A DNA stretch of 64,000 nucleotides, taken from NCBI GenBank assembly GCA_008534395.1, contig SHMQ01000001.1, positions 62,001 through 126,000 of the forward strand. The letters run 5' to 3'. Shown here piece after piece: positions 1 through 64,000 of this stretch. The stretch's first letter is position 1; every line of letters begins with the position of its first letter. Under the pieces are notes generated by a model. That model did no database searches. It was not told the DNA's origin and saw only the letters and a list, made by a program, of their open reading frames with translations. The DNA is from Candidatus Acidulodesulfobacterium acidiphilum (GTDB taxonomy: Bacteria; SZUA-79; Acidulodesulfobacterales; Acidulodesulfobacteraceae). Both the position numbers and the translations under genes were made by a program.

Positions 1-1102
1 TGGCATGCCCGGATACATGTATCTCCGATATGTTTTCGTAATAAACTTCGGCTCCTCTTTTATAAAGATTATTTATTATTTTGGATATAGCTTTTTCGTT
101 TCCGGGAATAAACTTAGAAGACATTAAAACAAGGTCGTTAGGCTTAATTTTAACATACTTATGGTCGTCGACCGAAATTCTGGACAGCGCAGACATTGCT
201 TCGCCTTGCGTTCCGGTCGTCAGTATTAAAAGTTCTTCCGGCTTGTAATAGCCGATAGTTTCTTCGTCTATTAAAATATCTTCGGGAATGCTTAAATAGC
301 CCAATTTTCTGGCTACCTTCGTGTACGTCATAAGGCTTCTTCCGCTGAATATAACCTTTTTATTAAACTCGGCGGCAAGCGAAAGCAGTTCCGAAATTCT
401 GTGAATATTGGAGGCAAAAAGAGCTACTATAATTCTGGTTTCGTTATCCCTGAAAATATTTCTGAAAGTTTTTTTTATATCGTTTTCCGATATCGTAAAT
501 CCCTCTTTTTCTATATTGGTAGAATCCGAAAATAATGCTAAAACGCCTCTATCCCCGTAATATGCAAGCCTGTTAATATCCGTTGCGGCATCTTTTTCGA
601 GCGTCTGGTCTAATTTAAAATCACCCGTATGTATAATGGTTCCTACAGGAGTTTTTATTGCAAGGCTTGCTCCGTCTATTATAGAATGCGCTACCCTTAT
701 AAATTCTATTTCAAAATCGCCGAGAGTAATCGTATTTCCGGTTTTGACGGTGAAAAGAGATACTTTAAAAGGCAGGTCGTGTTCTTTTAGTTTTTCTTCA
801 AGTATTCCAAGAGTAAAGGGCGTGCCGAATATCGGAATGTTAAACTCCCTTAACACATACGGTATGGCGCCTATATGGTCTTCGTGCCCGTGGGTAAGAA
901 CGATTCCTCTAATTTTTTTCTTTTTTTCGGGGTCGTATAAATATCTTATGTCGGGAATTACCATGTCTATTCCCAGCATGTAATCCTCCGGAAACATAAT
1001 TCCGGAATCTACTATTATAATGTCTTTTTCGGTCTCGTAAACCATCATATTGAGACCTATTTCGCCGAGTCCGCCGAGAGGTATTACTTTTAACTTAGGC
1101 AT
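1..1102 (-). CDS. rnj: Ribonuclease J (N-terminal part, runs off window start)
   Basis: Metallo-beta-lactamase/beta-CASP ribonuclease, a cytoplasmic enzyme of RNA processing and decay. My translation begins MPKLKVIPLGGLGEIGLNMM and contains the zinc motif LTHGHEDHIGA (HxHxDH). Near the window edge it reads IHVSGHA, a beta-CASP signature. About 367 codons are present against a usual ~550, so the C-terminal third lies outside the window. The start is the ATG at 1102. It is followed 3' of the start by a minus-strand run of unrelated genes. Identification is from family motifs and is secure; the J1/J2 subtype cannot be told. Confidence 0.93.
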   Translation of the reverse strand, partial: MPKLKVIPLGGLGEIGLNMMVYETEKDIIIVDSGIMFPEDYMLGIDMVIPDIRYLYDPEKKKKIRGIVLTHGHEDHIGAIPYVLREFNIPIFGTPFTLGILEEKLKEHDLPFKVSLFTVKTGNTITLGDFEIEFIRVAHSIIDGASLAIKTPVGTIIHTGDFKLDQTLEKDAATDINRLAYYGDRGVLALFSDSTNIEKEGFTISENDIKKTFRNIFRDNETRIIVALFASNIHRISELLSLAAEFNKKVIFSGRSLMTYTKVARKLGYLSIPEDILIDEETIGYYKPEELLILTTGTQGEAMSALSRISVDDHKYVKIKPNDLVLMSSKFIPGNEKAISKIINNLYKRGAEVYYENISEIHVSGHA

Positions 1103-1136
1103 TTATTTTTATATTTTTATTTTTTTTATTAGTTAA

Positions 1137-1931
1137 TTAATTTACAACGTCGTTAATTTTATCATCTGATGCTTTTTTATTCAAGACCTCTAGTATTTCG
1201 TCTTCTATCGTTTTGATTATATCGTCTTCTTTGCCGGACGTAAAATTCTTTTTCTTTTCGGATGCTTCAATAGGCTTTAAAATATGAAGTTCGACTTTTT
1301 GTCCGGGATGGATTGTAAGGCTGTTTTTCCTTAAAATATTTACCGTACCTTTAATAACGACTGGAAGAACGGTCGGATTGCCCTGTTTCAAAAACATATT
1401 GAGCCCGCCTTTTTTAAAACTTAAAAGTTTTCCGTCCAAAGACCTTGTACCTTCGGGAAAAATGAGTATGGAGGTTTTGTTTTTAATGAGTTCGGTAGAT
1501 TTTTTAACGCTTTTTAGCGCTCTTCTTAAATTTTCCCTGTCTATAGCAATATATCCGAGTCTTTTCATAGCCCAACCGAGGAAAGGTATTTTAAAAAGCG
1601 ATGCTTTTGCAATAAATTTAAAATTTAAATCGAGCGAAGCTAGTAAAACGAATATGTCGAAATAACTCTGGTGGTTAGGCGTAATAATATAAGATTTCTG
1701 CGAAGATATATTTTCGGCGCCTGTGACGTCAACCTTTATCATGCAGGCTTTTAATATAACTTTTGCCCATAATTTTGCAATACTCTGTGAGGTATCTTCG
1801 CTAAAAGACGAAACTATAACGGCTAATATCCCTGAAATCATCGTGAGCATGGTTATAACTGCCCAAAAATATAAACTTAAAAGAAAATCCGTTATCATGC
1901 TCTTTCGTATAAAAACTAAATAACCCTCCAT
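1137..1931 (-). CDS. plsC: 1-acyl-sn-glycerol-3-phosphate acyltransferase
   Basis: Membrane-bound acyltransferase that makes phosphatidic acid from lysophosphatidic acid in phospholipid synthesis. A hydrophobic segment spans about residues 14-42. The catalytic NHxxxxD block is NHQSYFD (about residues 86-92), and the acceptor-binding FPEGTRS block is at about 158-164. Its length of 264 residues is normal for the family. The start is uncertain: the ATG at 1931 has no good ribosome site, and an in-frame ATG at 1898 is an alternative that keeps the membrane segment. It lies 35 bases upstream of rnj on the same strand. Confidence 0.88.
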   Translation of the reverse strand: MEGYLVFIRKSMITDFLLSLYFWAVITMLTMISGILAVIVSSFSEDTSQSIAKLWAKVILKACMIKVDVTGAENISSQKSYIITPNHQSYFDIFVLLASLDLNFKFIAKASLFKIPFLGWAMKRLGYIAIDRENLRRALKSVKKSTELIKNKTSILIFPEGTRSLDGKLLSFKKGGLNMFLKQGNPTVLPVVIKGTVNILRKNSLTIHPGQKVELHILKPIEASEKKKNFTSGKEDDIIKTIEDEILEVLNKKASDDKINDVVN

Positions 1932-1954
1932 TTGTACTAAAGATAGGTTTATTG

Positions 1955-2362
1955 TTAGAATAATGCTTCATGAATTTCGGTTGCGACAAGCTCCCCGCTT
2001 GAATTCTTAACGGCTAAAATTTTAACCGTTTCACCCTTGGTAAAAGACGAGCAGGAAACGGTTTGCATATTCATCGTGCTTCCGTCGGACATAGGGGCTT
2101 TGCATACGGTTGAACCCGTAATAATGCAGGTTGCACCATTATACAGTGTTATGGACGAACTGCTTATATTTTTAATCGTACCGGCAAAAGAATATGTCCC
2201 ATAAGCCGGTTTTACTATTACAGTACCGGTTGCTAAAATCAATACGGGTTTTGACTTCATTGACAACCGGTTAGCGCCTAAAACGGTTGTGGGAATACTT
2301 AATGTTATAAATGCAATAACAAATAGTCTTATTAAAAATCTTTTTTCCCCAAATATCATCAT
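1955..2362 (-). CDS. Exported hypothetical protein
   Basis: 135 residues with a clear signal peptide: basic start, hydrophobic core at about residues 11-28, and a likely cleavage after VLGA. The mature part is Ser/Thr rich and contains a GTIKNISSSSITL stretch like those in small periplasmic beta-barrel (DUF5666-type) domains. It has three cysteines, two of them flanking a GSTV turn. I do not recognise a specific function. It follows pilY1 on the same strand after a hairpin at 2408-2427, so it may be weakly coupled to the pilin operon. Confidence 0.6.
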   Translation of the reverse strand: MMIFGEKRFLIRLFVIAFITLSIPTTVLGANRLSMKSKPVLILATGTVIVKPAYGTYSFAGTIKNISSSSITLYNGATCIITGSTVCKAPMSDGSTMNMQTVSCSSFTKGETVKILAVKNSSGELVATEIHEALF

Positions 2363-2407
2363 CTTACTCCTTCCTTATTAATTAAAAATTATACCTTATA
2401 AACCGCC

Positions 2408-2427
2408 GTTCCTGCAAAAGCAGGAAC
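2408..2427. terminator. Hairpin between pilY1 and the exported protein gene
   Basis: Perfect 8-bp inverted repeat (GTTCCTGC / GCAGGAAC) with a 4-base AAAA loop, just after the pilY1 stop. No T-run follows on the minus strand, so it could be a weak terminator, an attenuator or a 3'-end stabilising hairpin. Confidence 0.5.
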
Positions 2428-2460
2428 ACGTTCTAATATTCCACTCTTCTAAATAAATAT

Positions 2461-5400
2461 TTACGGTAACCCGAACCATGATGTCGGCGTAATGTTGGCA
2501 ACAGGACCTGGAACATACTCCGTAATAACTTTCCCTGTGGAAGTTGTCACGATAAGAGTATTGCCAGATATAACCGGAGCCGAAGGCACTCCTTCTCCAA
2601 GGTTGATAGATTGTTCCGTAGATGAAGTAGGAGTTGAACCGGAGCCGGTTATCGGTTCCGAAATAGTTCCGTTGCTTTCGATTGCGCTTCCCCCGTTAGT
2701 ATAATAAACGGCATAAAGCCGACCCGTGCCCTGTCCGCAAGATGTAGAGGATGGAGCATATGTAGTAAAATATACGATATTATCATAAACTACAGGGGAA
2801 GATACGACTCTTTCATTGGTGTGAGGCAAATCTATTACCCATCCGACATCTCCGTTAGAAATTACCGATAAATTTGTTGTTGTAGTACTAGTTCCACTTG
2901 AATTTGTAGTTGTTTTGGTCACGGTTTCGCTTGTATTAGTTGCATTATAAAGGTTAGTTTCCGAATAAGGAGCACCCGACGGACATGTGCCGACCGGGGT
3001 TACAGTGGTTTGTCCGGTATCTATGCCTATAAGTTCATTCGTATTTGCACTTGTAGTGTTATTTAAATCTGCCCTATTGCCGGTTCCAAAAAAAAGCCAA
3101 AAATTATTAGAAACATCATTTGTGGTCGCCGGCGGATAAAAAATATTAAGTGGTGAATTGGAAGCAAAAATTCTGCATCCTGTCCAGTTTGATTTCCCGC
3201 TGGAAGCATACGGCATAGTATAATCTGGAATATCGAAAGCCCACATCTGTCCTCCTAAATCCCCTACATAAAAGGCTTCAATCCTGCCGTTAGGACTAAA
3301 AATAGGCGAAACAGCTGAAGGTATCGAATATTTCATATTGGCATCATCTGCACTGTCGAATTTCCATAATACCTGCTCATAGGCATAATTTGGTGTCGTC
3401 GTAGAAGAAATATTAACTGGATTTGGCGATGCATAAAGAGCATAAACAGCATTACCCGCCGAAGTCGAAGTAGAAGTATAATAGCCGCCGCCTGTAAACC
3501 CCGCATATATTTTAGCATATTCGGGGTCATTTAAAGGATTATTTGCGCAAATCCCGTTCGTGGAAGTAGAATAAGGCAGGCATACATACGATATTACAGG
3601 CTTTGACCACGTATATCCCATATTGCCGTCAGGATTGCTGGAAGAAGAGTAAGCGTCGGAAAAATCCCATAACGGGTCAGGATAACTACTGCCTGAAGGA
3701 TTTGTAAGGCCTAAGGCATAATAACTCATTCCGCCGTTTCTTTCTCCGCCTATTAAGATTGTATGCCAGCTGTCATTAATAAATGCGCTGTTAGAACTAT
3801 TTGCACTGTTAGAGCTAAGAACTCCGTTAACGACAAAAAGATTATTGAAATATACGTCGGAAACGGAAGGCGTAGAATCTACAAAAAAAGGCGTAGAGGA
3901 ACTTAAAGAATTGGCATACCACTGAGGAAGTTCCGTCAACAAATTGGGAGGAATATAACCAAAAATTTCCTGTCCGTTATTCGCATTAAATCCATGCAGC
4001 ATTCCGTCGTTTGCTCCGACTACAAGAACAGGAGTACGTCCGCTGTTACTATTTGCAAAAGCCTGATACGATGGAACCGAAAAATATGGAAAGACCGAAG
4101 GCGACCCTATAAAAACAGGGTCGGAATGATAAATCGCTCCTAATTTCCAGTCGGTATATGGACTTCCAAGATTTGCGCCAGGATTCAAAACAAACGGGAT
4201 TACATTATCTGTTGCGTTTGCCGTAGTCGTTCCCATTAATGTTGCCAACGCAGAAGATTCTGACGTATTAAAAGCCAGCGGGGAGGTCTGCCCGTTGCTC
4301 GAATCTAATTCCGAAGTTAAAATATTTCTATTTGAATTACCCGTTAATTGCTCTCCCGCCGACCATATTGAATCGCCGGTATTTACTTCTATATCCCCTA
4401 CAGGACAAGTTGCAATGGTATCATTTGGATTCGAACATGTTTCGGCGACGACGCCGTTTGGACCGACAAGCTCGCCGGATGAATTAAGCTCGAATTCGAA
4501 TAAATTGCCTTCGCCCCATAAGCGGTGAGGCATAGACGGCGTAAAATTAGCGTAATACACATCGTTATTCGAACCGTAAACCTGATGTATTACCGGAGAC
4601 GTGAAAGATTCTGTTTGAGACTGGATTTGTTTTAATATATTGGTGAGATACTGCACTAAAACCGAATAATTGTTAGCAAGGTAAACGGTGCCGGAAACGG
4701 TTATGCCGTTAGATAACGTATTTAAAGAGTTAGAAAGAGTTATGGTGGTAGAAGTTCCTGAATTATCGTAAATACTTGTTACGGTAGCGCAGTCGCTCGG
4801 ACTATTATACGTCATGCTATAGTTATTATCGGCTTCGCAGGTTACGCTGGTATCGCCGTTGTCCGAAACGGTGTCTCCTACAATAATGCCGTTTGTAGTA
4901 GGATTCGAACCTATATTGAGCGTGTCCGGCGTTGTACCCTGCTTTGCCGCAAAATTTAACGTCGGCGTCGCTCCGCCGCTAGATACGGTATAATATTCAT
5001 TAGGGTCTATGCCAGCACCCGCGTCTGCCATTTCTTGAAGATAACTGGTAGGATTGGTCGGACTGTAGCCAAAACCGACCATATAGGTTACAATCGGTTT
5101 TTTTATTTTTTGCGTGCTACTTGAACCACCGAGATTGTAAATATCATAAACTTCCAAAGGAGTTTGATTGCTAGGAATACCGTTAATGTTACCGTTAGAG
5201 CATGATGTGTTGACAATATTCGGAGGAATATCGTCCGCATTCCAGTCGCATCCCATATTTGCCTCTCCGTCCGTCACTATTATCGAAAAATACCTTAAAC
5301 ACTCGTTTGCCGAACTGCTTGAACTGCTACTGCTGTTTGTTATCGCATTGTCAAAAAACTCGTACATATCGGCAACGGAATCCGACATAGGCGTGCCTCC

Positions 5401-6303
5401 GCCTGCTTTAAGCCCAGAAATAGGCGTATCTGCCGGGTTTAAGCTATTGCTTCCGTATATCTCACTTGTCCATAAAAGGTTATTAATATCGCTATTTACT
5501 ATTGTTCCGCTTTGAAAAGGCTGTGCAACGTTAACGCTTGCAGTTCCCGTCCCCAGAGTCCCTCCGCTTTGCACTGGAAAATATAAATACCATGGACTAA
5601 GACTCGAAATTACTGAAGAACGAGGAGGCAGATAGTTCGTTATATATCGTCTGTAATCATATGACACAAAATAGTAAGTTACGCCTCCGCTTTGGAACAT
5701 GCCTTTAGGATAGCCGCAATATTTCCCTCTCCCTTCAACATCTACAAAAGGATAATTATTATTCAGAATCTTTTTACTAATGTTTGAATAATAAGCGCCG
5801 GATTCATCAGGGGTTCCTGTACCTCCTAAACTTAAAGAATAATGCTGTAAATTCGAAGGATTTGTAAATGTTGCATCGTCTGAATATACACAGTATTTCG
5901 TCTGCCCGAAGTTGCTATTTTGTTGAAATGAAGCAAAGGCAAAATTCATATCGGAAAAATTGCTTACGACGCCTCCTATCGCAAGTTTTGCATTATAAAT
6001 CTTTGAAAAAAAGGAGTTAGAACCCGGAGCCCATACTTTACTAGCGCCGCTTCCCGCCCAGCTTTCCGGAGGATCGTACAGGCCATTTGTTCCGTAATTT
6101 TGCTGCTGATTCCACATCATAGAGCCTGATGTATCTAAAAATATTAAAATATTCGCATTATTTGTGATAAGAGTACCTTGCGCAAAAGCAGTATTAAATA
6201 TCATCGCTGTCATATATACCGAAGTTAAAATTGCAAATATGAAAATTCGGTAAATAAATCCTTTTAAAAATAACATTACATTATTTTTAAATACCTTTAA
6301 CAT
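2461..6303 (-). CDS. pilY1: PilY1-like type IV pilus adhesin/assembly protein
   Basis: 1280 residues. An N-terminal signal/membrane segment (about 14-41) leads into a von Willebrand A domain whose metal site is DTSGSM at about residue 57. The C-terminal third carries the PilY1 beta-propeller blocks, for example VVGANDGMLHGF at about 760 and GGERNGGMSYYALGL further on. PilY1 proteins sit at the pilus tip, promote pilus extension and act in adhesion or surface sensing. The gene is last in a pilV-pilW-pilX-pilY1 run on the same strand, the usual minor-pilin operon order. Ser/Thr-rich low-complexity linkers are typical of surface proteins. Confidence 0.9.
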   Translation of the reverse strand: MLKVFKNNVMLFLKGFIYRIFIFAILTSVYMTAMIFNTAFAQGTLITNNANILIFLDTSGSMMWNQQQNYGTNGLYDPPESWAGSGASKVWAPGSNSFFSKIYNAKLAIGGVVSNFSDMNFAFASFQQNSNFGQTKYCVYSDDATFTNPSNLQHYSLSLGGTGTPDESGAYYSNISKKILNNNYPFVDVEGRGKYCGYPKGMFQSGGVTYYFVSYDYRRYITNYLPPRSSVISSLSPWYLYFPVQSGGTLGTGTASVNVAQPFQSGTIVNSDINNLLWTSEIYGSNSLNPADTPISGLKAGGGTPMSDSVADMYEFFDNAITNSSSSSSSSANECLRYFSIIVTDGEANMGCDWNADDIPPNIVNTSCSNGNINGIPSNQTPLEVYDIYNLGGSSSTQKIKKPIVTYMVGFGYSPTNPTSYLQEMADAGAGIDPNEYYTVSSGGATPTLNFAAKQGTTPDTLNIGSNPTTNGIIVGDTVSDNGDTSVTCEADNNYSMTYNSPSDCATVTSIYDNSGTSTTITLSNSLNTLSNGITVSGTVYLANNYSVLVQYLTNILKQIQSQTESFTSPVIHQVYGSNNDVYYANFTPSMPHRLWGEGNLFEFELNSSGELVGPNGVVAETCSNPNDTIATCPVGDIEVNTGDSIWSAGEQLTGNSNRNILTSELDSSNGQTSPLAFNTSESSALATLMGTTTANATDNVIPFVLNPGANLGSPYTDWKLGAIYHSDPVFIGSPSVFPYFSVPSYQAFANSNSGRTPVLVVGANDGMLHGFNANNGQEIFGYIPPNLLTELPQWYANSLSSSTPFFVDSTPSVSDVYFNNLFVVNGVLSSNSANSSNSAFINDSWHTILIGGERNGGMSYYALGLTNPSGSSYPDPLWDFSDAYSSSSNPDGNMGYTWSKPVISYVCLPYSTSTNGICANNPLNDPEYAKIYAGFTGGGYYTSTSTSAGNAVYALYASPNPVNISSTTTPNYAYEQVLWKFDSADDANMKYSIPSAVSPIFSPNGRIEAFYVGDLGGQMWAFDIPDYTMPYASSGKSNWTGCRIFASNSPLNIFYPPATTNDVSNNFWLFFGTGNRADLNNTTSANTNELIGIDTGQTTVTPVGTCPSGAPYSETNLYNATNTSETVTKTTTNSSGTSTTTTNLSVISNGDVGWVIDLPHTNERVVSSPVVYDNIVYFTTYAPSSTSCGQGTGRLYAVYYTNGGSAIESNGTISEPITGSGSTPTSSTEQSINLGEGVPSAPVISGNTLIVTTSTGKVITEYVPGPVANITPTSWFGLP

Positions 6304-6383
6304 GGTTTTCTCCTTCTTTTAATTATAATAATACATACGCCCTTATTATTTATAGCTGCAATTTGTTTTAATCATAAATAAAT

Positions 6384-7070
6384 CTAACCACCCTCATTCA
6401 AAGGTCCATACTTAAACGTCATACCCGTATGGGCGGTTACGGACGGCTTATTGCTGTTTATAATATCTTGACTTATTACGTCTATTTGACCTTTATAAAA
6501 ATAAAAATTATTTCCATATCCTTTAGCATTGCCGTAACTGCCAAAATAACTAAAACCGATTTGCCCGTTGTTTTGGGGAAGATTATCCGGGTTTACAATA
6601 TTACTATTTGTAACCGGAATTATATTGCTCGAGGATAAAGACTGACAGGTTATCCCATTTGAAACTGAAGGAACGGGAGCCATATAAATATTATACGTGT
6701 TGTTTATTTCTACGTTTGTCTGGTTGCCGTTTGCTAATTTAAGCGGACTGCACAGAGCAGCCGGATTCTCTACGGTGTAATAATAATATCCCGGCAAAGG
6801 CATACCTGCTATGCCTACTCCGGCATCTACGCCTTGATTAGTTCCTATTTGAGACAATATTATATCCGCCGCAGAATTAGATACATTAACCGTATACTGA
6901 TTAACAATATTGTTTCCGGCATTAATAATATCCGTGCCGGTAGTTTCGATAGCTACCGCCGCCAATATACCCAGAATTGCGATAACCAATATTACCGTTA
7001 AAAGCGCTATACCGTTATTGTTACTTATTATATTGCTTCTGACTTTGTTTTTTACAATTCTATTTTTCAT
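6384..7070 (-). CDS. pilX: PilX-like minor pilin
   Basis: 228 residues with a short basic leader ending NNNG followed by the hydrophobic helix IALLTVILVIAILGILA, a type IV prepilin signature. The residue at position +5 of the mature protein is Thr rather than the usual Glu, which is common in PilX-type minor pilins. The rest is a pilin-like globular domain without recognisable motifs. It lies between pilW and pilY1, which fits a role in priming pilus assembly together with PilY1. Confidence 0.8.
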   Translation of the reverse strand: MKNRIVKNKVRSNIISNNNGIALLTVILVIAILGILAAVAIETTGTDIINAGNNIVNQYTVNVSNSAADIILSQIGTNQGVDAGVGIAGMPLPGYYYYTVENPAALCSPLKLANGNQTNVEINNTYNIYMAPVPSVSNGITCQSLSSSNIIPVTNSNIVNPDNLPQNNGQIGFSYFGSYGNAKGYGNNFYFYKGQIDVISQDIINSNKPSVTAHTGMTFKYGPLNEGG

Positions 7071-7094
7071 AACTGCCGCCGAATAATCAAAAAA

Positions 7095-8240
7095 TTAACT
7101 GCCGTAATAAACATTCCTTAAAAAAACATTAGAACTAAGCGTTTTTGAAACGTTTGTCCCTGTGCCGACATTTGGTGCCGTATGCACGCTGTAAGCAGGG
7201 GAATCGGATATTGCGACGTCGGATTCCCCCGTAATAGATAAAAGATAAAGATAGCTCAGCTGGGTCGTAGAATTTAACTGATTTAACGACGTAACGCTAA
7301 ATCCTGTTATATAATTGTCGAGTTTAATAATCGTATTAGGAGCGCAAACAAGGGTGGGAGGGGCTATATTATTCGTTGGATTATACGGCGGCTGTATATC
7401 GCATTCATATAATGCGCCCGGCTCGCTATAAGGAGAATATGGAGCATTAAATATATATGGCGGCGCCGGTTGTATCCAGTAAAACAAAACCTGAACTATC
7501 GTCTGCTGGGTAGAAGAATTCATTAAAACTGTTCCGCCGGATATATTATCGGGGGGGACCGGGTTTGGATTACCGGAGCACACTCCGCCTCCGTTTCCGG
7601 GATTGATCTGAATCTTACCGGCAGCCGGCTGTACATTTGTTATACATACCCCGTCTATAGCACCAGCAGGCGTTGAAACAAGTATATTTTCGCCTATAAA
7701 AAAGTTATTAATATTGCATTGCGGCGACACGTTAAATTCTGCCGCGCCCCCCGGCGGATTGCCTCCGGCATTAACAGCCGTTAAAGTACAAGCATTTGCA
7801 TTGTTAGGAGACAAAGGCGAGTAAGGCGGCGAATAATAAGTTGTCATGACTTCGAAAGTCGGAGTGGGGCTAACCGAAAGTATATTCCCGTTAGATTCTT
7901 CTATTTCTACATTATAAGGACCGGCAGGAATAGATGCAGACGAAGGAATTTGTACGGACGGAATTGACGCAGATTGATTAAAAAGATTCTGTCCATAATC
8001 GAATCCGGCCATACGCAGCGAATACCTGACCGTATTAAATGCCGTATTTAATCTTTGCTGTTCGGTCGAAACAGACCTGTTCAGCCTTATAACGCCGGAT
8101 TGCGTGAGCAAAATAAATCCTGCCGCCGCAACAACAATAAGAGAAATAGCAAGAGCAATTATGAGCTCTACTGCGGTCAGTCCCTTACTGTTTAACTTAA
8201 TGATATATCTTAATTTTTTTAAACCGCTTAATATTTTCAT
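7095..8240 (-). CDS. pilW: PilW-like minor pilin
   Basis: 381 residues. A leader of about 20 residues ends in SKG, then LTAVELIIALAISLIVVAAA: a prepilin peptidase site with the conserved Glu at +5. The large C-terminal domain is Pro/Asn rich with few motifs, as usual for PilW. It is 9 bases downstream of pilV and 24 upstream of pilX, so the four genes are probably one transcript. A run of seven C in the coding strand (7551-7557) is present but in frame. Confidence 0.82.
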   Translation of the reverse strand: MKILSGLKKLRYIIKLNSKGLTAVELIIALAISLIVVAAAGFILLTQSGVIRLNRSVSTEQQRLNTAFNTVRYSLRMAGFDYGQNLFNQSASIPSVQIPSSASIPAGPYNVEIEESNGNILSVSPTPTFEVMTTYYSPPYSPLSPNNANACTLTAVNAGGNPPGGAAEFNVSPQCNINNFFIGENILVSTPAGAIDGVCITNVQPAAGKIQINPGNGGGVCSGNPNPVPPDNISGGTVLMNSSTQQTIVQVLFYWIQPAPPYIFNAPYSPYSEPGALYECDIQPPYNPTNNIAPPTLVCAPNTIIKLDNYITGFSVTSLNQLNSTTQLSYLYLLSITGESDVAISDSPAYSVHTAPNVGTGTNVSKTLSSNVFLRNVYYGS

Positions 8241-8249
8241 AATAACTTA

Positions 8250-8801
8250 TCAGATAGTATCATATAATGTAATAATATGTTCGCCGATATTATTCCCTGC
8301 ATTCCCAACATTATAAGCATTATACCAACTTACCTGAACTTTTGCATTTATTAATGAAGGTGAAATTGAATTATATGCTAAATTAATTGTGACGATATAA
8401 GGAATAGTAACGCCAAGCCCTGCAGATGCAGGAGAATCCGGCGCCGCACCTCCTACTGCTAAAACTGGATTTATACAGGATGTAACCGAATTTCTAGAAT
8501 CGGGATTCAATACGACTGGAGAAACGGTGTAAGTGTAAGTCCCTGGTAGAGCAGAAATGCCCCAGTTTGTTAAATTATTATTAATTCCGGTCACTCCGAG
8601 GCAGTTTAGCTGGCTGACCTCGGCCTGCGCTATAGCCGTAGCGGTATTTATCTTGCCGGCCGTAGCATTGTTATTAGTAAGGTCTATAGAAAGCGCCATT
8701 ACTCCCAGAAACCCGACGGTGAGAATGACCATAGCTATCATTACCTCAAGAAGAGAAGCACCGTTGCGGTTTTTTATCGATACGCAATTTTTCATATGCA
8801 T
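8250..8801 (-). CDS. pilV: PilV-like minor pilin
   Basis: 183 residues. The start MHMKNCVSIKNRNG is followed by ASLLEVMIAMVILTVGFLGV, a type IV prepilin cleavage site with Glu at +5. It matches the PilV N-terminal family, including the later QAEVSQL-type segment. It is first in the pilV-pilW-pilX-pilY1 run. Such minor pilins form the tip complex that initiates pilus polymerisation. The main pilin gene and assembly ATPases are not in this window. Confidence 0.82.
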   Translation of the reverse strand: MHMKNCVSIKNRNGASLLEVMIAMVILTVGFLGVMALSIDLTNNNATAGKINTATAIAQAEVSQLNCLGVTGINNNLTNWGISALPGTYTYTVSPVVLNPDSRNSVTSCINPVLAVGGAAPDSPASAGLGVTIPYIVTINLAYNSISPSLINAKVQVSWYNAYNVGNAGNNIGEHIITLYDTI

Positions 8802-9096
8802 TCTATAAAATTTTATTTTAAAAATTCTATTTTTGTTTTATATAAATAATTATATCATTGTACAAAAAAAAGTCAAAATTTATTAATTTATTATATAACT
8901 TAATAAAAAATTGTAACCGAAACGTAACATAAACGAAATATAAATTTAACAAAAATGTAACATAAATTTAACTTGCCAAATTGCTTTACTTAATTTATCA
9001 TAACTTTATTGCATTAAAATATTGGATTAAAATTTTTATCTATTTTATCTATTTATTATCCTTTAACTTCATTAAATTATTCATTTTGGAGGTTGT
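8802..9096. other. AT-rich divergent intergenic region
   Basis: About 295 bases between divergent pilV and ssb. It must hold promoters for both. It is very AT rich with several short A and T runs. The only firm element I see is the ribosome site GGAGG (9088-9092) for ssb. No hairpin or RNA gene was recognised. Confidence 0.5.
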
Positions 9097-9588
9097 ATGG
9101 CAAGTTTAAACAAAGTAATGCTTATAGGCAATCTTGGAAAAGACCCTGAATTAAGGTACACGCCGGACGGTTTGGCTATTTTAAAGTTTTCCATTGCGAC
9201 GTCGGAGTATTATAACGATAAATCCGGCAATAAAACGGAAAAAACTACTTGGCACAATGTAGTAGTATTCGGAAAGATAGCTCAAACTCTTGCAAACTAT
9301 CTTAACAAGGGAAAACAAGTTTTCGTAGAAGGCAGAATTAATAACCGTTCTTACGATAAACAGGACGGAACTAAAGGATATATAAGCGAGGTAATCGCTA
9401 ACAATATCGTTCTGCTCGGCGCAAAAGGCGGCAGCGGCGGCGCTGAACCGGCAGATGCCGATTACGGGCAGGTCTCAAACGATTATGGCTATGCGGCACA
9501 AAACGGCGGCAGTTCTTACGGCGCCGGCTCCGCAAATACCGGCGGGACGTCAAACCAGCCGGGCGAGGACGACGATATTCCGTTTTAA
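9097..9588 (+). CDS. ssb: Single-stranded DNA-binding protein
   Basis: 163 residues. It has an N-terminal OB fold (MASLNKVMLIGNLGKDPELR, then the KTTWHNVVVFGK block), a Gly/Ser-rich flexible linker from about residue 110, and the acidic tail DDDIPF that binds partner proteins of replication and repair. GGAGG at 9088 sets the start. The length is typical of bacterial SSB. It is a single gene followed by a bidirectional terminator shared with glnA. Confidence 0.96.
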   Translation: MASLNKVMLIGNLGKDPELRYTPDGLAILKFSIATSEYYNDKSGNKTEKTTWHNVVVFGKIAQTLANYLNKGKQVFVEGRINNRSYDKQDGTKGYISEVIANNIVLLGAKGGSGGAEPADADYGQVSNDYGYAAQNGGSSYGAGSANTGGTSNQPGEDDDIPF

Positions 9589-9595
9589 AAACAGC

Positions 9596-9626
9596 GGCGG
9601 GTATAAATTTATAATTTATGCCCGCC
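9596..9626. terminator. Bidirectional terminator between ssb and glnA
   Basis: Inverted repeat of 13 bases per arm (GGCGGGTATAAAT at 9596-9608 and its near-complement at 9614-9626, one G-T pair) with a 5-base loop, placed between the convergent stops of ssb and glnA. A T4 run follows on the minus strand. Confidence 0.75.
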
Positions 9627-9674
9627 TCGCCTTATACTAAATAAATAAACTTTTTACGCTGATTACTTTAACTA

Positions 9675-11087
9675 TTAAACATCATAATACAGCGCAAATT
9701 CGTAAGGAACCGGCCTCATGCGGACGGGATTTACGTCGTTTTCCATTTTGCGTTCAATCAATGCCTGTATTAAATCTTCCGTAAATACTTCCCCTTCAAG
9801 TAAAAATTTATGATCTTTATCAAGTTCTTTAAGCGCATCTTCAAGAGAGCCTGGGGCTACCGGAATATTTTTTAGCTCTTTTTTAGACAGAGTAAACAGG
9901 TCTTTATCGACTGGATTACCTGGTTTTATTTTATTTTTAATTCCGTCTAAGCCTGCCATAAGAAGCGCAGAAAATGCAATATATCCGTTTGCGGTCGGGT
10001 CCGGCGTCCTGTATTCTATCCTTTTCGCTTTGGGAGAGTTGGAATACATAGGAATTCTTATGGCTGCGCTTCTATTTCTTGAAGAGTAGACAAAATTTAC
10101 GGGAGCTTCAAAACCCGGCACGAGTCTTTTATAGGAATTTGTAGTAGGATTTGTAAATGCGCATAACGCCTTTGCATGTTTCAATATTCCGCCGATATAA
10201 TAAAGAGCCAGTTCGGAAAGTCCGGCATATTCTTTTCCGGGGAAAAGGGGCTGTCCGTTTTTCCATAAAGACTGGTGGACGTGCATACCCGAACCGTTGT
10301 CGCCAAAAAGCGGTTTAGGCATAAAAGTAGCCGTCTTATCGTATCTTTTTGCGACGTTTTTAATTATGTATTTAAACCACATAAAATTATCGCCCATAGC
10401 GGTTAAAGAATTAAATCTCATATCTATTTCAGCCTGTCCTCCGGTTGCAACCTCATGGTGTGCCGCTTCGACCCTGATTCCTACGTTCTGAAGCTCAAGA
10501 GCCATTTCGTTTCTGATATCGGTCTGGCTGTCTATAGGAGAAGCCGGAAAATAACCTTCTTTATGTCTGGGTTTATGACCGAGATTCGGCATTTCGTCCC
10601 TTCCGGTATTCCAAGTGCCTTCTTCAGAATCTATATAGTAATATCCGCTGTTTGACGTCTGGTCGTATCTTATATCGTCGAAAATAAAAAATTCCGCTTC
10701 AGGTCCGAAATAAGCCGTATCGGCGATACCGGTAGATTTTAAGTATTCTTCGGCTTTCTTGGCAATATAGCGCGGGTCCCTGTCGTAAAACTTTCCGGTA
10801 ACCGGATCCTTTATATTGCATATCAAAGACAGGGTTTTTGCTTCTATAAAGTTATCTATAACGGCACTGGAAGGGTCGGGTATCATAAGCATATCGGATG
10901 CGTCTATCGCCTGCCATCCCCTGATGCTTGAACCGTCAAATCCAAAGCCGTCTTTAAAAGTATCTTTTGAAAATTCGCTTACCGGTACCGTAAAATGCTG
11001 CCAAGTCCCCAGAAGGTCGCAAAACTTTACGTCTATGAACTGCACCTCCTGCTCTTTAATAAACTGCATAACTTCGTTTTCGGTCAT
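9675..11087 (-). CDS. glnA: Glutamine synthetase, type I
   Basis: 470 residues. It catalyses ATP-dependent amidation of glutamate to glutamine in ammonia assimilation. Signatures include DGSSIRGW (residues 51-58), the metal/glutamate site FGPEAEFF (about 127), [11 protein letters not shown] and [13 protein letters not shown]. The position of the adenylylation tyrosine (NLY in E. coli, Tyr397) is Phe398 here (DLFTLS), so control by GlnE-type adenylylation is unlikely. It lies 72 bases downstream of glnB on the same strand, with an inverted repeat in between. The C-terminal block [16 protein letters not shown] is intact. Confidence 0.96.
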
Positions 11088-11125
11088 TTCTCCTCCAAAA
11101 AATTAAAATTAATTATTATTATATT

Positions 11126-11154
11126 ATAGTGCCGGAATTTAATTCCGGCACTAT
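11126..11154. repeat. Perfect 29-base palindrome between glnB and glnA
   Basis: Arms of 14 bases (ATAGTGCCGGAATT) around one central base. It sits in the 72-base gap inside the glnB-glnA run, so it would act as a partial terminator or 3'-stabilising hairpin setting the GlnB to GlnA ratio. A closely similar palindrome recurs at 27497-27523. Confidence 0.6.
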
Positions 11155-11159
11155 CACAA

Positions 11160-11510
<351 letters not shown>

Positions 11511-11654
11511 TTAAAATTTAAAGCAAAAAATATGCCGTAAATAAACTTATAAGCAAATCAAACTATATTAAAGCCTGTATCATAAAATTATTTATATATT
11601 TTGTATAAAAAATATGCAATAAAAAAGATATTGCTTAAAAAATAACCATTAAAT

Positions 11655-12140
11655 TTAATCCCTGAAATTAATATATATCAATTCTATATCTATCGGAAAA
11701 GCTTTTAAATGGGCAATAATATTTTGAAGCTCGTCCTTAGATTTTGAATTGACGCGCAGATGGTCTTTAAGGTTTTCAACTCCTGCTTTGGGCGCTATTT
11801 TTTTTATTTCCTGTATAATTTTCTTTGAAGACTCTTTATCGACTCCTTCTTTAATTTCTACTTCCTGCCGCATCATTCCTTTGGACGCTTCCTCTTTTTT
11901 CTTAAAATCCAAAAATTTAACGGAAACTCCGCGTTTTATAAGTTTGCCTTTTAATATATCTATAACGGCGGTCAGTTTGTAATCGTCGTCGCCCAAAAGA
12001 GTAATGATGTTATCCTGGCGCTTAATTTCGCTTTTGGTTCCTTTAAAATCGTATCTGCCGGTTATTTCTTTTATAGCCTGATTAATTGCATTGTCGACTT
12101 CCTGCATATCGGCTTTTGACGCTATATCGAAAGAAGGCAC
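11655..12140 (-). CDS. yajQ: YajQ family nucleotide-binding protein
   Basis: 161 residues, the usual length. It matches the YajQ (DUF520) family along its length: MPSFDIASKADMQEVDNAIN at the start, ITGRYDFKGTKSEI near residue 30, and the C-terminal LKAFPIDIELIYINFRD. Some family members bind cyclic di-GMP or other nucleotides. The window also encodes a diguanylate cyclase, but a link is inference only. It is a lone gene between glnB and lolA on the same strand. Confidence 0.93.
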   Translation of the reverse strand: MPSFDIASKADMQEVDNAINQAIKEITGRYDFKGTKSEIKRQDNIITLLGDDDYKLTAVIDILKGKLIKRGVSVKFLDFKKKEEASKGMMRQEVEIKEGVDKESSKKIIQEIKKIAPKAGVENLKDHLRVNSKSKDELQNIIAHLKAFPIDIELIYINFRD

Positions 12141-12184
12141 GATATTCTCCTTTTTTTATTATTAAAAATGATATTTAATTTTCG

Positions 12185-12847
12185 TTAATTTGCTTTAATT
12201 ATTTTATAATACGACGGAAAATTAACGCTGAAAATTTTATCTTTTATACTGCCGTTAAATTTAACGTTTTTATATTTAAAAATAATCGTCTGTCCCTGAT
12301 AAGTAATAATTTTTAAATATTTTATTTTTAAATTTCCGGAACCGAAACCGACGTATATTTTTTTAGCCCTCTGCATTTTTATAGGTTTTAAAACAAGTAT
12401 TATTTCGTTTAATGAGGACTTTTTAAATACGCTTATTACCTTAAAATAATGGGTAAGGTTTCCGATTACTTCTACGACGTTAGGCGGAAATCCTCCTCTT
12501 TCGCCGCTTACGTTTATTACCGTTACTTTTCTCATATTTTTATTGACGATATAAAGTCTGCCGTTTTTTAAAACCTGCCTTTTATGAAAAGGGTATTCAT
12601 AAATCCATGCCATTCCTTTATGTCTTTTATAATAAAAATATCCCTTAAACGCCATATTTTGAGAATAACCGGGTATCTCTTCCTTTTGATAAAAATATGC
12701 CGCTATTGAATAAACGTTTTTATATTTTGCCTCTATTTTATTAACCGTATTATTAGATTCGGCATAAGATTTGCCTGTAAAATATAGCGTAATAAAAGAT
12801 TGCAAAACTAAAAAAAATATAAATAATTTTAACAATTTGGCTTTCAT
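12185..12847 (-). CDS. lolA: LolA-like outer-membrane lipoprotein carrier
   Basis: 220 residues with a signal peptide (hydrophobic core at about 7-24, cleavage near SYA). The LolA fold is recognisable from the FKGYFYYKRHKGMAWIYEYP block, which corresponds to the family's F-G-x-x-x-x-P pattern, and from the C-terminal INFPSYY-like end. LolA ferries lipoproteins across the periplasm. The start ATG overlaps the ftsK stop by 4 bases, indicating translational coupling; an ftsK-lolA order is common in deltaproteobacteria. Confidence 0.82.
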   Translation of the reverse strand: MKAKLLKLFIFFLVLQSFITLYFTGKSYAESNNTVNKIEAKYKNVYSIAAYFYQKEEIPGYSQNMAFKGYFYYKRHKGMAWIYEYPFHKRQVLKNGRLYIVNKNMRKVTVINVSGERGGFPPNVVEVIGNLTHYFKVISVFKKSSLNEIILVLKPIKMQRAKKIYVGFGSGNLKIKYLKIITYQGQTIIFKYKNVKFNGSIKDKIFSVNFPSYYKIIKAN

Positions 12848-15027
12848 TTTCCCTGTCTCCTTTTTTTAGTCAAAATTCCTTCATTCTGCATTTTTTCTAT
12901 TATTCTGGCCGCTCTGTTAAAACCTATCCTGAATCTTCTCTGGACGTAAGAAATCGAAATATTTTCTCTTTCTTCTTCGGATTGGACAAGGCTAAGCACC
13001 TCGTTATATATCTCGTCGTCAGGGTCGTCCGTAATTATTCTATCAAAATTACCGTTATTGTCAAACTCATTTATTAGCATTTCGTTTTTCTGCGACGGAA
13101 AGTTTTTTTCTTCTATAAATTTTATCGCTTTTTTAATTTCGTCTTCAGATATATATGAACCGTGAATTCTTATGAGCCTTCCCTGTCCAGGCGGCATAAA
13201 CAGCATATCTCCGTTTCCCAGCAGTTCCTCGGCGCCGTTTGAATCTAATATCGTCCTTGAATCTACTTTCGACGAAACTAAAAAAGATATGCGCGAAGGC
13301 ATATTTGCTTTAATAACGCCGGTTACTACGTTTACGGAAGGCCTTTGCGTAGCTATTACCAAATGTATTCCGCATGCCCTTGCCATTTGCGAAAGCCTTA
13401 TTATAGACGTTTCAACGTCCTTCGGACTTGTAAGCATTAAATCGCTTAACTCGTCTATTATCACGACCAAATAAGGCATAGGCTTTAAGCCCTGCTTCCT
13501 GTATTTTTCGTTGAACTGTTCTATGTTTTTAACCTTTTCCGACTGCATTCTTTTGTATCTGGATTCCATTTCGGAAACAGCCCACTTTAATGCTACGCCT
13601 GCTTTTTTCGGATCATATACTACGTCGCTTATTAAATGCGGAAGATTTTCAAAAGGCGCCAGTTCTAATCTTTTAGGGTCTATCATTAAAAAATTAAGTT
13701 CTTCGTGGGTTGCTTTAAAAATAAGGCTCATAATGAGCGTATTGATAAAAACGCTTTTCCCTGCGCCGGTAGCTCCGGCTATAAGCAAATGCGGAGCTTT
13801 TGCTAAATCAAACACAATAATTTTTCCGGTTGTATCTTTTCCCAGTACTATAGTGAGCATAGACTTTGAATCCGCAAATTCTTTGGAATTGATAATTTCG
13901 GAAAACAATACGGTTTCCCTTTTATTATTTGGAACTTCGATTCCTACCGCCGATTTTCCTTCTATTACTCCGGTTATCCTTACTGGTTTAGATTTCAACG
14001 CCATAGTCAAATCTTCGGAAAGCGTCAAAATTCTTCCGATTTTAATGCCGCTGGCCGGTTCAAATTCGTACATTGTTATTACCGGGCCTGGATTTATGCC
14101 GGTAACTTTTCCCCTAACCCCGAAATCCATAAGCTTCTTTTCTATAAGAGTTGCATTAACAAGCAAAGACTGCTTGTCGGCTTTCTGCAAATCTTTTGCA
14201 GCCCCGTCCTCCTGTATTAAAGATATAGGCGGTATTTTTGAATCCCTATCGCCTATAAAGTCGAAGGTCGCCGGTTTTTCTTCTATGCGTACAGGCTGAA
14301 CCGTTTCCGCCTTTTCTTCTTTTTTTTCCAAATCGCTTATAAGCTCTTCCCTTGTGCCTCCAAATAATTCTTTATTCATTACGAAACTTTTTTGTCTCTT
14401 TTTAAGCCCCTTTCTTTTTTCAAACCTTAATTTTATGAAATTAAAAAATGAGGCTATTTTTAACCGGAAGGATTTAAAGTCGGAAAATTTAATTTTCTTG
14501 GAATTTATTTTATTATAATATTCAGCGACACGTTTAAAGTCTATTTTCTTAAAAAAAATATAGAATGCCGACAGAAAAAGCAAGAATATAATTATTACGG
14601 CGCCCGCAAAACCGAAAAATTTAAAAATAAAGCCGTAAATTCCTCTGCCTATAAGTCCTCCGCCGGACATCATAAAGCCGTGATACGATATCTTTGGAAA
14701 TAAGCGGTAAAGCATAACGGATAAGGCTAAGACGGAAAGCAAAATTCCTGCATAAAATCTTTTTGCAATAGTTTTGTTCAACAGCAAAACAACCCCGACC
14801 GACAAAATAAAAAAAATTATTAAAAAAGTATTAAATCCAAATAATTGAAGCAAAAAATTAGAAAGGACTCCGCCGAAATAGCCCCCCCAATTTGCTTTGT
14901 GAACCGTAGAAATAGAATAGGAATTAAAGGTTTGCTCGACTATATTGTATGAATAAAGAGATAGCAGTGAATAAATCGAAAAAAATACGATCAAAACTCC
15001 CCATATTGTCTTCTTACGGCTCGGCAT
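12844..15027 (-). CDS. ftsK: DNA translocase FtsK/SpoIIIE
   Basis: 727 residues. Four hydrophobic segments lie in the first ~160 residues, followed by a charged linker, then the RecA-like motor with Walker A GATGAGKS at about residue 417 and Walker B VVIIDELSDLM. It ends in the winged-helix gamma domain (SYVQRRFRIGFNRAARII) that reads polar sequences. It pumps DNA through the septum during chromosome resolution. It lies between serS (2-base gap) and lolA (overlap), suggesting one operon. Confidence 0.95.
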   Translation of the reverse strand: MPSRKKTIWGVLIVFFSIYSLLSLYSYNIVEQTFNSYSISTVHKANWGGYFGGVLSNFLLQLFGFNTFLIIFFILSVGVVLLLNKTIAKRFYAGILLSVLALSVMLYRLFPKISYHGFMMSGGGLIGRGIYGFIFKFFGFAGAVIIIFLLFLSAFYIFFKKIDFKRVAEYYNKINSKKIKFSDFKSFRLKIASFFNFIKLRFEKRKGLKKRQKSFVMNKELFGGTREELISDLEKKEEKAETVQPVRIEEKPATFDFIGDRDSKIPPISLIQEDGAAKDLQKADKQSLLVNATLIEKKLMDFGVRGKVTGINPGPVITMYEFEPASGIKIGRILTLSEDLTMALKSKPVRITGVIEGKSAVGIEVPNNKRETVLFSEIINSKEFADSKSMLTIVLGKDTTGKIIVFDLAKAPHLLIAGATGAGKSVFINTLIMSLIFKATHEELNFLMIDPKRLELAPFENLPHLISDVVYDPKKAGVALKWAVSEMESRYKRMQSEKVKNIEQFNEKYRKQGLKPMPYLVVIIDELSDLMLTSPKDVETSIIRLSQMARACGIHLVIATQRPSVNVVTGVIKANMPSRISFLVSSKVDSRTILDSNGAEELLGNGDMLFMPPGQGRLIRIHGSYISEDEIKKAIKFIEEKNFPSQKNEMLINEFDNNGNFDRIITDDPDDEIYNEVLSLVQSEEERENISISYVQRRFRIGFNRAARIIEKMQNEGILTKKRRQGK

Positions 15028-15029
15028 AT

Positions 15030-16295
15030 TTAAATAAATTCTTCCGTTCCAAAATAAGGCTTCAAAACGTCCGGAACTTTTATAAAACCGTCTTTAGTCT
15101 GGTAATTTTCTATTATCGCTATCATTACCCTGGGAAGCGCAAGTCCTGAACCGTTTAAAGTAGAAACAAATTCCGCTTTGGAGCTGTTATCTCTTTTAAA
15201 TTTTATATTTGCGCGTCTTGCCTGAAAAGTGCCAAAATTAGAACATGAACTGACTTCAAGCCACTCGTTTATGCCTGGTGCATAAACTTCTATATCGAAT
15301 TTTTCGCTTGCGGTAAAACTCAAATCTCCGGTACAGATTCTGATTAACCTGTGCGGCAGATCCAATCTGTTTAATATGTCCTGTGCGTCGGCTATTAAGC
15401 TTGATAATTCTTCCTTTGCAGTTTCCGGCGCAACAATCTTTACAAGTTCGACCTTGTCGAACTGATGGCCGCGCTTTATACCCTTGGTGTCCTTGCCTGC
15501 GGAAAGCTGCTCTTTTCTAAAACAAGCCGTATAAGCCGCATGTTTTATAGGAAGCTTATCCATCGGCAGTATTTCGTTCCTATACATATTTGTTACCGGA
15601 ACTTCTGCCGTCGGAACGAACCACATTCCTGAATCTTCGTCCTTATAAAGATTATCGGAAAACTTGGGAAGCTGCCCCGTTCCGGTCAGGCATTCTTCGT
15701 TTACCATGAACGGCGGATACACTTCTTCGTAATCGTGATAATTTACATGGGTATCAAGCATAAAATTAATCAGCGCCCTTTGAAGTTTTGCCAATCCCTT
15801 TTTTAAAACGTAAAAACGGGTACCGGAAATTTTAACTCCCCTTTCGAAGTCTATTAAATCTCTTTTTTCGCCGATATCGTAATGAGTTTTGGGTTCAAAT
15901 TCAAATTTTTTCTTTTCGTTAAAATATGCTATGGGAGTGTTTTCGGAATCGTCTTTTCCGACGGGCACTTCCGGATCGGGAATATTAGGCACGTTAAGCA
16001 TAAGCGAATTAAGCCTTTCTTCTACGGCATTTAACTCGTCTTCTTGAACTTTAATCAGTTCGTTTATCTTTTTTACTTCTTCTTTTTTAATTAAAACGAC
16101 TTCTGCATTTTTTTCCGAAGCTATTTCTTTTGAAAGCGTTTTTCTTGTATTCCTTAAATTTTCCGAATCGTATAAAAGTTTCCTTTTAACTTCGTCTAAT
16201 TCAAAAATTTCGTCTATGGGAACGGAAACAAAAAGTTTTTCCATTTCCTTTTTAACGTATTCTTTCTGTTCCCTTATGAGCTTTATGTCTATCAT
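15030..16295 (-). CDS. serS: Seryl-tRNA synthetase
   Basis: 421 residues, class II synthetase. The N-terminal ~110 residues form the long tRNA-binding coiled coil, rich in Lys/Glu heptads. The catalytic core shows motif 2 (TACFRKEQLSAGKDTKG) and motif 3 (NGSGLALPRVMIAIIENYQ). The length is standard. It is followed by ftsK after 2 bases. Confidence 0.96.
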   Translation of the reverse strand: MIDIKLIREQKEYVKKEMEKLFVSVPIDEIFELDEVKRKLLYDSENLRNTRKTLSKEIASEKNAEVVLIKKEEVKKINELIKVQEDELNAVEERLNSLMLNVPNIPDPEVPVGKDDSENTPIAYFNEKKKFEFEPKTHYDIGEKRDLIDFERGVKISGTRFYVLKKGLAKLQRALINFMLDTHVNYHDYEEVYPPFMVNEECLTGTGQLPKFSDNLYKDEDSGMWFVPTAEVPVTNMYRNEILPMDKLPIKHAAYTACFRKEQLSAGKDTKGIKRGHQFDKVELVKIVAPETAKEELSSLIADAQDILNRLDLPHRLIRICTGDLSFTASEKFDIEVYAPGINEWLEVSSCSNFGTFQARRANIKFKRDNSSKAEFVSTLNGSGLALPRVMIAIIENYQTKDGFIKVPDVLKPYFGTEEFI

Positions 16296-16363
16296 ATTTT
16301 ATTTTTTAAGATTAACTTTTGTTATAAGTTTAATATATTAATATTTTTAAATCAAAATATCAA

Positions 16364-16606
16364 TCAGGAATCTAATAAAATATTTACGTTATCGTTGCTT
16401 ACTTCCGCAAATCCGCCGCTTAAAACTTCAATTTCTTTAATAGTTCCGTCCGTTTTGTATTTTATTAAGCCCTTCACTAAGTTAGATATAAAATTAACGT
16501 GTTTAGGCATAACCCCTTCTATGCCTGACTGCGCGGGAAGTTCGCAAAAATCCGTTTCGCCTTCAAAAATCAGCTTTTTTTTATCCGCTATTTTTAATTT
16601 TAACAA
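16364..16606 (-). CDS. atpC: ATP synthase epsilon subunit (short form)
   Basis: 80 residues containing only the N-terminal beta-sandwich domain (ELPAQSGIEGVMPKHVNFIS...LSGGFAEVSNDNVNILLDS). The C-terminal two-helix regulatory domain found in E. coli epsilon (about 138 residues) is absent, and no continuation is seen in any frame after the stop. Short epsilons are known in some phyla, so this is probably natural rather than a truncation. The ATG is 3 bases after the atpD stop codon, at the end of the ATP synthase operon. Confidence 0.88.
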   Translation of the reverse strand: MLKLKIADKKKLIFEGETDFCELPAQSGIEGVMPKHVNFISNLVKGLIKYKTDGTIKEIEVLSGGFAEVSNDNVNILLDS

Positions 16607-16609
16607 GAT

Positions 16610-18043
<1,434 letters not shown>

Positions 18044-18051
18044 TTAAAAAT

Positions 18052-18933
18052 TTATTTTACCGCGTTAACTCCGTTTATAATATCTAAAATTTCGAGGGTG
18101 ACCGCCGTCTGTCTGGCTTTGTTATAAGCTATCGTCAGTTTATTTATTAATTTTCCTGCATTCCTCGTAGCATTATCCATTGCGTTCATTCTCGACGCCT
18201 GCTCTCCGGCAAAAGATTCCAAAATTTTATAATAAATTTTAGTCCGAAAATAATTATTAAAAATTTTATCGATTACTTCATTTTCATAATCGACGGTTTC
18301 TTCTATTAAATAGCCCCCGCTTTTACTGGATTTATTCCCGTCTGCGGCTTCAAAAGGCAGAAGTTTTTCCGAATATGCCCTCTGCTGAATGGTAGAAATA
18401 TAACGGTTCGATATTATATAAACTCCGTCTATCTCCTTATTTTTAAAATCTTTTATAACGGTATCGCATAAAAGCTCCGTAATATTCATTATTGAATCGC
18501 CGTCCGAATATAACATTCCGAAAACAATATTATAGTTATTTTTTTTAAAAAAATCATACGCTTTTTTGCCCAGAACATATAATTTTATTTTGCCTTCATC
18601 TAATCCTTTGCTTTTAATTTCTTCTTTAAATAGTCTAAACAGATTTATATTGAAAGAACCGCAAAGACCCCTGTCTGTAGAGATTATTACTATTCCGATA
18701 TTTCTGCCGGCATTTCCCTCATTTTTTCCGTAAAAAGAATGAAGACACAGTACGCTATTGTTTTTAATGTTATCGACAACATTGTCGTAAATCGATGCAT
18801 AAGCTTTATATTCGTTCATAGCCGCCTGATTTTTTTTGAACTTTGAACCGGCAACCATTTTCATAGCCTTAGTAATCTGCCTCGTATTTTTAATGCTGGA
18901 GATTTTTCTTTTTATAGATTTTAAATTAGGCAT
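18052..18933 (-). CDS. atpG: ATP synthase gamma subunit
   Basis: 293 residues, the rotating central stalk. The N-terminal helix IKRKISSIKNTRQITKAMKM and the C-terminal helix SRMNAMDNATRNAGKLI, which pack as the coiled coil, are both conserved. The central Rossmann-like part includes STDRGLCGSFN. It is 6 bases downstream of atpA and 35 upstream of atpD. Confidence 0.97.
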   Translation of the reverse strand: MPNLKSIKRKISSIKNTRQITKAMKMVAGSKFKKNQAAMNEYKAYASIYDNVVDNIKNNSVLCLHSFYGKNEGNAGRNIGIVIISTDRGLCGSFNINLFRLFKEEIKSKGLDEGKIKLYVLGKKAYDFFKKNNYNIVFGMLYSDGDSIMNITELLCDTVIKDFKNKEIDGVYIISNRYISTIQQRAYSEKLLPFEAADGNKSSKSGGYLIEETVDYENEVIDKIFNNYFRTKIYYKILESFAGEQASRMNAMDNATRNAGKLINKLTIAYNKARQTAVTLEILDIINGVNAVK

Positions 18934-18939
18934 AAATTA

Positions 18940-20451
18940 TCAGTCTTCTACGAAAATTTTTTTAAAATTGTCCAATGCCGTTAAAATCTTTGTTTTTAGA
19001 GTATCGTCAATAGATTTTTTTTCTCTGATATCGGAATATATTTCTGGATAATTATTTTCTATATAGTAAAGCAGTTCTTCTTCATATTTTTTTATAGACG
19101 TAAGTTTATAATCCTGCAGATAGCCGCTATTTGCGGCAAACAGTATAACGACCTCTTTCTCGACCGGCATCGGACTATACTGGGGCTGTTTAAGAAGTTC
19201 GGACATCATTCTGCCCCGCATAAGCATTTCCTGCGTAGTTTTATCAAGGTCGGCGCCGAACTGCGAAAATGCCGCCAGTTCCCTGTATTGAGCAAGCGAA
19301 AGCCTTAAACCTCCGGAAACCTGTTTCATAGCTTTAATTTGTGCGTCTCCTCCAACTCTCGAAACTGAAAGCCCCGCGTTGACGGCGGGTCTCGTTCCCG
19401 CATAAAACAGGTCGGTTTCTAAAAAAATCTGCCCGTCGGTAATCGATATGACGTTGGTCGGAATATAAGCCGATACGTCTCCCGCCTGCGTTTCAATTAT
19501 CGGCAAAGCGGTGAGCGACCCTCCGCCATGGGCATGATTTAATTTTGCCGCTCTTTCGAGCAGTCTTGAATGCAAATAAAAAACGTCGCCCGGATATGCT
19601 TCCCTGCCGGGCGGTCTTCTTAAGAGCAGCGAAAGTTCTCTGTATGCTACCGCATGTTTTGATAAATCGTCGTAAATTATTAAGCAGTGCATACCGTTGT
19701 CTCTAAAATATTCGCCCATAGTGGCTCCGGTATAAGGAGCAAAATATTGCAATGCCGCAGGGTCGCTTGCGTTAGCCGCTATTATAGTGGTATATTCCAT
19801 TGCGCCTGAACTCATAAGGCGGTCGTAAATAAACGAAATACTAGACTGTTTCTGCCCTATTCCGACGTATATACAGTAAACTCCGGAATCTTTCTGATTT
19901 AATATAGTATCGATTGCTATAGCGGTCTTGCCGGTCTGCCTGTCACCGATGATAAGCTCTCTCTGTCCTTTTCCGATAGGTATTAATGAATCGATAACTT
20001 TTATACCGGTATATAAAGGTTCGTTAACTTTCTGCCTCTGGACTATTCCGGGTGCTTTTTTTTCTATATTATAGTATTTTTCGGCCTGCACCGGACTTTT
20101 TCCATCTATAGGCCTTCCTAGTCCGTCTAAAACTCGCCCTATAATTCCTTTGCCTACGGGAACTTCGGCAATTTTTCCGGTTCTTTTTACGGTATCTCCC
20201 TCTTTTACCAAAAATTCTTCTCCGAGAACGATAACGCCGGCGTTATCTTCTTCCAGATTTAAAACATATCCGTAAACGTCGGGGGTAAATTCAAGCATTT
20301 CTCCTATTACAGCGTTTTTAATGCCGTATATTCTCGCAACGCCGTCTCCGACGGATAAAACCACGCCTACTTCGCTGATATCGATGCTTTTGGTATAAGA
20401 TTCTATCTTACTTTTTATAATATCGGTAATTTCAGTAGGCTTAATTGCCAT
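18940..20451 (-). CDS. atpA: ATP synthase alpha subunit
   Basis: 503 residues. Walker A GDRQTGKT is at about 169-176. [29 protein letters not shown] and [15 protein letters not shown] are typical alpha signatures. It overlaps atpH by 11 bases, implying coupled translation. All expected nucleotide-site residues appear intact. Confidence 0.98.
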
Positions 20452-21001
20452 TAATAATAGCTCCTTGCTTTAAGTATTTATAAAAATTATCCAAACGGGT
20501 TTTTATACTTGAATCGTATAAAACGTTATCTATATTTATAATGTAACCGCCTACGATATTTTCGTCTATTTCGGACTTAATAGATACGGTTTTTTTTAGC
20601 GCTTTTTCTATTATCGCGATAAGTTTGCTTTTTTCTTCCGGTTTTAGTTCTTTTGCGGAAATAACTTTTACTTTCAATATATTATTGCGGTTATCGCGCA
20701 GATTTGAATATTCCGTAAAAATTTTAGGAAGATACTCTATTCTTTCCTGTTCTATTAAAAAATGAAGGAAATTTATAAAATACTCGTTAAAAGAAAGTTC
20801 TTTGCTCAGTAATTTTATAACTTCAAATCTTTCCTGTTTATCTATGTATGTCTGCGAAATAAATTCTTTAAGGCATAGCTTTTCGTAACAAAAATTAATA
20901 AACTTATTGAAGTCGTTAAAAATTTCATCGACTATGTGAAAATTTGCGGCTACGTCGAATAGAGCCGAACTATAGCGCTTACTTATCTGACTGTCTTGCA
21001 A
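20441..21001 (-). CDS. atpH: ATP synthase delta subunit
   Basis: 186 residues. OSCP/delta family: the N-terminal helical bundle ([22 protein letters not shown]) and the C-terminal [17 protein letters not shown]...[21 protein letters not shown] block. It connects F1 to the peripheral stalk. It overlaps both atpF (23 bases) and atpA (11 bases). Confidence 0.94.
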
Positions 21002-21473
21002 ATCCTTCCTCTTGTGCTTTAAGAAAATTTTCGTTTAATTTATTATCGCTGTCGGATTCTATCTTCTTTTTTATCTTTTCGTTTGCGGTTTGAAAAGACT
21101 TGCCTATCATTTCTTCCAGAAGCTTTTTCCTGTGATTGTCTATTTCGGCTTTTGCATGTTCTAAATAAGCATTGACGATTTTATCGGCGGTCATTTCGGC
21201 GTTTTTAATGATCAAATTTTTTTCCGCTGCCGCTTCTTTTATTGCGTCTTCTCTAATTTCACGCATCTCTTTTCTTGCTTTCTCAAGTTCGGCTTTAGCC
21301 TCTTGATATATCTCTTTAGCTTTTTTTTCATATTCCTTGGCTTTTTCGAGATGGGATTCTATGTCGTGCCGCCTGCCGCCCAGAAATGTTATGCCGTATT
21401 TAATATAAATATAAGCTATTCCTACAGCAAGTATAATAGTATCAAATATTCGCCAGAAGATTTCGATATTCAT
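20979..21473 (-). CDS. atpF: ATP synthase b subunit
   Basis: 164 residues: one N-terminal membrane helix (about 9-28), then a long charged coiled coil rich in Ala, Glu and Lys. This is the peripheral stalk subunit. It partners with the b'-type protein encoded immediately upstream, with a 4-base overlap. The presence of two different b-type subunits argues for a b/b' heterodimer. I assigned b rather than b' from operon order only. Confidence 0.88.
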   Translation of the reverse strand: MNIEIFWRIFDTIILAVGIAYIYIKYGITFLGGRRHDIESHLEKAKEYEKKAKEIYQEAKAELEKARKEMREIREDAIKEAAAEKNLIIKNAEMTADKIVNAYLEHAKAEIDNHRKKLLEEMIGKSFQTANEKIKKKIESDSDNKLNENFLKAQEEGFARQSDK

Positions 21474-21898
21474 AAATTTATAATTTTTTTTGATATTAAA
21501 TCGGCAATTTCTTCGGATTTCAACATATAATCTTTTATTAAATCGTTTTTTTCTTTATCGAAGTTTTTAAGCGCCTCGGTTAAATTTTCCGACGCTTTTT
21601 TTCTGGCTTCGGCAATTATTCTATGCGCTTCGGCTAAACCTTCTTTTTTGTAAGATTCGCGAATACCGTTTAATTCTATTTTTAATTTATTTTTTTCCTG
21701 CTCGGCAGATTCATATAATTTTTTAGTTAAATCTTCGAAATTTTCTTTGCCGTCTTTATGGGTGGATAAAATGGTTTCCCGTTCTTTAAGAATTTTTCTT
21801 ATAGGTTTAAACAAAAAAAGGTTTAAAAGATAAGTAAAAATTAAAAACGAGACGGCTTCAAATAAAAGCCCCTGCCAAGTAATGACTAATTCTGGCAT
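21470..21898 (-). CDS. atpF': ATP synthase b' subunit
   Basis: 142 residues: a membrane helix at about 10-29 (LLFEAVSFLIFTYLLNLFLF), then PIRKILKERE, the hallmark of b/b' subunits, and a long coiled coil. It is first of the atp genes and starts 33 bases after the parB stop codon. The a and c subunit genes (atpB, atpE) are not in the window and are presumably elsewhere, as in Geobacter relatives. Confidence 0.88.
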   Translation of the reverse strand: MPELVITWQGLLFEAVSFLIFTYLLNLFLFKPIRKILKERETILSTHKDGKENFEDLTKKLYESAEQEKNKLKIELNGIRESYKKEGLAEAHRIIAEARKKASENLTEALKNFDKEKNDLIKDYMLKSEEIADLISKKIINL

Positions 21899-21931
21899 AC
21901 GATGTTTATATTTTATATTTTTATTATTATA

Positions 21932-22837
21932 TCAATTTTTATTTATAAATTCTATAATTCTTTCAAGCTCTTCGCCCGAATAAAATTCTATTTCTATTCT
22001 GCCTTTAAGCTCGCTTCCTTTGCTCTTATAATTAATTTTAACTTTAGTCTGAAGTTTTTCAAGCAGTTCTTCTTCATAACCTTTAATCTGATATGATACC
22101 GATATATCCTTTGTCGGCTTCTTTTCTTTATTTTTTGATTTAAGCTCTCTGACCTTGCGCTCCGTTTCCCTTACGTTTAATTTTTCGCCGGAAATCGTAT
22201 TTAACAGCATGCCGGCTTCATCGTCGGACAACCCTACAAGATTTCTTGCATGCGAAGGAGTTATTTTCCCGTAAATAAGCTCTTTTTTGACTTCATCGGG
22301 CAGGGAAAGAAGCCTCAGCATATTGGTAATAGTAGCCCTGTCTTTCCCGACTTTCGCCGCAAGTTCTTCATGCGTAAGCTTGTATTCTTCTATAAGCCGC
22401 ATATAACAGTTTGCTTCTTCAATGACGTTTAAATCCTGTCTCTGTATGTTTTCTATTAATGCAATTTCAAGTGCCGCCGCACCGGAAATGTCTTTAATGA
22501 TTGCCGGAACTTTTTTAAACGCAAGCTCAACGGCGGCTCTGTATCTCCTTTCTCCGGCTATTAAATCGTATCCGCCTTCTTTTTTAGATTTCGCAACTAT
22601 TAAAGGCTGAATTATGCCGTTTTCTTTAATCGAGTTTTTCAACTCGACAAGCTTATCTTTATCGAAATACTGCCTTGGCTGATATACGCCGGTATTAATT
22701 TTATCTATTTCTATTTCAAAAACGGAAAACTTATCGTCTATACCGGGCATATTCTCTTTTATGTTGAAATCGGTTAACAGCGCCCCGAGCCCTCTGCCCA
22801 GCACATTTTTTTTAATATGTTTTGCTTTTTCTTCCAT
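21932..22837 (-). CDS. parB: Chromosome partitioning protein ParB
   Basis: 301 residues. Starts with the conserved LGRGLGALL segment. The CTP-binding GERRYRAA box is near residue 99, and the helix-turn-helix for parS recognition is at about 150-190 (TITNMLRLLSLPDEVKKELIYGKITPSHARNL). It loads and spreads from parS; four parS sites are in this window. It follows parA after 21 bases. Confidence 0.96.
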   Translation of the reverse strand: MEEKAKHIKKNVLGRGLGALLTDFNIKENMPGIDDKFSVFEIEIDKINTGVYQPRQYFDKDKLVELKNSIKENGIIQPLIVAKSKKEGGYDLIAGERRYRAAVELAFKKVPAIIKDISGAAALEIALIENIQRQDLNVIEEANCYMRLIEEYKLTHEELAAKVGKDRATITNMLRLLSLPDEVKKELIYGKITPSHARNLVGLSDDEAGMLLNTISGEKLNVRETERKVRELKSKNKEKKPTKDISVSYQIKGYEEELLEKLQTKVKINYKSKGSELKGRIEIEFYSGEELERIIEFINKN

Positions 22838-22858
22838 ATTATTAGTCCTTATTTAAGT

Positions 22859-23626
22859 TTATGCCGCTTTAGATAAAAACTCTTTTGTAAGTTCTAGATA
22901 GTAAACCGCACCTTTTGAATTTATGTCGTATAGAATTATGGGCTTTCCGAAACTGGAACTTTCCGGAAGTTTTACGTTTCTCGGTATAACGTTTTCGTAA
23001 ATTTTCTTTCCGAAATATTTTTTAACTTCGCTTACGATTTGATTTGTAAGGTTGGCTCTTCCGTCGAACATAGTAAACAAAACCCCTTCTACGCATAAAT
23101 TTTTGTTTAATCTTTGATTGACTAATTTTATAGTCTGCATAAGCCGAGATATCCCTTCTAAAGAATAGTACTCGCACTGCATAGGAATTAAAACGCTGTC
23201 CGAAGCGGTCAGTGCATTAATAGTCAAAAGCCCTAAAGAAGGCGGGGTATCGATAAAAATATAATCATAATCGTCTTTTATTTTATTTATAATATTTTTT
23301 TTAAAAAAATACTCTCTTTCCTTAACGTTTACGAGTTCTACCTCTATGCCGGCAAGGTCTGAATTTGCGGGCATTAAATAAAGATTTTTCATCTGCGTAC
23401 GATAAACTGCATCGACTACTTCGGCCGTGCCTGCAAGACATTCATAAACGGTAGGTTTTCCGTTATCGGCGGAAATGTTTAACCCGCTTGTGGCATTCGC
23501 CTGAGGGTCCGCATCTATCAGCAGCACCTTTTTCTCGTATGCAGATAAGCATGCGGCAATATTAACAGCGGTAGTAGTTTTGCCCACTCCGCCTTTCTGA
23601 TTTGAAATACATACTACTTTTGACAT
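22859..23626 (-). CDS. parA: Chromosome partitioning ATPase ParA
   Basis: About 255 residues, beginning MSKVVCISNQKGGVGKTTTAVN with the deviant Walker A. The DADPQANATSGL and FIDTPPSLGLLTINAL blocks are typical of the ParA/Soj family. I prefer the ATG at 23626; an in-frame TTG at 23641 would add five residues but has no better ribosome site. A perfect parS lies about 110 bases upstream, so ParB binding there may autoregulate parAB. Confidence 0.95.
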   Translation of the reverse strand: MSKVVCISNQKGGVGKTTTAVNIAACLSAYEKKVLLIDADPQANATSGLNISADNGKPTVYECLAGTAEVVDAVYRTQMKNLYLMPANSDLAGIEVELVNVKEREYFFKKNIINKIKDDYDYIFIDTPPSLGLLTINALTASDSVLIPMQCEYYSLEGISRLMQTIKLVNQRLNKNLCVEGVLFTMFDGRANLTNQIVSEVKKYFGKKIYENVIPRNVKLPESSSFGKPIILYDINSKGAVYYLELTKEFLSKAA

Positions 23627-23737
23627 AAAATTAACCCGCAAACATCATTTATATATATAATCAAAAAATTACGGAATAATTATATCATTAATTAAATTTA
23701 ATTCCAATTTATTCTCGTTTAATTTTAAGAATATAAT

Positions 23738-23753
23738 TGTTTCACGTGAAACA
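23738..23753. promoter_or_regulatory. parS centromere site (perfect)
   Basis: TGTTTCACGTGAAACA, an exact match to the bacterial parS consensus, upstream of parA and between it and the VIT gene. It extends as a longer inverted repeat (ATAATTG outward on both sides). Confidence 0.95.
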
Positions 23754-23764
23754 ATTATATTCTT

Positions 23765-24475
23765 TCACATTAATGCTATAAGCTTTCCGCAAATAAACCC
23801 TGCGGCGGCGGCGGCTCCGCCTATCAAAACCATTTCGGAAGCGCTTTTTAATCTGCCTGTCTTAGTTACTTTTGCTTTGGCAAGTCCGGTAAAGGCAAGA
23901 ACGACGACGGTAAAAATAATTGAAACGGAAACTGCCGTTAATGAATGTTTAATAAAGAAAAAAGGCAACAGAGGCGGAATACCGCCTGCTAAAAAAGATA
24001 ATCCGGTATATGATGCTATTTTTATCGGGTTTTCATAGTAATCTTTGCTTATCCCAAGTTCGTCCTGAACCATAAAATCAAGCAGTATTTTTTTATCCGA
24101 CATAAGTTTTTTAACTATAGGCTTTATTTCTTCTACCGTAAATCCTTTATCTTGGTATATTTCATATATTTCTTCAATTTCATGTTCCGGATTTTCTTTA
24201 ATTTCCCTTATCTCCCTGTTGATTTCTTTCTGGTAAAATTCGTTCTGCGATTTTGTGGCAAGATAAGCTCCAAAAAACATCGAAACTGTACCTGCGACGA
24301 TTTCCGCGGCGCCGGACATTAAAACAATTTTTAAGTTTATCAATGCGCCGGTGACGCCGGCTATAAAACCGACCGTAGTAACTAAACCGTCGTTAATTCC
24401 AAATACGAATTCTCTTATCAATCTGCCTTCCGGCGTATGCCAGTCTTCGTTATGAAATCTTTTTAACGGATCCAA
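23765..24475 (-). CDS. VIT1/CCC1 family metal transporter
   Basis: 236 residues. The N-terminal EFVFGINDGLVTTVGFIAGVTGA and the EIVAGTVSMFFGAYLATKSQNEFY block are characteristic of the CCC1/VIT family of Fe2+/Mn2+ carriers. A cytoplasmic acidic domain (about 80-140) rich in Glu matches the metal-binding domain of family members. Three more hydrophobic segments follow. It starts right at the gltX stop, so the two genes are probably cotranscribed. Metal specificity cannot be told. Confidence 0.85.
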   Translation of the reverse strand: MDPLKRFHNEDWHTPEGRLIREFVFGINDGLVTTVGFIAGVTGALINLKIVLMSGAAEIVAGTVSMFFGAYLATKSQNEFYQKEINREIREIKENPEHEIEEIYEIYQDKGFTVEEIKPIVKKLMSDKKILLDFMVQDELGISKDYYENPIKIASYTGLSFLAGGIPPLLPFFFIKHSLTAVSVSIIFTVVVLAFTGLAKAKVTKTGRLKSASEMVLIGGAAAAAGFICGKLIALM

Positions 24476-25969
24476 TTATTGCCTCCCATATAGCCTTTTA
24501 AGCGTTCTTTCCCTGCCCATAAATTTTATAATTTTAAGAATTGACGGGCCGTCCGGCCGTCCTGTTATGCAAAGCCTTAACGTTTCATAGCAGTCTTTTA
24601 AGGTTTTGCCGCTTTCGGAAACAGATTCTTTAACGGCATTTTTTATTGCATTTTCGTCGAATTTATCGGATTTTATTTTTTGAAGATTATCTAAAAGCGT
24701 TTCTTTTAATTTAATATCATATTTAATTTCCTGCGTTTCTGTCTTAAAATCTTCAAAAAATATCTTAATTGCGGCTAAAATTTCTTTAACGGTCTTAAAC
24801 TCGTTTTTTAAAAAATCTATTATTTCGACGAATACTGTTTCTCCGTAAGATTCTTGTAGTTTTTTAAGCGTTTCTTCCGAATTAAATTTTTCGATTAAAA
24901 TCTTTATCAATCTTTCGGTTTTTATACTCTGCAGCCATTTTTCGTTTATGTGTTTTAATTTTTCTTCGCTAAAGATTGCGCTGGAACCCCTTACTTTTTT
25001 TATGTCAAAAAGCTCCGCAATTTCTAAAATATCGGAAAATATCTCTTTTTCCGATATTTTTTCTTTGCCGTTTTCAAATTGACGGACGGTAAAAGTATTG
25101 CCGGTTACCGCAAGGTAATTTAATATCGCTTCGGGAAGATAGCCTTCTTTCTTATAATATTCGATATTTGCCGCCGCATCTCTTTTCGACATAATTTTGC
25201 CGTCTTTTCCGTACAAAAGTGAAATATGCGCAAAAACAGGCGGGATTTTATCTAAAGCGTTAAGAATTAAAATCTGTTTAGGCGTATTGCTTATATGGTC
25301 TTCGCCCCTTATTACGTGGGTTATTCCGATATCGTAATCGTCTATTATAGAGGCGAAATTATACGTAAACCTGTTATGCTCCGTTTTTAAAATAAAATCG
25401 CCTATAAGTTTCGGATTAAACGAAAGCAGTCCGTGAACGGCGTCTTCAAATTCTACGGCTTTAAAATTTCCTCCCGCTTTTAAAACTTTGGCTATATTTA
25501 AACGAATTGACGGATATATGCCCCGTTCTTTAAACTGACCGCTTAATTTTTCTTTTTCGTAGCTTGAAAGATTTGCGCATCTGCCGTTATATATATAAGG
25601 TTTTTTTGACTTAACGGCAATTTCTTTGGACATTAAAATTTCTTTTTCGGTGCAAAAGCATTCATATATAAGGTCTTTTTCTTTCAGAACTTCAAGATAT
25701 TTTTCGTAAACCTTCGTCCTTTCGGACTGCCTGTAAAAACCGTCGTATTTAATTCCAAACCAATTTAAATCTTTAATAATTTCGGTTTCATACTCTTTTT
25801 TGCTTCTCGCTCTATCCGTATCGTCTATTCTTAGGATAAATTCACCGCCGTATTTTAGGGCAAAAATATAATTAAAAAAGGCTGTCCTCACCCCTCCTAT
25901 GTGTAAATTCCCCGTAGGACTCGGCGCAAAACGAACCCTGACTCCGTCCGCTTTTAAATTTTCTTTCAT
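24476..25969 (-). CDS. gltX: Glutamyl-tRNA synthetase
   Basis: 497 residues, class I synthetase. FAPSPTGNLHIGGVRTA carries the HIGH-type motif (HIGG). KIMSKRDAA carries the KMSKS-type motif near residue 259. The C-terminal helical anticodon-binding half is present. It could charge tRNA-Glu only or also tRNA-Gln (non-discriminating); the sequence does not decide. Confidence 0.95.
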   Translation of the reverse strand: MKENLKADGVRVRFAPSPTGNLHIGGVRTAFFNYIFALKYGGEFILRIDDTDRARSKKEYETEIIKDLNWFGIKYDGFYRQSERTKVYEKYLEVLKEKDLIYECFCTEKEILMSKEIAVKSKKPYIYNGRCANLSSYEKEKLSGQFKERGIYPSIRLNIAKVLKAGGNFKAVEFEDAVHGLLSFNPKLIGDFILKTEHNRFTYNFASIIDDYDIGITHVIRGEDHISNTPKQILILNALDKIPPVFAHISLLYGKDGKIMSKRDAAANIEYYKKEGYLPEAILNYLAVTGNTFTVRQFENGKEKISEKEIFSDILEIAELFDIKKVRGSSAIFSEEKLKHINEKWLQSIKTERLIKILIEKFNSEETLKKLQESYGETVFVEIIDFLKNEFKTVKEILAAIKIFFEDFKTETQEIKYDIKLKETLLDNLQKIKSDKFDENAIKNAVKESVSESGKTLKDCYETLRLCITGRPDGPSILKIIKFMGRERTLKRLYGRQ

Positions 25970-26215
25970 TTTTATTAATTATATTGATTGATGCTTATTT
26001 AATTTATTTAATAGTTAAATTTGATTGCGTATAGAATAACATATATGAAAGCGGTTATTCAACAAAATCATTTAAAGGCAGGGAATATAAAAATGCGTCA
26101 GATTAATTTTACTTAAAATCTTTTATCGTTAATAATTTATTTTCGTATGCGTAAAATAAAACCTGACACATTTTTATATTATATATTGCAGTAGAATGGT
26201 TTTAATGATTACTAA

Positions 26216-26410
26216 TTATAGTTTAACTCTTTTTTCTCCTTCATAAACATAAACTCCGTTATCGGATTCGTCCTTCGTATGGTCGTGCGAACCGTCGCAA
26301 AACGGAAAATTCTTTGATAAACCGCATGCGCATACATAAATAGGAAATTTTGCGTCTTTTTCTTCGATTGCAATAGGCAGTTTCTTTTCGTGCTTGACTA
26401 ATCTGGGCAT
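26216..26410 (-). CDS. CDGSH-type iron-sulfur protein
   Basis: 64 residues. The CDGSH signature reads CACGLSKNFPFCDGSH (C-x-C ... C-x3-H), the three Cys and one His that hold a labile 2Fe-2S cluster. It is a soluble redox or cluster-transfer protein. A GGAGG-type site precedes the ATG. Its promoter (26474-26503) shares a 16-base element with the doxX promoter, so both appear to be controlled by the HxlR regulator encoded next to it. Confidence 0.9.
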   Translation of the reverse strand: MPRLVKHEKKLPIAIEEKDAKFPIYVCACGLSKNFPFCDGSHDHTKDESDNGVYVYEGEKRVKL

Positions 26411-26473
26411 AATAAATACCTCCTTAATTAAATTAAGTTAATTTAATGTTTATAAAATTTTATCCTTAATAAT

Positions 26474-26503
26474 AATATAATGTTTCTACGTATATATTGT
26501 CAA
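26474..26503 (-). promoter_or_regulatory. Promoter of the CDGSH gene with shared operator element
   Basis: Minus-strand -35 TTGACA (26498-26503), an 18-base spacer, and -10 TATATT. The element AAAATCCCTGATTGAC overlaps the -35 (26499-26514 on the complement) and recurs exactly at the doxX promoter. TACT/AGTA half-sites lie just upstream. Confidence 0.65.
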
Positions 26504-26540
26504 TCAGGGATTTTAAAAATACTTAGTACTTTTTATATAC

Positions 26541-26891
26541 TTAAATGTGGGCTGATTTTTCGATCTGTTTGATATTCTTTTTATTTTTAATCGTCCAATC
26601 GTGCAGTATTTCAATAGCATCGGTAAGTTCATTGCCGGCTTCGGTAAGACTGTATTCCACCATTATAGGTTTAATAGAAATGATTTTTCTGTTTATTGCG
26701 CCTATTTGCTCCAAAACTTCCAGCCTTTTTGAAAGTTCGCGCGAGGAAATTCCATCTATCTTTTTTTTAATTGCGTTAAATCTCATTTTTTCGCTTGAAA
26801 GTTCTTTAATTATCATCAAAGACCACTTGTTTGCAAGTACTTTAAAAGCTTCCTGCGCTGGACAATAGTTCTTATTGGTTTCGTTTTCCAT
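26541..26891 (-). CDS. HxlR family transcriptional regulator
   Basis: About 116 residues from the ATG at 26891. It is a winged-helix HxlR protein: YCPAQEAFKVLANKWSLMII at the start, then FNAIKKKIDGISSRELSKRLEVLE as the DNA-binding region and YSLTEAGNEL. A Cys near the N-terminus (NYCP) is the conserved redox-sensing position in YodB/HypR-type members. The nearby promoter would start almost at this ATG, so translation may be leaderless. A longer reading from 26909 is unlikely because it would begin upstream of that transcript. It probably represses the flanking CDGSH and doxX genes. Confidence 0.88.
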   Translation of the reverse strand: MENETNKNYCPAQEAFKVLANKWSLMIIKELSSEKMRFNAIKKKIDGISSRELSKRLEVLEQIGAINRKIISIKPIMVEYSLTEAGNELTDAIEILHDWTIKNKKNIKQIEKSAHI

Positions 26892-26899
26892 AATATAAA

Positions 26900-26929
26900 A
26901 TAATACCATTTTCTAATATAAAATGTCAA
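26900..26929 (-). promoter_or_regulatory. Promoter of the HxlR regulator gene
   Basis: Minus-strand -35 TTGACA (26924-26929), an 18-base spacer, and -10 TATTAT (26900-26905). It directly abuts the operator palindrome at 26931-26952, consistent with autoregulation. Confidence 0.6.
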
Positions 26930-26930
26930 T

Positions 26931-26952
26931 TAAGTATCTTTTATTATACTTA
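26931..26952. promoter_or_regulatory. Probable HxlR operator
   Basis: Perfect inverted repeat TAAGTAT-N8-ATACTTA in the divergent region between hxlR and doxX. The TACT...AGTA type of dyad is what characterised HxlR-family regulators (for example YodB) bind. Inference from position and symmetry. Confidence 0.6.
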
Positions 26953-26971
26953 ATAATAAAAAAATCCCTGA

Positions 26972-27000
26972 TTGACGATTTTTATTTAATAGAATATCAT
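26972..27000 (+). promoter_or_regulatory. Promoter of doxX
   Basis: -35 TTGACG (26972-26977), a 17-base spacer, and -10 TATCAT (26995-27000). The element AAAATCCCTGATTGAC (26961-26976) overlaps the -35 and is identical to that at the CDGSH promoter. Confidence 0.6.
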
Positions 27001-27065
27001 TATTACATAACATATTTACATTAAGTTATTTAACTAACTTTAAATTTTTAAACGGAGGAATTATT

Positions 27066-27479
27066 ATGAAAAAAGAATCTGTTACATTATTCTTTTTAAG
27101 ATTTGTGTTATTCCTTAGCTTTTTCTATCATGGAACGGGAATTCTTTTCGACTGGTTTGACGGACCCGGAGTTAAAGGATTTGCCGGATACATGCATTTC
27201 CCTATCGCAATTGCCGTTCTTGTAGGAATTGCAGAAACTACCGGCAGTCTTGCAATGATTAGCGGAGTTTTAACAAGAATCGGCGCTATAAACATTATGC
27301 TCGTAATGCTGGGCGCCATATTTTTACTGCACCTGCCTAACGGTTTCAACATAATGGCCAACGGATACGAATATGCATTAACGGAATTTGTAATCGCTTT
27401 AAGCATATTTATTATGGGTCCCGGCGATTTTTCGCTTACTAAATTAGTTACTAAAGAAACTCCTTTTATTTTGCAGTAA
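27066..27479 (+). CDS. DoxX family membrane protein
   Basis: 137 residues with four hydrophobic segments. LRFVLFLSFFYHGTGILFDWFDGPG, then FPIAIAVLVGIAETTGSLAMISGVLTRIGA, matches the DoxX family. Family members act with quinone or thiol redox systems and are often under HxlR/YodB-type control, as the context suggests here. GGAGG precedes the ATG. It is divergent from hxlR. Confidence 0.88.
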   Translation: MKKESVTLFFLRFVLFLSFFYHGTGILFDWFDGPGVKGFAGYMHFPIAIAVLVGIAETTGSLAMISGVLTRIGAINIMLVMLGAIFLLHLPNGFNIMANGYEYALTEFVIALSIFIMGPGDFSLTKLVTKETPFILQ

Positions 27480-27496
27480 AATTCTCACTTTTAATA

Positions 27497-27523
27497 CAAT
27501 GCCGGAATTGAATTCCGGCATTG
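27497..27523. terminator. Palindrome between convergent doxX and aldo/keto reductase
   Basis: Perfect 13-base arms (CAATGCCGGAATT) around one base. It sits between two convergent stop codons, so it is probably a bidirectional terminator. It shares the core TGCCGGAATT with the palindrome at 11126-11154. Confidence 0.7.
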
Positions 27524-27531
27524 CCGCAATT

Positions 27532-28581
27532 TTATTTTAATTCGTCCGGATTTAATGATTTTCTGTTATTCTGCCATTCTACCATCCATTGCGGATATAA
27601 TTTTTTCGGCATAGTAACGTTCGACAGTTTGGAAATTTCATCTTCCGTTAAATTAATCTTTACGGAACCTAAATTGTCTTCAAGCTGAGACATCTTGTTG
27701 GCACCTACAATAACCGACGTAACGCCTTTTTGAGCCAAAAGCCAGGCAAGGGATAATTGAGCAATCGTTACGTTTTTACTTTTCGATATGCCCGTCAATA
27801 CGTCTATCGCATCAAATCCCCTTTCATCAATAGGAGGAAAATTAAATTCGCTTCTTCTTGCGCCTGACGGCTTTTGATTTTGCCTTGTATATTTTCCCGT
27901 TAAAAAACCGCCGGATAAAGGAGACCATGTAAGCACCCCAAGACCTTCTTCATTGCATAAAGACAGAAGCTCATGTTCTAAATCACGTGCGGCAAGAGAA
28001 TAATATGCCTGAAGAGAAACAAAGTTTGCGTAATTCTTCGCTTTTGCCAAGTATAATGCTTTCATAATATGCCGTGCCGTCCAGTTTGAAACGCCGAGAT
28101 AGAGAACCTTGCCCTGCCTTACTAAATCGTTCAGGGCTTCGAGAGTTTCTTCCAATCCGCAGGACAGATCCCAGCCGTGAACCTGATAAAGGTCGATATA
28201 ATCGGTTTTTAATCTTTTTAAGCTGTTATTGCACGCCTCTATAATATGTTTTCTGGAAAGACCGGCATTATTTACGTCTCCCGTGCCGTTCATCGCCGCT
28301 TCGCTAAGCGGCGAACGAACTTTCGTCGCGATAACGAATTTTTCTCTTGGAACGTTTAAGATTTTTAATGCATTGCCTAGTATCTCTTCGGACTCTCCGA
28401 ACGAATACATATCCGCCGTATCGAAAAAATTTATTCCCGATTCATATGCTTTTTTAACCATTGCATTAGCGTCTTCCTGCCCTACCGCGCCTATATTCCT
28501 GAACTTAAACCCAAAAGTCATCGTTCCTAAGCAAAGCCTCGATACTTTTAGTCCTGTATTCCCCAAATTAACGTACTCCAT
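27532..28581 (-). CDS. Aldo/keto reductase
   Basis: 349 residues, NADPH-dependent oxidoreductase fold. The catalytic tetrad is visible: Asp in FFDTADMYS with Tyr, Lys in ATKVRSP, and His in YQVHGWD. It resembles the YajO/Tas-type group. The substrate is unknown. It is a single gene, convergent with doxX and followed upstream by bfr on the same strand. Confidence 0.9.
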   Translation of the reverse strand: MEYVNLGNTGLKVSRLCLGTMTFGFKFRNIGAVGQEDANAMVKKAYESGINFFDTADMYSFGESEEILGNALKILNVPREKFVIATKVRSPLSEAAMNGTGDVNNAGLSRKHIIEACNNSLKRLKTDYIDLYQVHGWDLSCGLEETLEALNDLVRQGKVLYLGVSNWTARHIMKALYLAKAKNYANFVSLQAYYSLAARDLEHELLSLCNEEGLGVLTWSPLSGGFLTGKYTRQNQKPSGARRSEFNFPPIDERGFDAIDVLTGISKSKNVTIAQLSLAWLLAQKGVTSVIVGANKMSQLEDNLGSVKINLTEDEISKLSNVTMPKKLYPQWMVEWQNNRKSLNPDELK

Positions 28582-28610
28582 ACAAAGTCTCCTTGCATTA
28601 AAATATTATA

Positions 28611-29078
28611 TTATTTCCGAAATGTAGAAAGATAAACGGGAAGCCCCATCTGTTCTATCTGGTCAAGATACTCCTCAAGCCTGTCTATATGTTGTTCTTC
28701 ATCGTCTAAAATCGACTGCAATAAATCTTTAGTGCCGTTGTCTTTTATTTCTGCGGCAAATTTTATATCTTCGTTATAAGCTTTGATTGCGACTTCTTCT
28801 GCTTCCCTGTCGTTTTTATGCATTAATTCGACGTTAGACCCTATATGAAGTTTATTGTAATTAGACACAATCGGTATTCCTTCGAGAAATAATACCCTGC
28901 CTATTAATTTTTCGGCATGTTTCATCTCGTCTATAGCCCTTTTTTCTACTTCTTTATGCAATTCTTCATAACCCCAGTTGTCCAGCATTTCTGCATGAAC
29001 CATATACTGATTTATAGCGGTTAGCTCTTCTGCAAGCCTTAAATTAAGCCTTTTAATAATTTCTTCGCTGCCTTTCAT
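28611..29078 (-). CDS. bfr: Bacterioferritin
   Basis: 155 residues, a four-helix ferritin-like protein. It carries the di-iron ligands (LAEELTAINQY, IDEMKHAEKL, ILDDEEQHIDRLEE) and the heme-binding Met in DEMKHAE, equivalent to Met52 of E. coli. It stores iron and detoxifies Fe2+. It is divergent from nfo. Nearby genes for redox stress (CDGSH, HxlR, DoxX) suggest a stress-related neighbourhood. Confidence 0.95.
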   Translation of the reverse strand: MKGSEEIIKRLNLRLAEELTAINQYMVHAEMLDNWGYEELHKEVEKRAIDEMKHAEKLIGRVLFLEGIPIVSNYNKLHIGSNVELMHKNDREAEEVAIKAYNEDIKFAAEIKDNGTKDLLQSILDDEEQHIDRLEEYLDQIEQMGLPVYLSTFRK

Positions 29079-29215
29079 AAACTTTGCCTCCTGAATTTTA
29101 AAATATTTTATTTATTTTCCGGTTTGTATATTAATTATATCATACAAAAATAATCCGTCCGGGGTATAATAGATAACAAGTTTAAATTAATTGCGAAAAA
29201 GGATTATATATATTT

Positions 29216-30061
29216 ATGCATATGGTTTTAGGCGCTCACGTTTCAGTTGCCGGAGGACTTAAAAATGCCTGTATTTCCGCAGAAAATACCGGTTCGACGG
29301 CTATACAGATATTTACCAAGAGCCAATTAAGATGGCAGGCTAAAGAATTGAATGTCAATGAAATTAAAGATTTTAAAGAATGCGCAGCCGCTCAAAAATT
29401 AATAGTTTTGTCGCACCTTTCATATCTGGTAAATCTTGGAAGTTCTGACGAAGATATAACGAAAAAGTCGTTGAACGCCTTTATCTGCGAAATTAATAGA
29501 TGCAGTATGCTCGGCATTAAATATTTAATATTCCATCCCGGATCTAATAAAAATTTAACGGAAGAAGAAACTATTAATAAAATTGCCGAAAATTTGAATA
29601 TAATTTTAAGTAAAACTAAGGATTTTAAAAACGTAATTTTAGTAATAGAAACTACTGCCGGACAGGGAAACCAGATAGGTTACAAACCGGAACATATTGC
29701 CGAAATTATTAAACTGTCCAATAATTCTGAAAGACTCGGCGTTTGTATAGATACTTGCCATATTTTTGCCGCCGGATACGACATAAGAACGTCCGACGCT
29801 TACGATAATTTTATGAAATACTTTGATAAGATAATAGGATTTAATAAATTATACGCCTTTCACCTGAACGATTCCCTCAAACCTTTAGGATCAAAAATCG
29901 ACCGTCACGCTCCTATAGGAAAAGGCTATATAGGACTTGAAGCATTCAGATTTATTTTAAACGATAAAAGGCTTGAAAACATTCCGCTCATAATAGAAAC
30001 CCCGGGCGGCGACAAAGAACATAAGGCGGATTTGGATACTTTAAAAAATCTTATCGGTTAA
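29216..30061 (+). CDS. nfo: Endonuclease IV
   Basis: 281 residues, AP endonuclease of base-excision repair with a trinuclear zinc site. Signatures include [19 protein letters not shown] and [20 protein letters not shown]. The length is standard. Its 3' end overlaps the convergent hldD gene by 11 bases. Confidence 0.96.
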
Positions 30062-30995
30062 GCCAGCCTAAATATTTTTTTACCCCTTCTTCGACCGGCG
30101 TAAAGTTTTCTTTATATCCGATGTTTCTTAATGCCGCTATATCCGCTTCGGTAAAGCTTTGATAGGCGCCTTTAAGGTGCTCCGGAAACTTAACGTATTC
30201 CAGAGAGCCTTTCCCGTGATATTTTATTACGGCGTTTGCAACATCGTTAAACGACCTCGCATTACCCGTACCTATGTTAAATATTCCGGATTTTGAAGGA
30301 TTGTCCATAAACCATAAGTTAATCTTTGCGCAGTCTTCGACGTAAACAAAATCGCGTCTCTGCTCTCCGTTGCCGTAACCGTCTGTCCCCTCAAAAAGCT
30401 TTGCTTTTCCCGTTGCAATTATCTGGTTGTTAAAATGATATGCGACGCTCGACATAGTGCCTTTATGAGATTCCCGCGGACCGTAAACGTTAAAATATCT
30501 AAACCCAGCTATTTGATACTTCGCACTTTTAATTACGCTCCTGACGAACTGGTCGAACTGAAACTTTGAATAAGCATACATATTTATCGGAAGCTCGCAT
30601 TCTCTTTTTTCCGTAAACCCTTTTTTGCCGAGTCCATAAACCGAAGCCGAAGAGGCATAAATATATTGGGCTTCATTTTCCTGACACCATTTTAAAAGCT
30701 CTTTGGAATACTCGAAATTATTCCTCATTATAAATTTCCCGTCCCATTCGGTAGTCGAAGAACAAGCGCCTTCATGAAAAATTGCCGTTATCTTTCCAAA
30801 ATCGTAATTTGATTTGATTCGTTCAATAAAATCTTCCCTGTCCATATAGTCTAAAATATCAAGATCGTGAAGATTATACATTTTTTTTCCGTTAGTTAAA
30901 TTATCTACGACCAATATATTGGACTCGCCTCTTTTATTGAGTTCCTCTATAATGTTAGATCCTATAAATCCCGCACCGCCGGTAACTACTATCAT
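30051..30995 (-). CDS. hldD: ADP-L-glycero-D-manno-heptose 6-epimerase
   Basis: 314 residues, an extended SDR. It has GGAGFIGSN at the N-terminus, the catalytic YAYSK motif near residue 140, and the HldD-specific [10 protein letters not shown] and [13 protein letters not shown] blocks. It makes the heptose precursor of the lipopolysaccharide inner core, so the cell has an outer membrane. It is convergent with nfo. Confidence 0.95.
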
Positions 30996-31059
30996 GTAAA
31001 TGCGCTCCTTTTATATACGATTTTAATACGATTATTAAAAAAATATGCGATTTTTATTT

Positions 31060-31647
31060 TTAATTGACGTCTATATTAGATTTTCTGTTCCACATATAAT
31101 AAAAATTGCGCAGCGCAATTTTTATTTCGCTTTTGTTAGTAATATACGTAGCATTGTTGTCTTGATTTTCGGCATGCCCGCAATTTCCCTCGTAGCAGGA
31201 TGCTCCCTCCGCCGAAGGCGACCAGTTAGCCGAACCCTCCCTAAATACGACGCCGGGTATGATAAATATTTTTTCATGCATTATATTCCAAAACCCTCTG
31301 TCTCTTTTTGCTTTTATAAAAATATTTTTTACGTTTTTAAGCATATAAGTTCTGTCTGTTTTGTCTTTCATCTGTAAATCGTCCCTATAAATATAAATCT
31401 TAACCCCTCTATGCGCAAGATATATTAAATCTTTTGCAATTTTATAATCGGTGAAAGAAAACATTGCGATATATAATCTCTTGGAAATCAAAGATTTATT
31501 TAACCAATGTATGTCTATATTTTGAAGATTATATCTCGGAGAAAAATAAGTTACGGTCTTGGCGTTAGCCGATAAAGGCATTAAAAAACAGCTCAAAAAC
31601 ATAAAAATTAACGCTGTCCGTACAACTGATTTCATAAAAGACCTCAA
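31060..31647 (-). CDS. Exported phospholipase D-like protein
   Basis: 195 residues with a signal peptide (hydrophobic core at about 10-28). One HKD-type motif reads HEKIFIIP...GSANWS. In active nucleases of the Nuc type, the residue corresponding to Pro here is Asp (HxKxxxxD). The His, Lys and GSxNxS parts remain. A Cys pair in the insert (CYEGNCGH) is unusual. It is probably a periplasmic PLD-fold protein of reduced or altered activity. No operon partner. Confidence 0.65.
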   Translation of the reverse strand: MRSFMKSVVRTALIFMFLSCFLMPLSANAKTVTYFSPRYNLQNIDIHWLNKSLISKRLYIAMFSFTDYKIAKDLIYLAHRGVKIYIYRDDLQMKDKTDRTYMLKNVKNIFIKAKRDRGFWNIMHEKIFIIPGVVFREGSANWSPSAEGASCYEGNCGHAENQDNNATYITNKSEIKIALRNFYYMWNRKSNIDVN

Positions 31648-31750
31648 TCTTAATTAATATGACTACTTATAAATAAATTTATTAAAAATTTTTATTATTA
31701 TATTATAGACGAAATTCGTATGCAACAGATATAAGTATAGGTACTGCCGA

Positions 31751-32700
31751 CTAAATATTTATTTTTTCTATTTTTATTTCTTTTACGATATTATCGACAA
31801 TATCCATTGTAAACAGCTCGGTCCCCGGCATCTGCACTGTTGCCGTACCGCAAGCTATTCCAAGTTTTAGGGAATCTTCGGCACTGCCTCCGTTTGCGAT
31901 AACGCTCAAAATACCGGCAACCATAGAATCTCCTGCTCCTACTCTCGACACCACGGGAACTTCCGGAGACACACACACACACACCGTACATAACGCCTTC
32001 TTTTGAGGCTAATATCGCTCCTTTATGCCCTATAGATATGAATACGTATTCTATGCCGTAATTATGCAACTCTTTTGCCGCAGCGGCAATATCATTCGCA
32101 GAATCAAAATTTCTTTTGACTAACCTTTCAAGTTCATGTATATTCGGCTTTATTATATAAGGCTTAGATTTTACCGCGCTGTTCAATAAGGCGCCGTCTG
32201 CATCTACTAAGCATTTTATGCCAGCGTTTTTCAAACGCATACATAATATGCTGTATATGTCATGGGTTATATTTAAAGGAGGGGAGCCTGTAAGCACGGC
32301 AAAACCGTCTTTTGAATAAGCGTATATAGTTCTTTTTCCAGTTTATCGAGAACCGACGCGCTCATAGCGGGACCCATGCCGTTTATCTCATATTGCGAAA
32401 CAGGGTCGCTTTGCTGAATAACGCAATTTATCCTTGTCTCGCCTTCCTCCCATATAAAATGCGGGTCGTCTAACTCGTTTCTTAGAATATCGGCTATAAG
32501 AGTTCCTATTTTTCCGGCTAAAACACAGCAAGTCGTAGCCTTTGTTTTAAGTCTTTTAATGCCCTGCCCACATTTATTCCGTTTCCGCCCGGATCAAACC
32601 TTGTTTCAAACGAATGAATTTTTTCGTCGTCGACTAACTTTTGAATTTTATATGTAACGTCTAATGCGGGATTTAGAGATAATACGGCTATATTAGCCAA
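31751..32700 (-). pseudogene. PfkB-type sugar (phosphate) kinase, three frame disruptions
   Basis: The region reads as one PfkB/LacC-like kinase of about 318 codons once three frame breaks are closed. The N-terminus MANIAVLSLNPALDVTYKIQ and the GGNGINVGRAL block are in frame 1. A middle block (AGKIGTLIADILRNELDDPHF) is in a second frame. LTGSPPLNITHD onwards is in a third, and the catalytic VSRVGAGDSMVAG is in yet another reading. The breaks fall at an A4 run (32545-32548), an A4 run (32310-32313) and a (GT)8 repeat (31969-31984). The TTG start has a strong AGGAGG site. Real decay, phase variation at the GT repeat, or sequencing indels are all possible. Confidence 0.8.
31969..31984. repeat. 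(AC)8 dinucleotide repeat inside the pfkB-type gene
   Basis: Eight AC units (GT on the coding strand) just before the catalytic GAGDS region. With 8 units the frame is lost; 9 units would join the upstream and downstream frames. Confidence 0.85.
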
Positions 32701-32855
32701 TTAATTCCTCCTATATAAAAGATTCACCGACTTATTATACCAATAAATTTAAGAATAAAAAATATAATTTCAAAAATATATTGACATTCATATATATTTA
32801 TTTTAATATATAGTTATTGGCATATGCTAATAATAAAATTAAAAATGAAATAAAT

Positions 32856-33311
32856 ATGAGACCTTATAAGTGCCGAAGAATTGAGAAAGAGCCGGAAATA
32901 AAATTTTTTAAACCGAACGGAATTCCGGCAAAATTTTTGGAGAAAGTAGTTTTGACGGTCGATGAATTCGAAGCGGTAAGGCTAGCTGATTTAAACGGCC
33001 TGTATCAGGAAGAAGCGGCGGAGAAGATGAGCATATCAAGACAGACGTTCGGAAATATTATAGCTTCCGCTCGCCGAAAAATAGCGGATTGCTTAGTTAA
33101 TGCTAAAGCTCTTAAAATAGAAGGAGGTGAGATAGAAATGAAACGAAACTTTTTTTGTTCAAACTGCAACGGTACTTGGAATGAGCCGTTTGGAACCGGC
33201 AGGCCTGAAAAGTGTCCGAAATGCGGAGATAAAAACTTTCGCAGGGTTAACGATAGAAACGAAAAATGCGGACATGGAAGAAAGGGACGCCGTTGCGCAA
33301 ACGGAAATTAA
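32856..33311 (+). CDS. DUF134 family DNA-binding protein with zinc ribbon
   Basis: About 151 residues from the ATG at 32856. It starts MRPYKCRRIEKEPEIKFFKP, the UPF0251/DUF134 signature. A sigma-4-like helix-turn-helix follows at about 40-75 (EEAAEKMSISRQTFGNIIASARRKIADCL). The C-terminal part is a zinc ribbon (CSNCNGTWNEPF...CPKCG). Family members are usually next to NifX-domain proteins, as here. An upstream TTG at 32817 is less likely as a start. Probably a regulator linked to metal or iron-sulfur cofactor handling (inference). Confidence 0.85.
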   Translation: MRPYKCRRIEKEPEIKFFKPNGIPAKFLEKVVLTVDEFEAVRLADLNGLYQEEAAEKMSISRQTFGNIIASARRKIADCLVNAKALKIEGGEIEMKRNFFCSNCNGTWNEPFGTGRPEKCPKCGDKNFRRVNDRNEKCGHGRKGRRCANGN

Positions 33312-33366
33312 TAGATAATAAAAAATACTTTAATTTAATTTTTTAATTTTAACAAGGAGATAAACT

Positions 33367-33747
33367 ATGAGATTATGTATCCCGACGGTAAATTTTGAAG
33401 CCCAAAAAATAAGCAAACATTTTGGAAGCGCCCCTTATTTTTTTATATACGATACTGAAACGGAAACTTCCGAAGTTATTGCAAATTCAAATAAAAATCA
33501 CGAACACAATATGTGCAACCCTGTAGGCGCTTTAGCCGGCAAAAACGTAGATACGGTCGTTTGTTTCGGCATAGGGGAAGGAGCTATAAGAAATCTGGAA
33601 AGAAACGGCATTAAGGTTTATAAAACCGATAAAAGTTTAATTTCGGATATTCTTACGGACAGCAAGGAAAATAATTTTTCGACTTTTGAATTTGGACATA
33701 CCTGCTCTTCGCACGAACATCACCATAATGCAGGCTGTTCCCATTAA
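33367..33747 (+). CDS. NifX/NifB-domain protein
   Basis: 126 residues of the dinitrogenase iron-molybdenum cofactor biosynthesis fold (MTH1175-like): MRLCIPTVN, FGSAPYFFIYDTE and VGALAGKNVDTVVCFGIGEGA. A His/Cys-rich tail (SSHEHHHNAGCSH) suggests metal binding. It is 55 bases downstream of the DUF134 gene with an AAGGAGA ribosome site, so the two form an operon. No nif genes are present, so a role in nitrogenase is not implied. Confidence 0.85.
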   Translation: MRLCIPTVNFEAQKISKHFGSAPYFFIYDTETETSEVIANSNKNHEHNMCNPVGALAGKNVDTVVCFGIGEGAIRNLERNGIKVYKTDKSLISDILTDSKENNFSTFEFGHTCSSHEHHHNAGCSH

Positions 33748-33756
33748 AGCAAAATT

Positions 33757-33800
33757 TATTCCGTTATATACGTTTCACGTGAAACATATATAACGGAATA
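33757..33800. terminator. 44-base palindrome terminator with an embedded parS-like site
   Basis: Arms TATTCCGTTATATA and its complement flank CGTTTCACGTGAAACA (33771-33786), which differs from the parS consensus only in its first base. It lies between the convergent NifX-domain and alcohol dehydrogenase genes, so it can act both as a bidirectional terminator and as a ParB site. Confidence 0.75.
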
Positions 33801-33805
33801 TCTAA

Positions 33806-34834
33806 TTATGAAACTTTTAAAACTTTAGCGCCTTCAATTTTTTTATTTTTGACTTCGTATAAAGCGGTATTTGCTTCTTTTAAATCATAAATTTGAAATT
33901 CAGGTTTTATATTAAACCTTGCGGCAATTTCCAAGACTTCTTTAATATCTGCAAACGCAACGTTGGCAACCGATTTTATTTCCTTTTCCATCCATAAATC
34001 ACGCGCATAATCGATATTTAATATATAATCTTTGTCTGAATCTTCTTTTCTTATATTATTTATAACAAGTCGACCGCCTGGTTTTATATTTTTCATAATT
34101 TCTATTACCGACATCCAGACCGGAGTGGTATCTATAACCGCATGTAATTTTTCCGGCGGAATATCTTTAATATCTCCGCTCCAGTATGAGCCTAACCGTA
34201 AGGCAAGTTTTCTTTCGTTTCCGGATCTTGCAAAAACAAAAAATTTAGAATCCGGAAAAATGGCTTTGGCTATCTTAAGGACTAAATGATTGGAAGCTCC
34301 GAATCCGAGAAAACCTAAATTCATTCCGTTTTTAATTCCCGAAAGTTTTAAAGCCCTATACCCTACGGCGCCTGCGCATAAAAGCGGAGCAACCTCTTCA
34401 TCCGTAAAACTTTCCGGTATAATTGCGGCATAGTTCTCGTTTATCTTAGTATATTCCGCATAACCGCCGTTCACGTCTTTACCTGTAGCGACAAAATTGA
34501 CGCATAAGTTTTCAAACCCGCTTTTACAATATTCGCATTTTCCGCAAGCAGAATTAATCCAGCCTATCCCAACCCTGTCTCCTATCCTAAGTTTATTTAC
34601 TTCGCTGCCGGTCTCAATTACTCTGCCGACTATCTGATGTCCGGGAATAACAGGAAGATTAATAGGTTGTATTCTTCCTTCTATTTCGTCTAATTCGGTA
34701 TGGCAGACCGCGCAGGCATTAATCTTAACTAAAACTTCATTTTTATTAATTTTAGGAATTTCGGATTCCGCTGCAATTAGAGGCGTTTTATTTATTTTTA
34801 AATCCGATATTTTAGTTAACATCATCGATTTCAT
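33806..34834 (-). CDS. Zinc-dependent alcohol dehydrogenase
   Basis: 342 residues of the medium-chain family. Catalytic zinc ligands lie in ACAVCHTELDE and PGHQIVG. The structural zinc Cys are in CGKCEYCKSGFENLC. The nucleotide-binding fold starts at LGFLGFGASNH, which replaces the usual GxGxxG with GFGASN. The substrate is unknown; the closest type is the CalA/AdhP-like group. It lies 17 bases downstream of a 44-residue small ORF, with which it probably shares a transcript. Confidence 0.87.
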   Translation of the reverse strand: MKSMMLTKISDLKINKTPLIAAESEIPKINKNEVLVKINACAVCHTELDEIEGRIQPINLPVIPGHQIVGRVIETGSEVNKLRIGDRVGIGWINSACGKCEYCKSGFENLCVNFVATGKDVNGGYAEYTKINENYAAIIPESFTDEEVAPLLCAGAVGYRALKLSGIKNGMNLGFLGFGASNHLVLKIAKAIFPDSKFFVFARSGNERKLALRLGSYWSGDIKDIPPEKLHAVIDTTPVWMSVIEIMKNIKPGGRLVINNIRKEDSDKDYILNIDYARDLWMEKEIKSVANVAFADIKEVLEIAARFNIKPEFQIYDLKEANTALYEVKNKKIEGAKVLKVS

Positions 34835-34851
34835 AGTAGTATTTACCTCAT

Positions 34852-34986
34852 TTATCTATAAGCTTGAGTTAATCTTAAATCCATTACTTTTTTATCATCC
34901 TCTTTAATTTTTAAGACTAATTCATATTCTTTATCTTTAATATTAATTATTTTATAAAATTTTTTTGTGGCAGTAACGCTTTCCAT
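34852..34986 (-). CDS. Small protein of 44 residues
   Basis: Starts MESVTATKKFYKIINIKDKE and ends LRLTQAYR. A strong GGAGG site lies 7 bases before the ATG. It is Lys/Asp/Glu rich with alternating hydrophobic residues, suggesting a short beta-sheet domain. It is directly upstream of the alcohol dehydrogenase (17 bases) and downstream of an inverted repeat operator. I recognise no family. The ribosome site and position make it likely to be a real gene. Confidence 0.6.
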   Translation of the reverse strand: MESVTATKKFYKIINIKDKEYELVLKIKEDDKKVMDLRLTQAYR

Positions 34987-35006
34987 AACTCCTCCTTTTC
35001 GCATAT

Positions 35007-35045
35007 ATTATGTGATATTCTATATATAATTAAATATCACATAAT
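35007..35045. promoter_or_regulatory. Inverted repeat operator upstream of the adh operon
   Basis: Perfect 13-base arms (ATTATGTGATATT) separated by 13 bases, in the promoter region of the small ORF and adh. TGTGA/TCACA half-sites recall Crp/Fnr-type operators, but the spacing is too wide for one dimer. A TTGACA -35-like hexamer lies nearby on the minus strand (about 35055). Confidence 0.5.
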
Positions 35046-35141
35046 TTTAGTTTGTCAATTAACATACATAATTAATATGAGATATATGGAATTTGGACAT
35101 TTATTTTACTTTTTAATTTTACGTTTGACTTTAATATTTAG

Positions 35142-35474
35142 GTTCTAAAATTAGGTTATTTCGGGGCAAGCACCGGAGCCGCGGCGGCTCTAATCGCAGC
35201 TGCAAAAAGACCAAGCATTATTTATGCCGTCGTTTCAAGGGGCGGCCGTCCAGACCTTGCCATGGAGAGTTTACCTGAGGTTAAGGCGCCGACGCTGTTA
35301 ATAGTCGGAGGGAACGACTTTGAGATTATCGAATTAAATAGAACCGCTTATAAAAATATTCCGGCAAAAAAGAAACTTGAAATTATACCGGGAGCTACTC
35401 ATCTTTTTGAAGAACCGGGGGCGCTGGAAGAAGTTGCCCGCCTTAGCGCAGAATGGTTCTTAAAATACTTATAA
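35142..35474 (+). pseudogene. Remnant of an alpha/beta hydrolase (C-terminal part)
   Basis: An open frame of 110 codons begins right after a TAG at 35139 and reads LKLGYFGASTGAAAALIAAA, including the nucleophile elbow GASTG, then VSRGGRPDLA, APTLLIVGGND and PGATHLFEEPG. This is the C-terminal half of the dienelactone-hydrolase-like domain that is often fused to a phosphoribosyltransferase. The N-terminal part, any start codon before the elbow, and the partner domain are missing. An ATG at 35262 could give 70 residues, but without the catalytic Ser. GC content is higher than that of its neighbours. Confidence 0.75.
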
Positions 35475-35476
35475 TC

Positions 35477-36469
35477 TTAATATATAGGAATATAAATTTT
35501 TTTAATAATTTCGTCATATTCTTTTTTAATATCGCTGTAAACCGTAATGCCGCCGCCGCTTCTGTAAAAATATTCTCCCGCCGTTTTTTCTATAAATCTT
35601 ATCATAACAGAACTTTTAAAGGTTTCCCCGTCGTATATGCCGAATACTCCTGTATAGTAGCCCCTTTCTTCCGGTTCGGTTTCCTTTATAATTTCCAAAG
35701 TTTTTCTTTTAGGCGCCCCGCAAATGGAACCTGCAGGAAGCATGCCGCAAAGAATGTCCCCGAACCGCCTATTTAATTCAGGTTTAATTTTGCCTTCAAT
35801 CTCGGAGGTCATCTGCAATAATTCTCCAAAATTTGTTTTAACCGTTTCTATAAAACAAAACCTGTTGACTTTTACGTCTTTGCATACGATATTCAAATCG
35901 TTTCTTAAAAGGTCAACGACCGTTAAATGTTCTGCCCTTTCCTTTTTATCGTTTACAAGAATTTCTTTTGCGTTAGGAATACCGGCGTCTATCGTTCCTT
36001 TAATAGGATAAGTAAAAATCTTTCCGCCGGATATGTTGATAAAAGTTTCGGGGGAAAATAAAACAAATTCTTGAAACGCATTCTTAAAATACAGCTTATA
36101 TTTAGACCTGCTCTTATGAAATATTTCCTGCAAACCAAGATTAATCTTTACTGGGCTTTTAAAGGTTAAATTTACGAGATACGAATTGCCGGCCTTCTCA
36201 TGTTTAATAACATTATTGAAAGCTTTTTTATAAATTTCGAACGGGACCGGATTTTTTTTAATTCTGAATTCATTTTTATCAAATATATTATCTGCATATC
36301 CCGTATAATTGTCTGCGCCGTCTATAGAATATTTTATATCGTGGTCTTTCGTCTCCGCTAATTCCATAATAACGGGAAACTTCATCTCAAAATCTACGAT
36401 AAAAAGAAACTTGATTCCGTTTATCCCATAATAATTCATTTTTTCTATGAAATTAGAATCTAAAATCAT
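35477..36469 (-). CDS. pabB: Para-aminobenzoate synthase component I
   Basis: 330 residues of the chorismate-binding fold. TYPIKGTIDAG carries the Lys typical of PabB (PIKGT) rather than anthranilate synthase. CGMLPAGSICGAPKRKTLEIIKETE and GYYTGVFGIYDG are further signatures. It lacks part of the N-terminal domain of E. coli PabB (453 residues), as many short PabB proteins do. With the PabC-like gene 42 bases upstream it would make p-aminobenzoate for folate. Confidence 0.9.
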   Translation of the reverse strand: MILDSNFIEKMNYYGINGIKFLFIVDFEMKFPVIMELAETKDHDIKYSIDGADNYTGYADNIFDKNEFRIKKNPVPFEIYKKAFNNVIKHEKAGNSYLVNLTFKSPVKINLGLQEIFHKSRSKYKLYFKNAFQEFVLFSPETFINISGGKIFTYPIKGTIDAGIPNAKEILVNDKKERAEHLTVVDLLRNDLNIVCKDVKVNRFCFIETVKTNFGELLQMTSEIEGKIKPELNRRFGDILCGMLPAGSICGAPKRKTLEIIKETEPEERGYYTGVFGIYDGETFKSSVMIRFIEKTAGEYFYRSGGGITVYSDIKKEYDEIIKKIYIPIY

Positions 36470-36511
36470 ATCGCGTTAAGATTTGGCAAATCGTGTTTTA
36501 TAGCGAACAAA

Positions 36512-37135
36512 TTAAAATACTACGTTGCAAATATCGATAGTAATATCTTCCGGTTCGAGCATTGCGTTTATTAGGGATATTTTTTGAAAACGGCTTAGGT
36601 CGTAGGTAGAAACCTTTTTTTCTATTATCTCGCCATTTTCTAAAAGATGGCGCCTTTTCACTCCGTTTAAAAGGTAAGTATCCGGCGTAATCCATTTTTC
36701 TCCGTCAAACAAAATTATATTAGAAAAAGAGGTATCGGTTAACAGGCCGTTTTTTATAAAAAGAATGTCGGACAAAGCGTCAATTCCCGTTAAGAATGAA
36801 TTTATAAGCGTTCTGTCTTGATATTTGAACTCATAATTAAACGTCTTATACTCTGGAAGAAAAACCTTTGAATCTAAATCGACAACCTTTAATCCTTTGA
36901 TTGTTCTTTTAATATAAGGGGTAATTTCGATATTTTCGATACGGTTAGAATAAGTCAGCCGGCATTTATAAATGCCGGGTTTATATTTGCATGGTTCAGG
37001 CAAGAAAAAATTAAGGTCTATTTCGGGATTGAACCCGCAAAAATGATTTATGGTATTATTAATTCTTTTATTATGATAATCGATAAGTTTATAATGTCCG
37101 TCGATTAATTTAATCGTATCTATGAAACGAAGCAT
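36512..37135 (-). CDS. pabC: Aminodeoxychorismate lyase-like PLP enzyme
   Basis: 207 residues, class IV aminotransferase fold, shorter than the usual 270. The PLP lysine is in EYKTFNYEFKYQ. The later DILFIKNGLLTDTSFSNIILFDG and TYLLNGVKRRHLL blocks match the family. It lies directly upstream of pabB, so it probably completes p-aminobenzoate synthesis by releasing pyruvate from aminodeoxychorismate. Confidence 0.82.
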   Translation of the reverse strand: MLRFIDTIKLIDGHYKLIDYHNKRINNTINHFCGFNPEIDLNFFLPEPCKYKPGIYKCRLTYSNRIENIEITPYIKRTIKGLKVVDLDSKVFLPEYKTFNYEFKYQDRTLINSFLTGIDALSDILFIKNGLLTDTSFSNIILFDGEKWITPDTYLLNGVKRRHLLENGEIIEKKVSTYDLSRFQKISLINAMLEPEDITIDICNVVF

Positions 37136-37450
37136 AATTTAATATATTAATAAAATTTTACTGATACGGTTTCGAGTAAAAAATCCGGTAAAAAAACTAT
37201 TATACTATAAAAATTAATTTTTTACTTAGGCTTTCAGGCTGTTACCCGCCGCTTGAAAAAGCGTCAAATTATGATAGTATTAAAATTAAGAGAGAATATA
37301 TAATTTTAATAAAGAACTCAAAATTGGAAAATCAAAAAAATTATTTAAAATTTGTATAATGAGATCCATTTAATTTTCTTAATCAAAATTATAAGCGGTC
37401 TTTCTTGAAAAGCTTAATCTTACCTATTGCAAAAAGCAGGCATAAAATCT
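37136..37450. other. Intergenic region without recognised gene
   Basis: About 315 AT-rich bases between divergent pabC and yjbQ. The only local structure I see is a small hairpin CGCTT-GAAA-AAGCG near 37250. No promoter of good quality, RNA gene or ORF with a ribosome site was recognised. Confidence 0.4.
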
Positions 37451-37846
37451 ATGAAAATATATAATTTCTCGGTAAAAACCGCCAAAAGAAGCGAATTAAT
37501 AGACATTACGCAAACCGTTGAAAATTTTATAGTCAAATACGGCAAAGATGACGGACTTTGTTTGGTTTATTCGCCTCACACTACAACCGCAGTTATTATC
37601 AATGAAGCATATGACCCAGACGTCGCTTTCGATATAAATCGTTTTTTAGATAATTTGGCGCCTAAAAACAATAATTACCGTCACGCCGAAGGAAATTCCG
37701 ACGCCCATATAAAAGCGGCGATAATAGGCAATTCAAGGATATTGCCTTATTCCGGCAATAAGCTGAATCTCGGAAGATGGGAAGGAATTTTTCTTTGCGA
37801 ATTTGACGGACCAATACAGAGAAATATTAACATAATTTTAATTTAA
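37451..37846 (+). CDS. YjbQ/UPF0047 family protein
   Basis: About 131 residues from the ATG at 37451 (MKIYNFSVKTAKRSEL). Family features: GLCLVYSPHTTTAVIINE, then HAEGNSDAHIKAAIIG with conserved His residues, and LGRWEGIFLCEFDGP. Members have weak thiamine phosphate synthase activity; their true role is unclear. An in-frame TTG at 37427 is a less likely start. Single gene. Confidence 0.88.
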   Translation: MKIYNFSVKTAKRSELIDITQTVENFIVKYGKDDGLCLVYSPHTTTAVIINEAYDPDVAFDINRFLDNLAPKNNNYRHAEGNSDAHIKAAIIGNSRILPYSGNKLNLGRWEGIFLCEFDGPIQRNINIILI

Positions 37847-37871
37847 AAACAATAGACTTTTTATTACTTTA

Positions 37872-38303
37872 TTAATTACTGCTTGAAATCTTTAAATATT
37901 TTCTTATTTCATTTATAAAATTAGTAAAATCTGACAAATGATTTTTAAAAATACCGTAAACAATAGAATCGTCTATATCGTCATATGAATGTATAATTAA
38001 ATTTCTAAATTTAGCCATAGATTCATAAATTTTATAACTATTTTCCGATATTATTCCTTTAGCGGAAATGATTTCAAAACATTCTCCATAAGTCCCAGGC
38101 TCTTTGAGGTCTAATCCTGCAACTATATGTTTACAAACGTCGATCATTTGTTCAATACATAGTTCTATATTTCTTTCGATAAATCTTTTTACCATAACGT
38201 TATTTTTGAATTCGTTCAGCGAATTAATCTCAACGGATTTAATTTCATTCAAAAATTCTTTTATTTTTCTTAATTTCTTTTCTATCAAAACTTTATCTAT
38301 CAT
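37872..38303 (-). CDS. hepT: HepT-like toxin (type VII TA)
   Basis: 143 residues of the HEPN/DUF86 fold. The RNase motif R-x4-H is present as RNLIIHSY, with the Tyr that is AMPylated by MntA in studied systems. It lies 21 bases downstream of the nucleotidyltransferase gene, the typical MntA-HepT order. The toxin would cut RNA unless modified. Confidence 0.85.
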   Translation of the reverse strand: MIDKVLIEKKLRKIKEFLNEIKSVEINSLNEFKNNVMVKRFIERNIELCIEQMIDVCKHIVAGLDLKEPGTYGECFEIISAKGIISENSYKIYESMAKFRNLIIHSYDDIDDSIVYGIFKNHLSDFTNFINEIRKYLKISSSN

Positions 38304-38324
38304 AATTCATACGATAATTTAATT

Positions 38325-38717
38325 TTATTCATATTTTCCGAGTCCCGAAATATACTTATATTCCTCGTATTGCGACATTATGTTTTCCCTGAATTTTCGA
38401 AAAAGTATTTCGTCTTTTACGATAAGATTTATCTTATTTTTCATAACTTGATGTTTTAAAAGAGGAGAAGCGTTGTTAAGAATAACTAAATGTATGTCTG
38501 TTCCGGCAGATTTGGATAGTTTATCGATTTCGTACAGAATTTCGAATCCTGAAGGAGGATTTTTGTAAAAAATTGCAATATCAATATCGCTATCGTTTCT
38601 TTGTCTGTTTGCCGCTAAAGAGCCAAATATAAAAGCAAGCAATACATTGCCGTCATTATCCAATAAATTTCTTAATCGCGATATGCTATTAATATACGCT
38701 TCAGTTGTTTCAACCAT
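38325..38717 (-). CDS. mntA: MntA-like nucleotidyltransferase antitoxin
   Basis: 130 residues of the minimal nucleotidyltransferase fold. The GSx10DxD motif is intact (GSLAANRQRNDSDID), so it is probably an active AMP-transferase that neutralises the HepT protein encoded next to it. Confidence 0.85.
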   Translation of the reverse strand: MVETTEAYINSISRLRNLLDNDGNVLLAFIFGSLAANRQRNDSDIDIAIFYKNPPSGFEILYEIDKLSKSAGTDIHLVILNNASPLLKHQVMKNKINLIVKDEILFRKFRENIMSQYEEYKYISGLGKYE

Positions 38718-38933
38718 AATGTTTATTCAATATGAACCGATTAAATTAATATGTTTAAATTTAACCGAATTTTACTTTATTTAAATTTAATAATTATATC
38801 ACTAATTTATGAAAATAAGTACTAAATATAAAATATGTTTGTCTATTTAATATTAAACTCAATTATTATGTAATCTATAAATTATTATTGCAAAATTTTA
38901 CATAGTCAAATAATCTGCGGTTAATACTTTAGT

Positions 38934-40997
38934 TTAAACAACCCCGACCAAATTTCTTCCGGCATTTTTTGCTTTATAAAGCCCTAAATCTACCCTTTTA
39001 AGTAGATCGGCTTCGTTGTCGGAAAAAATAAGCGACGCAACGCCTAAGCTTATAGTAACCCTTTCTCCTATTTTAAAATCGTGGTTCTGAACCTTAAGCC
39101 TCAATCTTTCGGCAAGTTCTAAAGCCGTTTCTATAGGAGTTTCCGGCGCAAGCACCATAAATTCTTCTCCGCCGTATCTCGCAAAGAAGTCGGTGTTTCT
39201 AAGCTCTTTTTTGACTAATTTAGCAAGATCTTTTAAAATTGTATCATCGGTATCGTGCCCGCAGGAATCGTTTATATTTTTAAATCTGTCAATGTCGAAC
39301 ATAATTATAGAAAAGGGCCTTTCGTATCTTTTAGCAAGGTTTAAAAGTTCGGTAAGTTTTAAATCCATAGACCTTCTGTTATAAATTCCCGTTAAGGAGT
39401 CAATTTCGGAAAGTTCTTTGTATTTGTCTTTCTCGATAAGCATATTCTGCTCTCTCAATAACTGATCGGTAACGTCCGTAAAAATTGCAAGACCAGCATC
39501 TCCTCCGTTGTAAGTTACCTTCGTTCTGAATAAGTCTATATAACGTATGTTTCCGGCTTTATCGTATTTATAAATAAAATGGGAAGAAAATTCATCGGTG
39601 TGATGCATATTAAATAGAGAAATACTTGAAGAATAAAGCTGAGTTTCGTCTATCCTAAATATATCGAATGGACTGCCGGCAATAAGTTCTTCTTTGGTCA
39701 AACCTAATAAATCAAGCAGAGCCGAATTTACGTATAATAATTTATCTTTATCGTATAAAGCTATTCCCGAATTAATATTTTCAATTAAAACTTTAAAAAT
39801 ATTTCTTTCCTGTTCTAAAGATTTTCTTAAATTAACCTGTTCGGTAATATCCGTCCAGCTTGCTACTCTTACTATTTCTCCTTTATATCTGACCGAAACC
39901 GCAAAAAGATAAATCCATAACTCTTCTCCTGATTTTTTTATTATTTTATCAGTTCGTGAATATTTATGGCCGATATCGCTTAACCCTTTTTCGATAGATT
40001 CTTGCAGCTCTTTATAGTATTCAGACGAAAAAAATTCCCAAGAGAATTTACCTTTTAGTTCTTCTTGAGTGCAACCGAGCATATTCAGGAGAGCCGGGTT
40101 TGCGTAAATAAATTTTTCTTTGTGTATATCTATTCCTATCGGAATATTTTCGGAAATAATCCTAAACGTCTCTTCAGATTCTTTAAGTTTGTCTTCGAGA
40201 ATTTTCTTTTCGGTTATATCTACAACTATCCTTAAAATATAAGTTTTGCCGTTATAATTAACAGTCGCAAAAAAAGATTCTACATCTTTTATATCTCCGT
40301 TTTTAAGCCTGTGTTTAAAAAAATTATGATTCAAACCTTCTTTTAAAGCCTGCTTCCTATAATTTTTTAAATCATTATCGGATATGAACGGGTTAATATC
40401 CCGCACCGTCATATTTTTAAATTCTTCTTTTGAATAACCGTAAAATTCTACGGCTTTTTTGTTTGCATTAACTATAACGCCGGATTCGATATCTATGATA
40501 AAAGTAGGAACCGGAATGTTTTCAAAAAAAGTTTCGATTCTTTTTTCAGACGATTCTGCCTTTTCTTTTGCTTTTTTAACGATGTCTATTTCGGATATAA
40601 ATTCTGTTATATTAGTGTGAGATTCAAAAAACAATTGGCTGTCGGAATCGTCCCTGAAAGCTTCTACTTTATATAGATATCCCTTATGATTATGAATTAC
40701 GTTGGAAACGTTTATATCTTTATTTTCTTTAAGTTCTTTTATAGGACATCTTATCTCCTCCGACTTCAGCTCGTAGCAGGGTATATCGTAACCGTGGGAT
40801 ATTTTATAGCATTTACAGGATAAACTACCTGCAGTTTTTGAATTTTCTTCAAATTTATTAATGCAGTTATTATCGGTTTTATAAACTTCTTCGGCGGTTT
40901 TATTTAAAAATATTACGTTAAAATTTGCGTTAATTGCCAGTATAGGGCACAGAAGTTTGTCAAAAGCCGAATAATCTTTCGTCGCATATGTTTTCAT
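38934..40997 (-). CDS. Multi-PAS diguanylate cyclase
   Basis: 687 residues, soluble. Four PAS-type domains in series (about 10-140, 150-270, 275-395, 400-515) precede a GGDEF domain. The active site is GGEEF near residue 607, and RNTD five residues before it forms the RxxD inhibitory site, so the enzyme should make cyclic di-GMP with product inhibition. The first PAS carries a Cys cluster (CKCYKISHGYDIPC...CPI) seen in redox- or heme-linked PAS domains. No receiver or membrane segment. Possible targets in the window are the pilus genes, by inference. Confidence 0.92.
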   Translation of the reverse strand: MKTYATKDYSAFDKLLCPILAINANFNVIFLNKTAEEVYKTDNNCINKFEENSKTAGSLSCKCYKISHGYDIPCYELKSEEIRCPIKELKENKDINVSNVIHNHKGYLYKVEAFRDDSDSQLFFESHTNITEFISEIDIVKKAKEKAESSEKRIETFFENIPVPTFIIDIESGVIVNANKKAVEFYGYSKEEFKNMTVRDINPFISDNDLKNYRKQALKEGLNHNFFKHRLKNGDIKDVESFFATVNYNGKTYILRIVVDITEKKILEDKLKESEETFRIISENIPIGIDIHKEKFIYANPALLNMLGCTQEELKGKFSWEFFSSEYYKELQESIEKGLSDIGHKYSRTDKIIKKSGEELWIYLFAVSVRYKGEIVRVASWTDITEQVNLRKSLEQERNIFKVLIENINSGIALYDKDKLLYVNSALLDLLGLTKEELIAGSPFDIFRIDETQLYSSSISLFNMHHTDEFSSHFIYKYDKAGNIRYIDLFRTKVTYNGGDAGLAIFTDVTDQLLREQNMLIEKDKYKELSEIDSLTGIYNRRSMDLKLTELLNLAKRYERPFSIIMFDIDRFKNINDSCGHDTDDTILKDLAKLVKKELRNTDFFARYGGEEFMVLAPETPIETALELAERLRLKVQNHDFKIGERVTISLGVASLIFSDNEADLLKRVDLGLYKAKNAGRNLVGVV

Positions 40998-41139
40998 TAA
41001 TATTAAATTTCTAAATGCATGTTTTTATATAGTATCAATAGCAATTATTAAAATTAAATTAAAATTAAAAAATATCTTATATTAATTTATTCATTGACGG
41101 CTTAATATTATACAAACCTCAAAATAAAAATGCAATATT

Positions 41140-42029
41140 TTAATCTTCCAATGACTTTTTTAGTATAGATATAGCTTTTACTTCTATCTGCCTTACGCGC
41201 TCTTTTGTTAGCCCTATCATTAAGCCGACTTCATTCAAAGTTTTCGGATTTTCGCCATCAAGACCGTATCTTGAAATTAATACTTTTTTTTGTAATTCGT
41301 CAAGATTATAAAAAGATTCGTCCAATATCTCAAGTTTTTCGTAGTCTATTAAAATTTCACATGGAGATATAGATTCTTTATCTTCGGTGATATATTTAGA
41401 AAAGCTACCCCCCCCCCACGACCTAAAATATTTATGTTTTCATCATTGCTTTCGTAAGAATCGTCAAGAGAGGATATAATAAAATTGGAATTAAATATTC
41501 CTTCTATTTTTTCTTCTTTAATTCCTATAAATTCGGAAATCTCAGATATATAAGGTTTTCTTTTAAGTTTTACTTCTATTTCTTTTGAAGCTTTACTGCA
41601 TTTGCAAAAATTATCCGATATATGTATTGGTATGCGGATAAGCCTTGCCGAATTGGATATTCCTCTTTCTATAGACTGACGTATCCACCATATGGCATAT
41701 GTTGAAAACTTGAATCCTTTTTTTGGAATAAATTTATCTACTGCCTTTATAAGCCCTATATTGCCTTCCATTATTAAATCGCCGAATGAAAGCCCCTTTC
41801 CGATGAATTTCTTAGCTACGTTTATAACCAGCCTTAAATTAGATTTTATCATTATTTGCCTTGCCGCTTTATCGCCGTCGCATACTTTTAGGGCGAGTTC
41901 ATATTCTTCTTCGCGGGAAAGCAAAGGATAACGTTTAATCTTATTGAAATAAAATCTTAAATTTCCATCGTACTCGTTATAATAATTATAGCCGTTTAAT
42001 GAATCCAAGTATTCGTCGTCGTTTGCCAT
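41140..42029 (-). CDS. rpoS: RpoS-like sigma factor, frame interrupted at a C10 tract
   Basis: Region 1.2 (YFNKIKRYPLLSREEEYELA), region 2 (NLRLVINVAKKFIGKGLSFGDLIMEGNIG, then WWIRQSIERGI) and region 3 are in one frame; region 4 (RYGLDGENPKTLNEVGLMIGLTKERVRQIE) is in another. The frames meet at ten C (41408-41417, G on the coding strand). Eleven or eight G would give one protein of 296 or 295 residues. With ten, the product stops at 41349 and lacks region 4. WWIRQSIER and the length fit RpoS. AGGGGG sets the start at 42029. Probably a phase-variable gene rather than a dead one. Confidence 0.8.
41408..41417. repeat. Poly-C tract (10) inside the sigma factor gene
   Basis: Ten consecutive C on the plus strand in an AT-rich genome, placed between sigma regions 3 and 4. 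The next longest G/C runs I noticed in the window are seven. Confidence 0.9.
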
Positions 42030-42205
42030 TATGTTATTCCCCCTATTTTTCGTCAATCGTTTTGACGTAATTCTATATAACAACATATCATAAAAGTTCG
42101 GATTGTCAAATAAACATTGGCAAAAAATACGTTGCGTTCAAGAGGCAATTACAGCTTTCGCCTATACTTTTATACTATAAAAAAAATGTAAAAAAAATAT
42201 ACGAC

Positions 42206-42233
42206 TTGACTTTAATATTTATGAGTATATAAT
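42206..42233 (+). promoter_or_regulatory. Promoter of the TauE/SafE gene
   Basis: -35 TTGACT (42206-42211), a 16-base spacer, and -10 TATAAT (42228-42233), about 60 bases before the ATG at 42292. Confidence 0.6.
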
Positions 42234-42291
42234 TTCTGGAAAGATATTACGAAGAAATAGAAACATAATTTTTATTTAAATATTTATCTTA

Positions 42292-43038
42292 ATGCACTTT
42301 ATATCCATACCTCTATTTGACGTAATTGCGGGAATTTTAGTAGTACTTTTTGCATTCTTCGTCAGGGCGACGATTGGTTTCGGCTCAGGATTAATATCGG
42401 TTTCGTTTTTAACTATACTGCTTCCCATAAGAATTACCGTTCCCGCCGTTTTTATACTTGATTTTATCGGAAGCATAATTCTGGGCGCATACGACCTTAA
42501 AGAAGTAAAATGGAACGATCTTTCATATTTACTTCCTTCAACGGTTTTAGGGCTTTTGCTTGGAGCTTACGTATTAAAATATGCGGACCCGCAAAAACTA
42601 ACAATTTTTCTCGGCATTTTTATTATAATGTATATAATATACGCCTTAAAAGTAAAACAGGACAAATTGCCTTACGTTAAAAACGCCGTAGGCGCGCCTT
42701 TAGGTTTTTTAGGAGGTTTTATAGGCAGTTTATACGGCGGCGGAGGTCCGCCTATCGTCGCCTACCTTCAGATGAAACACCACGACAAACGCACGTTCAG
42801 GGCAACGTTTCAGATAGTCGCAATTACCGACAGCATAGTAAGGGCGGCTATTTATTTATCGTTCGGGCTTATAACCATAAAAGTCTTAAAATTTTCCGGA
42901 TTATTAATACCTTCTTTGCTTATCGGTTTATTTTTCGGAAATAAGATGCATTTTAAAATAAATCAAAAAACTTTTTACTATTCGGTATTGATAATTTTAT
43001 CTTTAGCCGCTATAGGTTTAATAATACATTCTCTTTAA
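42292..43038 (+). CDS. TauE/SafE (TSUP) family anion exporter
   Basis: 248 residues, about eight hydrophobic segments. The family repeats read FFVRATIGFGSGLISV near the N-terminus and FIGSLYGGGGPPIVAYLQMK in the second half. Members move sulfite, sulfoacetate or similar anions. The substrate is not decided. A second TSUP gene is at 61904. Convergent with sppA. Confidence 0.88.
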   Translation: MHFISIPLFDVIAGILVVLFAFFVRATIGFGSGLISVSFLTILLPIRITVPAVFILDFIGSIILGAYDLKEVKWNDLSYLLPSTVLGLLLGAYVLKYADPQKLTIFLGIFIIMYIIYALKVKQDKLPYVKNAVGAPLGFLGGFIGSLYGGGGPPIVAYLQMKHHDKRTFRATFQIVAITDSIVRAAIYLSFGLITIKVLKFSGLLIPSLLIGLFFGNKMHFKINQKTFYYSVLIILSLAAIGLIIHSL

Positions 43039-43057
43039 TTTTTTAATTCACCTTTAG

Positions 43058-43822
43058 CTAACTTTTATAAAGCGCTCCGTAATAAATTTCTTCTACGATA
43101 TTGTTAATAGAAGTTCCTATTATCTTTTGAAAAAAAGGTTTTTTTATCCCCAGTCTGACTGCTTTATCGGGGTCGGCATTAACGGTTTTGCATAACTCTT
43201 CAAGCGCGTCGTCAAAACCCGACACCTTATCTATTAATTTTAACGCAACGGATTTTTTTGAAGAAAACAGTTCTCCCGTCGCTATTTTAAGGACTTCATC
43301 TTTTGGAATCTCCCTTCCCTCCGAAACTATTTCAATAAAACGATCGTAAATTTCGGCCTGAAGTTCGCTTATGCTTTCCCTTTCCTCTTCCGTATAATTT
43401 CTGGTAAAAAGCCACATATCTTTACGGCTGCCTTTTTTAACGACTTCATAGCCTATTCCTATTTTTTCTAATATTTCTTTAAGCACCGGTTTAACGCTTA
43501 TAACGCCTATTGAGCCGATTAGCGCAGTTGACGGAGCATACAATTTTTCCAATCCGCATGCTATCATATAACCGCCCGAAGCCGCAACCTCGAGATATCC
43601 GTATATTACCTTGCCTTTATCTCTGAGCCTTTTTATTGCTAAAAACAGCAGTTCAGAGTGAATAGCGCTGCCTCCCGGACTGTCTATAACGAACATAACT
43701 CCTTTTACGGATTTCATTTTTTCAAGTTTTTTCAAAAGTTTAATATAAGGCAAAACGCTTTGCGCGGTTATAGCGCCGGAAAAACGAACTATCGCCGCTT
43801 TATTCCTGTTAAATATCGACAT
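43058..43822 (-). CDS. sppA: Signal peptide peptidase SppA-type S49 protease
   Basis: About 254 residues from the ATG at 43822 (MSIFNRNKAAIVRF). The S49 core shows VMFVIDSPGGSA and the nucleophile Ser in VAASGGYMIACGLEKLYA; the Lys base is probably in the later GSRKDMW region. There is no N-terminal membrane helix with this start. A start at 43858 or 43888 would add a basic stretch, but GGAG lies upstream of 43822 only. Acts on cleaved signal peptides or misfolded membrane proteins. Confidence 0.85.
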   Translation of the reverse strand: MSIFNRNKAAIVRFSGAITAQSVLPYIKLLKKLEKMKSVKGVMFVIDSPGGSAIHSELLFLAIKRLRDKGKVIYGYLEVAASGGYMIACGLEKLYAPSTALIGSIGVISVKPVLKEILEKIGIGYEVVKKGSRKDMWLFTRNYTEEERESISELQAEIYDRFIEIVSEGREIPKDEVLKIATGELFSSKKSVALKLIDKVSGFDDALEELCKTVNADPDKAVRLGIKKPFFQKIIGTSINNIVEEIYYGALYKS

Positions 43823-43956
43823 AATGTTATTCGCTCCAATTTTCAAAATTTTTTTCATTATATTACAGATTTTGTATATAAGCAACAATGCACGGTTTCA
43901 CAAAATAATTTAACATTTAAATCAAAGTGGAATATAATAAATAAAGGCGGATAATT

Positions 43957-44355
43957 ATGAAAGAATTTTATTCTATCGCTATTTCAACGGTATATATAGT
44001 GCATTTGCTTTACGCGCTTATAATTGTAATCGGGTTTTTTCTTATAATTGCGGGTTTTTTTGCGCGTTGGAAATGGGTAAGAAATTTTACTTTCAGGTTA
44101 ATTCATCTTTCAATGATTGGAATTGTGGCTTTTGAATCCGTCTTTAATATCGAATGTCCGCTAACTTGGCTTGAATATAAGCTTATGTCTTTAGACCATA
44201 TGCGGCATAGTTCTATGCCGTTTATTGCCGGAATGGTTAATAAAGTTTTATATTATAATTTTCCTATATGGATGTTTAATGCAATATATATAGTATTCGG
44301 CATAACAGTTTTTATCGTTTGGTTTGCTATACCTCCGGTTCGACAAAAAAAATAA
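43957..44355 (+). CDS. DUF2784 family membrane protein
   Basis: 132 residues with four predicted membrane segments. The family motif is ECPLTWLEYKL at about 70. Function unknown. An AAGGCGG site precedes the ATG. It is divergent from sppA and convergent with the small helical protein of the mer-like operon. Confidence 0.8.
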   Translation: MKEFYSIAISTVYIVHLLYALIIVIGFFLIIAGFFARWKWVRNFTFRLIHLSMIGIVAFESVFNIECPLTWLEYKLMSLDHMRHSSMPFIAGMVNKVLYYNFPIWMFNAIYIVFGITVFIVWFAIPPVRQKK

Positions 44356-44363
44356 AATTTTTT

Positions 44364-44621
44364 TTATTTAATGAGTTTTCCCTTCATCTCTTCTACATCT
44401 CTTGCTGCCACCTTCCACCACCAGTTAAAAACCGCAATTTTATCATTTAATTCTTTTACTTTATTTTCAATATAAGTTGCATTTTCGCAATTTTCAAAAA
44501 GTTTTTTTACTTCTCCGTCATAACCGTATATTTCTTCGAGATATTCTTTAATATTGTCTATTTCTATCAGTAAACTCTGTATAGTATCTTGAAATTCTTC
44601 GTTCATTTTTTTGCTCTGCAT
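44364..44621 (-). CDS. Small helical protein at the end of the merPT-like operon
   Basis: 85 residues, Glu/Lys rich and almost certainly alpha-helical with heptad-like spacing (FQDTIQSLLIEIDNIKEYLEEIYG...). One Cys. A strong GGAGGTG site precedes the ATG. It lies 78 bases downstream of the merT-like gene on the same strand. I recognise no family. Confidence 0.6.
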   Translation of the reverse strand: MQSKKMNEEFQDTIQSLLIEIDNIKEYLEEIYGYDGEVKKLFENCENATYIENKVKELNDKIAVFNWWWKVAARDVEEMKGKLIK

Positions 44622-44699
44622 AATTGCACCTCCATTAATTTAGCTAAATCATTCCTTATGCTTTATTGACGCTTTATATGTAAATAAAAGTATTTTTAT

Positions 44700-45161
44700 T
44701 TACAACTGCGGCCAAGCCATAAAAATCTGACCTGTGTCGGCATACAAATATATAAAAATACCAACCGTTATCAAAACAGATGAGAAAAAGACTATTTTGC
44801 TAAAATTAAAAGAGCCTGACGAAGTCTCGCAATCGCAGGTTTCACCGTTAGCGCTTACTTCGATATCCGACGCTTTTTTACCTTGGAAAGATATTTTCGG
44901 CATCACGTAAATAAATAAAAAAGATAAAAGAATGCCGATAATATTTAATAACAAAAAATAGTTTCTATACGGTGCAATTGCGCCAAGAAAAGATGCGGTA
45001 GATCCCAATACCCCGCCTGTGCTTGCGCCTACTCCAAGTATACTGAAAACTAACGGTCCCCAGCAGCAAACTCCGCCTAAAATAGCAAAAATTCCGGCTG
45101 AAAAAGATGTTGCGCTTGAGCTTACTTCGTTAACTGAATTTGATAATTTTTTTGTTTTCAT
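44700..45161 (-). CDS. merT: MerT-like mercuric transport protein
   Basis: About 153 residues from the ATG at 45161, which has GGAG in front. Three membrane segments. The first holds the vicinal Cys pair of MerT (GGVCCWGPLVFSILG). APYRNYF follows, and a second Cys pair (CDC) lies in the loop before the last helix, as in MerT. It would take Hg2+ from a MerP-type partner into the cell. It is downstream of the merP-like gene and close to hgcAB, so it may supply mercury for methylation (inference). Confidence 0.78.
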   Translation of the reverse strand: MKTKKLSNSVNEVSSSATSFSAGIFAILGGVCCWGPLVFSILGVGASTGGVLGSTASFLGAIAPYRNYFLLLNIIGILLSFLFIYVMPKISFQGKKASDIEVSANGETCDCETSSGSFNFSKIVFFSSVLITVGIFIYLYADTGQIFMAWPQL

Positions 45162-45223
45162 AATATTCTCCTGCAATAGCAAGTTAATCAATGTAATTAT
45201 ACTTAAACTTATTGCTAAATATT

Positions 45224-45610
45224 TTATTTTATATAGCGCGCGCTGTAATGGAACATAGCGTTCGATGCGCCGTCTATCGCCTTTATAAATATTTTCGGTG
45301 ATATGTTTCCTTTAAATTTTACTATAGCCTCTTGATGTTGCATATCAATCTTTACGTTATCGACTCCCTTAATCTTGTATAATGCGTTTTGAATACTTGT
45401 TATGCAAAAAGTATCGCCGCAAACAAGCCCGTAAACCTTAAATCTGTCGGTATGAACAATATTTGAACTTGTAAAATCCGTAAGATTTAAGTTCTTTGAA
45501 TCGTAATTCTTTTGATAAACAAATGCAGATGCCGTTAATACTAATGCTGTAAAAATCAAAATTGCTAAAATACCTCCGACAAATTTTTTCCTGTTTAAAT
45601 AGTTTTTCAT
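45224..45610 (-). CDS. MerP-like membrane-anchored metal-binding protein
   Basis: 128 residues with an N-terminal membrane or signal segment (about 12-30). A heavy-metal-associated-type domain follows (VYGLVCGDTFCITSIQNALYKIKGVDNVKIDM). The metal site reads CGDTFC (Cys-x4-Cys) instead of the usual Cys-x2-Cys. GAGG precedes the ATG. The promoter at 45671-45702 has a MerR-type long spacer. It is first in the merP-merT-small protein run. Confidence 0.7.
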   Translation of the reverse strand: MKNYLNRKKFVGGILAILIFTALVLTASAFVYQKNYDSKNLNLTDFTSSNIVHTDRFKVYGLVCGDTFCITSIQNALYKIKGVDNVKIDMQHQEAIVKFKGNISPKIFIKAIDGASNAMFHYSARYIK

Positions 45611-45670
45611 AAAAGCCTCTATTTTTAATTTATTAAATTTTAAAATTTTTATACATCTCCGACTATTAAT

Positions 45671-45702
45671 ATTTTACACCTTATACTTAGGTATCATGTC
45701 AA
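45671..45702 (-). promoter_or_regulatory. MerR-type promoter of the merPT-like operon
   Basis: Minus-strand -35 TTGACA (45697-45702), a 20-base spacer and -10 TAAAAT (45671-45676). A dyad ACCT-N7-AGGT (45678-45692) fills the spacer. Long spacers of 19-20 bases with such dyads are the mark of MerR-family activated promoters. A MerR gene with a mercury-type Cys triad is at 60890. Confidence 0.65.
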
Positions 45703-45790
45703 GTTTTTTTTGCAGGCGCCTTGGAATTTTTTATAGAAGAAATATTTGAAGAGTTTAGTTTAATTACTATGTATTTTTTAGAGATAGTAT

Positions 45791-46084
45791 TCAACAGCAT
45801 TCGGCAGAAGATGACCCGCCGCAATCGCATGAAGGCTCGCCTCCGGTGAGCATTCCGTTTATTATGCCGCTTGCGCATCCGACGCCCGAATTTACGCTGA
45901 TAGCCCCGTATTTGCAGTTAAGAGCGCAGGCGCCGCATTCCATGCATAAATCTTTATCGGCAATGCCGACTTTTTTATTTTTTAGTTGAAATACTCCATG
46001 GGGACATACGTCTATACATACTAAACAATTAGTGCATTTTTCGGCAAAAAATTTAAGGCTCGATACATTCTTAAGATATTTCAT
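45791..46084 (-). CDS. hgcB: HgcB, ferredoxin of mercury methylation
   Basis: 97 residues. Two 4Fe-4S motifs: CTNCLVCIDVCP (Cys17, 20, 23, 27) and CMECGACALNCK (Cys47, 50, 53, 57). The HgcB-specific single Cys (Cys70) is in GVGCASGIING. The tail ends in a vicinal Cys pair (AECC). HgcB reduces the HgcA corrinoid and binds Hg2+. Its ATG overlaps the hgcA stop by 4 bases. Confidence 0.93.
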   Translation of the reverse strand: MKYLKNVSSLKFFAEKCTNCLVCIDVCPHGVFQLKNKKVGIADKDLCMECGACALNCKYGAISVNSGVGCASGIINGMLTGGEPSCDCGGSSSAECC

Positions 46085-47148
46085 ATAACCGCCAATTTAT
46101 GAAGTTTATAAATTATCAACAAAACAATAGATATAACAGTAGATATTAAATAAACCGGCAGGGCTGTTTTCAATTCCTTTTTTACTCCGGACATATTTGT
46201 AAATGTCGTAGAACCCGTAAATTGCAATGCTAAATACGAGCTTGCCATAGGAAAGAAAAGAATTGCCGAGATAAAAATTAGAATATTCTCTAACTCCGGC
46301 GTGTTGAACAGGAAAATTACGGGGACGGTTAATAACATTCCGCTTATCCAGCCTTTTAAGGCAAATGAACGAAAAGGTATAAAAGGAAGCAAAACCGGAG
46401 TTATAAACGAACCCGATATAACGCTCGCAAGTCCGAGCAAAATAAAAGGCTCTCCGTAAACCCATGCGCTTTTAAATAAAATGCCCGTAGGCTGGATGCC
46501 GAAAAATAAAAGTATAATGACCGCAAAAATAATAAATTTATTCATTGCCGGAATAATTTCTCTCGGAGTGAGAACAAGCCTGTCGACCATAGAAAATTTA
46601 ATTTTTCTCATTTCCTGAGTTTTTCTTCTGCCGGAATTTAAATAAGCTTTAATGTCTTTTGCATACACGGGACCGAAATAAACTTTAAACCCCGTCCGTT
46701 TAAAAACTGCATCCGCATTAACGCCGACCGCTCCGAGCTGGGGAAGTATTATCCGCCGGTGATTTAAAAAATTTCCGAGTTTAACCCCGCCTATCCGTTT
46801 TACAAGCTCTTCGGTGCCGAATGTTCCTTTTGCGGCGGCGCACCATACGTTTATGCCTTTAGTATCGAGTACCAAGATCCATACGTTTAAACCCTTCAGC
46901 GCTTTTCTGAGAATATCGAAACTTAATTTATAATTTGCGCTTGCAAATACCTCGGAATTCGCGTCCGGTTCGCCGACAGCATACATCCCCGGTTTAATCC
47001 TATATTTCATCCTGAACGAATTGCTTATCCTGCATTTTACGGAGCCTGAATAATCAGACAGCGACCATTCCGAAGAAACCCTGTTAACCTTTTCAAACTG
47101 GCTCGGTTTTTTGCAAAACTCTAAAATATTTATATTTTCATCAATCAT
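46081..47148 (-). CDS. hgcA: HgcA, corrinoid methyltransferase of mercury methylation
   Basis: 355 residues. The N-terminal corrinoid domain has the cap-helix motif NVWCAAAKGTFGTEELV with the cobalt-ligand Cys at 103. The consensus is N(V/I)WCA(A/G)GK, so the Gly before Lys is Ala106 here. About five membrane helices follow from residue ~205 to the end, as in HgcA. It transfers a methyl group to Hg2+. It is 135 bases downstream of arsA with a perfect parS between; no clear terminator is seen, so cotranscription with arsRDA is possible. Confidence 0.93.
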   Translation of the reverse strand: MIDENINILEFCKKPSQFEKVNRVSSEWSLSDYSGSVKCRISNSFRMKYRIKPGMYAVGEPDANSEVFASANYKLSFDILRKALKGLNVWILVLDTKGINVWCAAAKGTFGTEELVKRIGGVKLGNFLNHRRIILPQLGAVGVNADAVFKRTGFKVYFGPVYAKDIKAYLNSGRRKTQEMRKIKFSMVDRLVLTPREIIPAMNKFIIFAVIILLFFGIQPTGILFKSAWVYGEPFILLGLASVISGSFITPVLLPFIPFRSFALKGWISGMLLTVPVIFLFNTPELENILIFISAILFFPMASSYLALQFTGSTTFTNMSGVKKELKTALPVYLISTVISIVLLIIYKLHKLAVI

Positions 47149-47184
47149 ATTTATAAAATTATTCTTTTTTAAATTTAATTTTTA

Positions 47185-47200
47185 TGTTTCACGTGAAACA
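47185..47200. promoter_or_regulatory. parS site (perfect) upstream of hgcA
   Basis: TGTTTCACGTGAAACA in the gap between arsA and hgcA, with extended symmetry (TTTA / TAAA). Confidence 0.93.
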
Positions 47201-47283
47201 TAAATCTTTTACTTTAATTTCAATATCATACATAACATATACTCTATTTAAGGATTAAAATAATTATCGTAAAAATCTATTGG

Positions 47284-49038
47284 TTAAAATACGACGGAAT
47301 AAAGAGCATCCAAAGTTTTTTGATTATTAATTTCGCCTGAATATTGCGGTATCGTGAAAAGAGGAATGCCGAATTTTTGCTTTATCGATTCAAGATAAGT
47401 TTCCTGCATTTTCTTCCTACCGTTAAAAAAGCTGTCGTTAAAATTTTCGCCGAGAATATAATTAACGATAAGAAAGGATGTATTAATTCCCGCCGCTTTT
47501 AAATCGTCGTATGCCCTTTTGGCTTCTTCGATAGGGCTGTATTCGGGATAAAGGCAGAGCGAAAATATGGTCTTATTTGTATCTTTAAGTATTTTAACAA
47601 ATTCTTCAAGTCCCTCATCTTTCTTGTCCATTTTGGCATATTCCAAACTGATATATAAAAGCCTTAGTGCATGGCCGGTGGGAGCGGCATCGAAAATTAT
47701 AACGTCATAATCTTTATAACCAAAAAAGAAACTGCTGAATTTTTTAAAAACGGCAACCTCTTCTGTACACGGAGAGTTTAACTCCTCTTCTAAAACCTTA
47801 AGCGATTGTTCGTTATTTGAATATGATTTAAAATATTCGACTGTATTTTTCTTATATTCGCCCAAAGCCGAATCGGGAGAAATTCCGGCAAAATAGAGAT
47901 TATCGTCATCTTCCGACTTTGCAGGAACTTCGCCGATATTTTTTAATCCGGTTATTTTTGCGATATGCCCGGAATAATCGGCGGAAACCACCAATGTTTT
48001 CATTCTTCTGCCGGCGAAATATTTCCCGAACAAAAGGGAAGACACTGTTTTGCCCGTCCCGCCTTTACCCGTAAAAAACAGGTAAAACGGCGTCTTTTGA
48101 GGCGTTATATTTTGAACAAGTTCGTTGTTTTTTTGTTTAATGTCGATTTCATCCGAAAAAGCAATTCTATCTTCATCGAAATTTTCAATCAAACTTGAAA
48201 AAAAGACGGCCAGCGACCTTAATCCCTTGACCTCGTTCTTTTTTAAATTTATTTTTAAGATTTTAAAGCCCATTGAATCTATTTGTTTTAAAATTTTCCT
48301 CTGGTCATCAATAATATCTTTAAATTCCGCCTTGCGGTATAATTCATCCGGTAAAATAGCATTAACTACAATTTCTATATTTGTTACACCGAATTTTTTT
48401 ACTTCGTCTATTGAATTTTTAATTTCAAGCAAATCAAGCTCTTTAGGATGCATTACGAATACGAAAGTCGTAAGTTCATGGTCTTTTATTCCATTTAGGG
48501 CGGTTTTATATTGTTCGTAATATCCGTCTAAATTTACCACGGGCCCCATACATGTCTGTCCTGCTCCTTTTTTGACTTCGTCGATATATGTGGTCCATTC
48601 CATGGGTAGTTCAAGAAGCCTTAAGGTATGAGCCGAAGGAGCCGTATCGAATATAATAACATCGTAATTTTTCTTAAGAAAAAGCTCGGTAAAACTGTTA
48701 AAAAAAGCTATCTCCGAGGTGCATGGAGATTTAAATTCTTCTTCGATAGAATTTAAAACCTCTTCGGGCAGAAACTCTGCGCTATCCCCAAGGATTTTCT
48801 GCTTATACTTTATAACCTCGGCATCCGTATCCATTTCTACCGCGTAAAGATTTTCAAATCCTTCAATCTTTTTTTCGGCGCTCCCTATTTTTTGTTCAAA
48901 AACGTCGCTCAAGTTGGAAGCCGGATCGGTCGAAACAATTAATGTTTTTTTTCCTTCTAGCGCAAATCTCACGGCAAATGCCGACGAGACCGTCGTCTTG
49001 CCGACGCCGCCTTTACCGTGAAAAAAATAATAATGCAT
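47284..49038 (-). CDS. arsA: ArsA-type ATPase (two tandem domains)
   Basis: 584 residues, a duplicated GET3/ArsA fold. Walker A motifs are HGKGGVGKTT (about residue 8) and TGKGGTGKTV (about 324). Signature blocks DTAPSAHTLRLLELP and DAAPTGHALRLLYIS follow. Candidate metalloid Cys are in SPCTSEIAFF and SPCTEEVAVF, plus GQTCMGP. In arsenic pumps ArsA energises ArsB; no ArsB or Acr3 gene is in this window. It is 34 bases downstream of arsD. Confidence 0.93.
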   Translation of the reverse strand: MHYYFFHGKGGVGKTTVSSAFAVRFALEGKKTLIVSTDPASNLSDVFEQKIGSAEKKIEGFENLYAVEMDTDAEVIKYKQKILGDSAEFLPEEVLNSIEEEFKSPCTSEIAFFNSFTELFLKKNYDVIIFDTAPSAHTLRLLELPMEWTTYIDEVKKGAGQTCMGPVVNLDGYYEQYKTALNGIKDHELTTFVFVMHPKELDLLEIKNSIDEVKKFGVTNIEIVVNAILPDELYRKAEFKDIIDDQRKILKQIDSMGFKILKINLKKNEVKGLRSLAVFFSSLIENFDEDRIAFSDEIDIKQKNNELVQNITPQKTPFYLFFTGKGGTGKTVSSLLFGKYFAGRRMKTLVVSADYSGHIAKITGLKNIGEVPAKSEDDDNLYFAGISPDSALGEYKKNTVEYFKSYSNNEQSLKVLEEELNSPCTEEVAVFKKFSSFFFGYKDYDVIIFDAAPTGHALRLLYISLEYAKMDKKDEGLEEFVKILKDTNKTIFSLCLYPEYSPIEEAKRAYDDLKAAGINTSFLIVNYILGENFNDSFFNGRKKMQETYLESIKQKFGIPLFTIPQYSGEINNQKTLDALYSVVF

Positions 49039-49072
49039 TTTATCCTCCGAAATATCTTAAGAACGGTTTAAT

Positions 49073-49399
49073 TTAAGAAGATAAAGAAGAAATATAGCTA
49101 TAAACCTCTTTTTCTTCGGGATATCTCCCGTATGTTAAGACTTTTCCGTTTAAAATGCAGACCGGAAGCGCCGTCTTGCCTTCGTTTTGAATCAAAAGTT
49201 TAACCGAAGGATTTTCAAGAAATTTCTTCGGTTCCTGCGATATCGTCTGCCTTTTTATTTCGATATACTCGCCGAAATCCGATTTTAATTTGTCGATTAA
49301 ATTCCTGACTTTTATAAGTTTTTCGTCTGGATTTGGACCGCAAACGCCAGTAGAACAACATAAAGCAGGATCATAAATCTCAAAAACAATTTTATTCAT
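49073..49399 (-). CDS. arsD: ArsD arsenic metallochaperone
   Basis: 108 residues. The chaperone Cys triad is DPALCCSTGVCGPNPDEKL (Cys14, 15, 20, equivalent to Cys12/13/18 of the model protein). The thioredoxin-like fold ends in NGKVLTYGRYPEEKEV. It hands As(III) or Sb(III) to ArsA. It lies between arsR and arsA. Confidence 0.93.
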   Translation of the reverse strand: MNKIVFEIYDPALCCSTGVCGPNPDEKLIKVRNLIDKLKSDFGEYIEIKRQTISQEPKKFLENPSVKLLIQNEGKTALPVCILNGKVLTYGRYPEEKEVYSYISSLSS

Positions 49400-49441
49400 A
49401 ATTAACTCATACCTCCTTTTTTAAAAATTAATTATGCATAT

Positions 49442-49774
49442 TTAAACGCCACATATTGCATCGTCGCAATCATCGCTTTTAGCTTCTTTTAAATTTTTAA
49501 TTCCAAATAAATTATTATAAAGATTTTCGAGTTCTTTAAATGCTTTCCTGTTGAGAGAATAATAAACCCACTTCCCTGCTTTCCTGCCGTCTATTAATCC
49601 TGCTTTTTTTAAAGCCGACAAATGATGCGAAACCAAAGTCTGGTCGAGACCAAGCGCCTTATAAATAACGCATACGCATTTTTCTCCGTTTTTTAGTTCG
49701 GAAATTATTTTAAATTTGTTTTCGTCGCCGAGCAGTTTAAAAAATTTGTTAAGCATCAACTCGTTATTTGTCAT
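49442..49774 (-). CDS. arsR: ArsR family metalloregulator
   Basis: 110 residues, winged helix. The metalloid site is GEKCVCVIYKALGL (Cys-x-Cys at the ELCVCDL position). The recognition helix is QTLVSHHLSALKKAGL. An extra C-terminal Cys pair (CDDAIC) is present. It heads the arsR-arsD-arsA run, possibly including hgcAB, behind a near-consensus promoter with an overlapping palindrome. Confidence 0.93.
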   Translation of the reverse strand: MTNNELMLNKFFKLLGDENKFKIISELKNGEKCVCVIYKALGLDQTLVSHHLSALKKAGLIDGRKAGKWVYYSLNRKAFKELENLYNNLFGIKNLKEAKSDDCDDAICGV

Positions 49775-49819
49775 ATATTTTTATAAAAAAATGTTAGCTA
49801 AAAGAAATAATGAAAATTT

Positions 49820-49845
49820 AATATATGAATTTATATTCATATATT
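49820..49845. promoter_or_regulatory. ArsR operator palindrome
   Basis: 26-base perfect palindrome (arms AATATATGAAT, central TTAT) directly downstream of the arsR -10 box, where a bound repressor would block transcription. Confidence 0.7.
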
Positions 49846-49846
49846 C

Positions 49847-49875
49847 ATTATAAAATTATGAATATAAGTTGTCAA
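49847..49875 (-). promoter_or_regulatory. Consensus sigma-70 promoter of arsRDA
   Basis: Minus-strand -35 TTGACA (49870-49875), exactly 17 bases, then -10 TATAAT (49847-49852). This is a perfect consensus, as expected for a strongly repressed operon. Confidence 0.8.
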
Positions 49876-49971
49876 TAAAAAATTTTGTTTATTATTTTTA
49901 TTTTTGATAATATATAACATATAAATTAATTTATTTTTATTTTTTTATATCAACAAAATTTACAATAATAT

Positions 49972-50706
49972 ATGAATAAAATATGGCTTTTGCAAAAACT
50001 AAGAATATTTGAAAATATTCCTTCAAAAGATATTGAGAATATAGATAAACTATCTAAAATGGAATATTATAAGAAAAATGATAACATATATTTAGATGAA
50101 CCTTCATTTAGTTCTATTTATATTTTAAAAGAAGGTAACGTTAAAATAACTTTGTCGAATGAAGATGGAAAAGAATATATAGTTGAAATTCTAAAACCTG
50201 GTGAAATTTTTGGTAATTTCGGCGATTATATCTTGAGCAGCCCAGCAAAACTCGATTTTTTAGAAGCAGAAAACGCTTACGCTTTGACGGATTCTCTGGT
50301 TTGTAAATTCAAAAAAGATGATTTCGACAAAATACTGACCTTTTATCCGGATATAAGTAATAAAATTTTAAAATTAATCGGTTTGCGATTTAAATATATT
50401 TCAACTAAAATTATATCGTTAGCATATAAAAGTTTAGATGTTAGAATTGCCGAGGTCTTAATATACCTTGCAAATAATTTTGGAATTAAAGAAATGATAG
50501 AAAAATCACCGCTTGAAACCAAACAATCCTTACAAATTAAATTTAAATTAACTCACGAAGAAATTTCAAATTTGGCAGGAGCATCAAGACAGAGAACGAC
50601 GATTATACTGGATAAATTAAAATATCTTGGAATTATAGATTTTTATAAAAAAAGACTTATTATAAAAGATTTAAATAAATTAAAAGAAATAGCCGGTCAT
50701 TTTTGA
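49972..50706 (+). CDS. Crp/Fnr family transcriptional regulator
   Basis: 244 residues. The cNMP-binding-type beta-roll is at about 20-130 (YILKEGNVKITLSNEDGKEY, then LKPGEIFGN). The C-terminal helix-turn-helix is LTHEEISNLAGASRQRTTIILDKL. It has no Fnr-type N-terminal Cys cluster, so it does not look like an oxygen sensor of that kind. The effector is unknown. It is convergent with the cytochrome gene. Confidence 0.88.
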   Translation: MNKIWLLQKLRIFENIPSKDIENIDKLSKMEYYKKNDNIYLDEPSFSSIYILKEGNVKITLSNEDGKEYIVEILKPGEIFGNFGDYILSSPAKLDFLEAENAYALTDSLVCKFKKDDFDKILTFYPDISNKILKLIGLRFKYISTKIISLAYKSLDVRIAEVLIYLANNFGIKEMIEKSPLETKQSLQIKFKLTHEEISNLAGASRQRTTIILDKLKYLGIIDFYKKRLIIKDLNKLKEIAGHF

Positions 50707-50713
50707 AAAATTA

Positions 50714-52114
50714 TTAATTTAATTTTATCTGTTTTTTCCATAAAATATATTTACTATCTAAATCTTGTTTTAGTGCTTCTGACATTAAAGTTTTAATAAT
50801 TTTAGGCAACCGCTTAATTTTTAAAAATGCCTTAAAAAATCTAACATAATGAGATTCCGGTTCAACAACTACCCATGCCTTAAGATATTTAGCTGCCTTA
50901 ACTAACGGGCGGTCATAAATTAGTTTAGCGGTTTGAAACGGCTTTAGTCGCGTGTCAAAATACTGCTTTTTTAAATTTAAACTAACGCTCCAGCCGATTA
51001 TATAACTTTCAACCGTTTTTTGATAAATTTCTTTTTCAAAATTTTCTTGACCTATGTACAAAATAACCTTAGGTGTCGTATAAGTAGGAAAATCATGTCC
51101 GACTTCCGAATTTTTTAAACTTAGAATTGCATGGACATTGCCGGAATTAATATGAATTATTTTAAAGCGAATGGTTACGGCTTTCAAAACAAAATTTTTA
51201 TTATAAATGCTTTTAAATGCCATTGACCCTTGCGGATTGTGGCAAACCTCGCATGAAATACCTTTTTTTGCATAAATACTTCGTTTCCACTCGCTGTATG
51301 TATTTTCAAACAATTTCCCGTCAAGCCTCCTTTGATCATGTCCAAATTGATGGCATTTTATACAAAAAAATGAATGATTGAATGCATTAGACGGAACAAA
51401 ACCTCCATGCACAATGTTTCCTTCTTTCATATATTTTTTAACGCCGGGCCCGAATCTGCGGTAATATCTGACATGACAGGCGGCGCAACTGACGCTTAAC
51501 GCACCCCTGCCCATCGGTATTTTTAGCATATTTAAAGCGACGACCATCGCTTTTTGCGCTTTTGAGCCATTTTTTAAGATATTCTTTTCCTTCGCCGTCA
51601 GTCCTTTATATCCGCCATGCTCTACATAATATTCGCCGATGGGCGAATGGCAGCTCATACAACTTTCTACCCAAGGCTTCCAGTGTTTTGATGTCATTTT
51701 TTTTAATAAAAGCTGCGCTACTACACCGGCATCCATCGAATGCGCCATTCTTGAATTTTTCCATTCCTCGTATTGATCGTAATGACATGCCATGCAAGAA
51801 GAGGGTGAAAGGGATTTTTGAATCTCGGGCCATTTATACGGGGGTTTCCCCTCATCGATGGGAGTTTTCCAGTAAATATTTAGGAACTTATGGGTATTTT
51901 TATGTGCGGCAAGTTTCTTCAAATATAAATATTTTTTATCGGCATTTTGATTTCTTACATTAACTTTAGCATAAACATAAATGGTTAAAAAAATAACGGA
52001 TGCAAAAAGTAACGGGATTAAAATTATGGGTAAATAAAGTGCGCTGTTCTTCAACCGCTTAAATCTAAAAATACCCTGAAGGGCATGCAACGATTTATAT
52101 TTCTCAAACTTCAC
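50714..52114 (-). CDS. Penta-heme c-type cytochrome, membrane-anchored
   Basis: 466 residues. One N-terminal membrane segment (about 28-49) anchors it on the periplasmic side. Five CxxCH sites are visible: CMACH, CMSCH, CAACH, CIKCH and CEVCH, all in the first ~290 residues. The rest is a beta-rich domain (HAILSLKNSEVGHDFPTYTTPKVIL) without motifs I know. It is a candidate periplasmic electron carrier or reductase. No gene for a partner oxidoreductase is adjacent. Confidence 0.85.
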   Translation of the reverse strand: MKFEKYKSLHALQGIFRFKRLKNSALYLPIILIPLLFASVIFLTIYVYAKVNVRNQNADKKYLYLKKLAAHKNTHKFLNIYWKTPIDEGKPPYKWPEIQKSLSPSSCMACHYDQYEEWKNSRMAHSMDAGVVAQLLLKKMTSKHWKPWVESCMSCHSPIGEYYVEHGGYKGLTAKEKNILKNGSKAQKAMVVALNMLKIPMGRGALSVSCAACHVRYYRRFGPGVKKYMKEGNIVHGGFVPSNAFNHSFFCIKCHQFGHDQRRLDGKLFENTYSEWKRSIYAKKGISCEVCHNPQGSMAFKSIYNKNFVLKAVTIRFKIIHINSGNVHAILSLKNSEVGHDFPTYTTPKVILYIGQENFEKEIYQKTVESYIIGWSVSLNLKKQYFDTRLKPFQTAKLIYDRPLVKAAKYLKAWVVVEPESHYVRFFKAFLKIKRLPKIIKTLMSEALKQDLDSKYILWKKQIKLN

Positions 52115-52253
52115 AAAACCGCATCCTCGTTAAAATAAACAAACCGGCGCAGCATTAAAAATCCGTAACTTTATCTTATATTATATAATCTATAATATAA
52201 TGATAAAGCAAGAAACGGTTAATTAATCTACGCCGGCAATAAACGGCCTTTTT

Positions 52254-52457
52254 CTATTTCATTCCGCCGCCGTTTCCGCAGGGATTTTTCATTTTACTGT
52301 GAGAATTTTTCATCGAGGTTTTTTTCTTGCCGCAGGCATTTGACATGTTTTTGCCGCAAGGGTTTGACATCCCTGTATTACTTGCATTTGCGTTTCCAAC
52401 CGCAATCAAACCTAACATCATAAATGCGGCCATTGTCATGAAAATTAATTTTTTCAT
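52254..52457 (-). CDS. Small exported Cys/Asn/Gly repeat protein
   Basis: 67 residues with a signal peptide (core at about 5-22, cleavage near ANA). The mature part carries the unit N-(P/A)-C-G three times (SNPCGKN, SNACGKK, KNPCGNG) in a Lys/Met/Asn-rich context, suggesting a metal-binding peptide. The same MKNPCG unit begins the mature part of the exported protein at 53961. GGAGG precedes the ATG. Function unknown. Confidence 0.65.
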   Translation of the reverse strand: MKKLIFMTMAAFMMLGLIAVGNANASNTGMSNPCGKNMSNACGKKKTSMKNSHSKMKNPCGNGGGMK

Positions 52458-52575
52458 AAAGCACCTCCAATTAGTTAATTTTTATTTATTATATAACAGT
52501 ATATTTTACTTTACAATTTGGGATTATTATGTCACGATTGTTACAGTCGGCATTTTTTAAAAGGCTACCGTCAAT

Positions 52576-52692
52576 TTATACATCGGGCACAAATTTTGTT
52601 TTAAAGGTTTTCCTATAAAATTCGGAAAGTTTGCTTCGATAAACTTCAAAATCCCTGCCGCACTTTTGGCATTTATACTGATAAATTGGCAT
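52576..52692 (-). CDS. FmdB-like small zinc-ribbon protein
   Basis: 38 residues from the ATG at 52692: MPIYQYKCQKCGRDFEVYRS. This is the FmdB/CxxC regulatory-family N-terminus. Only one CxxC pair is present; the second, found in full FmdB, is missing. AGGA lies 8 bases upstream. An in-frame ATG at 52719 would give 47 residues. It may be a short family member or a degraded copy. Confidence 0.55.
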   Translation of the reverse strand: MPIYQYKCQKCGRDFEVYRSKLSEFYRKTFKTKFVPDV

Positions 52693-52876
52693 TTTTTGAT
52701 TCCTGTCTTTTTTGATCATTTTTTTATTATAACATATTATAATGATAATGAATTTATAAAAATGTCTCTTACGCGACAGAAATTTTTAAATAATAATGAT
52801 AATTTTATTAAACAAATTTTATTATCAATGGTTAAGAAGGAATAATTAGAAATAATTTAAAAGGGGGATTACTTTT

Positions 52877-53347
52877 ATGTTTAGGATTAGATTAATATTA
52901 ATAGCCGCTTCGATTCTTATTTTAGGTTTTAGCTCGGTTTCCGCGTTCGCTATACAAAATTCTTACTACGGCGGATTTTTTAGAAACTATAATAAACCTG
53001 TAAGGATAGTTGCCGGCGTCAATATGCCTGGACAACAGTTAGGAATTTCCATGCTGAATGCGGAACATGCAATAAAGTACCTTAATTCGGAAGGCAAAAA
53101 ATATTCCATACAGGTAGTTTTTTACGGACCCGTCGTAAAGTTCTTAACCGTTTCGCATAAGAAATACAATCGTTTACTTAATATGCTTAGAAGTAAAGGC
53201 GTAAGCTTCAGGGTCAGCGGCAATGCTTTGATGTTAAACGGCGTGAATCCCAAAAATATTCCGCATTTTATAAAAATAATTCCTAGCGGAACATTGCAGA
53301 TTTTTAAAAAAATCAATGAAGGTTATACTTATCTAATCGCAATGTAA
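52877..53347 (+). CDS. Exported DsrE-like protein upstream of the peptide locus
   Basis: 156 residues with a signal peptide (core at about 6-22, cleavage near AFA). The mature domain (VRIVAGVNMPGQQLGISMLNAEHAIKYL, then SIQVVFYGPVVKFL) has the DsrE/YchN fold pattern; VVFYGPVVKFL parallels LVFFGPVEEFI of the cytoplasmic DsrE protein at 56858. It lacks the catalytic Cys of DsrE carriers. A GGGGG site precedes the ATG. It is 93 bases before the first precursor peptide with no terminator seen, so it may be cotranscribed. Confidence 0.7.
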   Translation: MFRIRLILIAASILILGFSSVSAFAIQNSYYGGFFRNYNKPVRIVAGVNMPGQQLGISMLNAEHAIKYLNSEGKKYSIQVVFYGPVVKFLTVSHKKYNRLLNMLRSKGVSFRVSGNALMLNGVNPKNIPHFIKIIPSGTLQIFKKINEGYTYLIAM

Positions 53348-53440
53348 AACTGGAAGAAAGGCATCTCATGCATTATAAGGTGACTCAAATCTGCTTTGGG
53401 AATAATTTTTGCATGTCAATAAAATAAGGAGGTGAAACCT

Positions 53441-53560
53441 ATGAAAAAGACATATAATGTCCCATTATTTCAGGAAATTCCCGCTGAAGAATTTTATAGT
53501 TTAATCATGGAAGATTACGGAATGAAAGATTTGTGCTATTCCTGCAAATCCTGCAAATAA
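53441..53560 (+). CDS. RiPP precursor peptide 1 (CxxCxxC)
   Basis: 39 residues, MKKTYNVPLFQEIPAEEFYS at the start, ending CYSCKSCK. A strong AGGAGGTG site lies 7 bases before the ATG. It shares the leader pattern (K-x-Y-x-x-P-x-F-x-E-I-x-A-E-E-F) with two further copies at 54617 and 56469. Cys32, 35 and 38 form the likely modified core. The radical SAM maturase at 55147 and PqqD-like protein at 56190 are the expected partners. A weak hairpin follows the stop codon and then a terminator-like stem. Confidence 0.85.
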   Translation: MKKTYNVPLFQEIPAEEFYSLIMEDYGMKDLCYSCKSCK

Positions 53561-53960
53561 GCGCGGTCGACGCTATTTTACTCACCCGCCTTCGTCAGCC
53601 TCATAACGAATAAGAAAGGCGGGTGGATTGTTCAAATACCCTTAGCTTTACCATAATTCATCTTGGATCACTCGGAAAAGCAATTTTCCTGCCATTACCC
53701 GCCGAATAAAAGGAAAAAATCTCCTGTCAATAATTTTAAGATAAATTAGCTTTAAGCGGGCGAGCAAGTATAATACTTATTATAAAACTTATGCCTTATT
53801 GTCACTTAAGTGAATTTTACAATCTTTTTTATAAATTATAATTAAATATAAATAAGATAAATAGGGTACAAAACATTATATCGTCAGGAAACCTGCATAT
53901 TGCCTGCAATATAATAATTATAAATTAATATTTAATTAAATGTAAATGGAGGGTTTTACC
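53561..53960. other. Region between precursor 1 and the exported protein gene
   Basis: About 400 bases. It starts with a small hairpin at 53555-53578 and a 10-bp stem at 53583-53592/53616-53625 (CACCCGCCTT), a probable terminator. The remainder is AT rich, with a likely promoter for the exported protein gene and its ribosome site GGAGGG at about 53948. No further ORF with a ribosome site was found. Confidence 0.5.
53583..53625 (+). terminator. Terminator-like stem after precursor 1
   Basis: 10-bp perfect stem CACCCGCCTT / AAGGCGGGTG with a 23-base loop; no long T-run follows, so efficiency is uncertain. Confidence 0.5.
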
Positions 53961-54581
53961 ATGATTAAAAAAATTATGCCTTTCGTATTAGTGCTTTTAC
54001 TGATGTTTTTTAGTTTCGGCATTCCAAAATCAAACGCCGCTATGATGAAAAATCCCTGCGGCGTCAACACGCGCAACGCTCATAACGCAGGAATGGCGGG
54101 AAAGAGGAGTGCCTTGATGAATACGCTGATAAATAGAACCACCTTAATGAAAATACACAGATTGATACCGTTCATGCAGCCTTACATTCATGCGATAATG
54201 ATTATGCCCTTCTTTTACAAGGTATATCCAGGCGCCCATCTAATATTTATGAATAGCAACATTTTAAAACTAACCCCTTACCAACTAAAACAAGAAGCTA
54301 TGATTGTCAAAAAAGTGCTTAGGGAAAATATATCTCTATTGAATATTTTAAATAGGTCGAGAAAAATGTTTTATATGGAGGTCAATAAAAACAATCCAAG
54401 TGCAAGTAAATTAATCAGCTATGAAAAAACATTCGAAAATACGGAAAAAATACTTGGAGAAAACATAATACGCGCACATATTAAGGCTACCCGCTTACTG
54501 ACTGCTTCACAAAGAAATATCCTCCGCAAATTATTAATTAACTGGCCTGTTGTAAATGTGTCATATCCAGTATATCCATAA
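53961..54581 (+). CDS. Exported helical protein within the peptide locus
   Basis: 206 residues from the ATG at 53961; GGAGGG 9 bases upstream decides this start over the in-frame ATG at 53946. Signal peptide core at about 5-20, cleavage near SNA. The mature part begins MMKNPCGVNTRNAHNAG, sharing NPCG with the exported peptide at 52254, and continues as a long, basic, helix-rich region (LTPYQLKQEAMIVKKVLREN). I recognise no family. It is 35 bases upstream of precursor 2, so it probably belongs to the same transcript. Confidence 0.7.
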   Translation: MIKKIMPFVLVLLLMFFSFGIPKSNAAMMKNPCGVNTRNAHNAGMAGKRSALMNTLINRTTLMKIHRLIPFMQPYIHAIMIMPFFYKVYPGAHLIFMNSNILKLTPYQLKQEAMIVKKVLRENISLLNILNRSRKMFYMEVNKNNPSASKLISYEKTFENTEKILGENIIRAHIKATRLLTASQRNILRKLLINWPVVNVSYPVYP

Positions 54582-54616
54582 AAAAATAAAAAACGAAAAA
54601 GGAGGTGAATTAATTT

Positions 54617-54736
54617 ATGAAAAGCAGATATGAAGCACCAGTGTTTCAGGAAATTTCGGCGGAAGAGTTCAACTGCATCCTTATGAAAAACTATGGAAAT
54701 ATAAATTCATGTCATACTTGCAGAGCTTGTTTTTAA
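54617..54736 (+). CDS. RiPP precursor peptide 2 (CxxCxxC)
   Basis: 39 residues, MKSRYEAPVFQEISAEEFNC at the start, ending CHTCRACF. GGAGGTG lies 9 bases before the ATG. It has the same leader pattern and the same Cys32/35/38 spacing as copies 1 and 3, with an extra Cys20. A 7-bp hairpin with a GTT loop (54736-54752) immediately follows the stop codon, then a 15-bp terminator. Confidence 0.85.
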   Translation: MKSRYEAPVFQEISAEEFNCILMKNYGNINSCHTCRACF

Positions 54737-54752
54737 TGCGCAGTTTGCGCAT
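54736..54752 (+). promoter_or_regulatory. SECIS-like hairpin after precursor 2
   Basis: ATGCGCAGTTTGCGCAT: a 7-bp stem with a GTT loop, 14 bases after codon 35. It has the same loop and nearly the same position as the hairpin after the TGA in precursor 3, although codon 35 here is TGC. Confidence 0.6.
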
Positions 54753-55146
54753 ACAAAACTAACGCCTTATCCTTTATGACGACAATATTTCCGAAATAAA
54801 ATAATAAAGGATAAGGCGTCTTAACAAAATCAATTCGTATCAATTTTTGACAATTCGGCACATGATACGAACATGCTTGCCGGTATAAAAAAGCAACCAA
54901 TAGCGATAAGGAAGGCCTATGTTCGTGTCTATAAACATTGTTTCCTTTAACAGTTTTTTTTGAGTCAAAATAAAATTATTTTTACAGTACCGCATATAAA
55001 AATAAAAAAAATAAGTTAGGTTTTAGTGGTATTAAATTTCTTAATCGGGATTTGGGATATTCATTTTTTTTGCAATGTAAATTTGAAAATAATTTGAAAT
55101 ATTTTAGATGAATTGAAAATTTAAAAATATACTGTATTATTTAAAT
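54737..55146. other. Region between precursor 2 and the maturase
   Basis: About 410 bases. After the terminator (54762-54819) it is AT rich. A probable promoter for the maturase lies close to it: TTGAAA, 16 bases, TATTAT (about 55108-55135). No further precursor copy or ORF with a ribosome site was found. Confidence 0.5.
54762..54819 (+). terminator. Terminator after precursor 2
   Basis: 15-bp perfect stem ACGCCTTATCCTTTA (54762-54776) with its complement at 54805-54819. Confidence 0.8.
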
Positions 55147-56163
55147 ATGGATGTTTATAATAATAAAAAACCTGATAAAGAATTTTACGTGCAATGGCAT
55201 TTTATAGATTCATGCAATTTAAGATGCAAACATTGCTATCAAAACGGTTACAGCAATAAAAACATCGATTTCGATATTCTGAACGCTATATTTAAAAAAT
55301 TAGACGCAGCAATGGCTAAATGGAATATGAAATGTTATGTTTCTCTGACCGGCGGCGAACCTTTTTTAAAACCTGAAGGACTTTTCTATTTAATGGATTT
55401 AATTGAAAATTCGGATAATTTTAAAAACATCGCAGTTCTGACAAACGGAACTTTAATGACTGATAAGTTAATCGAAAAACTGAAAACTTATAAAAAATTA
55501 TCAGAAATTCAGGTGTCGCTTGACGGTCACGATGAAAAAACACATGATGCAATAAGGGGGGAGGGAACTTTTTTAAAAACGGTAAGCGCGGTTACAATGT
55601 TAAAAAATTCGGGAATAAAAACGGTTTTGATGTTTACGCTTCATAAAAAAAATACCGCATCGGCTTCTAAAATGCCGGAACTTGCAGCTTCGCTTAATAT
55701 AGACGCTTTAACGGTAGAAAGAATGACTACTATGAACGATAAGGAAAAAGACGAATTTTTCATCGAAGCGGAAGAGTTAAAAAAAATATATACCGACGTT
55801 TACGAAAAATCGAAAATCGAATTCAAAAATTCCAATACCAAACTTTCGACGTCGCGTCCGTTATGGAACCTGATAGACGAAAATACCGGCGGATATTGTC
55901 CTATAGGTTTATCGTCCTTATGTATATTGCATGACGGCACGATGCTCCCATGCAGAAGGCTTTATCTTCCGCTCGGAAATATCTTAACGGACGGACTATT
56001 TAAAGTATGGTATAATTCAGATATCTTATGGAATTTAAGAAAAAGGAACGGTGAAAACGAATGCAATAATTGCGCTAAGTCCGATAGATGCGGCGGATGC
56101 AAAGCAATAAGCTATTATTATAATCACGATTTCAATTCAAAAGACCCTCAGTGCTGGATATAA
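55147..56163 (+). CDS. Radical SAM/SPASM peptide maturase
   Basis: 338 residues. The radical SAM cluster is CNLRCKHCY (Cys23, 27, 30). SAM-binding segments are SLTGGEPFL and VSLDGHDEKTHDAIRG. A C-terminal SPASM region holds further Cys: YCPIGLSSLC, PCRR, ECNNCAKSDRCGGC and QCWI, enough for two auxiliary 4Fe-4S clusters. It modifies ribosomal peptides, here probably the three 39-residue precursors around it. It resembles what I recall of 'selenobiotic' maturases; a profile search would decide. A PqqD-like gene follows. Confidence 0.9.
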   Translation: MDVYNNKKPDKEFYVQWHFIDSCNLRCKHCYQNGYSNKNIDFDILNAIFKKLDAAMAKWNMKCYVSLTGGEPFLKPEGLFYLMDLIENSDNFKNIAVLTNGTLMTDKLIEKLKTYKKLSEIQVSLDGHDEKTHDAIRGEGTFLKTVSAVTMLKNSGIKTVLMFTLHKKNTASASKMPELAASLNIDALTVERMTTMNDKEKDEFFIEAEELKKIYTDVYEKSKIEFKNSNTKLSTSRPLWNLIDENTGGYCPIGLSSLCILHDGTMLPCRRLYLPLGNILTDGLFKVWYNSDILWNLRKRNGENECNNCAKSDRCGGCKAISYYYNHDFNSKDPQCWI

Positions 56164-56189
56164 AAATAATTCTCAAAAGGAATGACGAA

Positions 56190-56450
56190 ATGCTAAAACT
56201 TGCGGATACGGTGTCGATAAAACAAGACGAAACGTACTATATTTTTTTTGATAACGAAACCGGCGATATTTATAAACTTAACGAAATATCCTATAAAATT
56301 TTATCTTTATGCGACGGAAGTACGACTAACGAAGATATATTGTCAACTATAATGCAGGAATTTAACGTAACCTACCAGGAAGCAAAAAAAGACTTTGATA
56401 AATTAATTCAAACGCTTTTAAGCAAAAAATATATTTATAACAACGAATAA
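56190..56450 (+). CDS. PqqD-like peptide chaperone (RiPP recognition element)
   Basis: About 86 residues from the ATG at 56190, with AAGGA in front. The PqqD fold is recognisable: ETYYIFFDNETGDIYKLNEISYKILSLCDGSTTNEDIL, then FNVTYQEAKKDFDKLIQTLLSKKYI. Such proteins hold the leader of a precursor peptide for the radical SAM enzyme. A longer reading from a GTG at 56151 overlaps the maturase end and is less likely. It is 18 bases upstream of precursor 3, so the maturase, carrier and precursor 3 form one operon. Confidence 0.85.
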   Translation: MLKLADTVSIKQDETYYIFFDNETGDIYKLNEISYKILSLCDGSTTNEDILSTIMQEFNVTYQEAKKDFDKLIQTLLSKKYIYNNE

Positions 56451-56468
56451 CAAAAGGAGGTGACTTTT

Positions 56469-56588
56469 ATGAAAAAGGTGTATGATGCGCCGATGTTCGC
56501 AGAAATTCCGGCAGAAGAATTTTATTCATTAATTAACAAAGATTACGGCTTAAAGGATTCTTGCTATTCCTGAAAGGAGTGCAAATAA
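56469..56588 (+). CDS. RiPP precursor 3, putative selenopeptide (in-frame TGA)
   Basis: 39 codons, MKKVYDAPMFAEIPAEEFYS at the start. Codon 35 is TGA (56571-56573), where copies 1 and 2 have Cys; the frame then continues K-E-C-K to TAA. If TGA is read as selenocysteine the tail is CYSUKECK. AGGAGGTG lies 6 bases before the ATG. A 7-bp hairpin with a GTT loop starts 13 bases after TGA, fitting a bacterial SECIS. If TGA were a plain stop, the product would end at residue 34 and keep only Cys32. Sec genes are not in the window. Confidence 0.75.
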
Positions 56589-56603
56589 GCGCAGTTTGCG
56601 CTT
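56587..56603 (+). promoter_or_regulatory. Candidate SECIS element of precursor 3
   Basis: AAGCGCAGTTTGCGCTT: a 7-bp stem with a GTT loop, overlapping the TAA. The loop begins 20 bases after the TGA and its first base is G. Both match the bacterial SECIS description as I recall it (loop 16-37 bases from UGA, G in the first two loop positions). Confidence 0.65.
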
Positions 56604-56610
56604 AATTAAA

Positions 56611-56657
56611 AATTCTCCGACCGTTCGGCATTATTTTAAAAAAACGGTCGGAGAATT
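56611..56657 (+). terminator. Terminator after precursor 3
   Basis: 15-bp perfect stem AATTCTCCGACCGTT (56611-56625) with its complement at 56643-56657, followed by ATTTT. Confidence 0.85.
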
Positions 56658-56857
56658 ATTTTGAAATCTATATTGTATATTTGTAAACCTATTGTAACCG
56701 TCCTTTTCTTATTTTTTAAATTTTTTACGTTCTATAATAATTTCATAATAAATTTAATTTGACTTTTTTATATTACCGATATATAATACAGACTGGTTGG
56801 TATGTTTGTATTACCTGCTTAAAACAAAACTTATTATAATTTAAAGGAGGATTTATT

Positions 56858-57208
56858 ATGTCGAAAGCAAAAGCTTTAGTAATGATCTTATCGGGCGGCA
56901 ACGATTCAGCAAAAGTGAAAGTAGGGCTTAATTTTGCATGGAGAACAAAAAACGGCGGAGCGTTTGAAGACGTGAAACTCGTATTTTTCGGTCCGGTAGA
57001 AGAATTTATCGCAAAAACGGATGACAAAGAAATACTTGAAGCGTATGAACAGGTTCTCGCCAATAATATCGTGCCTCATGCATGCGTTGCAATAGCCGAA
57101 GGATACGGCATCGCTCCTATTTTGACAAGCAAGAAAATGGAACTAGTTCACGCAGGACAGGCAATAGCCGGATTTATGGCCGACGGATACCAGCCGATAA
57201 CTTTTTAG
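56858..57208 (+). CDS. DsrE family protein
   Basis: 116 residues, cytoplasmic. It starts MSKAKALVMILSGGNDSAKVKVGLNFAW, with LVFFGPVEEFI and the Cys-containing VPHACVAIAEGYG, where sulfur-carrier DsrE proteins hold their active Cys. It may carry sulfane sulfur. GGAGG precedes the ATG. It stands alone, after the RiPP terminator and before a TetR gene on the same strand. Confidence 0.82.
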   Translation: MSKAKALVMILSGGNDSAKVKVGLNFAWRTKNGGAFEDVKLVFFGPVEEFIAKTDDKEILEAYEQVLANNIVPHACVAIAEGYGIAPILTSKKMELVHAGQAIAGFMADGYQPITF

Positions 57209-57337
57209 TTTATTTTTACGTCTAATCCGCATATAATTATAAAATTATAACAAACTTAGTATAAAGTTATTTTTAAGTTTATAATTGGAAATCTTAACTA
57301 AAATTAAAGCGGATTAGACATTTTTAGGAAATTAAAA

Positions 57338-57910
57338 TTGCTTAAAAGAGAAGAAATAATAGATGCCGCATACAACCTTCTTTTAGAAAAAGGGTATGAA
57401 GGCACGGGCATTCAAGATATACTCGATAAAATTAATGCAACCAAGGGATGCATTTATTATTACTTTATATCAAAACGGGATATTGCCGCCGCGGTAATAG
57501 AAGAAGTCATTAAACCCGCATATGCGGACAATTGGGGCGGTATTAGCAATACGGAAAATCCGATTTCCGCCATAATTAAAGTTATCGACGACATTTATAA
57601 TAAAAATGCTAAAAATTTAGCTAAAAACGGATGCCCCGTCGGCAATTTAATGCTTGAACTGTCCGCAAAAGACGATATTTTAGCCAAACATATAAACGAA
57701 GTTATAGATTTATGGCGGAGTTATATAGAAAAAGCTTTAGAAAACGCCGTATCAAAAAAAATAATAGATAAAAATACCGACGTTAAAAGTCTTGCAAGTT
57801 TCATAATAGCATCGTTTGAAGGATGCATTATGCTTTCCAAATCTTCACATAGCCAACAATTGCTTAAAGACTGTTTTCTTAATCTTAAAAGTTATTTGCT
57901 GAATTTATAA
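57338..57910 (+). CDS. TetR family transcriptional regulator
   Basis: 190 residues with a TTG start at 57338. The N-terminal helix-turn-helix is AAYNLLLEKGYEGTGIQDILDKINATKGCIYYYF. The C-terminal ligand domain has Cys in AKNGCPVGNLMLEL, a segment typical of the TetR_C group near NemR/AcuR. It may control the upstream dsrE or the convergent gene cluster (inference). Confidence 0.85.
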   Translation: MLKREEIIDAAYNLLLEKGYEGTGIQDILDKINATKGCIYYYFISKRDIAAAVIEEVIKPAYADNWGGISNTENPISAIIKVIDDIYNKNAKNLAKNGCPVGNLMLELSAKDDILAKHINEVIDLWRSYIEKALENAVSKKIIDKNTDVKSLASFIIASFEGCIMLSKSSHSQQLLKDCFLNLKSYLLNL

Positions 57911-57930
57911 TTTACTTTATTTAATCAACT

Positions 57931-58149
57931 TTATTTAATCTCATATTTGCCAGGCTTATAACCGGCATCTTCTATAGCCGATTTTATAGAATCAACCGAT
58001 ACGTCGTCGTTTGCCTCTATATAAGATTTATTTTCTTTCAACGATGTATTAACGTCAACTACGCCTTTTACGTTTTTTACAAACTTAGTAACTCTTGCTA
58101 CGCAGTGTTCGCAGGTCATACCGCCGACTTCTATGTTTATTTTTTTCAT
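57931..58149 (-). CDS. Heavy-metal-associated domain protein (CopZ-like)
   Basis: 72 residues. The HMA motif GGMTCEHC is complete, followed by FVKNVKGVVDVNTSL. It is a small cytoplasmic metallochaperone, probably for Cu+, but Hg2+ is also possible given the mer-like genes elsewhere. It is last of a minus-strand group with DsrE, thioredoxin and lipoyl proteins; gaps of about 40 bases between genes suggest one operon. Confidence 0.85.
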   Translation of the reverse strand: MKKINIEVGGMTCEHCVARVTKFVKNVKGVVDVNTSLKENKSYIEANDDVSVDSIKSAIEDAGYKPGKYEIK

Positions 58150-58195
58150 TTTTAATCACCGTTTTAAATTATAATATTTTATGTTTATAAAGTCT

Positions 58196-58567
58196 TTAAA
58201 TAACGATTATTTGCCAACCGTCGTTTATAAGTTTTCCTACGTCGGGATGCCCCTCGAACTCCGATAAAAACTGAATATTTTTTGCGGACAAGCTTTCTTT
58301 GACTTCCTTCCTTGTGGAACAAAAGCCGCATGCTTTATATATAATACCCATTTCTGTGATTTCTTTAAAAAGTTTATTCAGAAAATCGAATTTAGAGGTT
58401 TCGTTTGAAATAATATCGAGCCACTTTGTGCCGTTGCCGTCAAAGATTAGCGTTATTTCATTTCCTGATAACTTTATCTCTTTGGAATAAATCATAGCAT
58501 GCCTTATTTTTGCGACCGACTCTTCTTGCGACGGTCCTTCTAAAACTATAATAGCTATTTTCGCCAT
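58196..58567 (-). CDS. DsrE/DsrF-like protein with a CxxC motif
   Basis: 123 residues. The fold pattern MAKIAIIVLEGPSQEESVAKIRHAM...ITLIFDGNGTKWL, followed by YKACGFCSTRKEV, places it in the DsrE superfamily. The CGFC pair sits where sulfur-carrying Cys are found. It lies between the HMA and thioredoxin genes on the same strand. Confidence 0.72.
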   Translation of the reverse strand: MAKIAIIVLEGPSQEESVAKIRHAMIYSKEIKLSGNEITLIFDGNGTKWLDIISNETSKFDFLNKLFKEITEMGIIYKACGFCSTRKEVKESLSAKNIQFLSEFEGHPDVGKLINDGWQIIVI

Positions 58568-58623
58568 TCTAAAACTCCCAAGATTTTAAATAAATAATTA
58601 TATCAAATTAATCTATACGGCAA

Positions 58624-58887
58624 TTATGACAAATCAATCAATTCCGATGCCTCTTCCTTAGTAGGTATGCCGACGAATGCAAGTTTCCCGTCAATTAACG
58701 TTGTAGGAACGCTTCTAACATATAATTCTATAGAAAGCCTCCTCCCCTCAGGTTCAGAAACGTCTAACGACCTGTAATTAAAATCTTTTCTTTCCTCTGC
58801 CAATCTTTTCCAAGCGTTATCTGCGGGAACACATTCCTCGCACCATTTTGAAACGAGCAGTATGACGTCGTGTTTTTTATTCTCCAT
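58624..58887 (-). CDS. Thioredoxin-like protein
   Basis: 87 residues. The active site SKWCEECVPADNAW is WCxxC type. The cis-Pro is in RSVPTTLIDGK. It is shorter than thioredoxin (about 108) and more like a minimal glutaredoxin-type fold. Probably reduces the DsrE or lipoyl partners encoded next to it (inference). It starts 25 bases downstream of the lipoyl protein stop. Confidence 0.8.
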   Translation of the reverse strand: MENKKHDVILLVSKWCEECVPADNAWKRLAEERKDFNYRSLDVSEPEGRRLSIELYVRSVPTTLIDGKLAFVGIPTKEEASELIDLS

Positions 58888-58912
58888 AAAAAAATTTATA
58901 AAGTTAATCTTA

Positions 58913-59362
58913 TTACTGGCTTGAACATCTCATGCACTGAATCTGATCTTTTATTATTTTTTCCTTGTATTTTTCCACGGCTTCTTTTCCTGTCAGTAAA
59001 GTTTTTAATTCGTTTATGTCCGAAGCTTTTACTTTGCTTACCCATGCATCGGTATATGGAGATAAATTTAATAAAAGAGGGTCTTTCAGGAGCGCTTCGT
59101 TTACTTCGATGATTTCGCCCGATACCGGAGATGGAATAGGTCCTACCCATTTTCCGCTTTCTATCGTAGCGGTATTACCTCTTTTTTGAACTATACTGCC
59201 GACTTTTTTGAAAGTAACATGTAGTATCTTGCCCGCCTGCGTTTGCGCAACGTCCGTCATTCCAAGCATAACGATATTATCTCCTAAAGGTTTTGCCCAA
59301 GTATCTTTTTCGACGTCGTAATATAAATCTTCAGGAAGTTCGCAACCCTGTACTTCAGCCAT
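58913..59362 (-). CDS. GcvH-like lipoyl carrier protein
   Basis: 149 residues of the glycine-cleavage H fold: YYDVEKDTWAKPLGDNIVMLGMTDVAQ, then IESGKWVGPIPSPVSGEIIEVN with the lipoyl Lys near residue 71, and YTDAWVSKVKASD. A C-terminal extension ends in CMRC. No P- or T-protein genes are near. Together with DsrE and thioredoxin genes it resembles the lipoate-binding proteins of sulfur-oxidising (sHdr-type) systems rather than glycine cleavage. First gene of the minus-strand group. Confidence 0.82.
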   Translation of the reverse strand: MAEVQGCELPEDLYYDVEKDTWAKPLGDNIVMLGMTDVAQTQAGKILHVTFKKVGSIVQKRGNTATIESGKWVGPIPSPVSGEIIEVNEALLKDPLLLNLSPYTDAWVSKVKASDINELKTLLTGKEAVEKYKEKIIKDQIQCMRCSSQ

Positions 59363-59599
59363 GTTTTAATTCCTCAAATTAAATTTAATAAATAAATTAT
59401 TTATAATTATATCACAATTTATACGGATAAAGGTAATAAAATTTTATTTTAATTTTTTATTGATAGAATATAATCTTTGATGTATCATTAATTATATAAA
59501 CTAATTATATTGTAGTCGTATGCACAAATAAATTAGCAAAAGATAAACTTTTTTATCAACAACCGACACCTAAAAAAAATTCTATAGGAGGATATTATA

Positions 59600-60115
59600 A
59601 TGGAAACCTCTTCAATTGATCCCATTGTCGCCTTAAAGAGCGATCATGAAATCGTAAGAAGCGTATTGAATAATCTTGAAGAATATTTAAAAAAAATAGG
59701 CAAAGTATCATCCGAAGGTCTAAGAAATAACTTAATAAATCAGCTTAACGAAATAACCGCTTTTATAGACAAAGACTTAGAAGTTCATTTTAAAAAAGAA
59801 GAGGACGGTCTGTTTCCCGTTCTCGGAAAATATATCGGAATTGAAACAGGTCCAATTCACGTAATGCTGTTAGAACATAAACAAAGCAGGGAAATTTCCT
59901 CGGAATTTAAATCTAAAATTAAGGATTATCAAAATACAAAAGAGTTTAATTCGCTTTTAAACGACGGATTTGCTTTTTTTAAACTTTTATCCGAGCATAT
60001 AGATAAAGAAGAGCAGATATTGTTTAACATGGCGGACATGCAATTATCCAAAGAAGAAAAATATGAAATAATGCAAAAATTTCTTAATATTTCATCAGTT
60101 TCACGTGAAACATAA
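59600..60115 (+). CDS. Hemerythrin-like protein
   Basis: 171 residues, four-helix HHE-domain protein. Iron ligands are probably His in LKSDHEIVRSVL, HFKKEEDGLFP, HVMLLEHKQSRE and LLSEHIDKEEQILF. It may sense or bind O2 or NO. GGAGG precedes the ATG. A parS-like site overlaps its last codons (V-S-R-E-T-stop). It is 58 bases upstream of rsmG. Confidence 0.87.
   Translation: METSSIDPIVALKSDHEIVRSVLNNLEEYLKKIGKVSSEGLRNNLINQLNEITAFIDKDLEVHFKKEEDGLFPVLGKYIGIETGPIHVMLLEHKQSREISSEFKSKIKDYQNTKEFNSLLNDGFAFFKLLSEHIDKEEQILFNMADMQLSKEEKYEIMQKFLNISSVSRET
60097..60112. promoter_or_regulatory. parS-like site at the end of the hemerythrin gene
   Basis: AGTTTCACGTGAAACA, one mismatch to the consensus in the first base. 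It encodes the last residues of the hemerythrin-like protein, next to rsmG. Confidence 0.85.
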
Positions 60116-60173
60116 ACATGATTGCAGTATTTGATATTATGTATAATATAATGGCGTTTAAATTATTTAAATT

Positions 60174-60887
60174 ATGAGCTATGCTTCTTCAAAGGATATA
60201 TTTACCGATAGAGTTTACGATTATTTATTAACTTACGGTATTTTACCTTCAGGCAATAAATACAATATCGAAAATTTAAAAGAAAAAATCGATAAAATTT
60301 ATTTATACTACGAAGAGCTTTTGGAATGGAATAAAAAAATAAATTTAACAACCGTAACCGATATAGAAGGTTTTATTAAAAAGCATGTTATAGACAGTTC
60401 ATATTTATTAAAAATTTTAAATACAAATGGTTACATTTTAGATATAGGTTCGGGAGCAGGTTTTCCAGGAATTATTATTAATTTATTAATGCCTGATTTG
60501 AAAATTATTTCCATAGAATCTGTATTAAAAAAGTGCAATTTTCAAAAAAACGCGGCAAGAAAATTGGGTCTTAACAATTTTAAATGTTTAAATGTTAATA
60601 TTTTTAATTATAAAGATTATGAAGGAGTATCGGCTATAATAACGCGTGCCGCTTTTAACGCAGGAGAAATTAGCCGCTTAATAGAAAATATAGACTTAAA
60701 AAACGATACCTATATATATTTATTTCTGTCAAAAACTGAAGAAATTAAAAATATAGAATCCTTTAGATATAAATCGAAAAGAGCTATCTTAGACAAAACC
60801 CTTTATTATAAAACGGATTATATCGACGGCAAAAAAGATAATTTCAGGCTGATAGCAAAATTTAAAATAATAAATAAATCTAAATAA
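60174..60887 (+). CDS. rsmG: 16S rRNA (guanine-N7) methyltransferase RsmG
   Basis: 237 residues. The SAM motif is ILDIGSGAGFPGI at about 100. WNKKINLTTVTD and the VKRAAFN-like ITRAAFNAGEI block are family marks. In many bacteria rsmG sits beside parAB near the origin; here parAB is 36 kb away, but a parS-like site is directly upstream. Confidence 0.93.
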   Translation: MSYASSKDIFTDRVYDYLLTYGILPSGNKYNIENLKEKIDKIYLYYEELLEWNKKINLTTVTDIEGFIKKHVIDSSYLLKILNTNGYILDIGSGAGFPGIIINLLMPDLKIISIESVLKKCNFQKNAARKLGLNNFKCLNVNIFNYKDYEGVSAIITRAAFNAGEISRLIENIDLKNDTYIYLFLSKTEEIKNIESFRYKSKRAILDKTLYYKTDYIDGKKDNFRLIAKFKIINKSK

Positions 60888-60889
60888 AA

Positions 60890-61285
60890 ATGACTATAGG
60901 ACAGTTGGCAAAAGAGGCGGGCTTAAACGTTCAGACAGTAAGATATTACGAGCGGATAGGATTAATAGAAAAACCGGCTACTAACGAAGCAGGTTACAGG
61001 ATATATCCGGAAAAATCGGTAGAAGTTTTACGTTTTATAAAACATGCGAAAGAAATAGGATTTTCGCTAAAACAGATATCTGAAATTTTTTCGATAGACA
61101 ATGACAAAAACAATACCTGCGCCAGAGTCAAGAAACTGGCTCAGGAAAAAGTAGCTGAAATCGATAAAAGAATTTATTCGTTAAACCTCATACGAAAAGA
61201 GCTTTTAAATCTTATATCCCAATGCGAAGCAAAAAAAACGGATAACGACGATTGTCCAATGCTAAACATTTTAAAATTTCAATGA
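60890..61285 (+). CDS. MerR family regulator, mercury-type Cys triad
   Basis: 131 residues. It starts MTIGQLAKEAGLNVQTVRYYERIGLIEKP, the MerR DNA-binding domain. Three Cys follow in the mercury MerR pattern: NTCARVKKLAQEKV, LISQC, and CPML at the end; the gap between the last two is nine residues against eight in Tn501 MerR. It probably senses Hg2+ or a related ion and may act on the long-spacer promoter at 45671. Its start is 3 bases after the rsmG stop. Confidence 0.83.
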   Translation: MTIGQLAKEAGLNVQTVRYYERIGLIEKPATNEAGYRIYPEKSVEVLRFIKHAKEIGFSLKQISEIFSIDNDKNNTCARVKKLAQEKVAEIDKRIYSLNLIRKELLNLISQCEAKKTDNDDCPMLNILKFQ

Positions 61286-61362
61286 TAAATAGACAATTAA
61301 TTAAGCATAAATAATTTCGGCATGATTTTAAAAATTACTATAATTAATTTTGGAGGCAACAA

Positions 61363-61827
61363 ATGTATTTAAATATTTTATTATATGTTTATTCTTTATG
61401 TTTATCGATTTTTTTCGGTTCAAGTATATTTATAGGCTATATAGCCGCGCCGTATATCTTTAAAACGCTAAAATCGAGACACGAAGCCGGCAATATGGTA
61501 GGCGCCCTTCTCGGCAAATTTTCCATACTCGGATATATTACTCAGGCTGTAATGATAGTTACCGGCTATATATTATACGCAAAAAATGATGCCTCATTAA
61601 GCATCTTCGTTCTTCCTTTAATAATACTTATTATACTTCTGTTTTCCGAAAACTTCGTTTCCAAAAAATTAAATATTTTGAAACAACAAATGGGCTCAAT
61701 AGACGAAACGCCGCAAGACGACCCGAAAAGAAAAGGATTTAACAGTCTGCATAAGTGGTCGGTAAAACTGTTTTTACTTAACGAACTGCTTTGCCTTCTG
61801 TTATTTTACTTAATATTAATTAAATAA
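61363..61827 (+). CDS. DUF4149-like membrane protein
   Basis: 154 residues with four hydrophobic segments. SSIFIGYIAAPYIFKTLKSRHEAGNMVGALLGKF matches the DUF4149/TMEM205-type family of unknown function. GGAGG precedes the ATG. Same strand as the MerR gene, 78 bases apart. Confidence 0.78.
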   Translation: MYLNILLYVYSLCLSIFFGSSIFIGYIAAPYIFKTLKSRHEAGNMVGALLGKFSILGYITQAVMIVTGYILYAKNDASLSIFVLPLIILIILLFSENFVSKKLNILKQQMGSIDETPQDDPKRKGFNSLHKWSVKLFLLNELLCLLLFYLILIK

Positions 61828-61903
61828 TTTCATAGTTTAGTTGACAAATTCAAGCAATAATTATTTTGCGCTATAAATTGAATACTCGCAGAAGAATATA
61901 AAT

Positions 61904-62803
61904 ATGTATTATTCTTTAAATCTGATTTTTATATATTTCACGCTTTTCATAACCGCTCTTTTAGTCGGTGTCGTCGGAAACACTATAGGCATCGGGGGCG
62001 GGATATTATTAGTTCCGTTTTTTATATTCTATATGCATTTATCGCCGTTAGAATCAAGCGGCTTGTCTCTTTTTACGATAATGATAAGCACTGCCGGAGG
62101 CTCATACGTTTTTTACAAAGACGGGGCTTTAGACAAGCATCTTTTTATAATGGTTTTAATTCCTGCGTTAATGGGCATTATAGCAGGTTCAATTTTAAGC
62201 AATTACATTCCGACAAACCAATTTAAATGGATTTTTTCGATAATAGTAATAGGCATAGGAATATTTTCTCTGATTGCGACAAAAAAACAGGCGGCAATTA
62301 AAACTAATTATTCCGATAAACAAGCTGAAGATACGTTAAATAATAGTAAAATAAAAAGTAAAAGTTATTTTAGCGGGCATATTAGAAAAAAACATAAAGA
62401 AACGAATGGAACAACATATGATTATGAAATAAAAAGCCCTCTTGCAATAAATGTTTTTTCCTTAATCGCCGGATTAGTTTCTGGATTTATAGGAATCGGC
62501 ATAGGGGGAATAACGGGAACTTTTTTGACTGCCGTTGAGCAGATACCGCCAAGAATTGCATTTTCAACTATAATATCGATTATGGCGATAATTTCTTTAA
62601 TCGGAGGACTAATTCATTTTTACTACATTAAAAACCCTTTTAACCTTGCGGTTTATATTATACCATTAGGAATAGGTGCATTAATCGGCTCTAAAGCCGG
62701 AGCTTATATTTCAAAAAATTCCGCAGCTAAAACATTGAGAATTTATCAAGGTACGTTTATAATTATACTCGGCATTTTAATGTTTGCGGTTTCGGTTATT
62801 TAA
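61904..62803 (+). CDS. TauE/SafE (TSUP) family transporter
   Basis: 299 residues, about eight membrane segments with a charged cytoplasmic loop at about 125-175. Repeats GVVGNTIGIGGGILLVPFF and GFIGIGIGGITGTFLTAVEQIPP are family signatures. A second TSUP protein is at 42292. The substrate may be a sulfur oxyanion (inference). Confidence 0.85.
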   Translation: MYYSLNLIFIYFTLFITALLVGVVGNTIGIGGGILLVPFFIFYMHLSPLESSGLSLFTIMISTAGGSYVFYKDGALDKHLFIMVLIPALMGIIAGSILSNYIPTNQFKWIFSIIVIGIGIFSLIATKKQAAIKTNYSDKQAEDTLNNSKIKSKSYFSGHIRKKHKETNGTTYDYEIKSPLAINVFSLIAGLVSGFIGIGIGGITGTFLTAVEQIPPRIAFSTIISIMAIISLIGGLIHFYYIKNPFNLAVYIIPLGIGALIGSKAGAYISKNSAAKTLRIYQGTFIIILGILMFAVSVI

Positions 62804-62899
62804 TGAAATTGTTTAAATTATTATAATAAATAAATCTTGCATAATATACGTATTATCATTTAATAGTATATATTTATTAAATATTAAGAGGATAATGTA

Positions 62900-63730
62900 A
62901 TGTCAAGGATTTTATTTTTGCGCCTGTTAATAGGAATATTCGGTATTTTGTTTATAGTTCTCACATTTTGGTTAGGCGCATATTTCCATTTAAACGTTTC
63001 CACAAAAATAGTAATCGTATTGGCTTTTGCATTAGCCGCTATCCTTGCGGAAATTGTAATAGCCATCGATAATCTTGAAAAAAGATTAAAAGCGGCTTTT
63101 CCGTCGCTGGAGCTTCCCCTCAGGGAACAAATCGCAATTAATGAAACTATATTGTTGTATAATAAACTCAAAAAGAAAAAATCGGATATTCCGACTAAAA
63201 TAGCTATAGAAGATTTTGAAAAAATTCATATCCTCTTAAAACAGGCTGAAAAAGGCGGAGATTTTATTTTTCACGATATTTACGCCGCTAAATTAATTGT
63301 ATTGAAAGAATTAAAACCAGGGCAGTCGTTTAAGGTTGCAAGCAATCTTATAGAACCGTTTTATTGGGGATACGGCAAGGATGTTACCGAACATACGCAA
63401 CAAAATTACAGGCAGGCAAAAAGAGGCGTTCATATCGAACGAATATTTATTTTAAAGAATGAGGACGATTTTACCAAAATGAAAGAAATTATGGAGGAAC
63501 AAGCAAAAAACAATATTAATGTATTTTACGTTTTTCAAAACGAATTAGATAAAATGCTGCCGTATGCCAGTTTTGCAATATCCGAAGAATTATCTATAGG
63601 GATAATTTCACATAGGGAAGATTTATTGGGAAAAATCACTATCACGTCTAATAGCCAAATAATCACTGAACTTGCCTGGCAATTTGATATTATTAAAAAA
63701 CAATCAAAGAAGTTAAATTTTGCAAAATAA
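62900..63730 (+). CDS. Hypothetical membrane-anchored protein
   Basis: 276 residues. Two N-terminal membrane segments (about 8-26 and 35-53) are followed by a soluble cytoplasmic domain rich in Lys/Glu (KLIVLKELKPGQSFKVASNLIEPFYWGYGKDVTEH). It has no cysteine and no motif I recognise; the C-terminal part (HIERIFILKNEDDFTKMKEIMEEQ) recalls DUF6879-like or PLD-adjacent regulatory domains only vaguely. AGAGGA precedes the start. Confidence 0.6.
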   Translation: MSRILFLRLLIGIFGILFIVLTFWLGAYFHLNVSTKIVIVLAFALAAILAEIVIAIDNLEKRLKAAFPSLELPLREQIAINETILLYNKLKKKKSDIPTKIAIEDFEKIHILLKQAEKGGDFIFHDIYAAKLIVLKELKPGQSFKVASNLIEPFYWGYGKDVTEHTQQNYRQAKRGVHIERIFILKNEDDFTKMKEIMEEQAKNNINVFYVFQNELDKMLPYASFAISEELSIGIISHREDLLGKITITSNSQIITELAWQFDIIKKQSKKLNFAK

Positions 63731-63760
63731 CCGCATTTTGGATTGAAGTTAAATCTTATT

Positions 63761-64000
63761 TTAGCTTATAGCTTTTTTTATAGCGGTTTTAAAAGTGCTT
63801 TCGTCGCAGGCGTAAATTTCAAAAAGTTTTTTGCGTAAAAACGGCTCCCAGTATTTATTAACGTGGTTTTGAATTTCTTCCGCCGCAATTTCGGGGGGAT
63901 ACGGAGCAAAAATCCTGCAGATGTCTAAAAACATCGATTTAATTTCTTCGTCCCCTTTAAATAAAGGATTATAATTCCTTGAAGCAAAAGGCGTATCGGC
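63761..64000 (-). CDS. FdsD-like formate dehydrogenase delta subunit (partial)
   Basis: My translation of the last 79 codons reads ...SMFLDICRIFAPYPPEIAAE, then HVNKYWEPFLRKKLFEIY. This resembles FdsD of NAD-dependent formate dehydrogenase, with its I-A-x-F-F...H-I-x-K-F-W-x-P-R-M pattern. FdsD is about 70-90 residues, so little is missing. The start lies beyond the window. The match is from memory and moderate. Confidence 0.5.
   Translation of the reverse strand, partial: ADTPFASRNYNPLFKGDEEIKSMFLDICRIFAPYPPEIAAEEIQNHVNKYWEPFLRKKLFEIYACDESTFKTAIKKAIS

Follow-up and report, generated by a model that had tools for sequence, protein, structure and literature searches.

A poly-G tract dividing an accessory RpoS-like sigma factor gene is a probable phase-variation switch in Candidatus Acidulodesulfobacterium

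Phase variation at runs of G or C is known mainly from host-associated bacteria, in which it mostly affects surface genes. Mismatch repair is weak or absent in the poly-G/C contingency systems of Campylobacter, Helicobacter and Neisseria. The contingency genes of these three genera carry a long G/C run within the open reading frame, at which the frame is switched by a change of a single base, and each genome contains many such runs; the gene described here resembles them in the first respect, and its genus does so in the second, with a lack of MutS matches (see below) as a further likeness. Regulators can also be controlled in this manner: swrA in Bacillus subtilis and flgR/flgS in Campylobacter jejuni are phase-variable by homopolymer slippage within their coding sequences (PMC5386303, PMC7677240). 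Homopolymer phase variation is thus a known kind of switch, and regulators so switched are already known. Within the literature that we searched (which left most subscription journals uncovered), we found no example of a homopolymer run inside a sigma factor gene, or of a sigma factor that is phase-variable in this way.

The window (the whole 64-kb stretch of DNA that was analysed) very likely belongs to the Candidatus Acidulodesulfobacterium AP4 genome, which was obtained from an acid mine drainage metagenome by SPAdes assembly of Illumina reads (PMC6776010). Open reading frames, Pfam and NCBIfam together delineate a gene of the sigma-70 family on its minus strand (42029–41140), the frame of which is broken by a run of ten C at positions 41408–41417 (G10 on the coding strand) that separates regions 1.2–3 from region 4. 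The frame that begins at the ATG at 42029 contains sigma regions 1.2, 2 and 3 (as identified by Pfam), extends across the run and terminates at 41349, such that its predicted product (41349–42029, minus strand) comprises the N-terminal half followed by a 19-residue out-of-frame tail. Region 4 is encoded in a different frame that extends from the tract to the end of the gene (41140–41407, minus strand). Inspection of the sequence upstream of the ATG suggests a possible ribosome binding site, AGGGGG, at 42039–42044 on the same strand. A separate internal start for region 4 was considered and rejected, as no start codon is found in frame shortly after the run in either this gene or the ortholog described below. 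A gene encoding a PAS/GGDEF protein (38934–40997), also on the minus strand, follows the sigma factor gene after an interval of 142 bases.

The initial annotation of this locus had described the C10 run as the meeting point of two sigma factor halves in different frames, had calculated that a run of 11 or 8 bases would yield a protein of 296 or 295 residues, respectively, and had proposed that the OFF form would retain regions 1.2–3 and lack region 4. The coordinates and open reading frames confirm the first point, the frames themselves the second (11 and 8 are the in-frame tract lengths), and the agreement of Pfam with the frames the third. Its further statement that the run far exceeds any other G/C run in the window also holds, the second longest being of only 7 bases; no run of A or T is longer than 8. 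Markov models of orders 0–4 predicted 0.002–0.02 G/C runs of at least 10 bases per 64 kb and 0.06–0.6 per 2.09 Mb genome, as compared with four observed in the genome of the window organism. The homopolymer within this reading frame is therefore much longer than expected by chance, and because the two frames adjoin at this run in each of two species, a change of one base within it switches a conserved frame on or off.

The hypothetical joined protein has RpoS as its best NCBIfam model (256.6 bits), although it does not reach the curated cut-off of 378.7 bits for the RpoS equivalog (TIGR02394). Pfam places regions 1.2, 2, 3 and 4 in order along it (with region 3 slightly below its gathering score), and the best solved relatives of the protein are RpoS chains. 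We conclude from these matches that it is a predicted group 2 member of the sigma-70 family. A core RpoS-like gene is present in nearly all genomes of the family, and the window organism (G000) possesses an intact copy at G000:C35 in addition to RpoD at C7. In a phylogenetic tree the window gene and its counterpart from a second genome (G011) form one clade (clade A; support 100/100) that has a long stem and is separate from the core copies. Tree and gene content together identify the window gene, at the level of sequence, as an accessory RpoS-like paralog that is not the only RpoS-like factor of the cell; its earlier designation as a general stress sigma factor is accordingly not sustained. 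In another genome (G013:C24, L261), a run of N separates the core RpoS-like gene from a downstream repeat of its own 3′ end, an arrangement that resembles a scaffold join fault.

The clade A ortholog from G011 (contig JAKAQA010000077.1, MAG YF1.bin97), the N-terminal half of which is 74% identical to that of the window gene, was the only close relative returned by a scan of genome contigs; a scan of viral contigs returned distant sigma factors only, and the three that were examined all lacked the tract. The ortholog carries GGGAGGGGGGGGGGC (G10) at the same site (L010, 1291–1300), with an identical frame break. For a third ortholog, from G015, the contig breaks off at the codon immediately following the tract. 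The G011 and G015 copies share the same downstream neighbor, and the neighbors of the G011 copy differ from the PAS/GGDEF neighbor of the window gene. Both readable clade A copies (n = 2) thus have ten G and are out of frame, and no in-frame copy was seen between them. Synonymous divergence between the two is near saturation (dS of approximately 1.6–1.9), at which interruptions would have accumulated in a neutral run. The initial annotation had named disappearance of the tract from all relatives as a refutation; this was not seen, since G10 is kept in this diverged ortholog. We conclude from this comparison that the tract is an inherited feature and not an isolated fault.

The same observations bear on whether the break is merely a sequencing or assembly error, with the true tract in frame and the gene an ordinary one. 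Homopolymers are error-prone, the window genome is a MAG derived from short reads, and G/C runs of at least 10 bases in the genus are over-represented at contig ends, with 11 of 69 located within 150 bp of one (versus 1.5 expected), as would be anticipated if such runs either hamper assembly or vary in length. However, ten G and the same break are present in two independent MAGs, and a miscount of one or two bases would leave the tract, its conservation and the repair defect described below standing. We regard an error of this kind as very unlikely.

Alignments indicate that the tract encodes a short insert, LGRGGGG (41406–41426, minus strand), in region 3.2, the linker that joins regions 3 and 4. 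The insert is absent from 29 intact homologs (27 within the family and two outside it), and none of 26 core genes contains a G/C run longer than 6. GGG represents only 12.5% of glycine codons in the long open reading frames of the window; three consecutive GGG codons are therefore not ordinary coding sequence, and a need for glycine in a linker would not by itself explain the choice of GGG.

We compared rates of nonsynonymous and synonymous substitution on either side of the break. Between G000 and G011, dN/dS is approximately 0.10 for both the N-terminal half (0.158/1.63) and the C-terminal half (0.184/1.86), and the C-terminal half gives 0.13 (0.101/0.79) for G011 versus G015; region 4, which lies past the break, thus displays values of 0.10–0.14 among three species. 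No further stops or frameshifts beyond the tract break are found in either readable copy. By these ratios, purifying selection acts equally on the two halves, which argues against an old pseudogene, and the retention of region 4 despite its being out of frame in both assemblies implies that the whole protein must be made at least sometimes. An already dead, decaying accessory gene, with G runs that represent neutral expansions in the absence of mismatch repair, would account for the out-of-frame state of both readable copies, for the patchy distribution of the gene on long branches and, through a mutation bias that could lengthen G runs, for the tract itself. It is difficult to reconcile with the constraint on region 4 in three species, with the lack of any other stop or shift and with a tract that is pure despite saturated synonymous sites, and we assign it little weight.

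Selection on both halves is also compatible with programmed recoding, in which either slippage of the polymerase at G10 or −1 frameshifting by ribosomes along the GGG codons would produce a set fraction of full-length protein from a gene whose DNA stays out of frame. With ten G each, both clade A copies would require an identical −1 shift for a full-length product, and a run of GGG codons permits −1 re-pairing. In opposition to this explanation, RNA downstream of the tract folds no better than shuffled sequence (z scores of −0.43 and −0.33), such that the definition of a programmed −1 frameshift gene (a slip site plus a stable stimulatory structure) is not met: the G run could serve as the slip site, but there is no structure. 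The tract also exceeds the length that a slip site needs, and the tracts of a second sigma factor clade and of an HD-GYP gene (both described below) are of variable length, with some forms in frame. Among the alternatives to phase variation, programmed slippage at G10 is the foremost and is not excluded, though we consider it unlikely.

The second clade consists of another accessory RpoS-like gene (46–48% identical), which occurs in the genus that includes G016, G023 and G027 and bears a poly-C tract near its 5′ end. The copy in G016 has C11 and is out of frame from an upstream ATG, that in G027 has C12 and is in frame, and that in G023 has C9, is in frame, and has an additional C12 near its 3′ end; the start codon is uncertain in G016 and G027, where an internal ATG follows the tract. 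A contig-end fragment from G012, in the genus of the window organism, consists of AAGGAGG, an ATG, a few codons and C12, also in frame. The 5′ tracts are thus 9, 11, 12 and 12 bases long, with three in frame and one out.

Across 16 genomes of the window's genus (∼27 Mb) we counted 69 G/C runs of at least 10 bases versus about 1–8 expected (an excess of ∼9- to 90-fold), whereas A/T runs of the same minimum length are rarer than expected (261 versus roughly 470–5000). Among genes of at least 150 residues that lie beside or across the tracts, the recurrent groups are PAS/GGDEF-like genes, HD-GYP genes and sigma factors (for the first two groups, domain content was verified on a single member each). 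Genes similar to a PAS/GGDEF sensor account for seven tracts and sigma factors for five loci, and in seven species the HD-GYP gene carries a tract at one and the same C-terminal position, with lengths of 10, 12, 13, 13, 15, 16 and 20. Many other tracts lie between genes, so that some may have no switching role, and the G/C runs may in part be a by-product of mutation bias.

In the HD-GYP/GAF gene of the window organism (L039, 1598–1610; G000:C30) and its orthologs (L159, L163, L166, L189, L191 and L194), variation in the length of the poly-G run affects nothing but the final few residues or the stop; the G012 tract is followed by a run of N. A G21 run near a contig end (L148, 2531–2551; G000:C22) lies directly before the point at which a GAF/PAS/GGDEF gene probably begins, and related sensor genes in other genomes have tracts near their ends or starts (L155, L156, L161, L165, L215 and L221). 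At L003 (G000:C2), G8 (906–913) and G9 (1501–1509), each followed by TATATG, occupy the ribosome binding position before two start codons, and a related gene pair (L173, L208) has longer G runs.

The complement of repair genes in these genomes was also surveyed. Searches of the 16 genus genomes gave no MutS1 match, and none of 30 family genomes (19 of high quality) yielded a MutS_V domain; nor was a true MutL found in the 16 genus genomes, which returned only weak MutL-like matches far below the cut-off. The two MutS searches were positive in 11 of 14 named control genomes. MutSL-type mismatch repair therefore appears, from these searches, to be absent. Without MutS, runs of such length should slip often.

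We believe that the tract is probably a slipped-strand phase-variation switch in an accessory RpoS-like sigma factor gene. This interpretation rests on the G10 run and same break in G011 together with the G015 contig that ends at the tract, on an insert missing from 29 intact homologs and equal selection on the two halves, on the mixed-frame tracts of the second sigma clade and the HD-GYP tract lengths of 10–20, and on an excess of G/C runs, accompanied by a deficit of A/T runs, in genomes with no MutS match. The conserved tract, the selection on two halves, the G-tract enrichment and the missing MutS likewise support the ON/OFF switch that had first been proposed. Against it stand the absence of read-level evidence for mixed lengths, the identical length and state of the two clade A copies, the low coverage of the G011 contig (5.6x according to its title) and the intergenic tracts, which hint at mutation bias.

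In the mechanism that we envision, gain or loss of a G during replication would move region 4 into or out of frame. ON cells would make the whole sigma factor (295–296 residues), while OFF cells would make regions 1.2–3 only, without the −35-binding region 4, and normal promoter use should then fail. As slippage would go uncorrected in the absence of MutS, both states would come to coexist in a clonal population, and a random subset of cells would express an accessory regulon, with the intact core RpoS-like factor still at hand. That switching occurs within a population, that OFF cells lose function and that a regulon exists are all inferences. A broader and more tentative possibility, about which we remain doubtful, is that poly-G/C tracts on signaling genes (the two accessory sigma clades, the HD-GYP gene and PAS/GGDEF sensors, in a family without MutS) randomize transcription and c-di-GMP states from cell to cell, and so form a stochastic regulatory network outside any host.

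If the switch is real, it would, being located in a sigma factor, flip an entire regulon in a single step, and finding it in sulfur/iron bacteria that live freely in acid mines would indicate that contingency genetics also serves non-host environments. Reads and metatranscriptomes exist for the AP4 genome (PMC6776010), and the switch is thus directly testable.

The present case differs from the contingency loci of Campylobacter, Helicobacter and Neisseria in that length variation within a population has not yet been shown, and in that its target is a sigma factor and its host organism a free-living acidophile. Its poly-G tract in a sigma factor gene also distinguishes it from swrA and flgR/flgS, which have A/T runs and encode a swarming regulator and a two-component system, respectively. 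Random or bistable expression of a sigma factor, as proposed here, has parallels in Clostridium difficile sigD (the flagellar switch) and Staphylococcus aureus sigma-H; however, the former relies on an upstream DNA inversion and the latter on a phase-variation-like event combined with translation control, rather than on the slippage proposed inside the window gene. The gene resembles RpoS (group 2) in possessing regions 1.2, 2, 3 and 4, and departs from it in scoring below the RpoS cut-off, in being a second copy beside an intact core gene, and in carrying a poly-G insert in region 3.2.

Follow-up and report, generated by a model that had tools for sequence, protein, structure and literature searches.

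Described systems closest to the locus

Among the 119 families of prokaryotic selenoproteins inventoried in 2026, we could recognise one RiPP family containing selenocysteine (Sec), TIGR04081, with two SGUG sites; the CxxUxxC precursor family described here is not listed there. In the corresponding SbtM–SbtA system (TIGR04082/TIGR04081, 'selenobacteriocin'), as at the locus studied here, a radical SAM (rSAM)/SPASM maturase adjoins a Sec-encoding precursor with a SECIS element, and Cys is able to replace Sec. SbtM is described in a review as acting on both Cys and Sec substrates, which lose four hydrogens (PMC11002830). Other points of comparison are the ACGX rSAM/SPASM protein (TIGR04340); SkfB, CteB and SuiB, which have the rSAM/SPASM fold and, in the case of SkfB and CteB, Cys-containing peptide substrates; and lasso peptide systems, in which the leader motif YxxPx[L/V/I/F/A] is bound by a discrete PqqD-like RRE (PMC13381572).

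We compared these systems with a locus in a 64,000-nucleotide stretch of DNA (the window) from an uncultured bacterium that, judged by its relatives, probably inhabits acid mine water. A preliminary description had named a 'selenobiotic' family pair as a possible match; that pair does share a Sec-bearing precursor with the locus, but the family assignment failed on score, phylogeny, core and architecture. The maturase scored 145 bits against the SbtM model, compared with a curated cut-off of 350, and matched only model positions 199–515; the N-terminal 198 positions, corresponding to an extra region of ~200 residues in SbtM, were unmatched. It fell in a separate clade (100/100), and the SbtA model had no match to the precursors. 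The SbtA found in L158 is secreted and carries SGUGG twice, whereas the precursor here is a 39-residue leader–core peptide whose core is CxxUxxC, and PqqD is encoded as a separate protein. The ACGX model was the top NCBIfam model for the maturase and aligned over its full length, but at 150 bits against a curated cut-off of 400, and the precursors lack ACGX repeats. Identity to SkfB, CteB and SuiB is ~20%, and the locus differs from theirs in having its RRE as a separate PqqD protein and Sec in the core. Unlike lasso peptide loci, it has no lasso cyclase or protease, and radical SAM chemistry takes their place.

We read the locus as directing biosynthesis of a Sec-containing RiPP, with Cys paralogues alongside and a core modified by the rSAM/SPASM enzyme (probability roughly 0.8). 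It appears to represent a new family among modified peptides that contain selenium, in which case the CxxUxxC system would be a second, unrelated Sec-RiPP family besides TIGR04081.

Three precursor ORFs and their conservation

The precursors, their flanking elements, the maturase and PqqD all lie on the + strand. Precursor 1 (MKKTYNVPLFQEIPAEEFYSLIMEDYGMKDLCYSCKSCK, 53441–53560) and precursor 2 (MKSRYEAPVFQEISAEEFNCILMKNYGNINSCHTCRACF, 54617–54736) are Cys forms; precursor 3 (MKKVYDAPMFAEIPAEEFYSLINKDYGLKDSCYS-U-KECK, 56469–56588) is a Sec form when its TGA is taken as Sec. The preliminary description had proposed three 39-residue ORFs with a common leader, and with a strong ribosome site and a terminator each. 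The ORFs are real, although the third reaches 39 residues only if TGA encodes Sec. All three share K-x-Y-x-x-P-x-F-x-E-I-x-A-E-E-F and C32-x2-[C/U]35-x2-C38, in which C32 and C38 had been named correctly and the residue left unnamed at position 35 is the TGA of the third ORF. Direct reading places a strong Shine–Dalgarno sequence, AAGGAGGTGA or a near variant, ahead of each ORF (AAGGAGGTGA at 53426–53435, AGGAGGTGA at 54600–54608 and AAAGGAGGTGA at 56453–56463). The proposal of a terminator each was partly borne out: a long inverted repeat lies behind every ORF (53583–53625 with 10-nt arms, 54762–54819 with perfect 16-nt arms and 56608–56660 with 18-nt arms), but none has a T-run, and no intrinsic terminators were found behind the three ORFs. 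An Rfam search of the window gave no matches. An unrelated secreted 211-residue ORF (53946–54581) lies between precursors 1 and 2, and heavy-metal and DsrE genes are found in the neighbourhood of the locus.

When 386 genomes were searched with a precursor profile, matches were found in 27 of the 30 genomes of the bacterial family (E down to 4e-25) and in none of the ~356 genomes beyond it. These matches are well beyond chance; the relatives are close kin, so counts among them are not independent. A scan of genome contigs with one sequence recovered five close MAGs only. Sec-form precursors occur in 23 of the 30 family genomes with a conserved core, in which the three chalcogen residues are the sole invariant positions and the residue after each Cys or Sec is never Gly. 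No signal peptide was seen in the precursor (core SCYSUKECK), and no transporter or immunity gene is kept next to the precursors at the family loci compared. The product has probably been retained vertically, and a role in redox reactions or metal binding is more probable for it than one as an antibiotic.

UGA codon 35 and the SECIS-type hairpin

Under translation table 11, precursor 3 ends at residue 34 (TGA, 56571–56573), and Sec-form genes therefore escape standard gene calling; with this codon read as Sec, the tail is SCYS-U-KECK. At codon 35, 22/22 distinct Sec-form copies have TGA and none has TAA or TAG; 9 distinct paralogues have a Cys codon there. Beyond it, codons 36, 38 and 39 (K, C and K) vary only synonymously, and codon 37 encodes E or S. 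A bacterial SECIS-type hairpin, UAAGCGCA-GUU-UGCGCUUA (56586–56604), begins on the TAA stop of precursor 3 and places its apical loop 20 nt past the UGA. In the hairpin alignment, 93.8% of cells are paired compared to 83.8% in shuffles, and 4 of the 6 pairs show compensatory changes. The published bSECIS model calls for a G[G/U] loop 16–37 nt from the UGA, a stem of 4–16 bp and an MFE of −7.5 kcal/mol or lower (PMC13188914). The loop, stem and spacing limits are satisfied by 21/22 copies and by a fourth precursor copy of the same genome, which lies outside the window (G000:C66) and also has TGA, compared to ~2% of background TGAs. About half of the hairpins reach the energy limit and the rest are weaker; the copy in the window is at −9.2 kcal/mol.

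The genome that contains the locus also encodes selA (558 bits), selD (370 bits) and selB (315 bits), and tRNA-Sec(UCA) was detected in most relatives. No tRNA-Sec was found in the assembled genome itself, a point against the Sec reading; the position expected from synteny lies in the gap between contigs C46 and C64, which would explain the absence. The selD gene itself contains a TGA. The conserved TGA, the SECIS-type hairpin, selA/selB/selD and the tRNA-Sec of most relatives together support the Sec reading. A genuine stop, with precursor 3 being either a peptide of 34 residues or a gene in decay, agrees with the standard code, and a decayed copy with both TGA and TAA is present in G008; we regard it as very improbable in view of the invariant TGA, the synonymously conserved codons downstream, the covarying hairpin and the Sec machinery.

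Precursor 2 looks, from its sequence, like a Sec-to-Cys conversion: its Cys codon is TGC (54719–54721), the C66 paralogue has TGA at this place, and the hairpin AUGCGCA-GUU-UGCGCAU (54736–54752), identical to the one following the C66 TGA, is kept intact behind the TGC. This hairpin is a probable fossil SECIS.

Maturase, PqqD partner and operon conservation

As had been proposed, the precursors flank a radical SAM/SPASM maturase of 338 residues (55147–56163; PF04055 and PF13186) and a PqqD-family predicted leader-binding protein, or RRE (56151–56450; PF05402, 53 bits), whose gene overlaps the maturase end. The CxxxCxxC cysteines (C23, C27 and C30) and the SPASM cysteines (C251, C269, C306, C309, C315, C318 and C336) are invariant in 18 aligned sequences. 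An AlphaFold model of the maturase (pLDDT 87) had SkfB, SuiB, CteB and anSME as its best PDB matches, a fold like that of the peptide-modifying SPASM enzymes SkfB, SuiB and CteB; of the enzymes with solved structures, SkfB and CteB come nearest in both sequence and fold. PqqD is the next gene at 18 of 20 maturase loci, with a precursor next at most, and this maturase–PqqD–precursor core recurs throughout the bacterial family. A second maturase–PqqD pair is present in the same genome (G000:C36). With both cysteine sets, a conserved operon, a short precursor whose leader bears YxxPx[F/L/I], typical of discrete RRE partners, and an RRE, the locus has the hallmarks of rSAM–SPASM RiPP systems; judged on its sequence, the originally suggested RiPP reading is well supported, and the maturase and PqqD are most likely the enzyme pair that modifies the Sec peptide.

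Alternatively, the CxxUxxC peptides could function without modification, as small Sec/Cys proteins for redox reactions or metal binding, with the maturase acting on another substrate. Several genomes have precursor and maturase at unlinked sites, the nearly complete genome G019 has a Sec precursor and no maturase of this family, and CxxU is known as a redox motif (PMC13188914). The leader-type conserved N-terminus with YxxPxF, the adjoining PqqD and the tight operon in most genomes nevertheless make this improbable. Secreted NPCGK/NACGK proteins, considered as the real maturase substrates, were rejected as a kept partner because they lie near the maturase in G000 and G012 only.

Proposed pathway and core chemistry

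In the RiPP pathway that we propose, SelB and the SECIS hairpin overlapping the stop region would direct decoding of UGA-35 of precursor 3 as Sec. The resulting peptide of 39 residues would carry Cys-x2-Sec-x2-Cys as its C-terminal core, where precursors 1 and 2 have Cys in place of Sec. PqqD may bind the YxxPxF leader and hand the peptide over to the rSAM/SPASM enzyme. This enzyme would then modify the core, with its three chalcogen residues, most likely through radical formation of C–S/C–Se bonds, as thioethers or selenoethers or as rings of the thio(seleno)oxazole type; leader removal would also be part of the pathway. We favour a peptide with C–S/C–Se bonds that functions in redox reactions or metal binding.

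Thio- and selenoethers like those of sactipeptides and ranthipeptides, linking Cys/Sec to carbon atoms of nearby residues, are plausible at somewhat below even odds. Both SkfB and CteB form thioethers, and only the chalcogen residues are invariant in the core; against this, the core is short and has no invariant acceptor residue, and a 3-residue spacing is unusual in sactipeptide hairpins. SbtM-like conversion of Cys/Sec to thio- or selenooxazoles, giving a metallophore-like peptide, is in our judgement unlikely. The SbtM model ranks among the NCBIfam models nearest to the maturase, SbtM handles both Cys and Sec, thiooxazole RiPPs bind Cu(I) (PMC12538549), and heavy-metal and DsrE genes are close by. 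However, the maturase is under the SbtM cut-off and in its own clade, and Gly follows Cys/Sec both in the SbtA of L158 (SGUGG) and in MmrA, whose rings sit in Lys-Cys-Gly (PMC12538549), but never does so here.

Possible wider occurrence

Natural Cys and Sec versions side by side allow a direct test of selenium's contribution to radical SAM chemistry. More tentatively, and with the odds leaning against it, the locus may belong to a previously undescribed chalcogen-triad RiPP class, C-x2-[C/U]-x2-[C/U], in several unrelated bacterial families, in which radical chemistry on Sec would yield a selenium-containing redox or metal cofactor and Sec and Cys paralogues would be matured in parallel within a single cell. 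Peptides with KVCRKU-x-S-U and SECIS-like hairpins adjoin maturases of 30–35% identity in G141, G278 and G314, and CxxCxxCxxC forms were seen in G025 and G021.

UGA-35 of precursor 3 is probably read as selenocysteine

The three short ORFs of the preliminary description were confirmed by reading the window: precursor 1 (53441–53560, + strand; MKKTYNVPLFQEIPAEEFYSLIMEDYGMKDLCYSCKSCK), precursor 2 (54617–54736, +; MKSRYEAPVFQEISAEEFNCILMKNYGNINSCHTCRACF), and precursor 3 (56469–56588, +; MKKVYDAPMFAEIPAEEFYSLINKDYGLKDSCYS-TGA-KECK). Each follows a strong Shine-Dalgarno sequence, and the neighboring maturase (55147–56163, +) carries rSAM and SPASM domains, both as originally described; its end is overlapped by the gene for the predicted leader-binding partner PqqD (56151–56450, +). 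The equal length reported for the ORFs holds for precursors 1 and 2, and for precursor 3 only with TGA-35 read through; under table 11, it ends at residue 34. A long inverted repeat lies behind each ORF, in partial agreement with the claim of individual terminators, but none has a T-run terminator.

Comparison with relatives, which the preliminary description had suggested, showed the short ORFs to be conserved: the precursor profile matched 27 of 30 genomes of the bacterial family and none of ~356 genomes outside it. At least one TGA form occurs in 23 matched genomes, and Cys forms only in 4. The TGA stands at codon 35 in all 22 distinct selenocysteine (Sec) copies and is followed by AAG/AAA, GAG/GAA or TCN, TGC/TGT, and AAA/AAG, with variation that is synonymous throughout except for E/S at position 37. 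Given this conservation beyond TGA-35, the region must be translated. We take the host, from Ca. Acidulodesulfobacterales, to inhabit acid mine drainage, probably.

A hairpin starts 12–19 nt 3′ of the UGA in 22/22 Sec copies, reading UAAGCGCA-GUU-UGCGCUUA behind precursor 3 and, for example, AUGUGC-AGUUG-GCACAU or ACGCGCA-GGU-UGCGCGU behind others. Compensatory changes occur in 4 of 6 hairpin pairs, and 93.8% of cells in the hairpin alignment are paired vs 83.8% after shuffling. As a yardstick we used the bSECIS model, with published limits on loop, stem, spacing, and energy (−7.5 kcal/mol; PMC13188914). Of the 22 Sec copies, 21 fall within the loop, stem, and spacing limits, as does a copy on contig C66 of the same genome; among background TGAs, the share that does so with a fold of −6 kcal/mol or stronger is about 2%. 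Roughly half of the Sec copies miss the −7.5 kcal/mol limit; the window's copy, at −9.2 kcal/mol, lies inside it.

The genome encodes selA (558 bits), selD (370 bits, with its own in-frame TGA), and selB (315 bits). tRNA-Sec was not found in this assembly; most relatives have it, with anticodon UCA in those checked. In the nearest relative (G012), the flanks of the gene correspond to the very end of contig C46 and the first base of contig C64 here, so it was most likely lost into an assembly gap between the two.

Probable exchange of Sec and Cys

The C66 copy (locus L107), a fourth precursor in this genome, reads MKRIYEMPVFLEIPIEEFNFIMLANYGKTDSCYV-U-RACF. The DNA 3′ of its TGA (AGAGCTTGTTTTTAATGCGCAGTTTGCGCATACAAAACT) is identical to that 3′ of the TGC in precursor 2, which therefore looks like a TGA-to-TGC conversion still holding its SECIS. 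The precursor 1 hairpin is decayed, and no hairpin passing the bSECIS limits lies behind the Cys copies of G012 and a further relative, G017. G017 has Cys copies only yet keeps selA, selD, selB, and tRNA-Sec, and thus the exchange is not forced by trait loss.

Comparison with named families

The 'selenobiotic' assignment suggested in the preliminary description failed: against SbtM (TIGR04082) the maturase scored 145 bits vs a cut-off of 350, with the N-terminal 198 model positions unmatched. True SbtM members from other genomes form their own clade (100/100), and the single one with a readable precursor adjoins a secreted precursor carrying SGUGG twice, whereas the core here is CxxUxxC. The top NCBIfam model, TIGR04340, was likewise rejected (150 bits vs a cut-off of 400). 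Among the 119 prokaryotic selenoprotein families inventoried in 2026, the only recognizable RiPP-type entry is TIGR04081 'selenobacteriocin' (SGUG); a CxxUxxC peptide like the present one is absent.

A proposed maturation pathway

Cys32, Cys/Sec35, and Cys38 are the only invariant core residues in the precursor alignment, and these chalcogens are therefore the likely targets of the maturase. PqqD is the only widely kept neighbor (18 of 20 maturase loci), with a precursor next in most. The precursor leaders carry YxxPx[F/L/I], a subset of the YxxPx[L/V/I/F/A] motif that discrete lasso RREs bind (PMC13381572). In the most likely mechanism, SelB and the SECIS would place Sec at UGA-35, PqqD would dock the YxxPxF leader, and the rSAM/SPASM enzyme would form C–S/C–Se bonds within the CxxUxxC core. 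The predicted maturase structure (pLDDT 87) has SkfB, SuiB, CteB, and anSME as its nearest matches, all SPASM enzymes that modify peptides or proteins, and a sequence search of solved structures also gave SkfB and CteB; these fold relatives speak for a thio/selenoether, a tentative assignment at somewhat under even odds. Sequence relatives among the NCBIfam models point instead to a thio(seleno)oxazole, which is rather unlikely, as Cys/Sec here has no following Gly, unlike SbtA (SGUGG) or the Lys-Cys-Gly sites of bulbicupramide (PMC12538549). Precursor and maturase are unlinked in some genomes, one precursor copy (contig C88 of the relative G008) is decayed, and one relative (G019, locus L112; 97% complete) has an intact Sec precursor without a maturase of this family. 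The core is near-unchanged family-wide and the maturase and precursor loci of the bacterial family have no transport or immunity genes as kept neighbors, a pattern that favors a housekeeping product, redox-active or metal-binding, over an antibiotic.

Related peptides and neighboring genes

Sister maturases (30–35% identical) in three genomes outside the family, G141 (L163), G278 (L162), and G314 (L173), adjoin peptides whose C-terminus is KVCRK-U-KS-U or KVCRK-U-SS-U-KS-U. SECIS-like hairpins accompany them, and tRNA-Sec is present in G141 and G278. These peptides are possible multi-Sec RiPPs, although the first TGA in G141 and G278 may be a plain stop, since it overlaps a possible GTG start of a second maturase. 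Cys-only peptides ending CRQCSGCHGCR or CRQCSSCHACR (CxxCxxCxxC) adjoin maturases 36–39% identical at two further loci (L040, about 4449; L041, about 7021, − strand).

Secreted proteins (window 53946–54581, +; L107 2840–3430, −) are each encoded just upstream of a precursor-2-type peptide and have an NPCG/NACGKKK stretch behind the signal peptide and LTxxQ-like motifs of Spy/CpxP type; the window protein has no Pfam match. A secreted 67-aa protein (window 52254–52457, −) with NPCGK/NACGK/NPCGN motifs resembles SbtA/HvfA in look but is no kept neighbor elsewhere; its 96% identical paralogue (L032 3524–3724) lies near a second maturase on contig C36 of the same genome. An FmdB-type zinc ribbon on C36 (L032 1808–1927) ends GGGFG-TGA-GT, with an in-frame TGA, and the window copy (52576–52719, −) is truncated. 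A multiheme cytochrome (window 50714–52114, −) weakly matches (seleno)protein ExtKL (32 bits) and also has a paralogue near the C36 maturase.

Follow-up and report, generated by a model that had tools for sequence, protein, structure and literature searches.

A 2026 compilation of prokaryotic selenoproteins contains, in the portions of the text available to us, one RiPP-type family with selenocysteine (Sec), the 'selenobacteriocin' (PMC13188914). Its precursor SbtA corresponds to TIGR04081 and its maturase SbtM to TIGR04082 (Lewis et al. 2021, Biochemistry 60:3347, as cited in the accessible parts of PMC11002830 and PMC13188914). The motif listed for SbtA is SGUG with two Sec residues (PMC13188914, Table 1), and SbtM is described as turning Cys or Sec peptides into thio(seleno)oxazoles (PMC11002830). 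For the bacterial SECIS element (bSECIS) the compilation gives these rules: a small apical loop with a G in the first two positions, a stem of 4-16 bp, a distance of 16-37 nt from the UGA and an MFE <= -7.5 (PMC13188914).

Here we describe a locus of Candidatus Acidulodesulfobacterium acidiphilum that resembles this system. It lies in a 64,000-nucleotide stretch of contig SHMQ01000001.1 (assembly GCA_008534395.1, positions 62,001 to 126,000), which we call the window. Sec-containing RiPPs as such are already known; we consider the present precursor new, though an earlier description of exactly this peptide cannot be fully excluded.

Three precursor copies are found in the window (Table 1), each 39 residues long and each preceded by a strong Shine-Dalgarno sequence (AGGAGGTGA). 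The N-terminal leader is conserved (MKK.Y..P.F.EI.AEEFY), and the C-terminal core predicted for copy 3 is C-x-x-U-K-x-C-K. At codon 35, copy 1 (ATG 53441, TGC 53543-53545) and copy 2 (ATG 54617, TGC 54719-54721) both have TGC. Copy 3, which scores 90 bits against an HMM of the precursor family built in the present analysis, extends on the forward strand from ATG 56469 to TAA 56586-56588 (39 sense codons plus the stop) and reads MKKVYDAPMFAEIPAEEFYSLINKDYGLKDSCYS-(TGA)-KECK-TAA. An earlier, sequence-only reading of this DNA had pointed out the two TGC codons and the TGA, a frame that continues past the TGA through the family's own tail K-E-C-K to a TAA at 39 codons, and a 7-bp hairpin with loop GTT that begins 13 bases after the TGA, its loop 20 bases away and G first. 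We recover all of these features, the hairpin at 56587-56603.

Table 1. Features of the window and of related loci.
Feature	Position	Strand	Evidence or remark
Precursor copy 1, Cys form (...DLCYSCKSCK)	53441..53560	+	Sequence, family profile
Decayed SECIS relic AGCGCGGTCGACGCT after copy 1	53560..53574	+	Comparison with G045 orthologue
Signal-peptide-like protein, NPCG motif, weakly linked	53946..54581	+	Duplicated together with precursor on contig C66
Precursor copy 2, Cys form (...SCHTCRACF)	54617..54736	+	Sequence; C66 paralogue (L199) has TGA here
Intact SECIS-type hairpin ATGCGCA-GTT-TGCGCAT behind Cys-coding copy 2	54736..54752	+	Identical behind TGA paralogue on C66
Radical SAM/SPASM protein, 338 aa, presumed maturase (CNLRCKHC)	55147..56163	+	Pfam PF04055, PF13186
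PqqD-family protein, presumed leader-binding RRE	56151..56450	+	PF05402; overlaps end of radical SAM gene
Precursor copy 3, MKKVYDAPMFAEIPAEEFYSLINKDYGLKDSCYS-U-KECK, 39 residues (U predicted)	56469..56588	+	Shine-Dalgarno AAGGAGGTGA upstream; sequence, HMM
In-frame TGA, codon 35, predicted to be read as selenocysteine	56571..56573	+	TGA at same codon in 23 of 30 species, SECIS-type hairpin after it, Sec machinery in genome
SECIS-type hairpin AAGCGCA-GUU-UGCGCUU, copy 3	56587..56603	+	Covariation, folding; begins in stop codon, extends into 3' UTR
Probable transcription terminator, inverted repeat then T-rich stretch	56611..56657	+	By inspection of sequence
Two-TGA precursors (CxxU-x-x-U-K) directly upstream of radical SAM gene	L108 5722, L112 4749, L119 5768, L123 5738	+	Sequence
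Two-TGA precursors (CxxU-x-x-U-K) directly upstream of radical SAM gene	L133 5828, L138 795, L143 2299, L156 1555	+	Sequence

The locus shares with SbtA/SbtM, as far as the accessible descriptions go, a short precursor, a Sec codon followed by a SECIS element, and a radical SAM/SPASM maturase. SbtM accepts either Cys or Sec (PMC11002830, as far as available), and the present family has both forms naturally. In contrast to the SGUG motif with two Sec residues given for SbtA in the accessible text, the core is CxxUKxCK (CYSUKECK in copy 3) with one Sec. Unlike SbtM, the radical SAM protein reaches only 145.4 bits against TIGR04082 (cut-off 350), aligning with profile positions 199-515 of 516, and PqqD is a separate protein. 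With the maturase under its cut-off and no SGUG/two-Sec precursor present, we reject membership of the SbtA/SbtM family.

The best NCBIfam match of the radical SAM protein is the ACGX system (TIGR04340). Membership of this system is also rejected: the score of 150.3 bits is far under the cut-off of 400, and our precursors do not have the ACGX repeat. The precursors themselves give no NCBIfam match at E <= 1, and nothing in Pfam beyond one chance match (E = 0.18). We also modelled the structure of this enzyme; the model, with a mean pLDDT of 74.5 and low values in the SPASM region, comes closest to SkfB, SuiB and CteB (~20% identity). By sequence, too, SkfB and CteB are the nearest entries in the PDB. 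To our knowledge, the known substrates of these three enzymes are without Sec.

In radical SAM RiPP systems, the modifying enzyme and its leader-binding partner are classically a radical SAM protein and a PqqD protein. Genes for both lie upstream of copy 3. The radical SAM protein exceeds the cut-offs of PF04055 (85.7 bits) and PF13186 (31.7 bits), and the cysteines of its SPASM region (251, 269, 306, 309, 315, 318 and 336) are invariant; the PqqD-family protein scores 53.4 bits against PF05402 (cut-off 23). These two genes are the only neighbours common to every compared locus with the system, and the precursor is often beside them.

The pair also occurs together with the precursor across genomes. 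If G001 is set aside, whose radical SAM gene is cut off by a contig end, the genomes with PqqD and those with the radical SAM gene are the same 22. Sec precursor and radical SAM gene are both present in 21 genomes and both absent from 5, with 2 and 2 discordant (Fisher p = 0.003; the test ignores relatedness). For two genomes with an intact Sec precursor, G019 (C5:33449-33565) and G042 (C22:192-308), the searches gave neither a close radical SAM gene nor a close PqqD gene; the enzyme may therefore not be obligatory, or it may have been lost or missed there. In several genomes (G020, G021, G023, G024) the precursor is unlinked to the enzyme.

When the family profile is run against this small phylum, which we take to be Candidatus Acidulodesulfobacterota (SZUA-79), 27 of its 30 species prove to have precursors. 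TGA stands at the Cys35 codon in 23 species, four have Cys forms only and three have no precursor. The in-frame UGA hence aligns with Cys of homologues and is kept in relatives, as is expected of a selenoprotein. We scored 21 distinct Sec genes in detail. Of 12 different tails after the TGA, 11 read K-[S/E]-C-K. Within these 11, codons +1, +3 and +4 differ only synonymously (AAA/AAG, TGC/TGT, AAA/AAG), and codon +2 switches between Ser and Glu. The third Cys of the core is invariant, and the frame closes four or five codons past the Sec codon with TAA, TAG or TGA. This looks like protein-level selection beyond the UGA, and such selection would imply that translation passes the UGA.

The hairpin of copy 3 meets the bSECIS rules given above. 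It starts 13 nt after the TGA; its loop, GUU with G first, follows at 20 nt; its stem has 7 bp, or 8 with a possible T-A pair at the base; and the segment folds at -10.0 kcal/mol (z = -3.7). Hairpins were scored by adding GC pairs to stem pairs, and one of the first two loop positions had to be a G. Of the 1,435 TGA triplets on both strands of the window, only 0.5% score as high as copy 3, and a score of at least 9 is reached by 21/21 distinct Sec genes, compared to 3.2% of random TGA sites and 2/8 Cys genes.

When the full 42-nt segment after the UGA is folded, an alternative of similar energy appears (-11.1 kcal/mol), in which part of the coding tail pairs with the 3' arm. We infer that the 5' part of this helix would probably be covered by the ribosome at the UGA. 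Covariation supports the apical hairpin. In a loop-centred alignment of 15 distinct hairpins, 4/6 pairs have changed on both sides and pairing holds in 93% of cells. Covariation scores 0.346 compared to 0.170 in shuffles, none of 500 shuffles scores as high, and the signal is destroyed when the pairing partner is slid. The shuffle count is not a p-value because the aligned sequences are related. The loop reads A-G-[G/U]-U-N, with AG[GU]U invariant in intact Sec copies; part of this conservation arises by construction, since the loop served to find the alignment centre. Searching the genome with the Rfam model SECIS_1 (RF00031) gives no match, and control genomes gave none either, so this result is uninformative. 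An Rfam scan of the locus at E <= 10 returns chance-level matches only.

The genome (2.09 Mb, 70 contigs, estimated 100% complete) has selA (558 bits, cut-off 268), selB (315 bits, cut-off 242) and selD (370 bits, cut-off 125), all above curated cut-offs. SelD itself has an in-frame TGA at the canonical Sec position (AHGUGCK), which is an independent sign that the lineage decodes Sec. Across the phylum selB is above cut-off in 27 of 30 species, and the exceptions (G011, G014, G024) are incomplete assemblies. The own assembly contains no match to tRNA-Sec (selC, RF01852) over the cut-off, only weak tRNA-like matches of at most 43 bits. In G012 and G005, selC lies in an interval at whose borders the own contigs C46 and C64 end. 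The match of one flank to C46 stops 16 bases short of the contig end (13,793 of 13,809), and in G005 it reaches the last base; the other flank matches C64 from base 1. Since the interval is bounded in this way, selC most probably falls in an assembly gap.

The sequence-only reading had named two ways in which it could fail: an absence of selABCD from a complete genome, or no relative with TGA at this codon and a degraded tail. Neither applies. On the first point selA, selB and selD are there, and selC is missing from the assembly, most probably because of that gap; on the second, relatives have the TGA together with an intact tail and hairpin. Its conclusion, a 'probable selenopeptide', is well supported as a prediction at the gene level.

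A fourth precursor copy in the same genome also has the TGA (...DSCYV-U-RACF; G000:C66:2677-2793, minus strand, L199). It sits on a 3.7-kb contig with a paralogue of the NPCG-motif protein of the window. This copy has TGA where copy 2 has TGC, tail and hairpin are identical from the next codon onward, and the flanking DNA can be aligned over 1.1 kb, upstream gene included. Because TGA and TGC paralogues in one genome share tail and hairpin, we interpret them as a natural Sec/Cys precursor pair within one cell. Such a pair offers a direct route to the question why a cell pays for selenium at one of 39 residues. It also lets one ask whether the radical SAM maturase treats sulfur and selenium alike.

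In Cys copies the hairpin is mostly lost or a relic, but copy 2 has a perfect one. Copy 1 has AGCGCGGTCGACGCT where its G045 orthologue keeps a full stem (AGCGC-GGTCG-GCGCT), and the Cys copies in G013 and on contig C27 of G020 retain a stem-like relic in which the loop G has become A. To judge from these remnants, the Cys copies look like former Sec copies. The conversion has probably happened repeatedly; its direction, from Sec to Cys, is inferred from the relics and not proved.

We believe that copy 3 very probably encodes the Sec-containing precursor peptide of a RiPP-type system, although there are no translation, proteomic or selenium data. Predicted Sec decoding is the part in which we have most confidence, and we hold it to be very likely. 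That the product is a substrate of the adjacent radical SAM/PqqD pair is likely, its modification being inferred. The support demonstrated so far is of the sequence level: the UGA and its conservation, selection on the tail, the hairpin with its covariation, the Sec machinery of the genome, and a precursor that is linked to the enzyme pair and co-occurs with it. Sec insertion itself, the pairing of enzyme and substrate, the chemistry and the role are inferences.

Under this explanation, the hairpin behind the UGA would direct the ribosome, with the help of SelB and tRNA-Sec, to read this codon as Sec. The product would be a 39-residue peptide of leader and core. The PqqD-type protein would bind the leader and present the core to the radical SAM/SPASM enzyme, which would modify it, most likely by oxidation or a cross-link at the Cys/Sec residues. 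Candidate products are a seleno/thioether or a seleno/thio-oxazole. Since Cys can stand at the Sec position, the enzyme can probably use either sulfur or selenium. The biological role is probably redox or metal binding, which again is inferred.

Could the UGA instead be a true, possibly selenium-regulated stop? The functional peptide would then end with ...DSCYS and the tail would survive as RNA structure only. UGA is a normal stop in this genome (it ends 9/54 long open frames in the window), and the hairpin begins in the stop codon, so an RNA constraint could preserve some adjacent bases. We nevertheless regard this as very improbable: at tail codons outside the hairpin nearly every change is synonymous, the third Cys never varies, the frame retains its length and its stop although TAA, TAG and TGA are all used for it, and the Cys copies translate the same tail. 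A decaying pseudogene, with TGA as a chance nonsense mutation of a Cys codon, is scarcely tenable when TGA recurs at one codon in 23 species with an intact frame, a strong Shine-Dalgarno sequence and a hairpin, even though one copy in the phylum (G008:C88) is visibly broken by a frameshift and has lost the third Cys. Reassignment of UGA to an ordinary amino acid in the lineage has nothing in its favour beyond the in-frame TGA itself. Ordinary genes end in TGA, and so do eight of the 21 Sec precursors, in which it comes four or five codons behind the Sec codon. Both this and the canonical Sec site of SelD argue against reassignment, which we consider practically ruled out.

Alternatively, copy 3 may encode a Sec peptide that is not a RiPP. 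It would then be a small peptide (CxxUxxC) that acts in redox reactions or binds metal without being modified, and radical SAM and PqqD would serve another substrate. Other proteins use CxxCxxC cores to bind metals or FeS clusters, and the two genomes with a Sec precursor and without the enzyme pair (G019, G042) fit such a peptide. CxxU is moreover a common redox motif in selenoproteins (PMC13188914, in the parts available). The layout of leader and core, the tight linkage in most genomes and the co-occurrence of precursor and enzyme argue for a RiPP instead, as do related radical SAM genes elsewhere that adjoin analogous C-rich precursors. We therefore think the unmodified peptide unlikely and retain the Sec-containing RiPP precursor.

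A tree of 57 radical SAM proteins, built with a short search and supported by SH-aLRT values only, places the enzymes of the phylum in one clade. Its neighbours are Cys-only systems from Hydrogenedentota, WOR-3 and Bacillota MAGs (L094, L095, L096, L105), which have the nearest radical SAM proteins outside the phylum (45-47% identity). They likewise have a C-terminal core (WCFGCTNCNCN or similar), and differ in their leader and in having no Sec. Next come enzymes beside CRQCS-CHGCR precursors, which the radical SAM relatives in L041/L072 and L099 adjoin.

A different radical SAM clade goes with two-Sec precursors of the form CxxUxxUK, which we found in Nitrospirota, Chloroflexota and Desulfobacterota-type MAGs (loci in Table 1). 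These systems are like ours in having a core, CxxUKx[U/C]K, encoded directly beside the radical SAM gene and a hairpin behind the UGA. They differ in their enzyme clade, an unrelated leader and two Sec residues. Two members compared with NCBIfam gave no match. The SGUG motif, as given in the accessible part of PMC13188914, speaks against identifying them with SbtA. Possibly they are another unreported Sec-RiPP family. At one further locus (L134 5846), Cys occupies the first of the two TGA positions.

What these predicted peptides have in common is the core C-x-x-Z-x-x-Z at the C-terminus (Z = Cys or Sec), in which the first position is always Cys. Sec was probably gained repeatedly in this superfamily, or else repeatedly lost. 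With some reserve, we lean towards a separate single-Sec RiPP family (core C-x-x-U-K-x-C-K) that is old in the phylum, whose selenium entry was independent of other Sec-RiPP lineages, in which one maturase serves natural Sec and Cys substrates in one cell, and whose repeated Sec-to-Cys switches can be read in decaying hairpins. To the one family in the available portions of the 2026 compilation, it adds a second of Sec-RiPP type, with a different core, leader and maturase clade and in most species of one uncultured phylum.

No conserved neighbour beyond radical SAM and PqqD in the compared loci is specific to the system, and neither transporters nor proteases are conserved next to the precursor. 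Bio-type and other widely shared genes at some loci reflect a common chromosomal neighbourhood. Neither Pfam nor NCBIfam gives a match for the NPCG-motif protein. Around the cluster (52877-53347, 56858-57208, 58196-58567, 58624-58887, 58913-59362) lie genes for DsrE-like proteins, for a small thioredoxin and for a GcvH-like (lipoyl-type) protein. They are suggestive of sulfur metabolism and mostly not conserved beside the precursor of relatives; DsrE, cytochrome and GcvH-like neighbours occur in only 3-4 compared loci.

The broken copy in G008 (C88:12060-12167; L055 7594) has a frameshift, its third Cys changed to Tyr and its hairpin lost. It adjoins an intact radical SAM gene, and an intact TGA copy exists elsewhere in that genome. 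In the genome studied here, a second radical SAM and PqqD pair (radical SAM 71% identical), at which no precursor was found, lies beside the other copy of a duplicated block (window 49972-52719, L048 1829-6044). The block contains a CRP-type regulator, a multihaem cytochrome, an NPCG/NACG repeat peptide and an FmdB-type zinc ribbon, whose copy in the window (52576-52719) appears truncated.
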